DNA of 50,492 bases. Source: a virus. The position numbers and the translations under genes were made by a program. Below the pieces are notes generated by a model. The model made no database searches and was not told the origin of the DNA. It was given only the letters and a program-made list of their open reading frames with translations. The DNA lies in the IMG/VR virus record IMGVR_UViG_3300020473_000043, positions 1 through 50,492 of that record; one strand, given 5' to 3'. Positions 1-50,492 of the stretch are shown here, piece by piece (the stretch's first letter is position 1; the number at the start of each line of letters is the position of its first letter).

Positions 1-72
1 ATGAGTGAGACCTATGTAATATCAGAGATCATAATTATCTTTCTATTAATCCTATACTTCTATAATCTCTAA
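1..72 (+). CDS. possible tiny membrane peptide, or end of a gene cut by the window edge
   Basis: An open frame from an ATG at base 1 to TAA encodes 23 residues. Residues 9-19 are almost all Ile, Leu, Phe or Tyr, so a single membrane segment is plausible. The window starts at this ATG, so an upstream ribosome site or an in-frame extension cannot be seen. It could be a small membrane protein, the tail of a longer gene, or chance. I do not recognise it. Confidence 0.2.
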   Translation: MSETYVISEIIIIFLLILYFYNL

Positions 73-222
73 TTTATCTCTTCTTCCTATATCTCTCATA
101 TCTCAGAGACCGAGGGTGACAGCGATTTTTTGACGAGTGACGCACCGCCCCAAAATATAAGAACTTATACATACCTTTGTATGGGTTGTTGGGAAGACTG
201 TATATAATTCTTTAAAGGGATG

Positions 223-735
223 CTATAACTCAGGCATAACCTTTCTTAAACCGTACTGTTTAATATAATCTTCAATCGCATTTTCAACCATTTGTGTAGT
301 AAATGAATAAGAATCACTAACCTTGAGTCCTTTCTTTTGAGCAGCAATATGAACTTGTAAGATTCTATCTACCAGTTCTTCCTGTAATACGAAGTTCATG
401 GCAACTTTCTTATCAGGTTTATTTGCTTGCCAATGGAGATTCTCTAAGGTGTTATTTGAGCGATCCCCATCCTTATGTGATACCCGTCGGGAGGGATCAT
501 CGCATGGGAGAAATGCAAGGGCAACTAACTTATGAATATAAAGAGTTTTTGCTTTACCATTATCATCTCTCAGTTTACAAGTAAGGTATGCTGATTCATC
601 CTTACCAGACCATACAGGTTTCCTAAGTTTAGGTTGTTTATATTTCAATGACCAAAGATTACCGTCAGTATCAATAGAATACTTACTAAAATCTTCCAAA
701 TCATCAATTTCACTGAGGATCTTATACTGCCTCAT
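223..735 (-). CDS. HNH endonuclease (homing-type, NUMOD4/HNH_3-like)
   Basis: 170 residues on the minus strand, opposite to every other convincing gene here. The N-terminal part (IDTDGNLWSLKY, about residues 21-32) resembles NUMOD4-type DNA-binding regions of phage homing endonucleases. Residues about 67-102 match the HNH_3 pattern: IHKLVALAF, then VSHKDGDRSNNTLENLHW with the His-Asn-Asn metal and catalytic residues. The family nicks or cuts DNA and often spreads its own gene. Residues from about 111 (VAMNFVLQEELVDRI, then a helix at FTTQMVENAIEDYIKQYG) look like a ribbon-helix-helix DNA-binding unit; that is inference. A TATAAT on the minus strand (744-739) lies only three bases from the ATG, so the message may have almost no leader. 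It is a free-standing gene in non-coding surroundings. Confidence 0.85.
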   Translation of the reverse strand: MRQYKILSEIDDLEDFSKYSIDTDGNLWSLKYKQPKLRKPVWSGKDESAYLTCKLRDDNGKAKTLYIHKLVALAFLPCDDPSRRVSHKDGDRSNNTLENLHWQANKPDKKVAMNFVLQEELVDRILQVHIAAQKKGLKVSDSYSFTTQMVENAIEDYIKQYGLRKVMPEL

Positions 736-787
736 AGTATTATACTATCAATACACATAACAAAGTACATTATTGATGTCTCTACCG

Positions 788-889
788 ATGAACCTATTGC
801 TTATCAGTATTGTACTTATTGGATGTACTTATGTTATATCTATAAGTACAAGTACATTCAGCATAGGTTTTAGAAACATTCCTAAATAA
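788..889 (+). CDS. weak candidate: 33-residue hydrophobic peptide
   Basis: Starts at an ATG and runs to TAA. The N-terminus (MNLLLISIVLIGC) reads like a signal segment ending in a lipobox-like LIGC, followed by a Ser/Thr-rich stretch. No ribosome binding site precedes it, and it overlaps the 825-849 inverted repeat. Chance in AT-rich DNA is the more likely explanation. I do not recognise it. Confidence 0.15.
   Translation: MNLLLISIVLIGCTYVISISTSTFSIGFRNIPK
825..849. repeat. 8-bp perfect inverted repeat GTACTTAT / ATAAGTAC
   Basis: GTACTTAT at 825-832 pairs with ATAAGTAC at 842-849 across a 9-base loop. Further GTACTTAT (812-819) and AGTACA copies lie within 120 bases. No T-tract follows, so it is not a terminator; it may be a protein-binding site. 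Confidence 0.5.
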
Positions 890-1060
890 TGAGTTTTGTT
901 TATTATAACACAAGTACAAGTACATTGTAAACCTTGCATAATCTTATGTAATATGGTATAATAATAGGGTAAAAGAAAGATATTTTATGTTCTTATAAAC
1001 CTTCCTATCTCTTGTGAGTTTAGCGAGCGTACCATGAGGATCGCAGTTTGTCAAGTCTAA

Positions 1061-1404
1061 GGCGAGATTTTCTACGAGATCCACACATAAAACGCTACGA
1101 GATTATGCACTACGAGATTATATCGTAACACATATACACTACGAGATATACACATAACATAATACACATATACACATTACGAGATTATGTACGAGATTGT
1201 GTATACACATATACATTACGAGATGTACACATTTTGTTACATACAAATCTCGTAGTACATATATACATATTAGGATCTCGTAATACAAGTACAAGTACAA
1301 TGGTACGAGCTTGACACACTACGAGATATATGTTACAATACACATAACAATCTAATACGAGCCATGTTCGACTACGATGCCACTAACGTATGGGAATACG
1401 AGAT
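1061..1404. repeat. TACGAGAT iteron-like array
   Basis: Exact TACGAGAT starts at 1073, 1096, 1111, 1140, 1178, 1190, 1217, 1320 and 1397. The reverse complement ATCTCGTA starts at 1247 and 1275. Near copies are at 1061 (GGCGAGAT), 1304 (TACGAGCT) and 1356 (TACGAGCC). Three forward copies (1140, 1178, 1217) follow an ACACATATACA-like tract, giving a composite unit of about 20 bases. Spacing is irregular (12 to 38 bases among the first seven), unlike CRISPR. Candidate roles are multiple operator sites or origin iterons. Confidence 0.75.
1311..1339 (+). promoter_or_regulatory. sigma-70-type promoter with a TACGAGAT element in its spacer
   Basis: TTGACA at 1311-1316 and TACAAT at 1334-1339 are separated by exactly 17 bases. 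The spacer contains TACGAGAT (1320-1327). The predicted start near 1346 lies about 18 bases before the ATG of the 54-residue ORF. A protein bound to the element would be expected to block polymerase, so this is operator-like geometry. Confidence 0.65.
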
Positions 1405-1528
1405 ATCATCGCATGATTATATGGACGAGAAATACATGTATTCATACGAGAATACATATGATCTCGATGAAGATTACAACAGAGATAGTACAGATTATGC
1501 ACATCTAGCATATGTACATTACGCATAA
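1364..1528 (+). CDS. small tyrosine-rich, acidic hypothetical protein
   Basis: 54 residues from ATG to TAA, preceded by the TTGACA/TACAAT promoter but without a clear Shine-Dalgarno sequence. The protein starts MFDYDATNVWEYE and holds about a dozen tyrosines together with many Asp and Glu residues. Part of that bias comes from TAC/TAT-rich DNA: a TACGAGAT element at 1397-1404 lies inside the gene and is read as part of WEYEIS. The composition is odd enough that the frame could be a by-product of the repeat region. No family recognised. Confidence 0.4.
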   Translation: MFDYDATNVWEYEISSHDYMDEKYMYSYENTYDLDEDYNRDSTDYAHLAYVHYA

Positions 1529-1621
1529 TAACTACAAGTTATTATATGCAATTATAGTTAATAGTTAATACAAACTATTGCTTACAGACTATTATATCAA
1601 AAAATATTCAAATAAATTTAG

Positions 1622-1654
1622 ATCGTGTGTCCAGTTGAGATTCTGGCACACGAT
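1622..1654 (+). other. strong hairpin between two small genes
   Basis: ATCGTGTG-T-CCAG (1622-1634) pairs with CTGG-CACACGAT (1643-1654), giving 12 pairs with one bulged T and an 8-base loop. No T-tract follows, so a factor-independent terminator is unlikely. The right arm and loop resemble the TTGACAAAGTGGCACA element of the following cassettes. It may be an mRNA 3' end or processing site. Confidence 0.5.
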
Positions 1655-1657
1655 TCG

Positions 1658-1685
1658 TTGTATTCGTACTCAAATGGATTATAAT
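1658..1685 (+). promoter_or_regulatory. promoter upstream of the 82-residue ORF
   Basis: TTGTAT (1658-1663) and a perfect TATAAT (1680-1685) are 16 bases apart, about 23 bases before the ATG at 1709. Confidence 0.5.
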
Positions 1686-1708
1686 ACGATTGTTGTTACA
1701 AATTCTCT

Positions 1709-1957
1709 ATGATTAACACAGTTGATTCTGATTACTTTGGAATGACATTCTACTTCGATGATGATAACAATCTAATGTATTCACCCTCGTTAATTGAAGG
1801 TGGATATGATAAAGATTGTGAAGGTTATGTTAGTGAGTGGGATGATTGGGAAGGAGTTAATTACAACAAACTATTTGAAATTGTATCTCAATTAGTATCA
1901 CTTAAGATCAAAGATGTTGATGAATACTATGAGAAACAAATGCAATTAGTTGCCTAA
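1709..1957 (+). CDS. small acidic hypothetical protein
   Basis: 82 residues, strongly acidic: DDDNN near residue 20 and EWDDWEG near residue 45. The C-terminal third looks helical (NKLFEIVSQLVSLKIKDVDEYYEKQMQ). It has its own promoter (1658-1685) and a strong terminator 18 bases after the stop, so it is a one-gene transcription unit. No convincing Shine-Dalgarno sequence is visible. Acidic small early phage proteins sometimes mimic DNA or bind host enzymes, but nothing specific shows that here. Family not recognised. Confidence 0.7.
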   Translation: MINTVDSDYFGMTFYFDDDNNLMYSPSLIEGGYDKDCEGYVSEWDDWEGVNYNKLFEIVSQLVSLKIKDVDEYYEKQMQLVA

Positions 1958-1974
1958 GTATAAACAATTCATAG

Positions 1975-2013
1975 TCCAGTTGGGGGTTCGTACACCCTCA
2001 GCTGGATTTTTTT
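1975..2013 (+). terminator. intrinsic terminator
   Basis: A 13-bp stem (1975-1987 with 1994-2006, two G-U pairs) with a TCGTAC loop is followed by seven T (2007-2013). It closes the unit of the 82-residue gene. Confidence 0.85.
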
Positions 2014-2079
2014 CAGCCTGAATCCAATCTACAAACTGGCACACATTTTTCCCATTCGTGGGTCTGATCGTTTATATTA
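2014..2079 (+). repeat. 66-base junction repeat, copy 1
   Basis: Begins CAGCCTGAATCCA, contains TACAAACTGGCACACA and CCCATTCGT, and ends ATCGTTTATATTA. The same order and length recur at 2803-2868. It covers the region from just after a terminator T-tract to the -10 box of the next gene. Confidence 0.7.
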
Positions 2080-2090
2080 TAAGAGTAAAC
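2073..2090 (+). promoter_or_regulatory. cassette promoter (TATTAT with AGAGTAAAC tail)
   Basis: TATATTATAAGAGTAAAC. The same block recurs before other cassette genes. The -10 is TATTAT at 2075-2080. No -35 box stands at the usual distance. Confidence 0.65.
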
Positions 2091-2106
2091 CAAAAAAGGA
2101 GATCGT

Positions 2107-2334
2107 ATGAACGGTTGGAAGGATTACGAAACTTGGAATGTGGCACTCTGGATTCAGAATGAGCGTTCACTTTATGACCTTGCCCTTGAATGTTGCGGTT
2201 ATCAGGAATTCATGAACGTGATTCAAAATGATTGTGGATTCTACGAAACCAACGACGGGGTGAGATGGGAGGACGCAGATTACTGCGAAATTCAAAGCAT
2301 GTTCAACGAAATGAAAGCAACCCAACATGGATAA
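2107..2334 (+). CDS. small YETWN-type conserved hypothetical protein (DUF7249-like)
   Basis: 75 residues starting MNGWKDYETWNVALWIQNE. This N-terminal signature (Y-E-T-W-N followed by LW) is familiar from short phage and bacterial proteins grouped, as far as I recall, as DUF7249; function unknown. Trp and Tyr are frequent, with cysteines near residues 29, 30 and 43. AGGAG (2098-2102) is an excellent ribosome site. The stop overlaps the next ORF by eight bases, so the two are probably translationally coupled. Confidence 0.75.
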   Translation: MNGWKDYETWNVALWIQNERSLYDLALECCGYQEFMNVIQNDCGFYETNDGVRWEDADYCEIQSMFNEMKATQHG

Positions 2335-2461
2335 GACACTCACATTCAATTCTGAAGAGTTGGAAATTCTCACGGAGTTATTCTCTGAGGTTGCTGCCCT
2401 AGAGTATCCCGTATCAGAGACACCCGAATACGATGCCCTTTGGGAGAAAATCGTCAGTTAA
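2327..2461 (+). CDS. small acidic hypothetical protein, overlapping its neighbour
   Basis: 44 residues from ATG to TAA, starting inside the last codons of the preceding gene. The sequence (MDKTLTFNSEELEILTELFSEVAALEYP...) is acidic and mostly helical in pattern. A terminator follows nine bases after the stop. The overlap and shared unit make it a plausible real gene. Family not recognised. Confidence 0.55.
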   Translation: MDKTLTFNSEELEILTELFSEVAALEYPVSETPEYDALWEKIVS

Positions 2462-2469
2462 ATCTATAC

Positions 2470-2491
2470 CCCCCATTCGTGGGGGTTTTTT
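2470..2491 (+). terminator. intrinsic terminator with TTCG loop
   Basis: CCCCCA (2470-2475), TTCG loop, TGGGGG (2480-2485), then six T. Confidence 0.9.
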
Positions 2492-2518
2492 AATGGAAAA
2501 AATCCAGCTGGAAATCAG

Positions 2519-2534
2519 TTGACAAAGTGGCACA
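2519..2534 (+). repeat. TTGACAAAGTGGCACA junction element
   Basis: Exact copy of the 16-base element. Here it lies after the terminator and about 30 bases before the next -10 box. No -10 box stands 16-18 bases downstream. Confidence 0.8.
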
Positions 2535-2565
2535 AGATCGCTTGATTTTTGCCCCATTTTATGGC

Positions 2566-2573
2566 ATTATAAT
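2566..2573 (+). promoter_or_regulatory. -10 box almost touching a start codon
   Basis: CATTATAAT with TATAAT at 2568-2573; the ATG of the next gene starts at 2577. Transcription would begin at or just inside the ATG, so the message would be leaderless. Confidence 0.5.
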
Positions 2574-2576
2574 AAT

Positions 2577-2771
2577 ATGTTCAATCCTAATACTACTTTC
2601 AATCCAGCGTTCCCTTACGCTGTAGTCTGTGCATCCGCACCACATGAAAACACAGTTTTCAAAACTCTTGACGAATGTTGGGGACTTTGCCTCGATTTAT
2701 CCGAAGAGTACGGTCACTCTGAAATATGGTATGGTAAATGCCTCATGGGTGAATACCATAATGGACAGTAA
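2577..2771 (+). CDS. small hypothetical protein, possibly from a leaderless message
   Basis: 64 residues (MFNPNTTFNPAFPYAVVCASAP...) with cysteines near residues 18, 34, 38 and 54 and a Trp/Gly/His-rich C-terminal half. There is no ribosome site: a -10 box sits three bases upstream. The terminator after it begins inside the last codons, with its stem covering the stop. A second frame over the same DNA (2629-2820) is open but runs through the terminator, so I reject it. No family recognised. Confidence 0.6.
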   Translation: MFNPNTTFNPAFPYAVVCASAPHENTVFKTLDECWGLCLDLSEEYGHSEIWYGKCLMGEYHNGQ

Positions 2772-2788
2772 ACCAACTGTCCTTTTTT
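2763..2788 (+). terminator. terminator overlapping the stop codon
   Basis: GGACAGT (2763-2769), AAACCA loop, ACTGTCC (2776-2782), then six T. The left arm is the end of the coding sequence. Confidence 0.85.
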
Positions 2789-2802
2789 ATTGGCAAAAAA
2801 TC

Positions 2803-2868
2803 CAGCCTGAATCCAGTTGACAAAGTGGCACAAGATATTCCCATTCGTACCCGAAATCGTTTATATTA
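2803..2868 (+). repeat. 66-base junction repeat, copy 2
   Basis: CAGCCTGAATCCAG, then TTGACAAAGTGGCACA (2817-2832), CCCATTCGT and ATCGTTTATATTA, in the same order as 2014-2079. Together the copies show that whole junctions were duplicated. Confidence 0.7.
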
Positions 2869-2873
2869 AGAAT
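2859..2873 (+). promoter_or_regulatory. cassette promoter, variant
   Basis: GTTTATATTAAGAAT, like the block at 2071-2085 but with the AGAGTAAAC tail degenerated. The ATG follows at 2894. Confidence 0.45.
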
Positions 2874-2893
2874 GTCCCAAAGATTTCACCCTT

Positions 2894-3121
2894 ATGAGAC
2901 TACAACATGGAGAAACAGTTGTTGACTATTATCCAACGAAATCGTGGATTGATGATTCTATTAACCCTGATAAATTTCTCAAGGTAGTAACATATAACGG
3001 CAAAACTGTCGTTAAAGATGTTATTAATCAGGCAAAGATGACAAGGCAAATTAATAACCATCTTGCCCGAAAATGGAAAGCAATTTCTAACAACACCCTT
3101 CCACAATACGTTCGTTCTTAA
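2894..3121 (+). CDS. small basic hypothetical protein
   Basis: 75 residues, basic in the C-terminal half (INQAKMTRQINNHLARKWKAISNN), which could form a nucleic-acid-binding helix. The N-terminal half alternates as beta strands (GETVVDYYPTKSWIDD, FLKVVTYNGKTVV). No clear Shine-Dalgarno sequence; the ATG is 20 bases past the promoter block. The next ORF begins one base after its stop, so the two form a pair. Family not recognised. Confidence 0.65.
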   Translation: MRLQHGETVVDYYPTKSWIDDSINPDKFLKVVTYNGKTVVKDVINQAKMTRQINNHLARKWKAISNNTLPQYVRS

Positions 3122-3289
3122 ATGTCACAAACTGTTCGCACACTAACTATCACTGAAGCAGAGGAAACTGCATTAGTTGATATGATACAATACTTCAACG
3201 ATTTGGGTTGGATTAATGACTCAAATATTGATGAATATGAGTCACTAAGTTCAAAGATATGTGAACCCGCATTTTGGGAGTACAGTTGA
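3122..3289 (+). CDS. small acidic hypothetical protein ending inside the junction element
   Basis: 55 residues (MSQTVRTLTITEAEETALVDMIQYFNDLGW...), acidic, with a helix-rich pattern. It starts directly after the stop of the previous gene. Its TGA stop is part of the TTGACAAAGTGGCACA element at 3286-3301, and a terminator follows. Family not recognised. Confidence 0.6.
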   Translation: MSQTVRTLTITEAEETALVDMIQYFNDLGWINDSNIDEYESLSSKICEPAFWEYS

Positions 3290-3301
3290 CAAAGTGGCAC
3301 A
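3286..3301 (+). repeat. TTGACAAAGTGGCACA element containing a stop codon
   Basis: Exact copy. The TGA at 3287-3289 terminates the upstream 55-residue gene, and the terminator stem begins three bases later. Confidence 0.8.
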
Positions 3302-3303
3302 CA

Positions 3304-3326
3304 AAACCCCCATTAGGGGGTTTTTT
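3304..3326 (+). terminator. intrinsic terminator
   Basis: AAACCCCC (3304-3311), ATTA loop, GGGGGTTT (3316-3323), with T continuing to 3326. The next -10 box starts six bases later. Confidence 0.9.
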
Positions 3327-3331
3327 ATTGG

Positions 3332-3351
3332 TATTATAAAGGAGTAGTAAA
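3332..3351 (+). promoter_or_regulatory. cassette promoter
   Basis: TATTATAAAGGAGTAGTAAA, a variant of the TATTATAA-AGAGTAAAC block, immediately after a terminator T-tract. Confidence 0.6.
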
Positions 3352-3361
3352 GGAACCAACT

Positions 3362-3541
3362 ATGAGCACCCTACAAAACGAAATGATCCTTGAAAACTGC
3401 TTTGACGAGGCATGGGAATCATTCAGAGTCAACAACAAATTAACCGTTGATGAAATGAATGAGTTATGTGACTTTAGTGAAGGCACACGTAACGCAATAG
3501 AAAGAAACGCACGGAAAAGGTTTGAGGACATGTGTCAGTAA
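3362..3541 (+). CDS. small hypothetical protein
   Basis: 59 residues, acidic and mostly helical in pattern (MSTLQNEMILENCFDEAWESFRVNN...), with a basic C-terminus (RNAIERNARKRFEDMCQ). AAGGA about six bases upstream serves as ribosome site. It is a single-gene unit with its own promoter (3332) and terminator (3556). The stop runs into a degenerate copy of the junction element (ACAAAGTGTCCACT). Family not recognised. Confidence 0.65.
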   Translation: MSTLQNEMILENCFDEAWESFRVNNKLTVDEMNELCDFSEGTRNAIERNARKRFEDMCQ

Positions 3542-3555
3542 ACAAAGTGTCCACT

Positions 3556-3579
3556 AAAACCCCTAAACGGGGTTTTTTT
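3556..3579 (+). terminator. intrinsic terminator
   Basis: AAAACCCC (3556-3563), TAAAC loop, GGGG then seven T (3569-3579). Confidence 0.9.
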
Positions 3580-3583
3580 GGTC

Positions 3584-3601
3584 TATATTAGAATAGTAAA
3601 C
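3584..3601 (+). promoter_or_regulatory. cassette promoter
   Basis: TATATTAGAATAGTAAAC, starting five bases after the preceding T-tract; then CGGAG as ribosome site. Confidence 0.6.
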
Positions 3602-3615
3602 AAAACGGAGCACTC

Positions 3616-3849
3616 ATGCTTTTTGAAATCATTTCAGACAATGTTGACTTTATGTTCACGGATGTCGAAGAGATCGGTAGCAGCGACGTTTCAATTTGCG
3701 TTAATCGGATCATTAAAGAGTATGCACCCTTTACTGAGGATTACGCAAGCACACCCACCAGGCAGGTCATCCGTAGGATGGTCAACAACTGCATTTCAAC
3801 TTTAAATGATTTGCACGAGTGTCAGGTTAGAGAGTATGACACTCTATAA
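3616..3849 (+). CDS. small acidic hypothetical protein
   Basis: 77 residues. The N-terminus is hydrophobic and acidic (MLFEIISDNVDFMFTDVEEIGSSD); the C-terminal half is helical with Arg residues (RQVIRRMVNNCISTLNDLHECQV). CGGAG eight bases upstream of the ATG supports this start. An ATG in another frame (3578) is open over the same DNA, but it would start inside the terminator T-tract and has no ribosome site, so this frame is preferred. One-gene unit. Family not recognised. Confidence 0.7.
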   Translation: MLFEIISDNVDFMFTDVEEIGSSDVSICVNRIIKEYAPFTEDYASTPTRQVIRRMVNNCISTLNDLHECQVREYDTL

Positions 3850-3859
3850 ACTGCACACT

Positions 3860-3882
3860 AAAACCCCACATGGGGTTTTTTT
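3860..3882 (+). terminator. intrinsic terminator
   Basis: AAAACCCC (3860-3867), ACAT loop, GGGG (3872-3875), then seven T. ACTGCACACT, a degenerate junction element, lies just upstream. Confidence 0.9.
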
Positions 3883-3886
3883 CATG

Positions 3887-3900
3887 TATTATTAAAAAGA
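3887..3900 (+). promoter_or_regulatory. cassette promoter, variant
   Basis: TATTATTAAAAAGA, four bases after the T-tract. The AGAGTAAAC tail is not well kept. Confidence 0.5.
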
Positions 3901-3918
3901 TCAAAAGCATTTTTTCTT

Positions 3919-4047
3919 ATGTTCGTTGACCCACGCTATGAGGATGAGGCAATCTCCGCACTAATGGAAGAGGCATTATCCGAAACCTTAGAAGATACAA
4001 AATTCGATGTTGAAAAATACATTGAAAATTCTGACTTCGACTGGTGA
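3919..4047 (+). CDS. very small, very acidic hypothetical protein
   Basis: 42 residues with about 15 Asp or Glu and only three basic residues (MFVDPRYEDEAISALMEEALSETLEDTK...). It is the first of three tightly packed ORFs: the next starts five bases after its stop. The upstream region is T-rich without an obvious ribosome site. The arrangement between a promoter and a terminator supports expression. Family not recognised. Confidence 0.5.
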   Translation: MFVDPRYEDEAISALMEEALSETLEDTKFDVEKYIENSDFDW

Positions 4048-4052
4048 TCCCT

Positions 4053-4187
4053 ATGAACACTACATTACGTTATTGGTTTCCTGGTGAACAGTTCGCCCGT
4101 CGCATTTCTTTCAGGACATACGCTCAAGCACTGGACTGTATTGAAATGTTTAAGCAAATCCAAGTCAAAGCGGAGGTCGTAGTATGA
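4053..4187 (+). CDS. very small basic hypothetical protein
   Basis: 44 residues (MNTTLRYWFPGEQFARRISFRTYAQALDCIEMFKQIQVKAEVVV), basic and aromatic. It starts five bases after the preceding stop and overlaps the next ORF through ATGA (4184-4187), a typical translational-coupling overlap. Family not recognised. Confidence 0.55.
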   Translation: MNTTLRYWFPGEQFARRISFRTYAQALDCIEMFKQIQVKAEVVV

Positions 4188-4285
4188 GGACACTGACTGC
4201 CGAAGAGTATCGGGCATTATGTGAATCCGATGCCATTAAAATAGGACAGGATGTAGAAGAGGATGAGATAGAAGAGGACAGTTGA
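4184..4285 (+). CDS. 33-residue acidic peptide ending in the junction element
   Basis: From the coupled ATGA to the TGA at 4283-4285, which lies inside a TTGACAAACTGCACAC variant of the junction element. The C-terminus is extremely acidic (DVEEDEIEEDS). GGAGG about ten bases upstream of the ATG (4172-4176) is a good ribosome site and supports translation. Confidence 0.5.
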   Translation: MRTLTAEEYRALCESDAIKIGQDVEEDEIEEDS

Positions 4286-4297
4286 CAAACTGCACAC
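4282..4297 (+). repeat. junction element, variant TTGACAAACTGCACAC
   Basis: Differs from the common form mainly in CTGC for GTGGC. It holds the stop of the upstream gene and is followed at once by a terminator. Confidence 0.7.
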
Positions 4298-4299
4298 TA

Positions 4300-4321
4300 A
4301 ACCCCCCAAAGGGGGTTTTTT
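4300..4321 (+). terminator. intrinsic terminator
   Basis: AACCCCC (4300-4306), CAAA loop, GGGGG then six T (4311-4321). Confidence 0.9.
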
Positions 4322-4326
4322 ATTGC

Positions 4327-4344
4327 TATATTATAAAAGTAAAC
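4327..4344 (+). promoter_or_regulatory. cassette promoter
   Basis: TATATTATAAAAGTAAAC, six bases after the T-tract; one of the best matches to the shared block. Confidence 0.65.
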
Positions 4345-4360
4345 ATCGGATCTGAATCCT

Positions 4361-4711
4361 ATGCCTGTTAAGTCAACTGCTGCAAATCCTACAAAGGCAA
4401 CAACCCCACGTAAGAGACGCACACGTAAGACTTCAACAACTGCAAAGGCAACAAAACCAGCAGTTAAAAAAACACCCGTTGCCAAAGTTACTGTCACTAC
4501 TTTCAAAAGTGGCAAGGTCGTTGCTAAGAAAACCACTTTGAAACGCCCTTCAACTGCCCGTCTCATCACACCTCAAAGGTACATTGCAGACATTCAAACC
4601 CGTTGGCAAATCCACAATTTTGAGATCCAGGAATTGATCTCAGATTTTATGAAAGGATTTCAGGCAGTAAAACCCTACCATGCCGAATTGGTAAAAATGG
4701 TTAAAGATTGA
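4361..4711 (+). CDS. histone-H1-like basic protein (Lys/Thr/Ala/Pro-rich tail)
   Basis: 116 residues. Residues 1-67 are low-complexity and strongly basic, built of Lys, Arg, Thr, Ala and Pro (for example TTPRKRRTRKTSTTAKATKP), as in bacterial and phage H1-like proteins that coat DNA without a folded core. Residues 68-116 are ordinary and helix-like (QRYIADIQTRWQIHNFEIQE...), perhaps a dimerisation or partner-binding unit. Acting on phage or host DNA is an inference from composition. It has its own promoter and terminator. No strong Shine-Dalgarno sequence. An open frame on the opposite strand here is a shadow of the Lys/Thr codons. Confidence 0.7.
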   Translation: MPVKSTAANPTKATTPRKRRTRKTSTTAKATKPAVKKTPVAKVTVTTFKSGKVVAKKTTLKRPSTARLITPQRYIADIQTRWQIHNFEIQELISDFMKGFQAVKPYHAELVKMVKD

Positions 4712-4712
4712 A

Positions 4713-4732
4713 CCACTTGACAAAGTGGCACA
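4713..4732 (+). repeat. junction element forming a perfect hairpin
   Basis: CCACTT (4713-4718), GACA loop, AAGTGG (4723-4728); TTGACAAAGTGGCACA is 4717-4732. Only this copy has the complete 6-bp stem. A terminator starts two bases later. Confidence 0.7.
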
Positions 4733-4734
4733 CC

Positions 4735-4758
4735 AGCACCCCACGGGGTGCTTTTTTT
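4735..4758 (+). terminator. intrinsic terminator
   Basis: AGCACCC (4735-4741), CACG loop, GGGTGCT (4746-4752), T to 4758. The stem sequence differs from the C5/G5 stems of its neighbours. Confidence 0.9.
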
Positions 4759-4762
4759 ATGG

Positions 4763-4780
4763 CATTATATAAGAGTAAAC
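4763..4780 (+). promoter_or_regulatory. cassette promoter
   Basis: CATTATATAAGAGTAAAC with the complete AGAGTAAAC tail, then AAAGGAG (4782-4788) as ribosome site. Confidence 0.65.
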
Positions 4781-4793
4781 AAAAGGAGCACTT

Positions 4794-5024
4794 ATGCAAC
4801 TTCGCCCTATCGCTTCCAACATGACCCAGTTGGACCTTGCAGACGGAACCTCAGTTTTATTTTCCTATAAAACACCCGTAGCAGCATTAACCGATAACGG
4901 GTATTACAGGACTTCTACCAAATGGTCAGTTACAACATCCCGTCATATCAATAAGTGGTTAGACGGAGTGCTTGCAAAGGATCAACCTCAGTCGTACTTT
5001 GATAACCTATGTGCAGGTTTTTAA
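4794..5024 (+). CDS. conserved small hypothetical protein (FSYxTPVAA family, perhaps DUF8033)
   Basis: 76 residues with a recognisable pattern: LRPIASNMTQLDL, then FSYKTPVAA, then KWSVTTSRHINKWLDG. I recall similar short proteins in phages and bacteria, possibly grouped as DUF8033; function unknown. AAAGGAG stands five bases before the ATG. It is a one-gene unit whose stop runs into a degenerate junction element (AGTGAACACT) and a terminator. The Trp/Lys/His-rich C-terminal segment could contact nucleic acid, but that is a guess. Confidence 0.7.
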   Translation: MQLRPIASNMTQLDLADGTSVLFSYKTPVAALTDNGYYRTSTKWSVTTSRHINKWLDGVLAKDQPQSYFDNLCAGF

Positions 5025-5034
5025 AGTGAACACT

Positions 5035-5055
5035 AAACCCCCGAAAGGGGGTTTT
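5035..5055 (+). terminator. intrinsic terminator with GAAA loop
   Basis: AAACCCCC (5035-5042), GAAA tetraloop, GGGGGTTT (5047-5054), then one more T. Confidence 0.85.
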
Positions 5056-5062
5056 CATTTGG

Positions 5063-5076
5063 TATTATAAAAGAGT
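5063..5076 (+). promoter_or_regulatory. cassette promoter driving a structured leader
   Basis: TATTATAAAAGAGT. The expected start (about 5075-5077) coincides with the first paired base of the rod-shaped fold downstream. Confidence 0.65.
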
Positions 5077-5175
5077 GGGAGACGAGGTTGGCATCCCTGA
5101 GATTCTTAATTAGACTCGGCAAACGGGTTAGCATAGAATCAGACATCTGCTACCTCACCCACAACAAACTTTTTT
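5075..5175 (+). ncRNA. candidate structured RNA: rod-shaped hairpin leader or small RNA
   Basis: Five nested helices fold this non-coding stretch into one rod: 5075-5079/5158-5162 (GTGGG/CCCAC), 5084-5088/5152-5156 (GAGGT/ACCTC), 5091-5093/5148-5150 (GCA/TGC), 5101-5106/5135-5140 (GATTCT/AGAATC) and 5114-5118/5124-5128 (ACTCG/CGGGT, one G-U), with a GCAAA loop. Six T follow at 5170-5175, so it could end as a free small RNA of about 100 nt. Otherwise it is the 5' leader of the ligase-like gene at 5186. It starts at the predicted transcription start. No known riboswitch or tRNA signature seen. Confidence 0.5.
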
Positions 5176-5185
5176 CCCGATTTTG

Positions 5186-6097
5186 ATGACAAAAAACCTT
5201 CACATTGAACACCCCGAAGACAGCATCCTTACAGGTGACCTCACCGTATTGGATGCTTTTTTAATGCCCCAACATTTGTCGGTCAAATACGACGGAGCAC
5301 CCGCTATTGTATGGGGTACAAATCCAGCAACGGGCAATTTCTTTGTCGGTACAAAATCAGTATTCAATAAAAGGAAAATCAAAATTAATGAGTGCCATAC
5401 GGACATTGATCAAAATCATGACGGGAACGTTGCAGAGATTCTCCATGCTTGCCTTGATAATCTTCCAGACCATGACGGAATTATTCAGGGTGACTTTATT
5501 GGATTCGGAGGACAGCACGAATACACCCCGAACACAATTACATATGCCTTCCCTGATCAGGTTGACGAGGACATCATTGTTGCACCCCATACAGAATATT
5601 TGGCAGACTCGGACCTTCGTGATGCAATCGCCCGACCCCTTATGGAAGAGATGGAAGGGACGGAGTGCTGCAAATTTGTCCAACCTGGTGCAGGTGTTCA
5701 CTCTGGCAGTTTTGAATATTTTGAAGACTCTTTTGAGTTGGGTGACCTCTGTAAGTTCGCAAGGATCATGTCAGGACTGGTCGAATTTGAAGACGCTAAG
5801 GGAGCAAAGCAACTTAAGCAGGACCTTAATGCGTATATCAGAGACGGTGACGAAATCATCCCCGAAGAGTTTGCAAATTATCAACTGGTCAGACTCTGGA
5901 AACTGGTTAAGGAAATTAAGGAATGTGCCCTATCACAATGTCGCCACCGTTGGGGACCTGAGGCATACATTGGTTATGACCTCATAGATGCGGAGGGTTA
6001 TGTGATGCACTCTGACCTTGGTTCCTGGAAATTGGTCCTTCGTGAGACATTCTCTCATGCTAATTTCAATAATACAAAATGGTGTGCCACATCATAA
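5186..6097 (+). CDS. covalent nucleotidyltransferase-like protein (DNA/RNA ligase fold, DUF6267-like)
   Basis: 303 residues from the ATG at 5186 (an upstream in-frame TTG at 5183 is less likely). The order of motifs fits the ligase/capping-enzyme superfamily, in which a lysine takes AMP or GMP from a nucleotide triphosphate: motif I K34-Y-D-G37 (SVKYDGAPAIVWG), a middle strand QGDF at 101-104, motif IV E270-G-Y-V273, and motif V K282 in WKLVLR. I recall VKxDGAP proteins of marine phages named DUF6267; substrate unknown. It lacks the C-terminal domains of larger ligases. The gene has a structured leader and its own promoter, so it may be regulated separately. Repair of nicked RNA or DNA is plausible; it could also modify another substrate. 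Confidence 0.65.
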   Translation: MTKNLHIEHPEDSILTGDLTVLDAFLMPQHLSVKYDGAPAIVWGTNPATGNFFVGTKSVFNKRKIKINECHTDIDQNHDGNVAEILHACLDNLPDHDGIIQGDFIGFGGQHEYTPNTITYAFPDQVDEDIIVAPHTEYLADSDLRDAIARPLMEEMEGTECCKFVQPGAGVHSGSFEYFEDSFELGDLCKFARIMSGLVEFEDAKGAKQLKQDLNAYIRDGDEIIPEEFANYQLVRLWKLVKEIKECALSQCRHRWGPEAYIGYDLIDAEGYVMHSDLGSWKLVLRETFSHANFNNTKWCATS

Positions 6098-6110
6098 ACC
6101 GCATACAATA

Positions 6111-6129
6111 GGGGTCATATGCTGACCCC
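6111..6129 (+). terminator. hairpin after the ligase-like gene (weak terminator)
   Basis: GGGGTCA (6111-6117), TATGC loop, TGACCCC (6123-6129). There is no proper T-tract, so termination may be partial. Confidence 0.5.
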
Positions 6130-6135
6130 GTCCTT

Positions 6136-6153
6136 TATAATAACAGAGTAAGG
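6136..6153 (+). promoter_or_regulatory. cassette promoter
   Basis: TATAATAACAGAGTAAGG; TATAAT at 6136-6141 with a near copy of the AGAGTAAAC tail. Confidence 0.6.
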
Positions 6154-6168
6154 CACACCCCTCAAACT

Positions 6169-6387
6169 ATGAACCCATTTCACGGTCAAACTATGAGCAC
6201 CTTTACACCCTCAAAAGAAATCAAATTTAAAGTGACCCGACTTAAGACTGCTCATGGTGCTGCAGCACTCAGATGGGCGGACAGAATTAAGGGAGGATCT
6301 TCCAGAGTTCGCACCCACGGTGGGGCGGCAGGTAGCAGAGGGACCAGCATGACGACGACTGCCTCTGCTTTGCAGGATGTTCGCTGA
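6169..6387 (+). CDS. small basic hypothetical protein
   Basis: 72 residues, basic, ending in a Gly/Ser/Thr/Arg-rich stretch (RIKGGSSRVRTHGGAAGSRGTSMTTT). The DNA of the second half is clearly more GC-rich than anything nearby. An internal ATG at 6193 would give 64 residues and may be the true start; neither has a good ribosome site. An open frame on the other strand covers the same DNA, but the promoter (6136) and terminator (6416) favour this strand. Family not recognised. Confidence 0.45.
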   Translation: MNPFHGQTMSTFTPSKEIKFKVTRLKTAHGAAALRWADRIKGGSSRVRTHGGAAGSRGTSMTTTASALQDVR

Positions 6388-6415
6388 CCTCATTAGTTCG
6401 TGACATCACCAGTTG

Positions 6416-6437
6416 CCCCCGTTATGGGGGTTTTTTT
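6416..6437 (+). terminator. intrinsic terminator, last of the cassette region
   Basis: CCCCC (6416-6420), GTTAT loop, GGGGG (6426-6430), seven T. Beyond it the base composition drops to AT-rich. Confidence 0.9.
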
Positions 6438-6535
6438 ATGCCCCCCGTATATAAAAACGAAAGGAACCCCTAAGCTATAAAGTGTTACGAAAGCGAGATA
6501 AAAATAACAATCACCTCTAAAAATTTTTTCGATAC

Positions 6536-6543
6536 TATATAAT
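6536..6543 (+). promoter_or_regulatory. probable promoter -10 box
   Basis: TATAAT at 6538-6543 within CTATATAATCTGA. The same string recurs at 6920-6931. AAAGGA follows as ribosome site. No good -35 box. Confidence 0.45.
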
Positions 6544-6571
6544 CTGAAAAAGGAAAAAATAATCTGATGCT

Positions 6572-6745
6572 ATGAAAAAAAATCCCGCAGAAAATTTTAC
6601 CTCCATAGAGATCGATCCTGTAAGTGGCGAATATTACACTGTTATACCTGAATGGATGGTTAATGAACAAGGTTGGTATGAAGGAACAGAGTTGAATTTT
6701 GCCCTTGAAGATGATATAATACTTCTAACTGAAAAGGACGAATGA
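6572..6745 (+). CDS. small SpoVT/AbrB-like protein (tentative)
   Basis: 57 residues. The stretch SGEYYTVIPEWMVNEQGW, then EGTELNFALEDDIILLTEKDE, follows the swapped-hairpin AbrB pattern (strand, Ile-Pro, helix, Gly-Trp, G-T/D-L, strand, acidic turn, Ile-Ile-Leu). AbrB-type proteins bind DNA as dimers and act as regulators or antitoxins; regulation of nearby phage genes is inference. The ATG at 6566 is followed at once by a stop, so 6572 is the start. The end overlaps the next gene through ATGA. Confidence 0.5.
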   Translation: MKKNPAENFTSIEIDPVSGEYYTVIPEWMVNEQGWYEGTELNFALEDDIILLTEKDE

Positions 6746-6912
6746 AAACCTATCATGTATACTTAAACGATAGAGTATTATTCAAAGATTTGGATGAATC
6801 GGAGTTTAAAGTTATATGGGGAAGATTATACCATTCTTATTATAAGGAAGAATTAACTTATTCTGAGATATCGCAAGAACCGAACGAACAATATATTGAA
6901 TCATCTTATTGA
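6742..6912 (+). CDS. small hypothetical protein, coupled to the AbrB-like gene
   Basis: 56 residues, rich in Tyr and Glu (MKTYHVYLNDRVLFKDLDESEFKVIWGRLYHSYYKEELTY...). The first half resembles small proteins built of two strands and a helix. The start overlaps the upstream stop (ATGA). The stop TGA (6910-6912) is inside the TTGACA box of the next promoter. Its position next to an AbrB-like gene recalls antitoxin-toxin pairs, but no toxin motif is seen. Family not recognised. Confidence 0.6.
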   Translation: MKTYHVYLNDRVLFKDLDESEFKVIWGRLYHSYYKEELTYSEISQEPNEQYIESSY

Positions 6913-6937
6913 CAGTTACTATATAATCTGATATAAT
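6909..6937 (+). promoter_or_regulatory. perfect consensus sigma-70 promoter
   Basis: TTGACA (6909-6914), 17-base spacer, TATAAT (6932-6937). The spacer itself contains another TATAAT (6922-6927). The expected start is near 6944, 17 bases before the glycosyltransferase ATG. It is the only exact consensus promoter noticed in the window. Confidence 0.85.
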
Positions 6938-6960
6938 TGATTTGAAGGAATCAACAAATT

Positions 6961-7764
6961 ATGGCTAAAGGATTTACAGTAAAAGCAAAACCGCCTACTT
7001 CTAGAAAAAAGGAAGAAGATTGGAATATTGATGCTATTAAAGAAAGAATGAGAGGTAAGGCAATTGTATTTTGCTTACCAGGTAGAGGTGTGTCATATGC
7101 TTACTTAAAAAACTTTGTACAATTATGCTTTGACCTTGTACAAAACGGATGCAGTATTCAAATATCTCAAGATTATTCATCTATGGTAAACTTTGCACGT
7201 TGCAAGTGTCTTGGAGCAAATGTACTAAGAGGACCTAAGCAAAAACCTTGGGATGGAAAACTTAAGTATGATTATCAATTATGGATAGATTCTGATATTG
7301 TTTTTGATACTAATAAGTTCTGGCAATTATGTGATATGGCAATTCCTGCAGATGCTGTGAATGAAGATGGTAGTGTAGATGAAGATAAAAAGAGATCTAT
7401 TGTTGCAGGTTGGTATTGTACCGAAGATGGTAGAACTACTTCTGTAGCACATTGGTTAGAAGAGGAAGATTTTCGTAGCAATGGTGGTGTGATGAATCAC
7501 GAAACCCTCGAAAGTATATCCAAGCGTCGCAAACCTTTCACAGTAGATTATACAGGTTTCGGATGGCTTCTAATTGCAAATGGAGTATTTGAGAAACTTG
7601 AATATCCTTGGTTTGCTCCTAAGATGCAAGTATTTGAATCTGGTGAGGTTCAAGATATGTGTGGAGAAGATGTAAGTTTCTGTTTAGATGCCAAGGAGGA
7701 AGGTTTTGAAATCTGGTGCGACCCTCGAATTCGTGTAGGTCACGAAAAAACACGCATAATCTAA
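6961..7764 (+). CDS. GT-A-type glycosyltransferase-like protein
   Basis: 267 residues. A DxD-type metal and nucleotide-sugar site is seen at D110-S-D112 within LWIDSDIVFD. A G235-E-D237 motif (CGEDVSFCLDAKEEGF) fits the catalytic acid region, and a late His (H261, VGHEKT) often completes metal binding in GT-A enzymes. The first 30 residues are basic and may be disordered. The family moves a sugar from a nucleotide to an acceptor; here the target could be phage DNA bases, a virion protein or a host surface sugar. It has a consensus promoter and a GAAGGA ribosome site, and is coupled by taATG overlap to the next gene. Confidence 0.7.
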   Translation: MAKGFTVKAKPPTSRKKEEDWNIDAIKERMRGKAIVFCLPGRGVSYAYLKNFVQLCFDLVQNGCSIQISQDYSSMVNFARCKCLGANVLRGPKQKPWDGKLKYDYQLWIDSDIVFDTNKFWQLCDMAIPADAVNEDGSVDEDKKRSIVAGWYCTEDGRTTSVAHWLEEEDFRSNGGVMNHETLESISKRRKPFTVDYTGFGWLLIANGVFEKLEYPWFAPKMQVFESGEVQDMCGEDVSFCLDAKEEGFEIWCDPRIRVGHEKTRII

Positions 7765-7922
7765 TGGAAAGTTATAACATCTTCTGTAAAGATAAACTTA
7801 TCTTTGAGAATCTTACAGAAGATGAATACTTTGATGCTATGGAAGATCTAGCTCAAGAATATTATGAAACAGGTCTTCCAGACCCGATGGACCTCGAAAC
7901 TAAAATTATTACAGGAAATTAA
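7764..7922 (+). CDS. small acidic conserved cyanophage-type protein
   Basis: 52 residues from the ATG that overlaps the glycosyltransferase stop; a longer frame from 7716 would intrude into that gene. The sequence (MESYNIFCKDKLIFENLTEDEYFDAMEDLAQEYYETGLPDP...) matches a short protein I recall from many T4-like cyanophages at this place before gene 25; function unknown. It is acidic, with one strand pair and one long helix in pattern. Confidence 0.7.
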   Translation: MESYNIFCKDKLIFENLTEDEYFDAMEDLAQEYYETGLPDPMDLETKIITGN

Positions 7923-8072
7923 ATGGCAATTTTAAAAAAATCTATGACAGGGACTACCTTTGTTGAAGCAATCCCGAAAAAGTCTCGTCAAGGGCAAGGC
8001 AAACATACAAAATATTCGGCAACGTCTCGCAATAAAGCACGTAAAAGATATAGAGGACAAGGAAGAAGATGA
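7923..8072 (+). CDS. small, very basic conserved cyanophage-type protein
   Basis: 49 residues (MAILKKSMTGTTFVEAIPKK...), with about 16 Lys or Arg. The C-terminal part (HTKYSATSRNKARKRYRGQGRR) looks like a nucleic-acid-binding tail. I recall a nearly identical short protein in other T4-like cyanophages; its role is not known to me. The start abuts the previous stop, and the end overlaps the next ATG (ATGA). Confidence 0.7.
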   Translation: MAILKKSMTGTTFVEAIPKKSRQGQGKHTKYSATSRNKARKRYRGQGRR

Positions 8073-8224
8073 GTTTTTTACCTTTTGGAGACCTTTTAAT
8101 CCTTTCCATCTGGTTATTTGTAATGTATTTCCTTAAATGTAAAATTGATTCCTACTTTGAGGAAAAAAAACTGAAAAAAATAACCCCTAAACGAAATTCT
8201 ATTGATCCAAGACGCCTTTCATAG
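8069..8224 (+). CDS. small single-pass membrane protein
   Basis: 51 residues. Residues 3-22 (FLPFGDLLILSIWLFVMYFL) form a clear membrane segment; the rest is basic (FEEKKLKKITPKRNS). The basic tail should face the cytoplasm. It starts by ATGA overlap with the gene before. Its last codons form the left arm of the terminator at 8212-8235. The position right before the late genes could fit a lysis-related or membrane-anchored role, but that is guesswork. Confidence 0.6.
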   Translation: MSFLPFGDLLILSIWLFVMYFLKCKIDSYFEEKKLKKITPKRNSIDPRRLS

Positions 8225-8235
8225 GCGTTTTTTTT
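8212..8235 (+). terminator. terminator overlapping the stop codon
   Basis: ACGCCT (8212-8217), TTCAT loop, AGGCGT (8223-8228), then seven more T. The TAG at 8222-8224 lies in the loop and right arm. Confidence 0.85.
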
Positions 8236-8244
8236 ATGTCTTGT

Positions 8245-8252
8245 ACTAAATA
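8245..8252 (+). promoter_or_regulatory. late promoter ACTAAATA
   Basis: CTAAATA-type late box, 20 bases before the ATG at 8273 and right after a terminator. T4-like phages read such boxes with the gp55/gp33/gp45 late system; cyanophages often have C as the second base. Confidence 0.55.
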
Positions 8253-8272
8253 ATCCATTATAACCAAAAAAT

Positions 8273-8416
8273 ATGGAAAATTCGCAATCAATGAGAGACG
8301 TTTGGAGTAAAATTAGCATTCCAAAGTTAATTAAAGAGAAAAAAAAGGAAGTTATTCAAGAAATTATGCATGATGACCTTACTTCTCAAAAAAAGACCTT
8401 AAAAGAAGGCGAATAG
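8273..8416 (+). CDS. small charged hypothetical protein before gene 25
   Basis: 47 residues, helical and rich in Lys and Glu (MRDVWSKISIPKLIKEKKKEVIQEIMHDD...). It sits between two late promoter boxes, and the second box (8420) begins four bases after its stop. There is no clear ribosome site. Its position before gene 25 suggests a late gene. Family not recognised. Confidence 0.55.
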   Translation: MENSQSMRDVWSKISIPKLIKEKKKEVIQEIMHDDLTSQKKTLKEGE

Positions 8417-8419
8417 TGG

Positions 8420-8427
8420 TATAAATA
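8420..8427 (+). promoter_or_regulatory. T4-type late promoter TATAAATA (gene 25)
   Basis: Exact TATAAATA, 19 bases before the gp25 start codon; the same spacing recurs before gp8. Confidence 0.8.
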
Positions 8428-8446
8428 TAAAAAAACGTCTATATAA

Positions 8447-8848
8447 ATGGCTGTTCAGAGGATATCAAGAGCATTTAAGGATATTAGTTTATCTTTTAAC
8501 ATGCATCCAGTTACTAAGGATATCACTGCAATTAAAAATTCGGACGCAATTAGAAGATCTATTCGTAATATTGTACAAACAGTACCAAGTGAGCGATTTT
8601 TTAACCCCGATTTTGGTTCGGAAGTAAAATCAAGCCTATTTGAATTCGTTGATATTGGTACTGCCTCTGTACTTGAGTCTCAAATAAGGATTGCAATTGA
8701 GAATTTTGAGCCAAGAGTAACAAATTATACAGTTGAGGTAAACCCAAGACCAGATTTGAACTCATTTGAAGTTACTGTGTTCTTTCAAATAGTTGGATTA
8801 GATACTCCATTACAACAATTCTCTTATATTCTAGAAGCAACAAGATAA
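8447..8848 (+). CDS. gp25: gp25 baseplate wedge protein
   Basis: 133 residues, the size of T4 gp25 (132). The pattern FKDISLSFNMHPVTKDITAIKN, then AIRRSIRNIVQTVPSERFFNPDFGS, then LFEF is that of the GPW/gp25 family (PF04965), a sheath-nucleating wedge protein that ties the baseplate inner ring to the tail sheath. It is the first gene of the large late block and lies one base before gp6. Preceded by a TATAAATA promoter. Confidence 0.92.
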   Translation: MAVQRISRAFKDISLSFNMHPVTKDITAIKNSDAIRRSIRNIVQTVPSERFFNPDFGSEVKSSLFEFVDIGTASVLESQIRIAIENFEPRVTNYTVEVNPRPDLNSFEVTVFFQIVGLDTPLQQFSYILEATR

Positions 8849-8849
8849 T

Positions 8850-10712
8850 ATGCCTTTTACTAAATTTACAAACCTAGATTTTGATCAAATAAAGTCCTCA
8901 ATTAAGGATTATCTTCGTGCAAATACAACTTTTACGGATTTTGACTTTGAGGGATCAAACTTTTCTGTATTAATTGATACACTTGCCTATAATACTTACA
9001 TAACGGCATTCAATTCTAACATGATTGTTAACGAATCTTTCTTAGATTCGGCAACTTTAAGGGAAAATGTTGTTTCTTTAGCAAGAAATATTGGATATGT
9101 ACCTCGTTCTAAGACTGCTGCGACTGCAACAGTATCATTTTCAGTACCTGTTTCCTTTACTACAGGACAATTAGTACTAAAAGCAGGTTTAATATGTGTT
9201 GGTGCATCCGAAAACACTTCATATACCTTCTCAACATACGAAGATATTACTACTAATGTTATTAATGGTGTTGCAACCTTTACTGATGTTAAAGTTTATC
9301 AAGGTTCTTACCTAACAAGGAATTTTACAGTCGATACTTCATATAATCAAAGGTTTATTCTAAGTAATCCTGATATTGATACTTCTACTATTACTGTAAA
9401 TGTTGGAACTCGTGAATATAAACAGATTGATAACATAATAACGATTGATAGTGCATCAGAAATCTATCTTTTACAAGAAGTTGCTGATGAAAGTTATGAA
9501 CTTCTCTTTGGTGATGGTATTCTTGGTAAGAAATTAAGTAATGGTGATATAATTAAAATAGGATATGTTGTAACAAAAGGAACTGATGGTAATGGACCTT
9601 CCTTATTCAATTATGCAGGAACTACAACTACTAGTGAAGGAGTTATAACAAATCCAACTGGACCAGTAACTATTAGTACTACCACATCTGCCTCTGGAGG
9701 AGGCGACATTGAGCCTATTGAATCTATTAAGTATTTTGCCCCTAGAATCTATGCATCGCAGAACAGGGCGGTTACAGCAAGGGATTATGAAGCAATAGTA
9801 CAAAAAATATATCCTAATACTGAATCAGTATCTGTTGTAGGTGGAGAAGAATTAGATCCTCCAGAATTTGGTAAAGTAATACTTAGTATTAAACCTAAAA
9901 ATGGTACAACTATATCTGATTTTACAAAAAATCAAATATTGAATGATTTAAAACAATACTCTGTATCTGGTATTAATCAAGAAATTGAAGATCTTAAACT
10001 ACTATATGTTGAAATTGATAGTGATGTATTTTATGATTCTTCAAGAGTAAGTAAAATATTAGATCTAAAAACAAATGTAACAACTGCATTAGAAAGATAT
10101 TCTAAATCAGTTGATTTAAATAAATTTGGTGGGAGATTTAAGTATAGTAAAACTTTGCAAGTAATTGATCAAGTTGATACAGCAATTACTTCAAATATTA
10201 CTAGAGTTAAGATGAGAAGAAATCTTAATTGTGTGTTAAATACATGGGCTCAATATGAATTATGTTTTGGTAATAAATTCTATAAAAAATTAGGGGCATA
10301 TAATATAAAGAGTACTGGATTTAAATTAGCAGAAAGTAATGAGACCGTATATATTGTAGATGTTCCTTCTGAAGATAGTGATATTGGAATTATTTCTATT
10401 GTTAAACCAACAGATGATCCAGATAGTTATGAGATTGTTAAAAAATCAATAGGTACAGTTGATTATGCTAAAGGAGAAATACTTATTAATACTATTAATA
10501 TAGTTTCTACAGAATTATCTGATGGTGTTGTTGAAATTCAAGCATATCCAGAATCTAATGATGTTATAGGTCTTAAGGACTTATACTTAATTTTTGACAT
10601 GTCAAAAAGCACTATAAATATGGTTAAAGATACAATTGCTTCAGGAGAGCAAATTTCTGGAGTTAATTATCCCGTAAGATCAAGTTATTCAAACGGAACA
10701 TTAACGAGGTAA
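8850..10712 (+). CDS. gp6: gp6 baseplate wedge protein (baseplate J family)
   Basis: 620 residues against about 660 in T4. The N-terminus (FTNLDFDQIKSSIKDYLRANTTFTDFDFEGSNFSVL) and the block SARDYEAIVQKIYP-type (here TARDYEAIVQKIYPNTESVSVVGGEE, about residues 310-335) are those of gp6/baseplate J proteins. gp6 forms the continuous inner ring of wedges that triggers sheath contraction. It starts two bases after gp25 and ends ten bases before the gp7-position gene. A TATAAATA string at 10613-10620 lies inside the gene. Confidence 0.92.
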   Translation: MPFTKFTNLDFDQIKSSIKDYLRANTTFTDFDFEGSNFSVLIDTLAYNTYITAFNSNMIVNESFLDSATLRENVVSLARNIGYVPRSKTAATATVSFSVPVSFTTGQLVLKAGLICVGASENTSYTFSTYEDITTNVINGVATFTDVKVYQGSYLTRNFTVDTSYNQRFILSNPDIDTSTITVNVGTREYKQIDNIITIDSASEIYLLQEVADESYELLFGDGILGKKLSNGDIIKIGYVVTKGTDGNGPSLFNYAGTTTTSEGVITNPTGPVTISTTTSASGGGDIEPIESIKYFAPRIYASQNRAVTARDYEAIVQKIYPNTESVSVVGGEELDPPEFGKVILSIKPKNGTTISDFTKNQILNDLKQYSVSGINQEIEDLKLLYVEIDSDVFYDSSRVSKILDLKTNVTTALERYSKSVDLNKFGGRFKYSKTLQVIDQVDTAITSNITRVKMRRNLNCVLNTWAQYELCFGNKFYKKLGAYNIKSTGFKLAESNETVYIVDVPSEDSDIGIISIVKPTDDPDSYEIVKKSIGTVDYAKGEILINTINIVSTELSDGVVEIQAYPESNDVIGLKDLYLIFDMSKSTINMVKDTIASGEQISGVNYPVRSSYSNGTLTR

Positions 10713-10722
10713 TAAAGGTAAG

Positions 10723-13700
10723 ATGATAACTACTGGTTTTGATGCTAGAGTTAAGGTACAACAGATAATTGACAATCAGTTACCTGAATTCTTAACAACT
10801 GAATCCCCTAAAGCATTAGAATTTTTAAAGCAATACTATATTTCTCAGGAATATCAGGGAGGTCCCATTGATATTGCTGAAAATTTAGATCAATATTTAA
10901 ATTTAAACAATTTAACACCAGAAGTTGTTGTTGGAATAACATCGTTAACTAGTTCTGTAAGTTCAAGTGATGATACAATATATGTTGAATCTACAAAAGG
11001 ATATCCTCAAGAGTATGGTTTATTAAAAATAGGTGATGAAATTGTTACCTATACTGGGTTAACTACCAATACATTTACTGGTTGTGTTCGTGGATTTAGT
11101 GGAATCACAACATATAGAGATTTACTTAATCCAGAGGAATTAATATTTTCTACTTCATCTGCTGCTGCACATGCAGATAATTCTCCTGTAAATAATTTAA
11201 GTGCTCTATTTTTAAAAGAATTTTATAAAAAAATTAAATATCTTCTTGCTCCAGGATTTGAGGATATTGATTTTGTAGATAATCTTGATGTTAATAAGTT
11301 TATTAAACAAATTCGTGATTTTTATCAGGCAAAAGGAACTGATGAAGCATTTAGAATATTATTTAATGTATTATATGGACATAATCCAAAAGTTATTAAT
11401 TTAGAAGATTATTTACTTAAACCATCTGATAGTGATTATATTAGACGTCAAGTTTTAGTTACTGAAGTAATATCTGGAGATCCAAATAATCTTGTTGGAG
11501 AAGAAATTAAAAGTTCTGATGGAACTGCATCTGGACCAGTTTCTGAAGTTGAAATTATATCAAGAGGTGGAAAACAATTTTATAAAATCCAATTATTCTC
11601 TGGATTTAATGATAAAAGTTTAATTGAAGGTACTTTTGATATAGGAGCAAAATCTAAAGTTGGTGATACAGTTTCTATTGGATCTTCTGTAATTACAGTA
11701 GATAGTACTATTGGATTCCCATCATCTGGAACTGTAATTTCTGGGTTAAACACTTCAATAACATATACTAGTAAAAGTGTTAATCAATTCTTTGGATGTT
11801 CTGGTGTAACATCTATCATATCACCTGCAGATGCTGTTAGATCTGATTATACAGTAATTGGATATGAAAATGGTGATACTAGTAAGAAAGTTGTTTTAAG
11901 GGTTACTGGAGTACTATCAGATATTGAAAATCAAGATAGTATATCTCTTCTATTAAAAAATCAGACTATTCCTGTTAAAAATCTTGGTGAGAGTATAGAA
12001 AATAATAATAGTAATTTTAAAGAATTTGCATTTAATACTTGGTTATATAATACATCTTCTAGATATGAAATTGATAGTTTTACACCAGGTAATAACCAAT
12101 TAAATCTTTTTGAATCTCCTGATAAATCAAGTTTAAAAGAAGGAGATCATGTAGATATTTTAGATAGAAATGCTCAAAATGTACTTGTTTTAGATGCAAT
12201 AGTTTCTACTATTACTAATAATATTTTAAATATTAGTAAAATTATACCTTTTGGTACTTTACCTACTAGAGAATTAAGTTTAAGAAGAAGATTTAATTAT
12301 ACTACAGCATCTTCTAATATTGCATTAGATTCTCCAAATATTCTTTCAAATATACAAAGTACTTATAATGAAAATGATCAGTATTTATATACTGCATCTA
12401 ACTCATTACCAGATTATAATATAACAAAAAATATATCTTCTGCTGATATTAATATAACTTCTTCATCTGTTTTAAGTAATATTTTCCAAGGATATGATAT
12501 AAAAACTGATAAGTATAGCGTTTTATCATTTAATGTAGCAAATAATAAACTTCCATTTATTACTGGTGATGCGGTTGTTTATACTGGGTCTGTTGATGAA
12601 ATTTCTGGTTTAACCTTTGGTCAAGTTTATTATGTAGAAATTTTAAGATCTGGTTCTAATACAAATCAATTAAGACTCTATAATTCTAGATCATTTATTG
12701 GTAGTTTAGATTATGTTCAATTTAAACAATATGCAGTAAATTCTACTCATACGTTTACTTTACAACAACATTATAATAAAAAATTATCTGCAAAGAAAGT
12801 ATTATCTAAATTCCCATTAAATCCCAATATAGAATCAGGATCAATGCAGAAAACTGTTCCTGGTCGTTCTACTGGAATGTTAATTAATGGTGTTGAGATT
12901 GCAAATTATAAATCAAACGATAAAATTTATTATGGACCATTAGAAAGTGTAAAAATTTATAATGGTGGAACTGATTATAATGTTATTAATCCTCCAACAA
13001 TATTAGCAGCTGCTCCTACTGGTGGTATTGGTACAGGAGCTAATGCAGTTATTAGACCTGTTATTAGAGGATCTGTTAAAGAAATACAGGTTGATCCTCA
13101 AGAAACTAGTTTTTCAAGAGTTCTTTCTGTAACTATTGATGGAGGAAATGGTGATGGTGCTGTTTTAGAACCTGTTATTTCAAAACAATATAAAAATTTA
13201 GAATTTAGTGGAGCAAGAACAGATAATCTTGGAGGAACAGGTGGTGTTGATATTAGTGAAGATAATATCACATTTACTAAAGTTCATAATATATCTGATG
13301 GAACTAAATTGGTATATGATCCAAATGGTAATAATGAGGTTGGTATTGGTTCATTTGGAGGATCGAATACTGATCAGGGTGAATATTTAATAAGTGGTGC
13401 TGTTTATTATCCAAGAATTGTAAATACAAGTTCTATACGATTATATAAGACTGAAGCAGATTATCTTGCAGGAATTAATACAGTTGGATTTACTACTATT
13501 GCTAAAAATGGAAATGGAATAACTCCATTAATGGGTGGAATTCATAAATTTAGAGTATTTGATGTACAAAACGTAATATCTGAAATTAAAGTTCTTAATT
13601 CGGGAAGTGGGTATGAAAATAGAAGATTAACTGTAAATTCTTCTGGTATTAAAACAGAAACAAATTACATTTATTATAAGAATCATGGTTTTAATGATGG

Positions 13701-16700
13701 TGATATAGTTGAGTATTCTTTTGATGAAACTACAGTTCCTGGTTCAGGATCTGATAGACTTTCTATTGATGGAATTTCTAATCAAGATCAATATTATGTT
13801 TTAAAGGTAGATGATAATAATTTTCAATTAGCAGACACTGGAATTACTGATGTTCTTGGATCTGTTCGCTTTGATGGAATTTCTGATCGTTATGATTTTG
13901 AAGCATCTACTGAATGGGATCTTAAAAAAGAAGATTTTACTATTGAATGTTGGATAAAGACAGCAACTGCAACTGCTGACGGTGGTAGATCTCGTCGTAT
14001 TTGGATGACTGATGGACCAACTGGTAATGCTGCTAATAATTTTCAATTTATGATTGATAATGTTCCTGCAGGTAAAATTCTTGTATTTACTGGTGATGGT
14101 CAACTTAGTTTTAACGGAACAAGTGCAGTTAATGATAATAAATGGCATCATATTGCAGTAGTTCGTAGTGATGGACGAGTTGCAATATTTGTTGATGGAA
14201 AATATGAGAATAGTGAATTATTTGATGCTAATTATAGCATATCACCTAATAATGGATCTCCAAGACCTAGAATTGGTAGTTATGATGGTACTAATGGTGA
14301 TTTCAATGGAGAAATTTCCAATTTTAGATTAGTTAAAGGTAGAGCATTATATTGGTCAGATTTTACTCCATCTAAGCATCCACTTAAAAATGTAGATGGA
14401 ACTATACTTTTATTCTGTAAAGATGGTTCATCAGAACTTGCATTTGATGTATCTGCTTCACCATTTATTGACTTGGGTGCAGGTGCATTCAAACAAAATC
14501 CATTTAGGGACAAGTATGATAATGTTGGAGATGGTACTAAAGAATATTTCTATAATAGAAGAAAATATGCACTAATTAGTGGAAGTGGAAGTGATTCTCA
14601 TCAATTCTCATATCCACCAATTAAACTTAATATAAATGCTGAATGGGTTGGAAAAGCAGGTATTATTACTGCTATTCCAATTGTAAGGGGTGAAATTGTT
14701 GATACTTATCTTGATAATAAAGGGTCTGACTATGGATCATCTATATTAAATTTCCATAGAGATCCTACAATAACAATTAAAAATGGTATTGGTGCACAGT
14801 TTAATCCAATTATAAGTGGGACTAAAATAGTTGCTGTTCAGGTACAAAGAGCTGGAGAATATTATAATGGAGCTCCTGATTTAATAGTAACTGGAGAAGG
14901 AACAGGAGCAAAATTAAGAGCAACTGTTGAAGATGGTAAAATTAAAAAAGTCATTGTTTTAAATGGTGGTATTGGTTATAAACCAAAAAATACATCTGTT
15001 TCAGCAGTTTCCGCAGGAAGAAATGCTGTATTGGAAGCTTCTGTAAGATCTCTTACTGTAAATAATTTTAAGAGATTTGGAGATGAAATATTTACTGAAA
15101 ATGGAGGAGGTAATTTATCTTATGGTGTAGTTGGATATTCAACTGATAGAGAAGGTGTATCATTTATAGATCCAAATCCAGATAATAATCATTCAAGAGT
15201 TATTGGATGGGCATATGATGGTAATCCAATTTATGGACCATTTGGATATTCTGATCCAGAAGATGATAACTCAGCAATTGTTAGATTAGATACATCATAT
15301 AGTTCTTCAATATCAAATATTGAAAATAGACCTCCTACTAGTGATTTTGAGTTAGGATATTTTGTAGAAGATTATAAATTTGATGGTAATGGTCATTTAG
15401 ATGATCATAATGGAAGATTTACAAAAACACCAGAATATCCAAATGGTGTTTATGCATATCATGTTGGTGTTACTACTGATACAACTTTAAATAGATTAGC
15501 ACCTGAATTTCCATATTTTATAGGTGATACTTTTAGATCAAATGAAGTTATTAATAATTTAGATCAGAGTTTTGACTTTAATAGTTCATCTTTAATTAGA
15601 AATACATTTCCATATAGAGTTAATAAACCATATTCTGGTAATGAATTCTTATTTGAATCTAATGAAAAAACAAATCAAATTAGTATTGTTGAAAGTGCAT
15701 CTGTAGGTTCTATAGATTCTTTAAAAATTATCAATAAAGGAACAAATTATAGAGTTGGTAATTCTGTAATATTTGATAATACTGATACTGGTGGTGGTGC
15801 AGCATCTGCTGAAGTTACTAGAATAGATGGAAAAGCAATAACAAATATAGAAACAAGCTATGAAGAATTTGAAAATTCAGTTCTTACATGGGAGAATCAG
15901 AATACAATAAGAGTACATACTTCAGGATATCATGGATTGGTAAATGGTGATAGAATGGAGGTTTCTGGTTTATCAACCTTTGTTGATGGTGTATCCGTAG
16001 TTACTTCTCATATTATTGGGGTATCATCTGAAACAACTTCACTCTTGTCTAATATACCTACATCTTCTGGTATTGTTACTGACATTTATGTTTCCTCTAT
16101 ACCACCTTTAGTTGGGGCTGGATCAAGTATTGGTATAGGAACGGAAACCTTTGGGGTTCTAGGTGTTCCTGGTGATGGTATATTAAGAGTTAAGAGACAA
16201 TTCAGTGGGTGGAATGTTTCCCATGATGCTTCTAGTATTGTTAGTTATTATCCAGATACATTTACAATTCCTGTAGATACTGAATATTTTGATTCTACTA
16301 AAAATTATACTGCAAACTTTAATCCAACACAATCTGTTGGTATAGGTACTACTGCTGGATTTGAGAATACTTTATTATATAATGTGGGTATTGCTCCTAG
16401 ATCAGTTTCTGTACCAACACAGAGCATTTATGTTCCAAATCATCCATTTAAGAATAATGAAAGGGTATTATTAACTGTACCAGCAGGTGGAAGTTCATTT
16501 ACTGTAGGAATGACATCTACCAGTAATGTGTTTAATTTACCTTTAAGTGGTAGTCAGGGGTATGTGTATGTAATTAATAAATCTAGAGATTTTATTGGCT
16601 TAGCAACTAATATTGGAGTTACAACTGGATTATACTTTAGGAGTAATGGATCTAATAGTAATGAATATAGTCTTCAAACAGAATATTCTCAGGTAACATC

Positions 16701-19700
16701 AACTGCAAAAAAAATTAAGGGCAAAATAGGAGTTTCTACTTTCCATAATTTAACAAATAGTGATCAGATTGATTTACATATCAATCCAAGTTTGTCTGTT
16801 GGTATAGGTGTTGATCAGTCGGTTAGAATTAAATATAATACTGAATATAATAAGATTTTGGTAAATCCAGTTGGATTTGCATCGGCAGCAATTACTATAG
16901 AAACTGGAGGATTACCAAAATATCAAAGTGCTATAAACATTCCAACACATGGGTTTAAATCTGGTGATAAAGTATTTTATGAGGCTGATGAACTCCGTGC
17001 TACTGGATTAAACACAGGTGGTTATTTTGTTTATAGGGTAGATGCTAATTATATTAAATTATGTGAAACTTATAGTGATGTATTTGCAAATCCACCTGTA
17101 ATTGTAGGTATTGCTGAAACTGGTGGTTTAACTCAAAGATTAAGTCTTATTAATCCACAAATTACGGTTACTAAGAATAATAATCTAGTATTTGACGTAT
17201 CAGATACTTCATTAACAGAGTATGATTTTAATTTTTATTATGATAAAGGATTAAATAATGAATTTGTATCTACAGGAACAACATCAGTATTTTCAGTTTC
17301 AAAATCAGCAGTAATTGGAGTTTCATCAGAAGCAACATATACTATTGGTTTCAATGATGATATGCCAACAAAATTATATTATTCTTTCTCAAAGAAAGGT
17401 GTATCTATTGATCCAGATGTTGAAACAAATAATTACTCAGAAATTTTATATACCGATAGTTCATATAATGGAAAGTATAATGTTTTTGGTGTTGGATCTA
17501 CTGATTTCTATATTTCACTTAGGGAAGTTCCAGAAAGATTATCATATTCATCAGCAGACTGTGATGTTTTGAATTATGATACATCATCTAAAACTGCTTC
17601 TGGTCCAGTAAATAAAATTGATATTATTTCTAAAGGTGATAATTATCAAAAATTACCAAGAATAACAGGTTTAACTACAGGAACTTCTGATAGTTTGGGT
17701 AATAATGCGATTATTAGTGCTAAAACAAATAGTATTGGAAAACTTAATAGATTTAGAATAGTTAATGAAGGATTTGAATATTCTGCAGATAAAACTTTAA
17801 GACCATCAGCTGATGTTGCTTCACATATTAGTTTAGATAAAGCAGAAAAAATAAGTCAAATTAAAGTTGCTAGTGGAGGAAGAAACTATCTTTCAGCTCC
17901 GCAATTGGTTATTGTTAACACATATACAGGTAATGTTGAAGAAACTGGAATACTTAAAGCAATATTTAATCAAGCTACTGAAAATAATGCAATAGTTGAT
18001 GTTGAAGTTGTGGAGCAACCTAAAGGTTTATCCTCAGTAGATCATAAAATTTATACTATTAATAATAGTAATGGAGTACAAGTTAATAAGATTAATGAAT
18101 ATAATAATGGTATTGTTGAATGTCAAATTACAACACCCCCTGTAGATGGATTTGTTGTTCCCCCATTTGCTGCTGGTGATAAAATTTTTGTTGAAGGTTT
18201 AATAAAAGGAAGTGATAAAGATCCAATATCAGGTATTAGTAGTTCTCCTGGAACTGGATTTAATTCAACAGATAATGGATATAATTTCTTTGAAGTTGTT
18301 GAATATATCAATTCTAATCCAGCTATTCTTAAATATGATGTTGCTCCATATACAGATAACGCAGGAAATCATAAAACAAATTATAATACAGGAACTATAA
18401 TAGATCAAACAACACAGTTTAATGCGATTATTAAACAGAAAGATTATCCTACTTTTGAAATAACCAAAGTACCAAGTGAATTTTATATTGGAGAAAAACT
18501 AGTAGTAAATGGTGAAATGGTTGATTTAACTATTACTATAGTTGATAGTCAATTTATTAAAGTTATTGGAACTTACGAATTAGAAATTGGAGATAGAATT
18601 ACTGGTAATAATTCTGGTAATACTGCAATAGTTAGTGGAATTGATAAATTTAATAACAGATATACAATTGACTATGCAAATAGAAAAGAATTTGGTTGGA
18701 AAGATGGAACTGGTAAATTAAATGATGATCTTCAAGTATTACCAGATAATGATTATTATCAAAATCTTTCTTATACAATTAAGAGTCCCGTAACATGGGA
18801 TACAATGAAGGATTCTGTTAATAAACTTGTCCATCCTTCAGGAATGAAGAATTTTGCTGATACTGAAATCATTTCAAAAGCAGTTATAGCAATTGGAGTA
18901 ACACAATCAATATCTCCAGTTATGGATTTTGTATCTACTGGAAGAATTGATACTATTAGTAATTTTGATTTAGCATTAGATTATAATCCAACTTCAAATT
19001 CTTCAAGATATATTATCTTTAAAAATAAAAAATTAACAGATTATATTACATGTAATACAAATAGAGTTTTACAGATTGATGATATTAGTAATGATTTCTC
19101 TAGTTCAGAATTTAATAAGAGAAAGTTTGCAGATGCTCCAAGTTATCCAATTACTGATTTTTATGCAAAATATTTGGTACAAGTTAGTGATATTGATAAA
19201 ATAAGTTCTCAATTAAGCGAAGTTGTTGTTTTAAATGATTTTACAAGCACATATACACTTAATAAAGGTGATGTTTATACTGGTGAAAGATTGGGTGTAT
19301 TTGGTGGTGAATTAGGTGACGTTGGTGATCCACTTTTAAGATTTACTCCAGATGATCCAAATAACTTTAGTTACAATCTTAAAATTTATAAAGAAGAATT
19401 TGCAAATACTCCCTTTAATATTGGTGTTGGAGTTACTGATATTGGATCTACTAGATTATCTGCAAAAACAGAAAGAGTCGGTCCTGCTTCTGGATCTGGA
19501 TTGATTGGATTTAGTACAGATGTATTCCGATCAAATGTTAATGATATTAATACATTTTATGCAAATGCTCATGTAATTAATGAAACTACTAATGAACAGA
19601 ATTATTTTGAAATTGCTGGTTATTATGATGGTACTAATTCTTACATAGCAGAATATTATTTCGATACTACTAAGTATGGTGGAGTTTCTAGTGGATTTAT

Positions 19701-22700
19701 TGGTACTTTTGGTATTAATGTTTCTAGTGGAGTTTTAGGTTTAACATTTAAAAACTCAACACAAGATAATGTATTAATAAAAACGAAAACTGTTGGAATA
19801 GGATCAACTCAATTTGGTTCAGGTATTGGAACACATAGATTTAATGTTGCTGGACAAACCCCTGGTAGTGAAAGAACTGCAAGATTACAAACTAATATTG
19901 CATATGCAACTGGTATTACTACTATTACTACTCTTGATCAGAGCTTAGAATTTGGTTTGAAATCTATAGTTAAAGTTAGTGTTGGTTCTACTGTAGATGT
20001 TCATAACGTACTTGTTATTGCAGATCAACAAAATGCTGCTATTCAACAATCACAATTCTTGTCTGGTGGAAGTAATACTGGAATAGGATCATTCTCTACA
20101 AGTATATCTGGAACAACTGTTAGTGTTTTATTCCATCCAGATGCAAGGTATTCCTCAGATCAAGTTACGGTACAATCATTTAACCAATATATTTACTCCG
20201 ACATTGATAATTTTAATGTTCCAAGTGATTTTACTTATGGTACTGCTATTGAAAATATATCTAATGCTTTCTATGGATCTATTAATGAATTTGGTAAAGA
20301 TAGATTAGCATTTGATTTATTGCATAAAGGAGTTCCTATTTTTGAGAAGACTTTTAATCCATCTGATACTACTAAACTTAATAGATCTACTGGAATATTC
20401 AGTATAGATAATCATTTCTTTGAAACTGGTGAAAAACTAATTTATACACCAGATTCTAGTTTGATTGGTATTAGTGGAACTGCAATTAGTATTGGTGCGA
20501 CTATTACAAGTGGAGCAATTTTCACTGGAGATCTTATTGCTGGATTCTCAACAATAACTGGAATTGCAGTTTCAACTGGACTTGTTTTAGGTTCTAGAAT
20601 TTATGGAGAATCTATTGATGTTAATAACAATACAACTATAACAGGTATTAATACTGCTTATACTTGGTTTAATGGTAATTTAGGTGCTGCTGGTACTGTT
20701 ATTACTGGTATAGGAAATACTTCAGTTCTTACTGTTGGAGCTGGAATACATTCTGGTGGTACTAAGGCAGATTTAGGTACAATATATTCAATTGGTATTA
20801 ATTCTATTACAGTATCTTCAAATATAACAAATGTTGGAACTGCACAATCTTATTATTCAACAGATGTTAATTGGTCTGTAAATTTATCTAATGCTGGATC
20901 AGCATCAACTATAAGACAATCTTATAGTACAGGTATTACTACCAATATTTGCCCATCATTAGTATATGCAATTAAATTATCTAAAGATACATTTAAAATT
21001 ACTGGAACTGCTGGTGGAAATGTAACTACTCCTGGAATAGGATTTACCTTTACTGATGTTGGGAATGGTAATGTTCATAAACTTGAAATGGACAAGAAGC
21101 TTGAAAAATCATTAATTACTGTAGATGGTGTAACTCAATATCCATTAATTTATACTCCATTAACATTCGATCTTAAAGATAATCCTTCAACTATTGGTGC
21201 TGCAGTGACATTTATTTCACTTTCAGGTATCTCTTCCATTAAACCAAGTGATATACTAAAAGTTGACGATGAATATATGAAGATTAATAATGTTGGATTT
21301 GGAACTACAACTGCTGGTCCAATTACTGGTATAGGATCTGCTAATGTTATTGAAGTTACTAGAGGATTTGTTGGATCTTCTGCAACAACACATACGGATG
21401 GAACTAGTGGTAGAATTTATAAAGGTGCTTTTAATATTGTTGGAACAAAGATTCATTTTACTCAAGCACCAGATGGTAGAGGTTCAAATAATACATTAAA
21501 TTCTAGTGCTCTTCCTTCAGCAAAATCAACATTTAATGGTAGAGTTTATTTACGTACAGATTATACAGATAATAAGATTTATGATGATATATCACATAAC
21601 TTTAATGGTATTGGACAGACATTTACTGTTTATAAAGAAGGTAAAAATGTAACAGGAATGCAAGCAGGAAGTGATGTTCTGTTTATTAATGATGTATTCC
21701 AAACACCAGATACTGAGAATAATATAGGAAAGAATTATAAATTCTCTGCTCCACAGGTAGCAACTGCTGCTGGACTTTCTAGTGTTACTTTTACAGGTGT
21801 TAAGAGACCTGGATCTGGTAATGATGATGCAATTATAGTTGATTATGATATAAACCAGAACCAACTTCCAAGAGGTGGTGTAGTTATTTCTATTGGTTCT
21901 TCTGGTGGATTAGGATATGCTCCTCTTGTTGGTGCAGCATTTACCATTGGAATGACCAATAAATCAATTACTTCTGTAGGTATTGGAACTTCTGGATCAT
22001 GGGGTAGTGGATATCAGAATCCTGTTGCAATTGGTGTAACTGATCAGGCATATAAGCATAAGTTTGTAAGTTGTGGTGTTAATTCTATTACTGCAAATAC
22101 AGGATCTAAGTTTACTGCTACATTAGCATTATATGAATCACATTCTGGTATTTGTACATTAACAATACCAAATCACGGATTAACTACTGGAAATACTATC
22201 GGAATTGCTACTGGTGCTTTAGTATTCTCGTGTGATAGAGATAACTTTAATAGTAATCATGCATATCCTAGAACTACAGACCCTGCTCACAATGCAACTC
22301 TAGCAATTACTTCTAAAACTGATGATACAATTACAGTTGGCGTTGGGTCAGGTGGTGGATCAGGTACTGGAGCAGTAGTTGTAGCAACTGTTGGTGCTAG
22401 GTATAACCATAGATTTGTAACTGCAGCAGCAGGAGCAGCATATACAGGTGGTGAACATAATCATACATGGGTAAGTCCTGCTACCAATTCAATTGTTGTT
22501 GATAATTGGGGTGGAACAAATTTATCTCCTACTGGAGTAGGATATACTCCATCTACTGGTGATGTTGTTCTTACATTTGGTTCTAATCACAATCTTACTG
22601 CAGGTAGTAATACTATTGGAATTAGAACAGAATCATTAATATTCACATGCGATAGGGATAATAATGTTGCTGAGAAGAAATATCCTAGAACAACTGATCC

Positions 22701-25700
22701 TGTACATAATCAGCAATTAGCAATTATATGGAATACTCCAAGGAAGTTAATGGTACATGTTGGAGTATCTTCAAATAATGATTATAATATTTCAAATGCA
22801 GAATATAATTCAACAACAGGAGATTTGGTTCTTACAAGTGTTGATCATAAGTTAACAACAAATAGCCTTGTTGGAATTAAGACTGATTCATTAACATTCT
22901 CATGTAATCAAGATGATTATGCAACCAATCATACATATCCACGTATAACTGATCCTGCCCATACAAAAGTATTGGGTGTTACTTCAACAACAGATAACAC
23001 ATTTACAGTTAATGTTGGGGCATCTCAATCTGGTGCAGGTGGAGAATTAACATTTAACATTAAAAATGGTGGTACTTATTATGTAAATCCACGTATAACT
23101 GTTAGTGATCCTACTTATGAAAATCTATCAGTATTGGGAGCATCTAGGTTAGGTATTGGTGCAACTAGTATAACTGGAGTTGGATTATCAATGACACTTG
23201 ATCTTGCTCCACCAGTTGATGCTGGAAAGAGATTAAGAGGTCCAATTCCAACACCTATATCCAACAAACATGCTGATGCATCAGATCTTATTCTTACCAA
23301 TAGAACAATGATCGCAGAGGTTGCTGTTGGTAGGATGTTAGAGAAATATAGTGGTAATTATGAACATAGATTTGTATCTGCAACTGCTGGAGCAGTAAAT
23401 AAGGTTTCTCCAAGTGGATCTGCTATAACACCAAATCATGCATTCTTTACACCATCAACAGGTGTATTGAAGTTAACATTTGCTTCTGCTCATGGTCTAT
23501 CTGATACAAATACAATTAAACTTGATACTCTATCATTGAAGTTTACTTGTGGATTAGATAATCATACTTCATATCATTCATATCCACGCACAACTGATCC
23601 TATTTCTGGAATAACAACTGCTATTGCTAATGTAGGTGGTGGTGGTACTGACTTTACTATAAATGTTGGACAGGTATTGCAATCATCAATTATTCCACAA
23701 TATAAAACAAATTCTTCAGTTACTAATCAAGATTGTATAGATGATGTTTCTGATATTCTTGAGGTTATCGCTCACAATACGCAATTTGATGGTAATGATA
23801 AGACAGTTGATGCAGCAAATCTTTATATAACTGGAGCACATGTTGCTGGTGAAGAGCAAGAAACAATATATGCCTTTGAACAAGCTAGAGATATGGCAAT
23901 ACAGGCAATAAGAAATGAAAAAATTGGTATTGGGTCTGGTGGTCAATATGAACATAAGTTGATTAGAACTAATACAAATGCTTTACGTACTGGTGGAGCT
24001 TATGGTCATACATTTATAAGTGCAGCAAATAATGCAGTTTCAATTACTGGTGGAGGATCAACTACTCCTTCTGGAGCAACATATGATGGAAATAGTGGTG
24101 TTTTAACATTAACATTTGCTAATGCTCATGGAATCAATAACTCTAATACTGTTACTATTGCAAATCATTCATTAACCTTTACTTGTGAAGGTGATCAACA
24201 TGCTTCTCAACATTCATATCCACGTCCATCTGATCCTGCATATGGTAATCCATTAAATGTTACTTCACATACATCTAGTGCTCCTCATCAAATAACAGTT
24301 AATGTTGGTGTATCAACTTTTGTTAATGTTGGAGTTACTACTGCAACATACAATCCATCAACTGGTGATTTAGTTGCAACTGTTGGAGCAGGACATACAA
24401 TTCTTGGACCATCTTCACATACAGTTACAACATGTACATATACACCAACAACTGGTGTTTTAAGACTTACAGTACCTAGTCATGGATTCTCTAATGGTGA
24501 TATGGTTAGAATACTTGATGAATCGTTAACTATGACATGTGGTTATGATTCTCATGCTACAACCCACAAATATCCAAGAACATCAGATCCTGCTAGTGGT
24601 AAATGGTTAAGAATTACTAATGTAACTACAAATACATTTAAAGTTAATGTTGGTAATGCTGGTATTTCTTCTGCACATACCTTTGTTTCTGCTACTTCTA
24701 ATGGACTTGAAAAGGCACGTACTAAGATAGGAATTAGTACAGAATCTATGACTTGGACATGTTCTAGAGATCATCATGCTACTGAACATTCTTATCCACG
24801 TACAACTGATCCTTATCATAATAGAATAGTATCAGTTGCTTCAACAACTGCTAATACAATTACATTTAATGTAGGGGTATCATCATCAAATTATACTATT
24901 AATGATCAATATTATGATAAAAATATAACTGGTGACCAATCTGGAAGTAAAGGTGTATACACAGTTGGAGATTGTGCAGAAGTTGCTTCAGCAGTTTCTA
25001 CTCTTACTGGAATTGTTACTTTTGCAGTAGGACAATCTGCATTACCTACAAAGACTGCAAGTAATCCTGCTTTATTTGAAGTATCTAAGTTTGAATTAAC
25101 TAAACCTGGATATGCCTTTATGAGAGGAGATACTTTTAAACCTGTTGGATTGGTTACAGCAGCAAATTTAGTTGGTAATAGATTTGTACATAAATTTGTT
25201 GGTATTGGAACAAATGCAATTATTGTAAATGGAGACAACCAAGTTGCAACTGCAATTACGACACCTACAGGTGCTAACTATAATCCAGCAACTGGTGATT
25301 TAGTTCTTATAACAGATAATCCACATAATATTTCAATGGGTGATACTATTGGTATTGCAACTAATTCTCTAACATTTACATGTGCTAAAGATGGTCACAC
25401 TAGTGAACATACTTATCCTCGTACAACAGATCCTATACACAACAATATGTCGGTTGGTATTGGATCAACATCAGTATATACAATTACAATAAATGTTGGA
25501 GCAGCTGCAGCACCTTCACCTAGAACAGAACTTATATTTAATGTACAAGAGACATTTAATGATTCATTTGCAGCATGGCAACTTGGTGAATTTGATTTTA
25601 TTGATAGTATTAAATCGCTTCAGAATGGTGTAAGAACAAGATTCCCATTATATAAAAATAGTCAATTATTGAGTTTCCAAAAAAATTCAGCAGATGTTAC

Positions 25701-27426
25701 TTCATCTCTAATAGATTTTGATACTATTCTTTTAATATATGTTAATGGTGTTATGCAAGAACCTAAAGTTGCATATGAGTTTACTGGTGGAACAACATTT
25801 ACCTTTACAGCAGCACCATTACCAGATGATGATATTGATATATTCTTCTATAGAGGAACTACTGGTGTAGATAGTTTAGAAGTTAATGTAAATGAAACAG
25901 TTAAACCAGGTGATGATTTACAAATAAGAAAAAATTCTATAATTAGTGGAACAGTTGATCAAGATAAGAGAATTTTATCTCGTATTTTATCATCAGATCA
26001 AGTAGAAACTGGTATATATCTTGGTGATGGAATTGATGATACTAATTTCAAACCAATTGATTGGACTAAGCAAAAACGTGACATTATAATAAACGATAAT
26101 GCAAAATATAAGAGTAGGGATTCAATAGAAGGATTAGTATTCCCAACAGCAAATATTATAGGTGATATTCAATCTAATGACGACTTCTTCTACGTAGATG
26201 ATGCTCAATTATTTAATTATGAAGAAAATGAATCTGATATTGATATTAGTGATGTTGATGCATTGATAGTTCCGAGTGGAGATCCTGTATCTGCTGCTTT
26301 CACTGCTGTAGTTTCTTCTGCAGGAACTATATCATCTATTGATATAACTTCTGGTGGTAGTGGATATACACCTGGTACTATTAATTTAGATCTTTCTGAT
26401 CCGATAGGTGGTATTGGTACTGTATTTAAGACAGCAGTTACTGGAATTGGTACATTAGGAATTGGATCCGATGTTATTATGGGTATAGCATCTACAGAAG
26501 GAATTGAAATTGGACATACACTTAAAGCAATTTCTAATGTTATAGGAACGGATGTAAAAGTAACTGGATTATCTACTAGTTACTATCTTGGAGCAGGAGC
26601 AACTCAATATTCTACTGCTAATGTAGTTTCTATTAGCACTAATGCTTCTAATACAACAGTTTTAGTAAGAACATTTGATTTTGGTAAGTATCAGAATCAA
26701 ACTCAAGCAACAGCAACTGCAACAGTTTCTTCTGCAGGAACTGTTTCATCAACAACAATAACAAATCCAGGATCTGGATATACTGGTTCTAGTTCAACTC
26801 CATATTATGTAAATGGTAGATCTCCATCAATATTAAGTCCAATTCCACAAGTTAATGAAGAATTAGTTACTGATATTAGATTTATTGAAGGATATAGTGG
26901 AATTATTACTGGAATAACAACAAGTACTGGAACTACAGGTGCTCAAAGTATGGCACTTACATTCCACGTAAAACATGATTCATCTCTTAGTGCATTTAAT
27001 CTTGATAGGTTAATTGTTGATACTCCAATCTATATTTCAGAGACAGGTGTTGGACATGGAGTAACTTCTATTGATCGTGGTGGAAATACTACTATAGTAG
27101 GAATAGGAACCACATTTGCAGATAATATTTACAAAGTACATGAAATTACTAGAAATAATTTTGTAGGTGTTATTACTTGTAATGTTCATAGTGGAATAAA
27201 TACTGCAGGTATTCCAGACAATGTTAATAGCATAACTGGAATAACTACCGTCTTTGGAGGTAAGTTCTCTTGGGGTAAATTATCTGGATTTACTAGATCC
27301 AGTTCTGGAATAGGTATTGCTGTTACTGGATTAACTGTTAATACTGGATTAACATCATTCCCAACGATTCAAAGAAGAGGATACGGTCTTAGAGACAGTG
27401 GTTCTCTTAGAAAGGATCTTGGGTAG
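10723..27426 (+). CDS. gp7: giant gp7-position baseplate wedge protein (5567 residues)
   Basis: One uninterrupted frame of 5567 residues, roughly 0.6 MDa by length; T4 gp7 has 1032. Residues 1-260 (ARVKVQQIIDNQLPEFL, then FLKEFYKKIKYLL, then DEAFRILFNVLYG) match cyanophage wedge initiator proteins. Residues about 1049-1245 form a LamG/concanavalin-like jelly roll (DFTIECWIK, then KWHHIAVVR, then ISNFRLVKGRALY). A YHYH domain follows (VIGWAYDGNPIYGPFGY about 1494-1510, YAYH 1577-1580). Many GxGY strand repeats are scattered through it, and residues about 3810-4930 hold eight CxxD...YPRTTDP repeats. The C-terminus (PTIQRRGYGLRDSGSLRK) ends 27 bases before gp8. It probably forms the wedge and a decorated outer tail part that meets host sugars (inference). 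AAGGTAAG serves as ribosome site. Confidence 0.8.
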   Translation: MITTGFDARVKVQQIIDNQLPEFLTTESPKALEFLKQYYISQEYQGGPIDIAENLDQYLNLNNLTPEVVVGITSLTSSVSSSDDTIYVESTKGYPQEYGLLKIGDEIVTYTGLTTNTFTGCVRGFSGITTYRDLLNPEELIFSTSSAAAHADNSPVNNLSALFLKEFYKKIKYLLAPGFEDIDFVDNLDVNKFIKQIRDFYQAKGTDEAFRILFNVLYGHNPKVINLEDYLLKPSDSDYIRRQVLVTEVISGDPNNLVGEEIKSSDGTASGPVSEVEIISRGGKQFYKIQLFSGFNDKSLIEGTFDIGAKSKVGDTVSIGSSVITVDSTIGFPSSGTVISGLNTSITYTSKSVNQFFGCSGVTSIISPADAVRSDYTVIGYENGDTSKKVVLRVTGVLSDIENQDSISLLLKNQTIPVKNLGESIENNNSNFKEFAFNTWLYNTSSRYEIDSFTPGNNQLNLFESPDKSSLKEGDHVDILDRNAQNVLVLDAIVSTITNNILNISKIIPFGTLPTRELSLRRRFNYTTASSNIALDSPNILSNIQSTYNENDQYLYTASNSLPDYNITKNISSADINITSSSVLSNIFQGYDIKTDKYSVLSFNVANNKLPFITGDAVVYTGSVDEISGLTFGQVYYVEILRSGSNTNQLRLYNSRSFIGSLDYVQFKQYAVNSTHTFTLQQHYNKKLSAKKVLSKFPLNPNIESGSMQKTVPGRSTGMLINGVEIANYKSNDKIYYGPLESVKIYNGGTDYNVINPPTILAAAPTGGIGTGANAVIRPVIRGSVKEIQVDPQETSFSRVLSVTIDGGNGDGAVLEPVISKQYKNLEFSGARTDNLGGTGGVDISEDNITFTKVHNISDGTKLVYDPNGNNEVGIGSFGGSNTDQGEYLISGAVYYPRIVNTSSIRLYKTEADYLAGINTVGFTTIAKNGNGITPLMGGIHKFRVFDVQNVISEIKVLNSGSGYENRRLTVNSSGIKTETNYIYYKNHGFNDGDIVEYSFDETTVPGSGSDRLSIDGISNQDQYYVLKVDDNNFQLADTGITDVLGSVRFDGISDRYDFEASTEWDLKKEDFTIECWIKTATATADGGRSRRIWMTDGPTGNAANNFQFMIDNVPAGKILVFTGDGQLSFNGTSAVNDNKWHHIAVVRSDGRVAIFVDGKYENSELFDANYSISPNNGSPRPRIGSYDGTNGDFNGEISNFRLVKGRALYWSDFTPSKHPLKNVDGTILLFCKDGSSELAFDVSASPFIDLGAGAFKQNPFRDKYDNVGDGTKEYFYNRRKYALISGSGSDSHQFSYPPIKLNINAEWVGKAGIITAIPIVRGEIVDTYLDNKGSDYGSSILNFHRDPTITIKNGIGAQFNPIISGTKIVAVQVQRAGEYYNGAPDLIVTGEGTGAKLRATVEDGKIKKVIVLNGGIGYKPKNTSVSAVSAGRNAVLEASVRSLTVNNFKRFGDEIFTENGGGNLSYGVVGYSTDREGVSFIDPNPDNNHSRVIGWAYDGNPIYGPFGYSDPEDDNSAIVRLDTSYSSSISNIENRPPTSDFELGYFVEDYKFDGNGHLDDHNGRFTKTPEYPNGVYAYHVGVTTDTTLNRLAPEFPYFIGDTFRSNEVINNLDQSFDFNSSSLIRNTFPYRVNKPYSGNEFLFESNEKTNQISIVESASVGSIDSLKIINKGTNYRVGNSVIFDNTDTGGGAASAEVTRIDGKAITNIETSYEEFENSVLTWENQNTIRVHTSGYHGLVNGDRMEVSGLSTFVDGVSVVTSHIIGVSSETTSLLSNIPTSSGIVTDIYVSSIPPLVGAGSSIGIGTETFGVLGVPGDGILRVKRQFSGWNVSHDASSIVSYYPDTFTIPVDTEYFDSTKNYTANFNPTQSVGIGTTAGFENTLLYNVGIAPRSVSVPTQSIYVPNHPFKNNERVLLTVPAGGSSFTVGMTSTSNVFNLPLSGSQGYVYVINKSRDFIGLATNIGVTTGLYFRSNGSNSNEYSLQTEYSQVTSTAKKIKGKIGVSTFHNLTNSDQIDLHINPSLSVGIGVDQSVRIKYNTEYNKILVNPVGFASAAITIETGGLPKYQSAINIPTHGFKSGDKVFYEADELRATGLNTGGYFVYRVDANYIKLCETYSDVFANPPVIVGIAETGGLTQRLSLINPQITVTKNNNLVFDVSDTSLTEYDFNFYYDKGLNNEFVSTGTTSVFSVSKSAVIGVSSEATYTIGFNDDMPTKLYYSFSKKGVSIDPDVETNNYSEILYTDSSYNGKYNVFGVGSTDFYISLREVPERLSYSSADCDVLNYDTSSKTASGPVNKIDIISKGDNYQKLPRITGLTTGTSDSLGNNAIISAKTNSIGKLNRFRIVNEGFEYSADKTLRPSADVASHISLDKAEKISQIKVASGGRNYLSAPQLVIVNTYTGNVEETGILKAIFNQATENNAIVDVEVVEQPKGLSSVDHKIYTINNSNGVQVNKINEYNNGIVECQITTPPVDGFVVPPFAAGDKIFVEGLIKGSDKDPISGISSSPGTGFNSTDNGYNFFEVVEYINSNPAILKYDVAPYTDNAGNHKTNYNTGTIIDQTTQFNAIIKQKDYPTFEITKVPSEFYIGEKLVVNGEMVDLTITIVDSQFIKVIGTYELEIGDRITGNNSGNTAIVSGIDKFNNRYTIDYANRKEFGWKDGTGKLNDDLQVLPDNDYYQNLSYTIKSPVTWDTMKDSVNKLVHPSGMKNFADTEIISKAVIAIGVTQSISPVMDFVSTGRIDTISNFDLALDYNPTSNSSRYIIFKNKKLTDYITCNTNRVLQIDDISNDFSSSEFNKRKFADAPSYPITDFYAKYLVQVSDIDKISSQLSEVVVLNDFTSTYTLNKGDVYTGERLGVFGGELGDVGDPLLRFTPDDPNNFSYNLKIYKEEFANTPFNIGVGVTDIGSTRLSAKTERVGPASGSGLIGFSTDVFRSNVNDINTFYANAHVINETTNEQNYFEIAGYYDGTNSYIAEYYFDTTKYGGVSSGFIGTFGINVSSGVLGLTFKNSTQDNVLIKTKTVGIGSTQFGSGIGTHRFNVAGQTPGSERTARLQTNIAYATGITTITTLDQSLEFGLKSIVKVSVGSTVDVHNVLVIADQQNAAIQQSQFLSGGSNTGIGSFSTSISGTTVSVLFHPDARYSSDQVTVQSFNQYIYSDIDNFNVPSDFTYGTAIENISNAFYGSINEFGKDRLAFDLLHKGVPIFEKTFNPSDTTKLNRSTGIFSIDNHFFETGEKLIYTPDSSLIGISGTAISIGATITSGAIFTGDLIAGFSTITGIAVSTGLVLGSRIYGESIDVNNNTTITGINTAYTWFNGNLGAAGTVITGIGNTSVLTVGAGIHSGGTKADLGTIYSIGINSITVSSNITNVGTAQSYYSTDVNWSVNLSNAGSASTIRQSYSTGITTNICPSLVYAIKLSKDTFKITGTAGGNVTTPGIGFTFTDVGNGNVHKLEMDKKLEKSLITVDGVTQYPLIYTPLTFDLKDNPSTIGAAVTFISLSGISSIKPSDILKVDDEYMKINNVGFGTTTAGPITGIGSANVIEVTRGFVGSSATTHTDGTSGRIYKGAFNIVGTKIHFTQAPDGRGSNNTLNSSALPSAKSTFNGRVYLRTDYTDNKIYDDISHNFNGIGQTFTVYKEGKNVTGMQAGSDVLFINDVFQTPDTENNIGKNYKFSAPQVATAAGLSSVTFTGVKRPGSGNDDAIIVDYDINQNQLPRGGVVISIGSSGGLGYAPLVGAAFTIGMTNKSITSVGIGTSGSWGSGYQNPVAIGVTDQAYKHKFVSCGVNSITANTGSKFTATLALYESHSGICTLTIPNHGLTTGNTIGIATGALVFSCDRDNFNSNHAYPRTTDPAHNATLAITSKTDDTITVGVGSGGGSGTGAVVVATVGARYNHRFVTAAAGAAYTGGEHNHTWVSPATNSIVVDNWGGTNLSPTGVGYTPSTGDVVLTFGSNHNLTAGSNTIGIRTESLIFTCDRDNNVAEKKYPRTTDPVHNQQLAIIWNTPRKLMVHVGVSSNNDYNISNAEYNSTTGDLVLTSVDHKLTTNSLVGIKTDSLTFSCNQDDYATNHTYPRITDPAHTKVLGVTSTTDNTFTVNVGASQSGAGGELTFNIKNGGTYYVNPRITVSDPTYENLSVLGASRLGIGATSITGVGLSMTLDLAPPVDAGKRLRGPIPTPISNKHADASDLILTNRTMIAEVAVGRMLEKYSGNYEHRFVSATAGAVNKVSPSGSAITPNHAFFTPSTGVLKLTFASAHGLSDTNTIKLDTLSLKFTCGLDNHTSYHSYPRTTDPISGITTAIANVGGGGTDFTINVGQVLQSSIIPQYKTNSSVTNQDCIDDVSDILEVIAHNTQFDGNDKTVDAANLYITGAHVAGEEQETIYAFEQARDMAIQAIRNEKIGIGSGGQYEHKLIRTNTNALRTGGAYGHTFISAANNAVSITGGGSTTPSGATYDGNSGVLTLTFANAHGINNSNTVTIANHSLTFTCEGDQHASQHSYPRPSDPAYGNPLNVTSHTSSAPHQITVNVGVSTFVNVGVTTATYNPSTGDLVATVGAGHTILGPSSHTVTTCTYTPTTGVLRLTVPSHGFSNGDMVRILDESLTMTCGYDSHATTHKYPRTSDPASGKWLRITNVTTNTFKVNVGNAGISSAHTFVSATSNGLEKARTKIGISTESMTWTCSRDHHATEHSYPRTTDPYHNRIVSVASTTANTITFNVGVSSSNYTINDQYYDKNITGDQSGSKGVYTVGDCAEVASAVSTLTGIVTFAVGQSALPTKTASNPALFEVSKFELTKPGYAFMRGDTFKPVGLVTAANLVGNRFVHKFVGIGTNAIIVNGDNQVATAITTPTGANYNPATGDLVLITDNPHNISMGDTIGIATNSLTFTCAKDGHTSEHTYPRTTDPIHNNMSVGIGSTSVYTITINVGAAAAPSPRTELIFNVQETFNDSFAAWQLGEFDFIDSIKSLQNGVRTRFPLYKNSQLLSFQKNSADVTSSLIDFDTILLIYVNGVMQEPKVAYEFTGGTTFTFTAAPLPDDDIDIFFYRGTTGVDSLEVNVNETVKPGDDLQIRKNSIISGTVDQDKRILSRILSSDQVETGIYLGDGIDDTNFKPIDWTKQKRDIIINDNAKYKSRDSIEGLVFPTANIIGDIQSNDDFFYVDDAQLFNYEENESDIDISDVDALIVPSGDPVSAAFTAVVSSAGTISSIDITSGGSGYTPGTINLDLSDPIGGIGTVFKTAVTGIGTLGIGSDVIMGIASTEGIEIGHTLKAISNVIGTDVKVTGLSTSYYLGAGATQYSTANVVSISTNASNTTVLVRTFDFGKYQNQTQATATATVSSAGTVSSTTITNPGSGYTGSSSTPYYVNGRSPSILSPIPQVNEELVTDIRFIEGYSGIITGITTSTGTTGAQSMALTFHVKHDSSLSAFNLDRLIVDTPIYISETGVGHGVTSIDRGGNTTIVGIGTTFADNIYKVHEITRNNFVGVITCNVHSGINTAGIPDNVNSITGITTVFGGKFSWGKLSGFTRSSSGIGIAVTGLTVNTGLTSFPTIQRRGYGLRDSGSLRKDLG
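22200..25510 (+). repeat. eight-copy CxxD...YPRTTDP protein repeat inside the giant gene
   Basis: The unit reads S-L-x-F-T-C-x-x-D-x(7-8)-YPRTTDP-x(5)-L-x-I-T-x(6)-T-I-T-V-N-V-G. The conserved Cys falls at residues 3837, 3976, 4061, 4276, 4488, 4606, 4680 and 4887, so spacing varies from 74 to 215 residues because other strands are inserted. The DNA copies differ strongly, so these are old duplications. Confidence 0.85.
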
Positions 27427-27434
27427 TATAAATA
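27427..27434 (+). promoter_or_regulatory. T4-type late promoter TATAAATA (gene 8)
   Basis: Exact box starting directly after the stop of the giant gene and 19 bases before the gp8 start. Confidence 0.8.
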
Positions 27435-27453
27435 TAGAAAAAAGCTGATCATA

Positions 27454-29001
27454 ATGGCTGCAATTGTAACAGATCAATTTAGAATATTAAATGCGAGTAA
27501 CTTTGTTGATTCCGTCAGCGATACTAATAACTCCTATTATGTCTTTTTGAGTTTACCAAATCCATCTGTTGTTGGGTATGGTAGATCTACGAGTTGGGAT
27601 ACAAATACACCTGCTCCAGTAGATAATCTTGATTATCTTACACATGTTAAAGATACTATGATTTTTGGTAAGAAAATTACCACTGATGATGTTAGGAGAT
27701 TGGTTAGAAGGGTTGATTGGAAATCAGGAACAATATATGAAATGTATAGACATGATTATAGTGTTGCGAAGCCTTCTCCACAAACAAACTCAACTAGACT
27801 TTATGATGCAAACTATTATGTAATGAATAGTGATTATAGAGTTTATATTTGTATTGATAACGGATCATCTGAATCTAATCCAAATGGTAAATTTTCACAA
27901 GATGAACCAAAATTTACTGATCTAGAACCATCTAGAGCAGGTGAAAGTGGTGATGGATATGTTTGGAAATATCTATTTACTGTTTCTCCTAGTGATATTA
28001 TTAAATTTGATGCAATTGAATATATTCCAATACCTAATGATTGGTTAACTAGTACTGATGCTCAAATACAATCAATAAGAGAGAATGGAGATTCTACTAT
28101 AAATGAGAATCAAATTAAAAAGGTTTATATTGAAAATGAAGGAGCTGGTTATAATGCAACAGATGCAGAACTTGATATTGTTGGTGATGGTACAGGTGGA
28201 AAGGTAATTGTAGATGTTGTAGGTGGTAAAGTAACAGGAACTAATGTTTCTGCTGGTGGAAAAAATTATTCTTATGGTAGAGTTGATCTATCAACAATTA
28301 ATCAAGGAGCAACTGAATTTGCTCATTTAATTCCAGTGATTCCACCATCAAGAGGGCATGGTTATGACTTATATAATGAATTAGGAACAGATAAAGTTTT
28401 AATCTATGCTCGTTTTGATGATTCAAGTAAGGATTTTCCAACTGATACTAGATTTGCTCAGATTGGAGTTCTAAAAAATCCAACTCAAATTGGATCTGCT
28501 AGTTCTGTTTTTACTGAAGGTCAATTTTCTAATCTTAAAGGATTAAAATTAACCTCTGTTGCGAATGCTAATGCTGCAATTCCTGGAAACCAAATGCTCC
28601 AAACAGTAACTGGTGTAGGAACTGCTAAAGGTTACATTGCATCATATGACAGTGAAACTACAGTTTTGAAATATTATACTGATAGATCATTATTTTATAA
28701 TACTGCTTTAGATCAAAAAGATTCTAAAACTGTTAATATAGATGCAAATAAAGTTGATTTTAGTGGCGGTGGAACAATAAGTTCTGGTACTTTCAGTGGA
28801 ACTATTGATGCTGGATTTACTGGTATTACAACAGCTGTAACTAGTACTAAGAGCGTAAATTTAAATACTCAGTTTATAAATGGCATTGCCAATCCTGAGA
28901 TAAATAAAGGATCAGGGGACATTATCTACATTGATAATCGACCTCGTGTTTCTCGGAATCCTCGCCAAAAGGAAGATATTAAAATTATACTGGAATTCTA
29001 A
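27454..29001 (+). CDS. gp8: gp8 baseplate wedge protein
   Basis: 515 residues; T4 gp8 has 334. The N-terminal half (TDQFRILNASNFVDSV, YYVFLSLPNP, MIFGKKITTDDVRRLVRRVDW, GYVWKYLFTVSPSDIIKFDAIEYIP) is the usual cyanophage gp8. gp8 binds gp10 and gp7 as part of the wedge. The extra length begins at about residue 215 (IENEGAGYNATDAELDI) with a GxGY-type module like those in gp7 and gp14. It has its own late promoter; six bases separate it from the next gene. Confidence 0.85.
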   Translation: MAAIVTDQFRILNASNFVDSVSDTNNSYYVFLSLPNPSVVGYGRSTSWDTNTPAPVDNLDYLTHVKDTMIFGKKITTDDVRRLVRRVDWKSGTIYEMYRHDYSVAKPSPQTNSTRLYDANYYVMNSDYRVYICIDNGSSESNPNGKFSQDEPKFTDLEPSRAGESGDGYVWKYLFTVSPSDIIKFDAIEYIPIPNDWLTSTDAQIQSIRENGDSTINENQIKKVYIENEGAGYNATDAELDIVGDGTGGKVIVDVVGGKVTGTNVSAGGKNYSYGRVDLSTINQGATEFAHLIPVIPPSRGHGYDLYNELGTDKVLIYARFDDSSKDFPTDTRFAQIGVLKNPTQIGSASSVFTEGQFSNLKGLKLTSVANANAAIPGNQMLQTVTGVGTAKGYIASYDSETTVLKYYTDRSLFYNTALDQKDSKTVNIDANKVDFSGGGTISSGTFSGTIDAGFTGITTAVTSTKSVNLNTQFINGIANPEINKGSGDIIYIDNRPRVSRNPRQKEDIKIILEF

Positions 29002-29006
29002 GACAG

Positions 29007-32000
29007 ATGTCACAAAAAACCAATCTTAATGTATCACCATACTATGATGATTTTGATGCAAATCAGAATTTCTATAGAGTTCTGTTTAAACCAGGATTCC
29101 CAGTTCAATCTAGAGAATTAACTACTCTGCAATCTATATTACAGAATCAAGTTAAATCTTTTGGTGACCATGTTTTTAAAGATGGATCTATAGTCATTCC
29201 AGGTAATGTAACTTATAATTCAGAATATAATGCAGTTAAAATTAACCCAACTCATGTAGGATTAAGTGTTGGTTTATACTTGAAAGAATTAGTTGGTAAG
29301 AAGATAAAAGGGCAAACATCACAAATAACTGCTGTTATTCAGAATGTATTAACTGATATAGAATCAGATTCTGGTGATTATACTTTATATGTAAAATATA
29401 CAAGTGCAGATGCTAATTTTCAGTCTGGACAGTTTGCTGATGGTGAAACATTAATTCTTCAAGAGAATTTAACTTATGGTTTGAGTACTATTAATTCTGG
29501 AAATACTTTTGCTAGTTTAATCAATTTAAATGCAACTTCAACCGCATCTGCAGTATCAATCTCTGAAGGTGTTTATTATATTAGAGGTCATTTTGTTAAT
29601 GTAAGTGATGATACTATTATTCTAGACCAATATACAAATACTCCATCATATAGAATTGGTTTATTTGTAGATGAATCTGTTATAGATGCTCAATCTGATA
29701 ATACATTATATGATAATGCTAGAGGTTTTTCAAACTATGCAGCTCCAGGAGCAGATAGATTAAAAATAACAGCAACCCTTACTAAAAAAAGATTAACTGA
29801 TTTAGATGATAAGAATTTCATAGAAATTTTAAGAGTAATTAAAGGTGTTGTTAAGAAAGTACAGGATACTGATAATTATGCATTAATTAAAGATTATATT
29901 GCACAAAGAACATATGAAGAATCTGGTGATTACTCGGTAGATCAATTTAATATTGAAGTTGATGAATCTTTAAATAATAGAATAAATTCTAATGGTGTTT
30001 TCTTTGCAAATCAAAGAACTGATCAAGGAAATGTACCGTCTGAAAATCTTTTAGCAATAAAAGTTTCTCCAGGAAAAGCATATATTAAAGGATTTGATGT
30101 TGAAAAACCAGTTACATCAATATTAGATGTTGAAAAACCTAGAGATACTGTAAGTGTAGAAAACTCTAGTGTCCCATTTAGAATGGGTAATTTAATAAGA
30201 GTTAATAATGTTCATGGATCTCCTAAAATAGCTCTTGATGGAAATACTGAGAAAGTTAGATTATGTAGAAATAGAAAAACTACTGAAATTCATTTAACCG
30301 AAACAGAGGAAATTGGTAAAGCAAGAATATATTCATATAATAAGAGTGATTCATCTAATAGTTCTTCTGCAGTATCTGCAGCAAATAATTGGGATTTATA
30401 TCTTTGGGATATTCAAACTTATACAGTTTTAACATTAAATGCTATATTTGATACAACAGCATTTCCTTTTGGTTCTTATATCAAAGGTTTAAGTAGTGGT
30501 GCTACTGCATATAGAGATAATTCTAGTAGTTCTGTAGGGAGTGGATCAAATAGATACGTAGTTAGTCAAACTTCTGGATCATTTTCAATTGGTGAACAAA
30601 TATCAATTAATGGATCGACAGATAAATCAGTATCAATTAAAGAAATACAAGAATTTACTATAGATGATGTTAAATCAATATATCAAGGTGGTGGAAGTGG
30701 TACAACTAGTGGTTTAGCAACTTCATTCTGGTCTGATACTGTTCTTACTCCAGCAAAAACAAGATACACAATTAATACTGAAATAACTGTAAATCATGCT
30801 GGAATTGCAACTATTACTGGTGAAAACTTTGTAGGTATTAGGTCTGATTCTATTATTAAAACCACTGGTCTTGCCAATACATATCCAACTTATTGGAGAC
30901 TTACTAATGTTAATGAAACTGGTCGAATAGGAACTGTAGCTGCTGCACCAGCTGTTCCTAGTGTGATTAATGGAATTTTACCAGGACAAAGTAATACTCC
31001 TACCCCTTTTAAGGGTCCTTTTGAAATAGTAACTCCTAAAGTTCTTAATGAGAATAATAAAGAGTTATATGCTCCATTAAATGCAAAAAATGTATCTGAA
31101 GTAGATCTTAGCGAATCTGATCTTAGAGTTGTTAAGCAAATACTTGGCGAATCTACTGATGCTGTTGGAACATTAAGTGTTAATATTACAGCTACTGGAG
31201 TTTCTGGTTCTTTTGAACCATTTGCTCCTAAGAGATATTCTGTTTGGCAACAAGATGCTTATTTAGCTGTAGATAGTGATAATTTTATCTTGGGAGCTAA
31301 TGGACAAAGTATTACTATAACAGGATTACCTGCTAGTCAATCAAATTTAGTAGTTAATACAACTGTTAAAAAATCTAAAATTACAAGTAGACAGAAAATT
31401 TATACTAGAAGTAGTAAATTAACTGTTGACAAAACAATATCTGGAATTAATACAATAACTACTAATCCAGATACAGGATTAATTGTATCTAGTGGTTTAT
31501 CTACAAACTCTTTTAATGGATTAAGAGTTGAAGATAAGGAAATTTCTCTTAATGTTCCTGATGTTGCTAATATAGTTGCAGTATATGAATCTGTAAATAC
31601 AGCAACTGTTACATTAGATAAATTAACATTTGGTGGTGGACTTGCATTAGATACTGCATCAATTCTTGGTGAACATATTGTTGGTTCTACAAGTGGTGCT
31701 GTTGCTCAAATTGTTACTAGATCATCTTCTACTGAAGTTGAGTTTGTTTATCTTAATACCAATACTTTTACTATAGGAGAAACTGTTAGATTCCAGGAAT
31801 CTAATATTGCTTCTGCATTGGTTTTGGTATCACCAGGTAATTATATTGATAGAACTATCGATTATATATTGGATAAAGGACAGAAAGAACAATATTATGA
31901 TTATTCTAGAATTGTTAGAAAATCTAATACAGAAGTACCAATTAGAAAACTTTTAGTTATCTTTGATCATTATAAAGTTCCTGATTCTGATAAGGGTGAT

Positions 32001-35000
32001 GTTTATACTGTTGAAAGTTATGATAAAGAGAGATATAAATTAGATATACCAATATTATCTAATGGATTAAGAGTATCAGATACTCTTGATTTTAGACCAA
32101 GAGTTAGCGAATTTACTAGTACAACTCAATCACCATTTGATTTTAGTTCTAGATTGTTTAGTTCAACAAATACACCATCAGTAGTTCTATCTCCTAATGA
32201 AACTTCTGATATTGGTTACTCATACTATGTACCTAGAATCGATAAGGTTGTTCTTAATAAAGATGCAAAATTATCAATAATAAAAGGCACATCATCAGAT
32301 AATCCAAAACCACCATCTTCAATAGAAGAAGGTATGGAATTGGCTAGAATTGAATTGCCACCTTATTTGTATAATACTGATGATATAAAGATATCTCTTG
32401 TAGATAATAAGAGATATACTATGAGGGATATTGGTGATTTAGAAGATAGAATTGAAAATGTTGAAGAATTAACTTCATTAAGTCTTTTAGAGTTAGATAC
32501 TAAATCATTACAATTTACAGATAAAGATGGTATAACTAAATTTAAATCTGGATTTTTTGTAGATAATTTTAAAAATACTAATTTTATTGATACTGAAAAT
32601 CCTGATTCAAAAGTTTGTGTTGATAAAAATCTTGAAGAATTAAAATCAGATAATGCATTATATTCTTTAAAATCTCAAATTGCTCCAGAAAATAGTGTAG
32701 ATATTGATTCAGCAGACTTTTCATCTAACTTTAATTTACTAGATTCAAATGTTAAGAAAACTGGTGATCTTGTTACTTTAAATTATTCTGAAGTTGAATG
32801 GGAAAATTTATCTCAAGGTTTTGCAACTAAAAAGCAACAAATTAATCCATTCGGTATTGCTAATTATAATGGATTTGTTAAATTAACTCCATCATCAGAT
32901 ACCTGGGTTAGAACTATTACTGATGGAACAGGAGTTATTACACAAACTCAAAGTCAGTGGGAAAATTCTTATATTGGTAATCTACTTACTAGTTCCAATC
33001 CAAATAATAAATTAAGATCAAGGAATGTTGAATTTAGAGCAGGTGGATTGCAACCATCAACTCAATATTATTCATTCTTTGGTGGAAATTCAACTATTGA
33101 TATTGTTCCAAAACTTTTAAAAGTTACAATGTCATCAGGTGTTTTTCAATCTGGAGAAACTATTAGTGGATATATTAACGGTAAAAAAGTTTCTTCATTT
33201 AGACTTGCAAATGCAAATCATAAATCAGGAACATATAATAATCCAACATCAACATATGCAGAAAATCCATATTCCCCATCGTTAAACTTAAATGCATATT
33301 CATCATCTTCAGTAGTTTTAAACATTGATACATATTCTCTTGCAGATGATAGTGATGGTAGATTTTATGGTTATGTAACTTCTGGTATGATATTGGTTGG
33401 TGAGACTAGTGAAGCACAAGCGAATGTATCAAATCAAACATTAATTACAGATTCTGTTGGTGATTTAGTTGGATCTTTCTTTATTAGAAATCCATTAACT
33501 AATCCTGCACCACCAATTTCCTTTAATACTGGATCTAAATCATTTAAGATATCTTCAAGTTCCACAAATTCTTCTTCGTCATCAGTAACATTTACTGAAG
33601 AAACATTCCATTCTTCAGGAATTGTAAATTCTTCTGTATATAATGAGAGTATTGTTATTAGAAGACCACCTTCTGGATTACCATTAAATGCTCTTAGAAG
33701 AGATCCATTATCTCAAACATTTAGAACAGATAATGATGGAGGATTCTTAACTGGAGTTGATCTTTACTTTGCAGAAAAAGATACTACAGAAAAGGTATTT
33801 GTAGAAATTAGAGAATCTGATATTGGCGGTAAACCAAAGAATAAGTTAGTACAAAATTTTGCAAGAGCAGAAATTACTTCTGCAGGAATTAATACTTCTT
33901 CTGATGGTGCAACAGCAACTAATGTTAAGTTTCCATCACCACTTTATTTGCAACCAAATAGACAATATGCTATTTCTATATTATGTCCATCGTCTGATGC
34001 TCATAAATTATGGATAGCAGAGTCAAATCAGGCAACTGTTACTACACAAACATTTCCAAATGCTGAACAAATAATATATTCAAATCAATATACTGGAGGT
34101 AATTTATATAAACCTCAAAATGGATCAGTTTGGAATTCAAGTATTAATGAAGATTTGAAGTTTACATTCTATAAAGCAAACTTCACTTCAAGCACTGGTA
34201 GTGCATATTTCCATAATCCTAATATTTCTATAGGTTCTACTTATAAATCTAAAGATTCAAATATACCATCATTAAATAAAAATCCAGTTAAAGTTTTACC
34301 AAGAAAAATAAAGGTTGGAATTACAACTTCACCAAAATTATTACCATTAAATTATATTCTTAATGAAGGATCTGCGGTTGCAAATAAAAGTTCTGCTTCT
34401 AATGCTTCATTTGTAAGAGGAACTGTTGAGTTTTTAGGTGGAAATATTGGTGATCTTGAAATAGTAAATGCAGGTATTGGATATTCAAATGGTACATTTA
34501 CTGTTCCTCTTTATAATTTAAATAGTTTTGGTGAAAATGCTACAGGTATAGTTACTGTTTCTGGTAGTAAAATATCACAAGTATCAATAGCAAATACTGG
34601 TAATGCATACAGAGCAGGTGATTTATTAGGATTATCTACTAGTGTTATGGCTAGAGGAATGCATGGAACATTATCTGTTAGAACTGCACCTACTATTGAC
34701 ACAATATTTTTAACAGATGTTCAAGGGCAGAAGTTTGATAAAGATGATACGATACATGTTTATAATGGATCATCTTGGGTATCTATAGGTGGAACTATTA
34801 CTAGAGAAGAATCTAATACTATAGACAAGTTACATGAGGGTAATATTTTCCAAATTAAACAGTATGATCATGGAATGCAATATAGTACTAATATTGTTAG
34901 TATTGGTGGTATTCATCCAACCAGTGAATCTGTTAAATTAACCTCAAGTATAGTACCATCAAATACAACAATATCAGTTGCAAGTACAGCAGGATTTGAT

Positions 35001-36215
35001 TTCTTTGAAGGTAAAAAAGTTGCTGCAGCAAATACTGGATATGCAATTGTTAATGATGAAATTATTTCATATTCAGCAGTTAATGCTGGTAATCTTACTA
35101 TATTGAATAGAGGAGTAAATCAATCTGTTACTAGAAACCATGCCAGTGATGATTTAATTTATAAGTATGAATTGAATGGTGTTTCTTTAACACGAATTAA
35201 TAAGTCTCATAATTTACCTTCAGATGCTACATTAAAGAATCTAAGAGATATTGATAGTTATCATTTAGAATTTGATAGAGCATCGGGAGTAGAATATGCA
35301 AATAGATCTACTAATGCAGACATGATTAGTTTTGTAGATGAAAGGGATTTGGGTGGATCTGATACTACTGCAAGTAAAAATATTCAGTTTAATGAGATTA
35401 TTCCTCAATTTAACACTATAGTTCCTGAAGGTACAAATATTTCTTCTACTTTGAGAACAATTTCTGGTACAAGTAGTGATGGGTCTGAAGTTTCCTTTAT
35501 AGATCAAGGATTTGAATCTGTATCTTTAAATGAACTTAACACATTTAATACACCAAGAATAGTTGCATCTAGAATTAATGAAACTAATAAAATTTCTTCT
35601 TTACCAAGGAGTAAATCTTTAACTCTTGGAGTTAAAATGGAGACAAATAATAGTAATGTTTCTCCTGTTATTGATTTATCAGAAGCAGCTACATTTGTAT
35701 TTAATAGGAATAGATTAAATAAACCAATTACAGATTATGCTAACGATTCAAGATCTAATGTAACTACTGGAGATCCACATTCTTCTGTTTACATATCTAA
35801 TAAAATTAATCTATCACAATCAGCCACTTCACTTAGAGTTTTATTTAATGCATATAGACATTCTTCTAGTGATATTAGAGTTCTTTATAAGTTATATTCT
35901 AGTGGTTCAGGTGAAATTGATCAGGTTTATCAATTGTTCCCAGGATTTGATAATTTAGTAGATAGTGATGGGGATGGTATTGGTGATAAACGTGTTACTT
36001 CTGTAGTGAATGGTGGACTACCACAATATCTTATTGGTGATGGATCTTCTGATGTAGATGTAAGACCTAGTTTAGATAATGAATTCCTAGAGTATCAATA
36101 TAGTATTAATGATTTGGATCAATTTAGTGCATTCCAAATTAAGATTGTTATGAATGGTACTAATGAGGCATATTCACCAAGAATAAAAGATTTAAGAGCA
36201 ATTGCTTTAGCATAA
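29007..36215 (+). CDS. large virion structural protein, DUF4815-like (gp9/gp10 position)
   Basis: 2402 residues. The first 400 (NLNVSPYYDDFDANQNFYRVLFKPGFPVQSRELTTLQSILQNQV, then VYYIRGHFVNV, then SPGKAYIKGFDVEKP) match the DUF4815 proteins found after gp8 in cyanophages. T4 has gp9 and gp10 here, so it probably links wedge and fibres (inference). Residues about 1150-1180 (DIGDLEDRIENVEELTSLSLLE) may be a coiled coil. Later parts contain a jelly-roll-like stretch (SQTFRTDNDGGFLTGVDLYFAEKD), a GxGY module (about 1820) and a calcium-type loop DSDGDGIGD at 2319-2327. It overlaps the next gene by one base. Confidence 0.8.
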   Translation: MSQKTNLNVSPYYDDFDANQNFYRVLFKPGFPVQSRELTTLQSILQNQVKSFGDHVFKDGSIVIPGNVTYNSEYNAVKINPTHVGLSVGLYLKELVGKKIKGQTSQITAVIQNVLTDIESDSGDYTLYVKYTSADANFQSGQFADGETLILQENLTYGLSTINSGNTFASLINLNATSTASAVSISEGVYYIRGHFVNVSDDTIILDQYTNTPSYRIGLFVDESVIDAQSDNTLYDNARGFSNYAAPGADRLKITATLTKKRLTDLDDKNFIEILRVIKGVVKKVQDTDNYALIKDYIAQRTYEESGDYSVDQFNIEVDESLNNRINSNGVFFANQRTDQGNVPSENLLAIKVSPGKAYIKGFDVEKPVTSILDVEKPRDTVSVENSSVPFRMGNLIRVNNVHGSPKIALDGNTEKVRLCRNRKTTEIHLTETEEIGKARIYSYNKSDSSNSSSAVSAANNWDLYLWDIQTYTVLTLNAIFDTTAFPFGSYIKGLSSGATAYRDNSSSSVGSGSNRYVVSQTSGSFSIGEQISINGSTDKSVSIKEIQEFTIDDVKSIYQGGGSGTTSGLATSFWSDTVLTPAKTRYTINTEITVNHAGIATITGENFVGIRSDSIIKTTGLANTYPTYWRLTNVNETGRIGTVAAAPAVPSVINGILPGQSNTPTPFKGPFEIVTPKVLNENNKELYAPLNAKNVSEVDLSESDLRVVKQILGESTDAVGTLSVNITATGVSGSFEPFAPKRYSVWQQDAYLAVDSDNFILGANGQSITITGLPASQSNLVVNTTVKKSKITSRQKIYTRSSKLTVDKTISGINTITTNPDTGLIVSSGLSTNSFNGLRVEDKEISLNVPDVANIVAVYESVNTATVTLDKLTFGGGLALDTASILGEHIVGSTSGAVAQIVTRSSSTEVEFVYLNTNTFTIGETVRFQESNIASALVLVSPGNYIDRTIDYILDKGQKEQYYDYSRIVRKSNTEVPIRKLLVIFDHYKVPDSDKGDVYTVESYDKERYKLDIPILSNGLRVSDTLDFRPRVSEFTSTTQSPFDFSSRLFSSTNTPSVVLSPNETSDIGYSYYVPRIDKVVLNKDAKLSIIKGTSSDNPKPPSSIEEGMELARIELPPYLYNTDDIKISLVDNKRYTMRDIGDLEDRIENVEELTSLSLLELDTKSLQFTDKDGITKFKSGFFVDNFKNTNFIDTENPDSKVCVDKNLEELKSDNALYSLKSQIAPENSVDIDSADFSSNFNLLDSNVKKTGDLVTLNYSEVEWENLSQGFATKKQQINPFGIANYNGFVKLTPSSDTWVRTITDGTGVITQTQSQWENSYIGNLLTSSNPNNKLRSRNVEFRAGGLQPSTQYYSFFGGNSTIDIVPKLLKVTMSSGVFQSGETISGYINGKKVSSFRLANANHKSGTYNNPTSTYAENPYSPSLNLNAYSSSSVVLNIDTYSLADDSDGRFYGYVTSGMILVGETSEAQANVSNQTLITDSVGDLVGSFFIRNPLTNPAPPISFNTGSKSFKISSSSTNSSSSSVTFTEETFHSSGIVNSSVYNESIVIRRPPSGLPLNALRRDPLSQTFRTDNDGGFLTGVDLYFAEKDTTEKVFVEIRESDIGGKPKNKLVQNFARAEITSAGINTSSDGATATNVKFPSPLYLQPNRQYAISILCPSSDAHKLWIAESNQATVTTQTFPNAEQIIYSNQYTGGNLYKPQNGSVWNSSINEDLKFTFYKANFTSSTGSAYFHNPNISIGSTYKSKDSNIPSLNKNPVKVLPRKIKVGITTSPKLLPLNYILNEGSAVANKSSASNASFVRGTVEFLGGNIGDLEIVNAGIGYSNGTFTVPLYNLNSFGENATGIVTVSGSKISQVSIANTGNAYRAGDLLGLSTSVMARGMHGTLSVRTAPTIDTIFLTDVQGQKFDKDDTIHVYNGSSWVSIGGTITREESNTIDKLHEGNIFQIKQYDHGMQYSTNIVSIGGIHPTSESVKLTSSIVPSNTTISVASTAGFDFFEGKKVAAANTGYAIVNDEIISYSAVNAGNLTILNRGVNQSVTRNHASDDLIYKYELNGVSLTRINKSHNLPSDATLKNLRDIDSYHLEFDRASGVEYANRSTNADMISFVDERDLGGSDTTASKNIQFNEIIPQFNTIVPEGTNISSTLRTISGTSSDGSEVSFIDQGFESVSLNELNTFNTPRIVASRINETNKISSLPRSKSLTLGVKMETNNSNVSPVIDLSEAATFVFNRNRLNKPITDYANDSRSNVTTGDPHSSVYISNKINLSQSATSLRVLFNAYRHSSSDIRVLYKLYSSGSGEIDQVYQLFPGFDNLVDSDGDGIGDKRVTSVVNGGLPQYLIGDGSSDVDVRPSLDNEFLEYQYSINDLDQFSAFQIKIVMNGTNEAYSPRIKDLRAIALA

Positions 36216-36412
36216 TGATTCCAGTAAAGGGTCATAAGGGTTTATTCAGAGATGAAGAATCTGGTGCAATAATTAATACCAATGTTTCTGAATATAATAA
36301 CTATATGGTTATGAAAAATAAGAAACAATCTGAAAAAGATGAATTGGATAAGATTAAATCCGATATTCAAGAGATTAAAAATTTACTGAAAGAATTGGTA
36401 AATCCGACTTAG
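36215..36412 (+). CDS. small coiled-coil protein
   Basis: 65 residues. Residues 1-30 (MIPVKGHKGLFRDEESGAIINTN) are a short conserved-looking head that I recall from other cyanophages at this place; residues 33-63 (NKKQSEKDELDKIKSDIQEIKNLLKEL) form a heptad-type helix. Starts inside the preceding stop (taATG). It could be a small virion or assembly component; function unknown. Confidence 0.7.
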   Translation: MIPVKGHKGLFRDEESGAIINTNVSEYNNYMVMKNKKQSEKDELDKIKSDIQEIKNLLKELVNPT

Positions 36413-36423
36413 GATATAGTAAG

Positions 36424-36431
36424 TATAAATA
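36424..36431 (+). promoter_or_regulatory. T4-type late promoter TATAAATA (fibre cluster)
   Basis: Exact TATAAATA 12 bases after the preceding stop and 34 bases before the ATG at 36466. Confidence 0.7.
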
Positions 36432-36465
36432 TATTTTAGATCCTGACTAATTAGAATTTAGTCTA

Positions 36466-36714
36466 ATGCCAGATATTAAAGTAAAAGTTAATCAACCTAC
36501 GAGAGTAGGTCAACAAAATGCAGTCAAAGTAGTTACTGCATTTTCTGGAGATTCGTCTTCAACTATGTCTGCTATGAGCGATGTTGATGTGAGTAGTGGT
36601 TTACAGAATGGAATGGTTCTTGTATATAATGCATCTACTAGTAAGTGGGATGCTACATTAGATTTAACCCCTGGAAGTACACAAAATTTAGACATCAATG
36701 GAGGAAATTGGTAA
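36466..36714 (+). CDS. small fibre-type structural protein
   Basis: 82 residues. The C-terminal half (SAMSDVDVSSGLQNGMVLVYNASTSKWDATLDL) is a repeat unit common in phage tail-fibre proteins (S-D-V-D, then G-x-V-L-V-Y-N, then K-W-x-A). The N-terminus (DIKVKVNQPTRVGQQNAVKVV) is strand-like. It lies three bases before the next fibre-type gene, with its own late promoter. It may be an attachment piece for a fibre or whisker. No T4 counterpart is clear. Confidence 0.65.
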   Translation: MPDIKVKVNQPTRVGQQNAVKVVTAFSGDSSSTMSAMSDVDVSSGLQNGMVLVYNASTSKWDATLDLTPGSTQNLDINGGNW

Positions 36715-36717
36715 GCC

Positions 36718-38337
36718 ATGGCAAGTATTGTAAGAATTAAAAGATCGACTGGGACATCTGCCCCTGGTTCATCTGGTTTAAAATATGGTGAATTAGGTGT
36801 AACTATTGGTGCAGGTACTCAGGCAAATAAAGGTGAAAGACTCTTTGTTGGTAATGCTAGTGACAACCCTGTAGAAGTTGGTGGTAAATATTATACTGAT
36901 TTATTATCTAATGCGGTTGGTGTAGTTGCTGCTGGTGCTAATGCATCTGTTGCAACGAATGGATTTGTTCCTATTATGGATAGGAATTCTTCTGGTAATC
37001 CTGGTGGTGGAGGTCTTGTTAATAATTTACCTAGAGTTGACCAATGGTCAGTTGATAATTTAACTTTAGATGCAAATACAATTTCATCTAACAATACTGA
37101 TGGTGATATTATATTACAAACAAATGGAAGTGGTGAAGTTGTTATTCCAGATGATCAATTTCTAACTTTTGGTACAAGTAAAGATGGAAAAATTGAATAT
37201 GATGAAGATGGAACTGATCTTGTTCAGGTAACTGGTGCAGGTTGGAGATTTAATGTTCCTGTTGAATTTGAAGGTGGAGGCGGTGGCTTCTATTTTGATA
37301 ATGTTGGTATTTCTTCTAATGTAATTTCAACAAGAGCTGGTGGAGGAAATCAATTATTCATTGACCCATATCCTGATGGATTGAGTAATGAAGGTACTGT
37401 TATCATAAAAGGTGATTTGCAGGTTGATGGTACTCAAACTACTGTTAACTCAACAGAAGTTTCATCTAATGAATCTATCTTTAAGTTAGGTGATGTTACA
37501 AGTGTAAGGACTGTTGTTAATACAAATGTTGGTTCAGGTAGCTCTGTAATTACTTTAGATTCTATTGTAGGAATTAATACTGGTGATACTTTGACTGCAA
37601 CAGGTCTTCCTGGAGCAGGAACAACAACTGTTCATTCATATGTTAGTGCATCTGGTATTTCAACAGTATATATTGATGGTGTAACAACTGCTGGTATTAG
37701 TACTACTTCACAGATTACTGTTACACATGCATATGATACTAATACTGATCGTGGTATTTCTTTCAATTATAATACCAGTTCTGGTGCTGCAAATAATAAA
37801 ATAGGATTCTTTGGATATATTGATACAGATTCAAATGCTGCAAGTAGTGCTCCTGCAACTGCTTGGACATATATTCCAGATGCTACGATTACAAATAGTA
37901 CTGTAAGTGGTACTAGAGGTTATCTTGATGTTAAAGGTATCTACTATCAGGATGCTGATTCATCTACTCATGGTGTTGTATACTTTGATTCAAATGGATT
38001 ACAGACTTCCACTGATACTCCAGGTAATGCAACAACAACTTCAAGTCATGTTCTGACTGCTGTAACTGAAATAGTACTTACTTTAGATAGTACTCATAGT
38101 TTTACTGCTGGAAAATATGTAACTCAACCAGCTGCAAATGCAAACATATATGGTATGGTGAAAACTACTACATCATCTAGTAATCAGGTAACTCTAATAG
38201 GTGTTAATGGTACATTTAATACATCTAATGTTATTTTTGAAAATAATGCTACCACTGGAAGAACACCTTCAAATGTCTCAACTACATATAGTGACAAGCC
38301 TATGTGGACTACCACAATAGACGGAGGAAGTTTCTGA
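36718..38337 (+). CDS. fibre- or whisker-type virion structural protein
   Basis: 539 residues. The N-terminus (IVRIKRSTGTSAPGSSGLKYGELGVTIGAGTQANKGERLFVG) is the short strand-turn-strand unit seen at the start of many tail-fibre and tropism proteins. The middle is Gly/Ser/Thr-rich with strands (GSSVITLDSIVGINTGDTLTATGLP) related to the STxGF module of other tail proteins here. It occupies the place of T4 gp11/gp12/wac but shows no similarity I can name. A role in host contact is inferred. Followed 12 bases later by a small coiled-coil gene. Confidence 0.65.
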   Translation: MASIVRIKRSTGTSAPGSSGLKYGELGVTIGAGTQANKGERLFVGNASDNPVEVGGKYYTDLLSNAVGVVAAGANASVATNGFVPIMDRNSSGNPGGGGLVNNLPRVDQWSVDNLTLDANTISSNNTDGDIILQTNGSGEVVIPDDQFLTFGTSKDGKIEYDEDGTDLVQVTGAGWRFNVPVEFEGGGGGFYFDNVGISSNVISTRAGGGNQLFIDPYPDGLSNEGTVIIKGDLQVDGTQTTVNSTEVSSNESIFKLGDVTSVRTVVNTNVGSGSSVITLDSIVGINTGDTLTATGLPGAGTTTVHSYVSASGISTVYIDGVTTAGISTTSQITVTHAYDTNTDRGISFNYNTSSGAANNKIGFFGYIDTDSNAASSAPATAWTYIPDATITNSTVSGTRGYLDVKGIYYQDADSSTHGVVYFDSNGLQTSTDTPGNATTTSSHVLTAVTEIVLTLDSTHSFTAGKYVTQPAANANIYGMVKTTTSSSNQVTLIGVNGTFNTSNVIFENNATTGRTPSNVSTTYSDKPMWTTTIDGGSF

Positions 38338-38349
38338 GGAAATTAAGTT

Positions 38350-38577
38350 ATGAATAGTAATGAACAAGTTGATGTGAATGTTTTAGTTCGTGTCTATAAT
38401 CAAAAAATAGCAACACTAACAAATCAAAATATTTTATTAGAGGCCAAATTAGAATCTTTAACTAAAGATTTTGAAACTGAAAGAGAAAATCTATTAATGC
38501 AACTAATGGATAAAAAGGGACCACCTACAGTAGTAGGAAAATCTAAATCAGATTATACAGAATCAGAGGTTGATTAA
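38350..38577 (+). CDS. small coiled-coil protein before gp13
   Basis: 75 residues. Residues 10-50 (VLVRVYNQKIATLTNQNILLEAKLESLTKDFETERENLLMQL) are a clear coiled coil; the tail is charged. It overlaps gp13 by one base (taATG) and is part of the late block. Short coiled-coil proteins at this place are known from other cyanophages, as I recall; function unknown. Confidence 0.7.
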   Translation: MNSNEQVDVNVLVRVYNQKIATLTNQNILLEAKLESLTKDFETERENLLMQLMDKKGPPTVVGKSKSDYTESEVD

Positions 38578-39413
38578 TGGCAAAACCATCGACACGTCAA
38601 GGATTAATAGATTTTTGTTTAAGACGTTTAGGAGCACCAGTATTAGAAATAAATGTAGATGATGATCAATTAGATGATCTAGTTGATGATGCTATTCAAT
38701 TATTCAATGAACGTCATTTTGATGGTGTTGAAAGAATGTATTTGAAATATCAACTAACTCAAAATGATATTGATAGAGGAAAAGCAACAGGATCAAGTGG
38801 AACTGGTGTTGTTGGTACTGCTGCTACTTCTACTTCTTCTACTCCAGTTACACATACTTGGTATGAAAATTCAAATTTTATTCAAGTTCCAGAGTCAGTA
38901 ATAGGTATAGAAAAAATATTTAAATTTGATACTAGTTCAATTTCTGGTGGAATGTTTAGTATTAAATATCAATTATTTTTAAATGATTTGTATTGGTTTA
39001 ATTCAGTTGAATTATTACAATATGCTATGGTTAAAAGTTATCTTGAGGATATAGATTTTCTTTTAACTACAGATAAACAAATTAGATTTAATAAAAGACA
39101 AGATAGATTATATTTGGATATGAATTGGGGAAGTGAGGTTGCTGGTAATTACTTAATATTGGATTGTTATAGAGCATTAGATCCAAATTCATTCACACAA
39201 GTATATAATGATAGTTTCCTTAAAAAATATCTTACTGCAACTATAAAAAGGCAATGGGGTCAAAATCTTATTAAATTTAAAGGAGTTAAACTTCCTGGTG
39301 GTATTGAACTTAATGGTAGGGAAATATATGATGATGCTGAAAGAGAAATAGAAGATATTAAGCAGAGAATGACTCTTGAATATGAACTTCCACCTTATGA
39401 CTTTGTGGGATAA
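38577..39413 (+). CDS. gp13: gp13 neck protein
   Basis: 278 residues (T4: 309). The N-terminus (STRQGLIDFCLRRLGAPVLEINVDDDQLDDLVDDAIQLFNERHFDG) is the conserved start of T4-type gp13, the neck protein that joins portal and tail with gp14. A Gly/Ser/Thr-rich stretch near residues 63-88 (TGSSGTGVVGTAATSTSSTP) is a flexible insertion. The C-terminus (GGIELNGREIYDDAEREIEDIKQRM) is also typical. Overlaps gp14 by one base. Confidence 0.9.
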   Translation: MAKPSTRQGLIDFCLRRLGAPVLEINVDDDQLDDLVDDAIQLFNERHFDGVERMYLKYQLTQNDIDRGKATGSSGTGVVGTAATSTSSTPVTHTWYENSNFIQVPESVIGIEKIFKFDTSSISGGMFSIKYQLFLNDLYWFNSVELLQYAMVKSYLEDIDFLLTTDKQIRFNKRQDRLYLDMNWGSEVAGNYLILDCYRALDPNSFTQVYNDSFLKKYLTATIKRQWGQNLIKFKGVKLPGGIELNGREIYDDAEREIEDIKQRMTLEYELPPYDFVG

Positions 39414-41074
39414 TGGCATTAAATCCCTTTTTTCTTCAAGGATCTCAATCTGAACAAAGACTTGTTCAGGAATTGATTAATGAGCAATTAAAAATGTATG
39501 GTGTAGATGTTACATATCTACCCAGAAAAGTTGTTAATAGAGATTCAATATTTCGTGAAATAGAGTCTTCAAAATTTGATGATTCTTATACTTTAGAAGC
39601 ATATGTAAATACGTATGAGGGTTATTCTGGACAGGGTGATGTTATGTCCAAATTTGGTTTGTCTATAAAGGATGAATTAACTCTTACAATATCAAGAGAA
39701 AGATATGAGGATTTTATTACACCATTTCTTGAATCAGAAACAGATAGTGAAATAGTATTATCAAATAGACCTAGAGAAGGAGATCTTGTATATTTTCCAT
39801 TAGGACAAAGATTATTTGAAGTAAAATTTGTTGAGCATGAAGATCCATTTTATCAGTTAGGAAAAAATTACGTATATTTACTTAAGTGTGAATTATTTGA
39901 ATATGAGGATGAGGTTATTGATACTGGTGTTGATGTAATTGACACTCAAGTTGAAGAAGAGGGTTATATTACTACTCTTAAACTTGTTGGATCTGGTCAA
40001 ACTGCATCTGCATCTGCACTTATTAATTCAAAATATGTAAGAGAAATATTCTTGAATAATGATGGTAATGGATATACATCTCCACCTATAATAAAATTTG
40101 ATGATTCTCCAGCTAGTGGTGGTACTGCTACTGCTATTGGTATTCTTACAACTAGAGGAGGTATAACTTCTTTAAAATCTATTCAGATGACTAATGCTGG
40201 ATATGGATATACAACAACTCCTCAGATATACTTTACTAGTGATGTTGGTACTGGTGCTGCAGCAACTTGTTCAATAGAATCATCAGATACTAAGGGTGTT
40301 GTTGCAATAACAGTTACTGATGGTGGAAGTGGATATACTTCTGCACCAGATGTTACTATTGGAAATCCAACTGCTGGAGCAGCTGCAACTGCTACTGTTT
40401 CTGAAACAGGAACTATTACAGCAATAACTCTTTCAACTGGTGGTGTAAATTATATTGATACTCCATCCGTAACGATTGCAAATCCACCTAGTGTTGGTGT
40501 TGGAGTAGGTACTACTGCTGTTGGTATTGCATCTGTAACTGCTGGAATTGTTACTACAATAACTATAACAAATGCTGGTTTTGGATATACAAATACTGCA
40601 GTACCATCAGTAACTATAGATAATAGTGCTGGAATTAAGACATCTACAAACGTGCTTACTAATGCAACAGCTATCGCAACAATAACTAATGGAAATATTG
40701 TTAATGCAGTAAGAGTAGTTAATCCAGGTGTTGGATATACTCAAGTTCCAACCGTAACAATTGCAGATCCACCATTAATAACAGGAATAGGAACATATCA
40801 ATTTAATGAAGAAGTTGTTGGATCTACTTCTGGAGCAAGAGCTAGAGTTAAGAATTGGAATGCAGATACTGGTACATTAAAGATTGATATACTTAATGGA
40901 TTAGATTTCTCTCCAGGAGAATTAGTAGTTGGTTCTGCATCATCTGCTACTTATGCTACAGATACATTTGACGATACTGATATATATGATGAGTACAATC
41001 AAGGTGATGAAATTGAAACAGAAGCAGATCTTCTGTTAGATTTTACACAATCAAATCCATTTGGAACATATTAA
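39413..41074 (+). CDS. gp14: gp14 neck protein with a large beta-repeat insertion
   Basis: 553 residues, against 256 in T4. Residues 1-175 (NPFFLQGSQSEQRLVQELINEQLKMYGVDVTYLPRK, then LGKNYVYLLKCELFEYEDEVIDTG) and the last 40 match T4-type gp14, which with gp13 forms the neck ring below the portal. Between them, residues about 200-460 carry six GxGYxxxPxV units (about 40066-40760). The insertion is Gly/Thr/Ala-rich and strand-forming, so it should project from the neck as a decoration (inference). The frame is open throughout, so this is a fusion by insertion, not a broken gene. Confidence 0.88.
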   Translation: MALNPFFLQGSQSEQRLVQELINEQLKMYGVDVTYLPRKVVNRDSIFREIESSKFDDSYTLEAYVNTYEGYSGQGDVMSKFGLSIKDELTLTISRERYEDFITPFLESETDSEIVLSNRPREGDLVYFPLGQRLFEVKFVEHEDPFYQLGKNYVYLLKCELFEYEDEVIDTGVDVIDTQVEEEGYITTLKLVGSGQTASASALINSKYVREIFLNNDGNGYTSPPIIKFDDSPASGGTATAIGILTTRGGITSLKSIQMTNAGYGYTTTPQIYFTSDVGTGAAATCSIESSDTKGVVAITVTDGGSGYTSAPDVTIGNPTAGAAATATVSETGTITAITLSTGGVNYIDTPSVTIANPPSVGVGVGTTAVGIASVTAGIVTTITITNAGFGYTNTAVPSVTIDNSAGIKTSTNVLTNATAIATITNGNIVNAVRVVNPGVGYTQVPTVTIADPPLITGIGTYQFNEEVVGSTSGARARVKNWNADTGTLKIDILNGLDFSPGELVVGSASSATYATDTFDDTDIYDEYNQGDEIETEADLLLDFTQSNPFGTY

Positions 41075-41077
41075 AAA

Positions 41078-42133
41078 ATGTTAGGACAATACTATTATCA
41101 TTCAATTATTCGTAAAACACTTGTTTCATTTGGAACTTTGTTTAACCAGATCTATATTAGACATACAGATGCTAATGATGGAACTGTTGGAGAAATGAAA
41201 GTTCCATTAGCATATGGTCCAGCACAAAAGTTTTTAGCAAGATTAGAACAAAATCCAGATTTAAATAGAGCAGTTCAAATTACATTACCAAGAATGTCAT
41301 TTGAAATGAATAGAATTTCCTATGATCCATCAAGAAAGGTATCATTAACTCAAACATTTAAAGCTGTAGATGATGATAATAGGGTAAAAAAAGTTTTTAT
41401 GCCTGTTCCTTATAATATAGGATTTGAATTGAATATTATGTGTAAATTAAATGATGATGCATTACAAATATTAGAACAGATATTACCATATTTTCAACCA
41501 GCATTTAATGTAACTGTTGAATTAGTTGATTCTATTGGAGAAAAAAGAGATATTCCAATAGTTTTAGATTCTATGGATTTTACAGATGATTATGAAGGTG
41601 ATTATTCTACAAGAAGAGCATTAATTTATACTTTACAATTTACTGCAAAATCATATCTATTCGGACCTATTGCAGAATCTACAGATGGATTAATTCGTAA
41701 GGTTCAGGTTGATTACTATGGTAGTACTGATACTGTTCGTGCGAAGAGAGAAATGAGATATGTTGCTACACCTAGAGCAAGAAAAGATTATGATAATGAT
41801 GCCACAGTTTCAGGATCTGTTATTACTGAAAATGTTTCACTTGATGAAACATTAATTAATGTTAACGATACTTCAACATTTAGTACTGGTACTAGAATTA
41901 TTATTGATAGTGAAATTATGAAGATTACTAAGAAAACTAGCAATCAAATTACAGTTAATAGAGCATATAGTAGTACTATTGCTGCAGAGCATATTACTGG
42001 AACTAAGATTAGTGTTCTTAGCACAGCTGATGATGTATTAATTGCTCCAGGTGATGATTTTGGATTTAATGAAACTTCTTCATTCTTCCAAGATGGTGGA
42101 GATTTTGCTCCAGCTAGACAAACCGATATTTAA
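41078..42133 (+). CDS. gp15: gp15 tail completion and sheath stabiliser protein
   Basis: 351 residues (T4: 272). The core (QYYYHSIIRKTLVSFGTLFNQIYIRH, then VPLAYGPAQKFLARLEQNP, then LPRMSFEM, then RDIPIVLDSMDFTDDYEGDY) is that of gp15, which caps the finished tail and binds the neck. Residues about 248-320 carry a module of the STxGF...EI type (NVNDTSTFSTGTRIIIDSEIMKI, then RAYSSTIAAEHITGTKI), also seen in gp7 and the DUF4815 protein; this accounts for most of the extra length. Confidence 0.9.
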   Translation: MLGQYYYHSIIRKTLVSFGTLFNQIYIRHTDANDGTVGEMKVPLAYGPAQKFLARLEQNPDLNRAVQITLPRMSFEMNRISYDPSRKVSLTQTFKAVDDDNRVKKVFMPVPYNIGFELNIMCKLNDDALQILEQILPYFQPAFNVTVELVDSIGEKRDIPIVLDSMDFTDDYEGDYSTRRALIYTLQFTAKSYLFGPIAESTDGLIRKVQVDYYGSTDTVRAKREMRYVATPRARKDYDNDATVSGSVITENVSLDETLINVNDTSTFSTGTRIIIDSEIMKITKKTSNQITVNRAYSSTIAAEHITGTKISVLSTADDVLIAPGDDFGFNETSSFFQDGGDFAPARQTDI

Positions 42134-42141
42134 ATGTTGTT

Positions 42142-42552
42142 ATGCCTGATAAATTTGCTAGTATTAATAAAGTATTAGGAACTGAAACTGATTTGGTTGA
42201 AGTTGAATCTCAACCAATTAGTAAGTCTTCTGATGATATTGAAAAGGATTATCAATATACTCGTGCTAATTTATATTCATTAATTGAGAAAGGGCAAGAA
42301 TCTCTCAATGGTATAATGGAACTTGCAGGTGAAAGTGCAAGTCCAAGAGCATATGAAGTTGCAGGACAAATAATTAAGTCAGTTGCTGATACAACTGATA
42401 AATTAATGGAACTTCAAAAGAAAGTAAAAGAAGTAGACGAAGAAAAACAAAAACCAACTACTAATGTAACTAATAATGCATTATTTGTTGGATCAACTTC
42501 AGAATTATCTAAGGTTCTTAAACAGGGATTTCTAAATAAAGATAATAAGTAG
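42142..42552 (+). CDS. gp16: gp16 terminase small subunit
   Basis: 136 residues (T4: 164). Position before the large subunit and the helical core (DIEKDYQYTRANLYSLIEKGQESLNGIMELAGESASPRAYEVAGQIIKSVADTTDKLMELQKK) are typical of T4-type gp16, which forms rings that regulate packaging by gp17. The acidic N-terminus and the tail (LSKVLKQGFLNK) are usual too. Seven bases separate it from the DUF192 gene. Confidence 0.85.
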   Translation: MPDKFASINKVLGTETDLVEVESQPISKSSDDIEKDYQYTRANLYSLIEKGQESLNGIMELAGESASPRAYEVAGQIIKSVADTTDKLMELQKKVKEVDEEKQKPTTNVTNNALFVGSTSELSKVLKQGFLNKDNK

Positions 42553-42559
42553 AATATCA

Positions 42560-43279
42560 ATGTCTAAAACTTTTAGAAATTTTTTAACAGAATCCTCTGC
42601 GAAAAAATGCCCAGCTGGTAAATATTGGTGCTATACTGATAAGAAATGTAAAAAAATACCTCATGGATATCATGTAGGTAGAAGAGGATATCTTGAGCAA
42701 GATGAGGAGGAAAAGAAAAATGGGTCCAATAACGGTAATGGAAGTGGTAATGGCCATTCTGGCAATGGTAATGGTGGGAACGGTAACGGTAACGGTGGCA
42801 ATGGTGGTGGAGGATTAGGAGAGTCAATTAATCTTCCATTAAATTTGGAAATACCATCTAATCCAAGAGATTTTAATATGGGATTGATGTTCAGGGAAAA
42901 ATTGGATAAAGATAGTGGTATGCTTTTTATTTTTAATGAAGTTAGTGAAAAGTCTTTTCATATGAAAAATACTAGTATACCTCTTGATATTGCATTTATT
43001 AACAAAGATGGTATAATAGAAAGTATTAAAAAATTGGAACCACATAATTTAAATCCAGTTTATTCTGAATCAGAAGTTCTATATGCATTAGAAGTAAATA
43101 GAGATTGGTTTATTGAAAATAATATAAAAGTTGGTGATAGGATATTTGATTCTATTGAAAAAGATACTGTAAGAATTAATAATTCTGATGGACAAGAGTT
43201 TGCTAGTGTTATTGATATAATAAAACCAGAACCAATGAAATCCCCAGAATCTTCTGTTAGGTGGAAGGAATTAATTTAA
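42560..43279 (+). CDS. DUF192-domain protein with Cys-rich head and Gly/Asn linker
   Basis: 239 residues in three parts. Residues 16-40 hold C17, C24 and C30 in KKCPAGKYWCYTDKKCKKIPHGYHVG, a small Cys motif I recall from several cyanophage proteins. Residues 54-87 are an almost pure Gly/Asn linker coded by GGTAAYGG-type triplet repeats. Residues about 91-205 match DUF192 (GLMFREKLDKDSGMLFIF, then SFHMKNTSIPLDIAFINKDG, then VLYALEVNRDWFIENNIKVGD). The function of DUF192 is unknown. It lies between gp16 and gp17, seven and four bases away, so it is co-expressed with terminase. Confidence 0.75.
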   Translation: MSKTFRNFLTESSAKKCPAGKYWCYTDKKCKKIPHGYHVGRRGYLEQDEEEKKNGSNNGNGSGNGHSGNGNGGNGNGNGGNGGGGLGESINLPLNLEIPSNPRDFNMGLMFREKLDKDSGMLFIFNEVSEKSFHMKNTSIPLDIAFINKDGIIESIKKLEPHNLNPVYSESEVLYALEVNRDWFIENNIKVGDRIFDSIEKDTVRINNSDGQEFASVIDIIKPEPMKSPESSVRWKELI

Positions 43280-43283
43280 TTTT

Positions 43284-44936
43284 ATGAATCAAAATGATGT
43301 TTATCTTGGTAATCCCAATTTAAAAAAAGCGAATACACCTATTGAATTTACTGAGGAACAAATTGTTGAGTTTCTTAGATGTAAGGAAGATCCTGTTTAT
43401 TTTGCAAGAAATTATATAAAAATCGTTTCTTTGGATGAAGGTCTTGTACCATTTAATCTTTATGATTTTCAAGAAAAGTTAATCCACAATTTCCATACAA
43501 ACAGGTTTAACATCTGTAAAATGCCAAGGCAAACGGGTAAGTCTACTACTTGTGTTTCTTATCTATTACATTATGCAGTATTTAATGATAATGTTAATAT
43601 TGCAATTTTGGCAAACAAAGCATCTACAGCAAGAGATTTATTAGGAAGATTACAATTAGCATATGAAAATTTACCCACATGGATGCAACAAGGTATCATT
43701 AGTTGGAACAAAGGTTCTCTTGAATTAGAAAATGGATCAAAAATTTCTGCTAACTCTACGTCTTCATCTGCTGTCCGAGGTGGATCCTATAATGTCATCT
43801 TTCTTGACGAGTTCGCTTTCATCCCGAATCACATTGCTGATGACTTCTTTGCCAGTGTTTATCCTACTATTACGTCTGGACAAAGTACTAAAGTAATTAT
43901 TGTTTCAACCCCAAGAGGTATGAATCATTTTTACCGAATGTGGCATGATTCAGAAAGAAGTAAAAATGATTATATACCAACTGATGTTCATTGGTCTGAA
44001 GTTCCTGGTAGAGATGAAGCGTGGAAAGAACAAACAATTGCTAATACTTCTGAAGAACAATTTAAGATTGAGTTTGAATGTGAATTTTTAGGTTCTGTTA
44101 ATACTCTTATTAGTCCAGCAAAACTTAGAAATTTAGTATATGAAGAACCATTAAAAAAGAATGCTGGACTTGATATCTACGAAAATGCTAAAAAGAATCA
44201 TAATTATCTAATTACAGTTGATGTTGCCAGAGGATTGGGTAATGATTATTCTGCATTTATAGTATTTGATATTACAGAGTTTCCTTATAAGGTAGTTGCT
44301 AAGTATAGGAATAATGAAATTAAACCTATGTTATTTCCCAATATCATATATGATGTAGCAAGAGGTTATAATCAAGCTTATCTTTTAATAGAAGTTAATG
44401 ATATAGGAGATCAAGTAGCAGGTATTCTTCAATTTGATCTTGAATATGAAAATCTTCTTATGTGTTCAATGAGGGGACGTAGTGGACAAATAGCTGGATC
44501 TGGATTTAGTGGTAAAAAATCTCAACTTGGTGTTAGAACAACTGCTGCAGTTAAAAAGTTAGGTTGTAGTAATTTAAAAACTTTAATAGAGGATGATAAA
44601 TTAACAACATGTGATTATGATATCATATCCGAATTAACAACATTTACCCAAAAACATAATTCATTTGAGGCAGAAGAAGGGTGTAATGATGACCTTGCTA
44701 TGTGTTTAGTATTATTTGCTTGGTTAGTAGCACAAGATTACTTTAAAGAAATGACTGATAATGATATTCGTAAAAGGTTGTATGATGAAAGAAAAAATGA
44801 AATAGAACAGGATATGGCACCGTTTGGATTTATATCAGATGGAGTTTCAGACGAATCTTCTTTTGTAGATCAAAGTGGAGAAAGATGGTATACAGATGAA
44901 TATGGAGATCGTTCTTACATGTGGGACTATATGTGA
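43284..44936 (+). CDS. gp17: gp17 terminase large subunit
   Basis: 550 residues (T4: 610). Walker A R82-Q-T-G-K86-S-T and Walker B with D175-E176 (VIFLDEFAF) mark the packaging ATPase. The C-terminal nuclease shows its first acidic site at ITVDVARG and later ones at IEVNDIGD and NDDLAMCL. gp17 docks on the portal, cuts concatemers and pumps DNA into the head. It begins four bases after the DUF192 gene. No intron or homing insertion is seen, though gp17 is a frequent site for them. Confidence 0.95.
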   Translation: MNQNDVYLGNPNLKKANTPIEFTEEQIVEFLRCKEDPVYFARNYIKIVSLDEGLVPFNLYDFQEKLIHNFHTNRFNICKMPRQTGKSTTCVSYLLHYAVFNDNVNIAILANKASTARDLLGRLQLAYENLPTWMQQGIISWNKGSLELENGSKISANSTSSSAVRGGSYNVIFLDEFAFIPNHIADDFFASVYPTITSGQSTKVIIVSTPRGMNHFYRMWHDSERSKNDYIPTDVHWSEVPGRDEAWKEQTIANTSEEQFKIEFECEFLGSVNTLISPAKLRNLVYEEPLKKNAGLDIYENAKKNHNYLITVDVARGLGNDYSAFIVFDITEFPYKVVAKYRNNEIKPMLFPNIIYDVARGYNQAYLLIEVNDIGDQVAGILQFDLEYENLLMCSMRGRSGQIAGSGFSGKKSQLGVRTTAAVKKLGCSNLKTLIEDDKLTTCDYDIISELTTFTQKHNSFEAEEGCNDDLAMCLVLFAWLVAQDYFKEMTDNDIRKRLYDERKNEIEQDMAPFGFISDGVSDESSFVDQSGERWYTDEYGDRSYMWDYM

Positions 44937-44962
44937 AAAAAGTGCATGTAAAAAGATATTTT

Positions 44963-44970
44963 AATAAATA
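44963..44970 (+). promoter_or_regulatory. late promoter AATAAATA (gene 18)
   Basis: AATAAATA in the 69-base gap between gp17 and gp18, 35 bases before the ATG. GGAG (44996-44999) serves as ribosome site. Confidence 0.65.
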
Positions 44971-45005
44971 ATTTCAGAATAATCTGAGACTCGGAGAGTA
45001 AAAAG

Positions 45006-47180
45006 ATGCCACTAAATTTAGCATCTCCTGGAATTCTGGTAAAGGAAGTTGATCTGACTACAGGAAGAGTGGATCCTACTTCCGACGCAGTTGGAGCAAT
45101 TGTTGGACCATTTGAGAAAGGACCAGTTAACGAACCTGTACTGGTAAATAACGAACAGGATCTTTTAGATAATTTTGGTAATCCTCATCCTACAGATAAG
45201 CAATATGAAGCTTGGATGGTTGCATCTTCTTACTTAGCATATGGTGGATCATTACAGGTTGTAAGATCTAGTGATACTTCACTTAAAAACGCAAGATCTG
45301 GATCAACTGAAGTATTACTAAAGAGTTATCAAGACTATTTAAATAATGGATATGATGAAAATACACTTTCGGGAGTACCTATTGCTGCAAGAAGCCCAGG
45401 ATCTTGGGCAAACGGAATTAAGGTTGCAGTAGTTGATGGTTTAGCAGATCAAACTCTTAGTGGAATCGCAACACATGCTGGAGGACCAACATCATTTGCT
45501 GTTGGTATGGGAGTTACCCAAAGTCTTCAAGGTGAAGTGTTAGTTTCTGCTGGAGCAACATCAGCAGTACCGAATGGAACATATTTGAAAGGAATTATCA
45601 CTGAGGTAGGTACTGGATCAATTGGTGTTAAAGTTCTTTCCCAAGTAGATGCTGCAGGTACAGAAACCGAAGTTGATTATCAACAGGGTGGACTTAATGC
45701 ATTTAAGAATACTAAAAATGTTGGATTTGTTCCTTATGGTGGAACAGTTTCTACTTCTTCAACAACTTATACTAGTACATTAGATTGGTACGATCAACAA
45801 AAGATTACTCTTACTAATAGTACTATTAGTTGGAATACTCTTGCAGATAGACCAGAAACTTCCTCACATGCTGTAGGAAAAAACAGTAGATTTGATGAAG
45901 TTCATGTTGTTGTTATTGATGATCTAGGTGAAGTTACTGGAAATGCTGGTACAATTCTTGAGAAGCATACAAATCTTTCTAAAGCAACTGATGCTGAATA
46001 TTCAGTAGGAGCACCTTCTTATTGGAGAAAGTATATTGGTGAAAATTCAGAATATATTTTCGCAGGTGTTCAACCTACAGGTGTTAGTACTGTTTCTGCT
46101 TTCAGTAGTGGATATACTCAAGAAACTGATAACCAGTGGGATCAACCAGCAAAAGATATTAAATTTGCAGGTGTTGGATCACCAACTCTTACATTAGGAA
46201 GTGGTAAAAATTATGATGGTAATGAAGATCTTACTGCTACTGGATCACTTGCTGCAACAGTTGGCGATCTTTCATTAGGTTATGATATCTTTGCAAATAG
46301 TGAAGAATATGAAGTTGATTTCTTACTTCAAGGTGGTGGATCTTTATCTTTAGAAGACACACAAGCACTTGCAAGTAAATTAATTTCAGTTGCTGAAATT
46401 AGAAAAGATTCAATTGCATTTGTATCTCCTAATAGAGGTTCTCAACTTACAGAAGCATCTGCTGGAGAATATGCAGTTAAGAGTGGATCTGATATTACTA
46501 CAAATTTAGTTAATTTCTATGCATCAGTTCCTTCATCCTCATATGCAGTATTCGATAGTGGATACAAGTATATGTACGATAGATTCTCTGATACATTTAG
46601 ATATGTTCCTTTAAATGGTGATATTGCTGGTACTTGTGCCAGAAATGACACTACTAACTTCCCTTGGTTCTCACCTGCTGGAACTAGTAGAGGAGCAATA
46701 TTAAATGCAGTTAAACTGGCATTTAATCCAACTAAAGGACAAAGAGATACATTATATTCTAATAGAATTAACCCAGTAATATTCTCACCAGGAGCAGGAA
46801 TTGTTCTATTCGGTGATAAGACTGGACTTGCTAAAGCATCTGCTTTTGATAGAATTAATATTCGTAGATTGTTTATCTACCTTGAAAATTCTATTTCTGC
46901 TGCTGCAAAAGATGTGATGTTTGAATTCAACGATGCTCTAACTAGAAATTCGTTTGTGAATGCTGTTGAACCTTTCCTTCGGGATATACAGGCAAAGCGT
47001 GGTATTCAAGATTTCAGACTAATATGTGATGAATCAAATAACACTGCTGCTATCATTGATGCCAATGAATTTATAGCAGACATCTTTGTTAAACCATCAC
47101 GTTCGATTAATTTCATTGGACTAACCTTTGTGGCAACCAGATCTGGCGTGTCATTCTCAGAAATTATTGGCAACGTTTAA
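45006..47180 (+). CDS. gp18: gp18 tail sheath protein
   Basis: 724 residues (T4: 659). The start (LNLASPGILVKEVDLTTGRVDPTSDAVGAIVGPFEKGPVNEPVLV) and the C-terminus (NSFVNAVEPFLRDIQAKRGIQDFRLICDESNN, then PSRSINFIGLTFVATRSGVSFSEIIG) are characteristic of T4-type contractile sheath proteins. It polymerises around the gp19 tube and contracts on infection. The central part is the variable, outward-facing region. GGAG upstream and a late promoter of its own agree with high expression. Confidence 0.95.
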   Translation: MPLNLASPGILVKEVDLTTGRVDPTSDAVGAIVGPFEKGPVNEPVLVNNEQDLLDNFGNPHPTDKQYEAWMVASSYLAYGGSLQVVRSSDTSLKNARSGSTEVLLKSYQDYLNNGYDENTLSGVPIAARSPGSWANGIKVAVVDGLADQTLSGIATHAGGPTSFAVGMGVTQSLQGEVLVSAGATSAVPNGTYLKGIITEVGTGSIGVKVLSQVDAAGTETEVDYQQGGLNAFKNTKNVGFVPYGGTVSTSSTTYTSTLDWYDQQKITLTNSTISWNTLADRPETSSHAVGKNSRFDEVHVVVIDDLGEVTGNAGTILEKHTNLSKATDAEYSVGAPSYWRKYIGENSEYIFAGVQPTGVSTVSAFSSGYTQETDNQWDQPAKDIKFAGVGSPTLTLGSGKNYDGNEDLTATGSLAATVGDLSLGYDIFANSEEYEVDFLLQGGGSLSLEDTQALASKLISVAEIRKDSIAFVSPNRGSQLTEASAGEYAVKSGSDITTNLVNFYASVPSSSYAVFDSGYKYMYDRFSDTFRYVPLNGDIAGTCARNDTTNFPWFSPAGTSRGAILNAVKLAFNPTKGQRDTLYSNRINPVIFSPGAGIVLFGDKTGLAKASAFDRINIRRLFIYLENSISAAAKDVMFEFNDALTRNSFVNAVEPFLRDIQAKRGIQDFRLICDESNNTAAIIDANEFIADIFVKPSRSINFIGLTFVATRSGVSFSEIIGNV

Positions 47181-47200
47181 TTTAAAGAGGTAAAAATCCA

Positions 47201-47830
47201 ATGGCACTAAGAACTATTTCACAATTTAAATCCACCCTAGTTGGTGGTGGTGTAAGACCTAATCTGTTTGAAGTTACATTAAACTTCCCAAATGGTACAG
47301 GACAAACATTATCATTCATGTCGAATGATAATAATCCAACAGCAGCAGAGCAAACAATTACTACTGCTGGTGTTTCTGATGATGTACCATTTTTAGTAAA
47401 AGCTGCTGCTCTACCAGCATCTAATATTTCTCCAGTTGAAGTTCCTTTTAGAGGAAGAATACTTAAAGTTGCTGGTGAAAGAACATTCGATACATGGACT
47501 GTTACAGTTCTAAATGATGCTGACTTTAAGATCAGAACATCGTTTGAAGAATGGATGAATGGTATTAGTAGACTAACTAATGGATCAGGTGAGGTTAATC
47601 CAGCAGATTATACTGCTGATGCTGCAGTTGATCAACTTGATAGAAACGGATCAGTTTTAAGGAGATACAATTTTGTTGGAGTATTCCCAACTAATATTTC
47701 TGAGATTCCTCTATCAATGGATACAACAGATACCATAGAAGAATTTACAGTTGAAATGCAAGTTCTTTACTGGACTCTTGCTGCTCAAACTACGAGCAAC
47801 AATGAATCAGTTAAGCCTGCAATTAACTAA
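47201..47830 (+). CDS. gp19: gp19 tail tube protein
   Basis: 209 residues (T4: 163). It lies 20 bases after gp18 with AAAGAGG as ribosome site. The pattern VRPNLFEVTLNFPN, then PFLVKAAALPASNISPVEVPFRGRILKVAGERTFDTWTVTVLND is typical of cyanophage tube proteins, which form the inner channel for DNA. The next gene is separated by a strong hairpin, so sheath and tube may be transcribed as one high-level unit. Confidence 0.93.
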   Translation: MALRTISQFKSTLVGGGVRPNLFEVTLNFPNGTGQTLSFMSNDNNPTAAEQTITTAGVSDDVPFLVKAAALPASNISPVEVPFRGRILKVAGERTFDTWTVTVLNDADFKIRTSFEEWMNGISRLTNGSGEVNPADYTADAAVDQLDRNGSVLRRYNFVGVFPTNISEIPLSMDTTDTIEEFTVEMQVLYWTLAAQTTSNNESVKPAIN

Positions 47831-47851
47831 TAGGTAAATTTAAATACTTAG

Positions 47852-47883
47852 AATAACCTCATCCATTTATGGGTGGGGTTATT
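47852..47883 (+). terminator. strong hairpin after gp19
   Basis: 14 bp (47852-47865 with 47870-47883, two G-U pairs) and a TTTA loop. The following bases are ATTTACG-like rather than a pure T-tract: T-poor for a classical terminator, but it stands exactly at the end of the sheath-tube unit. Confidence 0.7.
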
Positions 47884-47914
47884 TACGTCTATATAAGATA
47901 GAAAATTGAGTATT

Positions 47915-49408
47915 ATGAAGAATATTGTTATTGTTGGTGCAGGATCTGCTGGATTGATTACTGCTGCATATTTTAAAAACTATTGGGAAGACGATGTTAA
48001 TATAACCGTTTATTATGATTCAAAATGTAAAAATATATCAGTAGGTGAAAGTACTACTCCAGTTATTGTAGATTTTATTACTGATATAGTTGGTATTAGT
48101 GTAAATGATTTTTTGAAAAGAACAAATTCCACAATAAAATTAGGAGTTAATTTTAAGAATTGGATTCCTGGTACAGAGTATTTTCATGGATTTGATGAGA
48201 TTGAAGATGATAGATATACAGCAACTCCTTATAGTATAATTTATTCACTAGTGAATAATCTTCCGTATAATGGTGGAGTTCATAATAATAATGCAACTAA
48301 TTTAATATTAAAATCTCCAGAAACAATTGGAGAGGAATATGCTTTTCATATAGATTGTCAAGAGTTTTCAGAATTTCTTTTTAATGAGTTAAAGGATAAG
48401 GTTAATTTCATTGATGATATTATAGAAGATGTTAATATAGATGGTAAAAATATTGAAAGTATAAAATGTAAGAATTCGGGAGTTGTAAAAGCAGATTTTT
48501 TTATAGATGCATCTGGATTTAATAAAGTTCTTTTTAAACATCTAGACCCAGAATGGGAAGATATTTCAGATACACTTCCTATAGATCGTGCAATACCATA
48601 TCAGATTCCGAATAATTCTGAAGAAATTCCATCATATACACTTGCAGAAGCAACAAAAAATGGTTGGATTTGGAGAATACCAATTAAAAATAGATATGGG
48701 ACTGGTTATATGTATTCTTCAAAATTTACATCAGATGAAGAAGCAATGGAGGATTATAATTCTTGGCTATTAGAAAATTATAATGAAGAGATTAAAACTG
48801 ATAGAATTATTAAATATAATCCTGGATATTATAAAGAAGTTTGGATTGGAAATTGTTTGGCTGTTGGACTTACGTCTGGTTTTATAGAACCATTAGAAGC
48901 ATTCAGTATTATGCATATTATGAATTTGATTGAATATTTTCTCTTTTGTAATCCAACTATTAAAAATTTAAGTTATAATAGAAAATATTTAAATAAAATT
49001 AATTATGAGTTTTGTATTGAGATGACTAAATGGATTGCTCTTCATTATAATACTAATAGACTTGATTCTAAATTTTGGAAATATATGACTACAAATAAAA
49101 TGGAATGGGTTAGTGATCTTGAAGAAAAATGTAAGGAAGAGTATATTGATATTACAGGTAGTATTGATATATGTAAGGTTTTTTCAACGGAAAGTCAAAT
49201 TCAAATTATAAATGGTCTTAATATGATTAATAAAGAAGGAATATCCGAATATTTATTTTCACTTTCTACTGAATTACAAGAAGAAGTTTTAGAGAATGCT
49301 ACTTTAGAATATACTTCAATAGAAAAGTATAGAAAGGAATTTGAATACATTTCACATAAGGATTTTTTAGAAAGTATAAAAGTCGGTGATTATATCTATG
49401 ATAAATAG
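47915..49408 (+). CDS. flavin-dependent halogenase (tryptophan-halogenase family)
   Basis: 497 residues from the ATG at 47915 (the TTG at 47906 is less likely). G8-A-G-S-A-G13 is the FAD-binding loop, G44-E-S-T-T-P the usual second motif, K75 in IKLGVNFKNW aligns with the catalytic lysine of PrnA/RebH, and G250-W-I-W-R-I-P256 is the halogenase signature. E328 in EPLE matches the second catalytic residue. The following halide-site residues, normally S-T-G, are A-F-S here. The family uses FADH2, O2 and halide to halogenate aromatic substrates; a cyanophage member, VirX1, has been described as favouring iodide. It sits between tube and portal genes, so it should be expressed late. Substrate unknown. 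Confidence 0.85.
   Translation: MKNIVIVGAGSAGLITAAYFKNYWEDDVNITVYYDSKCKNISVGESTTPVIVDFITDIVGISVNDFLKRTNSTIKLGVNFKNWIPGTEYFHGFDEIEDDRYTATPYSIIYSLVNNLPYNGGVHNNNATNLILKSPETIGEEYAFHIDCQEFSEFLFNELKDKVNFIDDIIEDVNIDGKNIESIKCKNSGVVKADFFIDASGFNKVLFKHLDPEWEDISDTLPIDRAIPYQIPNNSEEIPSYTLAEATKNGWIWRIPIKNRYGTGYMYSSKFTSDEEAMEDYNSWLLENYNEEIKTDRIIKYNPGYYKEVWIGNCLAVGLTSGFIEPLEAFSIMHIMNLIEYFLFCNPTIKNLSYNRKYLNKINYEFCIEMTKWIALHYNTNRLDSKFWKYMTTNKMEWVSDLEEKCKEEYIDITGSIDICKVFSTESQIQIINGLNMINKEGISEYLFSLSTELQEEVLENATLEYTSIEKYRKEFEYISHKDFLESIKVGDYIYDK
49400..49407 (+). promoter_or_regulatory. late promoter GATAAATA (gene 20)
   Basis: GATAAATA inside the last codons of the halogenase gene, 30 bases before the gp20 ATG. 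It would let the portal be transcribed independently of the hairpin after gp19. Confidence 0.55.
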
Positions 49409-49437
49409 TTAAAATAATCCATATTAGATCTAAGATA

Positions 49438-50492
49438 ATGTCAAAACTGTTTGGTTTTTCTATTGAAGCTTCTGAGAAGAAATCAAAAACTATTGCTTCT
49501 CCAATTCCACCAAATAATCAGGATGGTGTAGATAATTACATCTCTAGTGGATTTTATGGTCAATTTGTAGATATTGAAGGTGTATATAAAACTGAACATG
49601 ATTTAATAAAAAGATATCGGGAAATGGCAATTCATCCCGAAGTTGATAATGCTATTGAAGATGTTGTTAATGAAGCAATAGTTAGTGATTTGTATGATTC
49701 TCCTGTAGAAATAGAATTATCTAATGTAAATTGTGGAGAGTCTCTTAAGAAGAGAATAAGAGAAGAATTTAAATATATTAAAGAGTTATTAGATTTTGAT
49801 AAAAAATCGCACGAAATTTTTAGAAATTGGTATGTTGATGGTAGGTTATATTATCATAAGGTAATTGATTTAAAAAAACCAGAAGAAGGAATTAAGGAGT
49901 TAAGATATATTGATCCTATGAAAATGAAATTTGTTCGTCAAGAAAAGAAGGACAAAAACAAACCTGTAGGGATTGATCTTGGTAGAGTGGATGAAAATAG
50001 TAAAACTTTCTATCCAGATATTGAGGAATATTTCATTTTTACACCAAAACCAAATTATCCATTAGGTATGGTTTCTGGAGCAGGTGGACAAAAAGGAGTT
50101 AAGATTGCAAAAGATACAATTACATATGTTAATTCTGGATTAGTAGATAGGAATAGAGGAAGTGTTCTTTCATATCTTCACAAATCAATTAAGGCACTTA
50201 ATCAATTAAGAATGATTGAGGATAGTCTTGTAATTTATAGACTATCAAGAGCACCAGAAAGAAGAATATTCTATATTGATGTTGGTAATTTACCAAAAGT
50301 AAAAGCAGAACAATACCTAAAAGAGGTAATGTCTCGCTATAGAAATAAGTTAGTATATGATGCTAACACTGGTGAAGTTAGGGATGATAGAAAGTTCATG
50401 TCTATGATGGAAGATTTCTGGCTACCTAGAAGAGAAGGTGGTAGAGGAACTGAAATCACAACACTTCCAGGTGGACAAAATCTTGGTGAACT
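49438..50492 (+). CDS. gp20: gp20 portal protein (5' part, cut by the window end)
   Basis: 351 codons are present of an expected 520-560. The sequence (TEHDLIKRYREMAIHPEVDNAIEDVVNEAIV, then NWYVDGRLYYHKVIDLKKPEEGIKELRYIDPMKMKFVR, then LNQLRMIEDSLVIYRLSRAPERRIFYIDVGNLPKVKAEQYLKEVM) is that of T4-type gp20, the dodecameric vertex through which DNA enters and leaves the head. The reading frame is intact to the end of the window. Gene order 18-19-(halogenase)-20 follows T4 apart from the insertion. Confidence 0.95.
   Translation, partial: MSKLFGFSIEASEKKSKTIASPIPPNNQDGVDNYISSGFYGQFVDIEGVYKTEHDLIKRYREMAIHPEVDNAIEDVVNEAIVSDLYDSPVEIELSNVNCGESLKKRIREEFKYIKELLDFDKKSHEIFRNWYVDGRLYYHKVIDLKKPEEGIKELRYIDPMKMKFVRQEKKDKNKPVGIDLGRVDENSKTFYPDIEEYFIFTPKPNYPLGMVSGAGGQKGVKIAKDTITYVNSGLVDRNRGSVLSYLHKSIKALNQLRMIEDSLVIYRLSRAPERRIFYIDVGNLPKVKAEQYLKEVMSRYRNKLVYDANTGEVRDDRKFMSMMEDFWLPRREGGRGTEITTLPGGQNLGE

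Follow-up and report, generated by a model that had tools for sequence, protein, structure and literature searches.

Composite promoter-terminator junctions in an array of small-gene units of a T4-like cyanophage

When small phage genes follow one another, each with a promoter and a terminator of its own, are they cassettes that can be gained, lost or replaced one at a time, and what in the DNA would make this possible? The question is raised by a genome fragment of a marine T4-like cyanophage (Kyanoviridae; IMG/VR record IMGVR_UViG_3300020473_000043), of which the window, that is, the whole stretch of 50,492 nucleotides, was analysed. A first-pass annotation had proposed an array of small promoter-terminator units near its beginning, and the array is indeed there: eleven consecutive units with about 16 small ORFs stand in a row from 1.63 to 6.44 kb (1632-6440). 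The hyperplastic region that holds them lies upstream of gp25, and every unit has a -10-like box, with an intrinsic-terminator hairpin after the unit. These units are probably autonomous expression cassettes, linked by composite promoter-terminator junctions that carry a dyad promoter, with recombination between junctions shuffling the cassettes. Transcript ends and independent expression of the units are predictions made from the sequence.

Layout and terminators of the array

The features are listed below (J, junction; u, unit; T, terminator).

1632-1685, +, junction J1: dyad 1632-1651, -10 TATAAT 1680-1685, spacer without hairpin
1709-1957, +, u1 ORF: 82 aa, PHROG 13427
1973-2014, +, terminator T1: stem 1973-2008, -23.8 kcal/mol, T-tract to 2014
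2025-2080, +, junction J2: dyad 2025-2044, -10 TATATTAT 2073-2080; terminator upstream of dyad
2107-2461, +, u2a (2107-2334, 75 aa, DUF7249/PHROG 871) and u2b (2327-2461, 44 aa)
2468-2492, +, terminator T2
2516-2570, +, junction J3: dyad 2516-2535, -10 CATTAT 2565-2570
2577-2771, +, u3 ORF: 64 aa, PHROG 17176
2763-2791, +, terminator T3, overlapping the end of u3
2814-2867, +, junction J4: dyad 2814-2833, -10 TATATT 2862-2867
2894-3289, +, two-gene unit u4a (2894-3121) and u4b (3122-3289): PHROGs 500 and 15219
3283-3337, +, nested junction J5: dyad 3283-3302 over the u4b stop, hairpin 3303-3324, -10 TATTAT 3332-3337
3362-3541, +, u5 ORF: 59 aa, PHROG 14136
3536-3589, +, nested junction J6: dyad 3536-3555, hairpin 3556-3576, -10 TATATT 3584-3589
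3616-3849, +, u6 ORF: 77 aa
3840-3892, +, nested junction J7: dyad 3840-3859, hairpin 3860-3879, -10 TATTAT 3887-3892
3919-4285, +, multi-gene unit u7a (3919-4047), u7b (4053-4187), u7c (4184-4285)
4279-4332, +, nested junction J8: dyad 4279-4298 (perfect CAGTT-N4-AACTG), hairpin 4299-4318, -10 TATATT 4327-4332
4361-4711, +, u8 ORF: 116 aa, basic, PHROG 27005
4714-4768, +, nested junction J9: dyad 4714-4733, hairpin 4735-4752, -10 CATTAT 4763-4768
4794-5024, +, u9 ORF: 76 aa, PHROG 5643; the most mobile cassette among relatives
5014-5068, +, nested junction J10: dyad 5014-5033 (degenerate), hairpin 5036-5055, -10 TATTAT 5063-5068
5075-5162, +, structured 5'-leader RNA between J10 and u10
5186-6097, +, u10 ORF: 303 aa, DUF6267/PHROG 455
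6111-6141, +, junction J11: hairpin 6111-6129 adjoining -10 TATAAT 6136-6141; dyad not clear
6169-6387, +, u11 ORF: 72 aa, second start at 6193
6415-6439, +, final array terminator T11

Nearly every small gene was first annotated as having its own promoter and terminator, but u2, u4 and u7 contain two or three ORFs. The only Pfam families above cut-off among the cassette proteins are DUF7249 (u2a) and DUF6267 (u10). The leader RNA ahead of u10 has two covarying helices, and the internal loop that separates them, UCCCUGA/AGACAUC, is invariant; its structure is supported by covariation, it has no entry in Rfam, and it is found before unrelated cassettes.

The terminator hairpins of the array fold with -9.4 to -23.8 kcal/mol, and the first part of the window (1-9 kb) holds 20 terminator-like sites against 6.0 +/- 2.9 in shuffles. 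The corresponding figures for the structural-gene parts are 6 against 5.5 (9-29 kb) and 11 against 5.9 (29-49 kb), and none of these sites between 9 and 49 kb has a strong GC stem. A T-tract had been expected to end 4-25 nt before the next promoter, a range that did not hold. In six junctions (J5-J10) the preceding gene's terminator lies inside the spacer between dyad and -10, with the T-tract ending 2-6 nt before the -10; the distance is 58-72 nt in J2-J4, and in J11 the T-run overlaps the -10. An Rfam match to SpF51 at 3279-3326 (E 0.05, below gathering) was taken as a chance likeness of hairpins.

A promoter with an upstream dyad

The element that the first-pass annotation had placed within the preceding unit proved to be part of the next promoter: it consists of the dyad CASTT-N4-AASTG with an nCAC after it, and occupies roughly -60 to -42. 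From the start of the dyad to the start of the -10 there are 47-49 nt in 10/10 dyad junctions of the array. The -10 is in general of the TATWAT type; the TATTAT named at first is found in some units, but others have TATATT, TATAAT or CATTAT. The -35 position is C-rich, an enrichment of C being seen there. When relatives were searched for the dyad with the -10 ignored, 74 -10-like matches fell at offsets 47-51 on the plus strand and almost none elsewhere. This offset of 47-51 nt is kept whether the spacer holds a hairpin (59 sites, mode 48) or not (46 sites, mode 48), from which it follows that dyad and -10 form one promoter, with the hairpin as a passenger. The promoter predicted in this way has three parts, whose spacing the sequences show to be fixed: the dyad with its nCAC, a C-rich -35 segment and a TATWAT-type -10. 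Because these promoters have no TTGACA box at 16-18 nt, a generic sigma70 scan of the region (TTGACA-16/18-TATAAT) gave no excess (32 vs 31.6); a TTGACA within the dyad was ruled out as a -35 box, since it precedes the -10 by about 40 nt. A putative dyad-binding protein, probably dimeric, would recruit RNA polymerase in place of the -35 contact.

Might the dyad instead belong to the 3' end of the preceding unit, acting in RNA processing, as an sRNA or as an aid to the terminator, and the promoters be -10-only and independent of it? In J5-J8 and J10 it does overlap the preceding stop codon, just ahead of the terminator, and a small hairpin could fold from the core CAGUU-N4-AACUG. However, in J2-J4 the dyad lies downstream of the preceding terminator, hence would not be transcribed, and its distance to the -10 is unchanged; in relatives the offset is identical where the hairpin is absent; and in P-SSM2 and Syn9 dyads stand alone upstream of operons. 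The half-sites moreover lack compensatory changes, their covariation not going beyond expectation (51 vs 45.6 expected), as is to be expected of an operator in the DNA and not of a stem in RNA. An RNA stem was ruled out on these grounds, by the lack of excess covariation and by the position of the dyad outside transcripts in J2-J4, and a 3'-end role as a whole is very improbable.

The promoter model can be scanned for elsewhere. With a strict threshold the whole window gives 12 sites against 0 in shuffled sequence, 10/12 of them forward and within 1.6-5.1 kb. P-SSM2, Syn9, S-SKS1 and one metagenomic relative have 6-21 copies per genome; observed and shuffled counts at the strict threshold are 21 and 1.3 in P-SSM2, 18 and 0.7 in S-SKS1, and 20 and 0.7 in G002, and Syn9 has 6 sites against 0-1 in shuffles. 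Sites in P-SSM2 and Syn9 stand ahead of a helicase region, a peptidase and cobS, and those of Syn9 lie upstream of gp73 and gp78, near gp90, gp150, cobS and others. In the scan of cellular genomes the strict pattern was absent from all marine picocyanobacterial genomes; it was found in 24 stretches against about 22 expected by our own estimate, recurrent matches being confined to phage-like contigs and one Calothrix/Dulcicalothrix locus, and the remaining isolated matches are probably due to chance. Exact 16-mer and strict-pattern scans of viral contigs are not taken as a measure of specificity: the 16-mer and the correctly spaced pattern yield lower bounds, and a wrongly spaced control pattern, with 71 stretches, fell mostly in loci with true sites (59/64 loci hold at least one).

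Gain, loss and exchange of cassettes in relatives

Conserved order and content of these genes in relatives, which would have spoken against exchangeable cassettes, was not seen: between the conserved flanks of 51 non-redundant loci, gene content and order vary strongly. Promoters follow their genes. The dyad promoter stands directly upstream of u9 in 34/37 copies, whose upstream neighbours are many and different, and likewise of u6 (8/8), u3 (11/12) and u7a (19/23), as against 0/9 for an internal operon gene. In one relative (L204), J9 is 97% and the 5'UTR 96% identical, and the u9 ORF between them 63%.

Clean insertions or deletions with both ends in junctions number 31, where gene boundaries taken at random give 13.7 +/- 2.8; as related loci do not supply wholly independent events, these 31 reduce to 12 when homologous inserts are clustered (12/32 clusters). 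Their two flanks typically share 30-60 nt, those of other indels a few nt, and often a single copy of the shared junction is left behind. Gain and loss of cassettes at junction pairs is in this way shown statistically by sequence comparison. The first-pass claim of exchangeable cassettes is upheld to this extent, but breakpoints also fall outside junctions. Adjacency loss at junctions does not differ from that between tightly packed genes (0.00; 95% -0.15 to 0.16), two-state identity changepoints at junctions are only about 1.4-fold in excess (95 vs 69.8 expected), and several replacements fall inside units, between genes (u2a/u2b, u7a/u7b). Equal adjacency loss and a mild changepoint excess mean that junctions are not the sole exchange points. 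These results, together with the 29/75 indels at gene boundaries without a junction, speak for ordinary mosaicism, that is, illegitimate recombination at any gene boundary with selection of intact genes, the junctions being plain promoters with no part in exchange. Against it stand the more than twofold excess of junction-junction indels over the gene-boundary null and the long stretches common to their flanks, and we consider it unlikely.

With the terminator inside the promoter spacer, as in six or seven junctions, one joint of about 70 nt is proposed to end one transcript and start the next, and the C-run at -35 could serve also as the 5' arm of the hairpin. As the joints are alike, homologous recombination between them, the candidate mechanism of exchange, could delete, insert or replace a cassette with exactly one joint remaining, so that each gene would stay independently expressible. 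The nesting might instead be regulatory rather than insulating, an upstream polymerase stalling or dissociating on the next promoter so that units interfere or are coupled. The 2-6 nt between T-tract and -10 in J5-J10 and the hairpin in the spacer at 59/105 sites of relatives agree with this; however, the architecture persists though neighbours change freely, and the hairpin is absent at many sites, which makes such coupling quite improbable. We put forward only tentatively the further idea that the dyad is the operator of a putative dimeric activator defining a kyanovirus early regulon, and that the terminator-in-promoter joint, whose C-rich -35 would also be an arm of the hairpin, serves as a dedicated handle for recombination by which small anti-host genes and 5'-leader RNAs are swapped between phages while expression is kept.

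Known systems and meaning for T4-like cyanophages

The morons of lambdoid phages resemble the present units in being extra genes that bring along a promoter and a terminator and occur in one phage but not in its relative. As a rule they are single genes set between unrelated operons, but here the whole array has one type of junction, able to recombine with itself. Closer are the promoter-early stem-loop (PeSL) cassettes of T4-type phages, with a strong sigma70-like early promoter (TTGACA/TATAAT) and encapsidated mini-circles as an associated trait. A novel early-gene regulatory element, conserved and non-T4, was reportedly found in Syn9 and P-TIM40 by Doron et al. in 2016 (ISME J); to our knowledge, neither terminator nesting nor a role in cassette exchange was described there. 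The dyad promoter may be this element, the two being set side by side by description only, as conserved non-T4 elements of T4-like cyanophages.

PeSLs are known from RB49/phi1, PST/T4 and nt-1/KVP40 (Arbiol et al., 2010; Comeau et al., 2014; as cited in PMC4503421), so the general idea of cassette shuffling is not new for T4-type phages. They share with our array short intergenic promoters with a stem-loop terminator, hyperplastic regions and an association with indels and shuffling of small early genes: the 11 junctions here have a -10, a hairpin and a T-tract, and lie amid variable small ORFs upstream of gp25. PeSL copies recombine to give indels and replacements; in the array and its relatives indels are in excess at junction pairs, but adjacency loss and changepoints show little or no such excess. 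Unlike in PeSLs, the promoter here lacks a TTGACA -35 and has a dyad instead, which precedes the -10 by about 48 nt; the terminator is inside the promoter; and the joints follow directly on one another, densely packed. The array is best read as a PeSL-like shuffling system whose promoter is of another kind and departs from the sigma70 consensus. In haloarchaeal tailed viruses, the intergenic motifs of HGTV-1 (a TATA-like box plus inverted repeat, likened to PeSLs) and the class I/II repeats of HF2 are also repeated promoter-bearing modules before early genes, but the promoters are archaeal, the sequences unrelated, and the relevant passages report no comparable nested intrinsic terminators (PMC3950731, PMC8707807). 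In T4 middle promoters, which go with phage-encoded MotA and AsiA, the MotA box precedes the start by about 30 nt, the dyad here lying at about -53; cyanomyoviruses are without motA and asiA (PMC2984593).

The control of early and middle transcription in T4-like cyanophages has been described as unclear (PMC2984593). With a precise promoter model, applicable to scans of any genome, this regulon becomes testable. Puxty et al. considered the PeSLs of cyanophage S-PM2 too few to account for its ORFan acquisition (PMC4503421), and the PeSL idea is here extended to a lineage in which it was judged unlikely. The junction signature offers a concrete, countable mechanism by which small uncharacterised phage genes would move as expression-ready cassettes, and, as the genes joined in this way carry the junction mark, cassette boundaries in cyanophage dark matter may become predictable from sequence alone.

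The array and its joints

The 50.5-kb viral record is a fragment of a T4-like cyanophage, whose best relatives are Kyanoviridae. A gp25-like ORF starts at 8447 and a gp6-like ORF at 8850, and their placement with respect to the array matches that in P-SSM2, S-SKS1 and S-SRM01. The array itself (1632–6440) is made of 11 forward units, u1 to u11, with about 16 small ORFs in total; most cassette proteins belong to PHROG families of unknown function (u2a, an ORF of unit u2, is DUF7249, and u10 is DUF6267). The first-pass annotation had given nearly every small gene its own promoter and terminator, and a -10-like box and a predicted intrinsic terminator are indeed present in all 11 units. Between 1 and 9 kb there are 20 terminator-like sites, against 6.0 ± 2.9 in shuffles, and no strong-stem terminators are found in the structural part of the window.

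Ten junctions carry a dyad, CASTT-N4-AASTG, with an nCAC-type tail; the best form, CAGTTGACAAAGTGGCACA, occurs in four exact copies. This element was initially assigned to the end of the preceding unit, an assignment that has to be withdrawn. In all ten dyad junctions, the dyad starts 47–49 nt before the start of the -10. At J2–J4 the terminator of the preceding unit is located 5′ of the dyad. At J5–J10 the dyad overlaps the stop codon of the upstream gene or lies right beside it; the terminator of that gene sits between dyad and -10, its T-tract ending 2–6 nt before the latter. A dyad search in relatives, made blind to the -10, yielded 84 non-redundant plus-strand sites, around which 74 -10-like hexamers lie at offsets 47–51 (33 at 48) and almost none at others. 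In relatives, offsets are distributed alike whether the spacer holds a hairpin (59 sites) or not (46 sites). What stays constant is thus the pair of dyad and -10, with the terminator as a passenger in the spacer, and the element is part of the promoter that follows.

Half-site covariation of the dyad does not exceed expectation (51 paired versus 45.6 expected), a result more in line with an operator bound by protein than with an RNA stem. The -35 position is C-rich even in hairpin-free sites (C 52–63% at offsets 25–28; often CCCCATTCG); we infer, short of proof, that this C-run belongs to the promoter and can come to serve as the 5′ arm of a terminator hairpin. In S-SKS1 (L124 3765–3860), a large inverted repeat has the dyad motif in both arms in opposite orientations (TGTGCCACTTCCCCGACTGTCAC / GTGACAGTCGGGGAAGTGGCACA), and is possibly a divergent double promoter.

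Other features of the window
223–735, minus strand: HNH endonuclease gene (PHROG 59/959) adjoining the array, possibly a mobile element
1060–1530: dense CGAGAT / CTACGAGAT repeats, from non-coding DNA into the u0 ORF (1364–1528); a diverged repeat word, CTCGACGAG, occupies the equivalent place in relatives (L123 5270–5650; L124 3230–3610)
6909–6937: perfect TTGACA-17-TATAAT consensus promoter, of another class than the array promoters, 5′ of a conserved 267-aa ORF at 6961 (PHROG 1574)
8421, 27428, 36425, 44964: listed positions of the late promoter core ATAAATA (10 copies versus 39.9 expected); several copies lie 20–45 nt 5′ of structural ORFs, and the word is strongly avoided elsewhere in the window

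Cassette order and sites of exchange

Relatives were drawn from two protein-seeded searches, and some of the loci are closely related to one another. Between conserved flanks (u0 upstream; d1–d3 downstream), gene order and content vary strongly among them, in keeping with the earlier proposal of exchangeable cassettes.

Order of array genes in the window and in examples of loci from relatives
Window: u1-u2a-u2b-u3-u4a-u4b-u5-u6-u7-u8-u9-u10-u11
L131, L132: u5-u6-u9-u7a-u8
L163, L171: u9-u7a-u5-u3
L148: u1-u3-u6-u7a-u8-u9-u10-u2a-u5
L155: u0-u7a-u1-u9-u10-u2a

Across 51 non-redundant loci, u9 occurs in 37 copies behind many different neighbours, and the dyad promoter lies directly 5′ of it in 34; the corresponding counts are 8/8 for u6, 11/12 for u3 and 19/23 for u7a, versus 0/9 for an operon-internal gene. 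When the window is compared to a close relative (L204), several junctions and 5′UTRs are 91–99% identical whereas the enclosed ORFs (u2a, u8, u9) drop to 49–66%, so cassettes have been replaced between conserved joints; replacement edges are also found inside units, at u2a/u2b and u7a/u7b.

The expectation that breakpoints fall in the junctions holds only in part. Adjacency loss shows no excess across junctions compared to tightly packed genes (difference 0.00, 95% -0.15 to 0.16), and identity changepoints in 22 locus pairs are mildly in excess in junction zones (95 versus 69.8). Ends of clean indels, however, are enriched there: 70 of 184 endpoints, versus 28.0 ± 4.5 under random placement, with both ends in junctions in 31 indels versus 13.7 ± 2.8 under a stricter null in which ends are placed at random gene boundaries. 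The flanks of junction-junction indels share mostly 30–60 nt, those of other indels a few nt. Clustering of homologous inserts leaves 32 clusters: 12 run from junction to junction, the ends of 13 are at gene boundaries other than junctions, and those of 7 are within genes. A residual shared junction is the expected trace of joint-joint recombination, or of an inserting cassette with one joint. We conclude that exchange prefers the junctions, although it is not confined to them.

A leader RNA in front of u10

The u10 leader (5075–5162) is a structured RNA supported by covariation: an invariant 7 x 7 internal loop, UCCCUGA/AGACAUC, lies between two helices, and the apical helix is variable. Among 20 distinct sequences, standard pairs occupy 97.9% of pair cells versus 73.3% in shuffles, and 67 pair cells are changed on both sides versus 17.0 ± 3.5, with helix registers picked by eye and one bulge allowed. 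A search allowing loop mismatches returned hardly any new variants (29 of 30 have none), and no Rfam family matches the leader in the window region or the four loci tested. Further copies are present at L123 8160, L228 96, L498 580, L509, L105, L017, L515 and others. Most lie 23–82 nt after the -10 of a dyad promoter, with several unrelated genes behind them, and the leader therefore moves with or between cassettes. It may stabilise the 5′ end, bind a ligand or a protein, or act as a ribozyme.

The promoter beyond the array

A two-block promoter model was built from 118 training sites and applied at a strict threshold with shuffled sequences as control; the model and several of the tests draw on overlapping loci. 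It finds 12 strict sites in the window versus 0 in shuffles (10 of 12 forward, within 1.6–5.1 kb), 18 versus 0.7 in S-SKS1, 20 versus 0.7 in a 152 kb metagenomic relative, 6 versus 0–1 in Syn9, and 21 versus 1.3 in P-SSM2, a count somewhat favoured because P-SSM2 sites are in the training set. Outside the arrays, sites in both P-SSM2 and Syn9 precede cobS. Other such sites lie 5′ of a helicase, a peptidase and a small ORF that follows dam in P-SSM2, and 5′ of gp73 (next to the helicase gene, on its 5′ side), gp78 and gp150, a peptidase, in Syn9; these look like early or middle genes. For Syn9, Doron et al. reportedly described in 2016 a previously unknown element that controls early genes, and the dyad promoter is probably that element. 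Cyanomyoviruses have no motA or asi, and their early/middle control has been called unclear (review, PMC2984593). In Calothrix and Dulcicalothrix genomes, a conserved locus (L462, L464, L466, L469, L475, L481) fits the dyad/-10 pattern (CAGTTAGnAAAGTGTCACC...TATTATATA), which may reflect homology or coincidence.

The array does functionally what the promoter-early stem-loop cassettes (PeSLs) of RB49/phi1 and other T4-type phages do (as cited in PMC4503421). However, its promoter has no -35 consensus and carries a dyad about 48 nt 5′ of the -10, its terminator is nested inside the promoter, and its density differs, so that, strictly speaking, the array falls outside the PeSL family; in S-PM2, PeSLs are too sparse to account for the ORFan region (Puxty et al.). 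What the sequences themselves show is a dyad and a -10 at fixed spacing, terminators nested in promoters, conservation across genera, and cassettes gained and lost at pairs of junctions. In the mechanism that we propose, a dimeric factor on the dyad would replace the -35 contact, the predicted terminators would be functional, and exchange would be driven by homologous recombination between joints.
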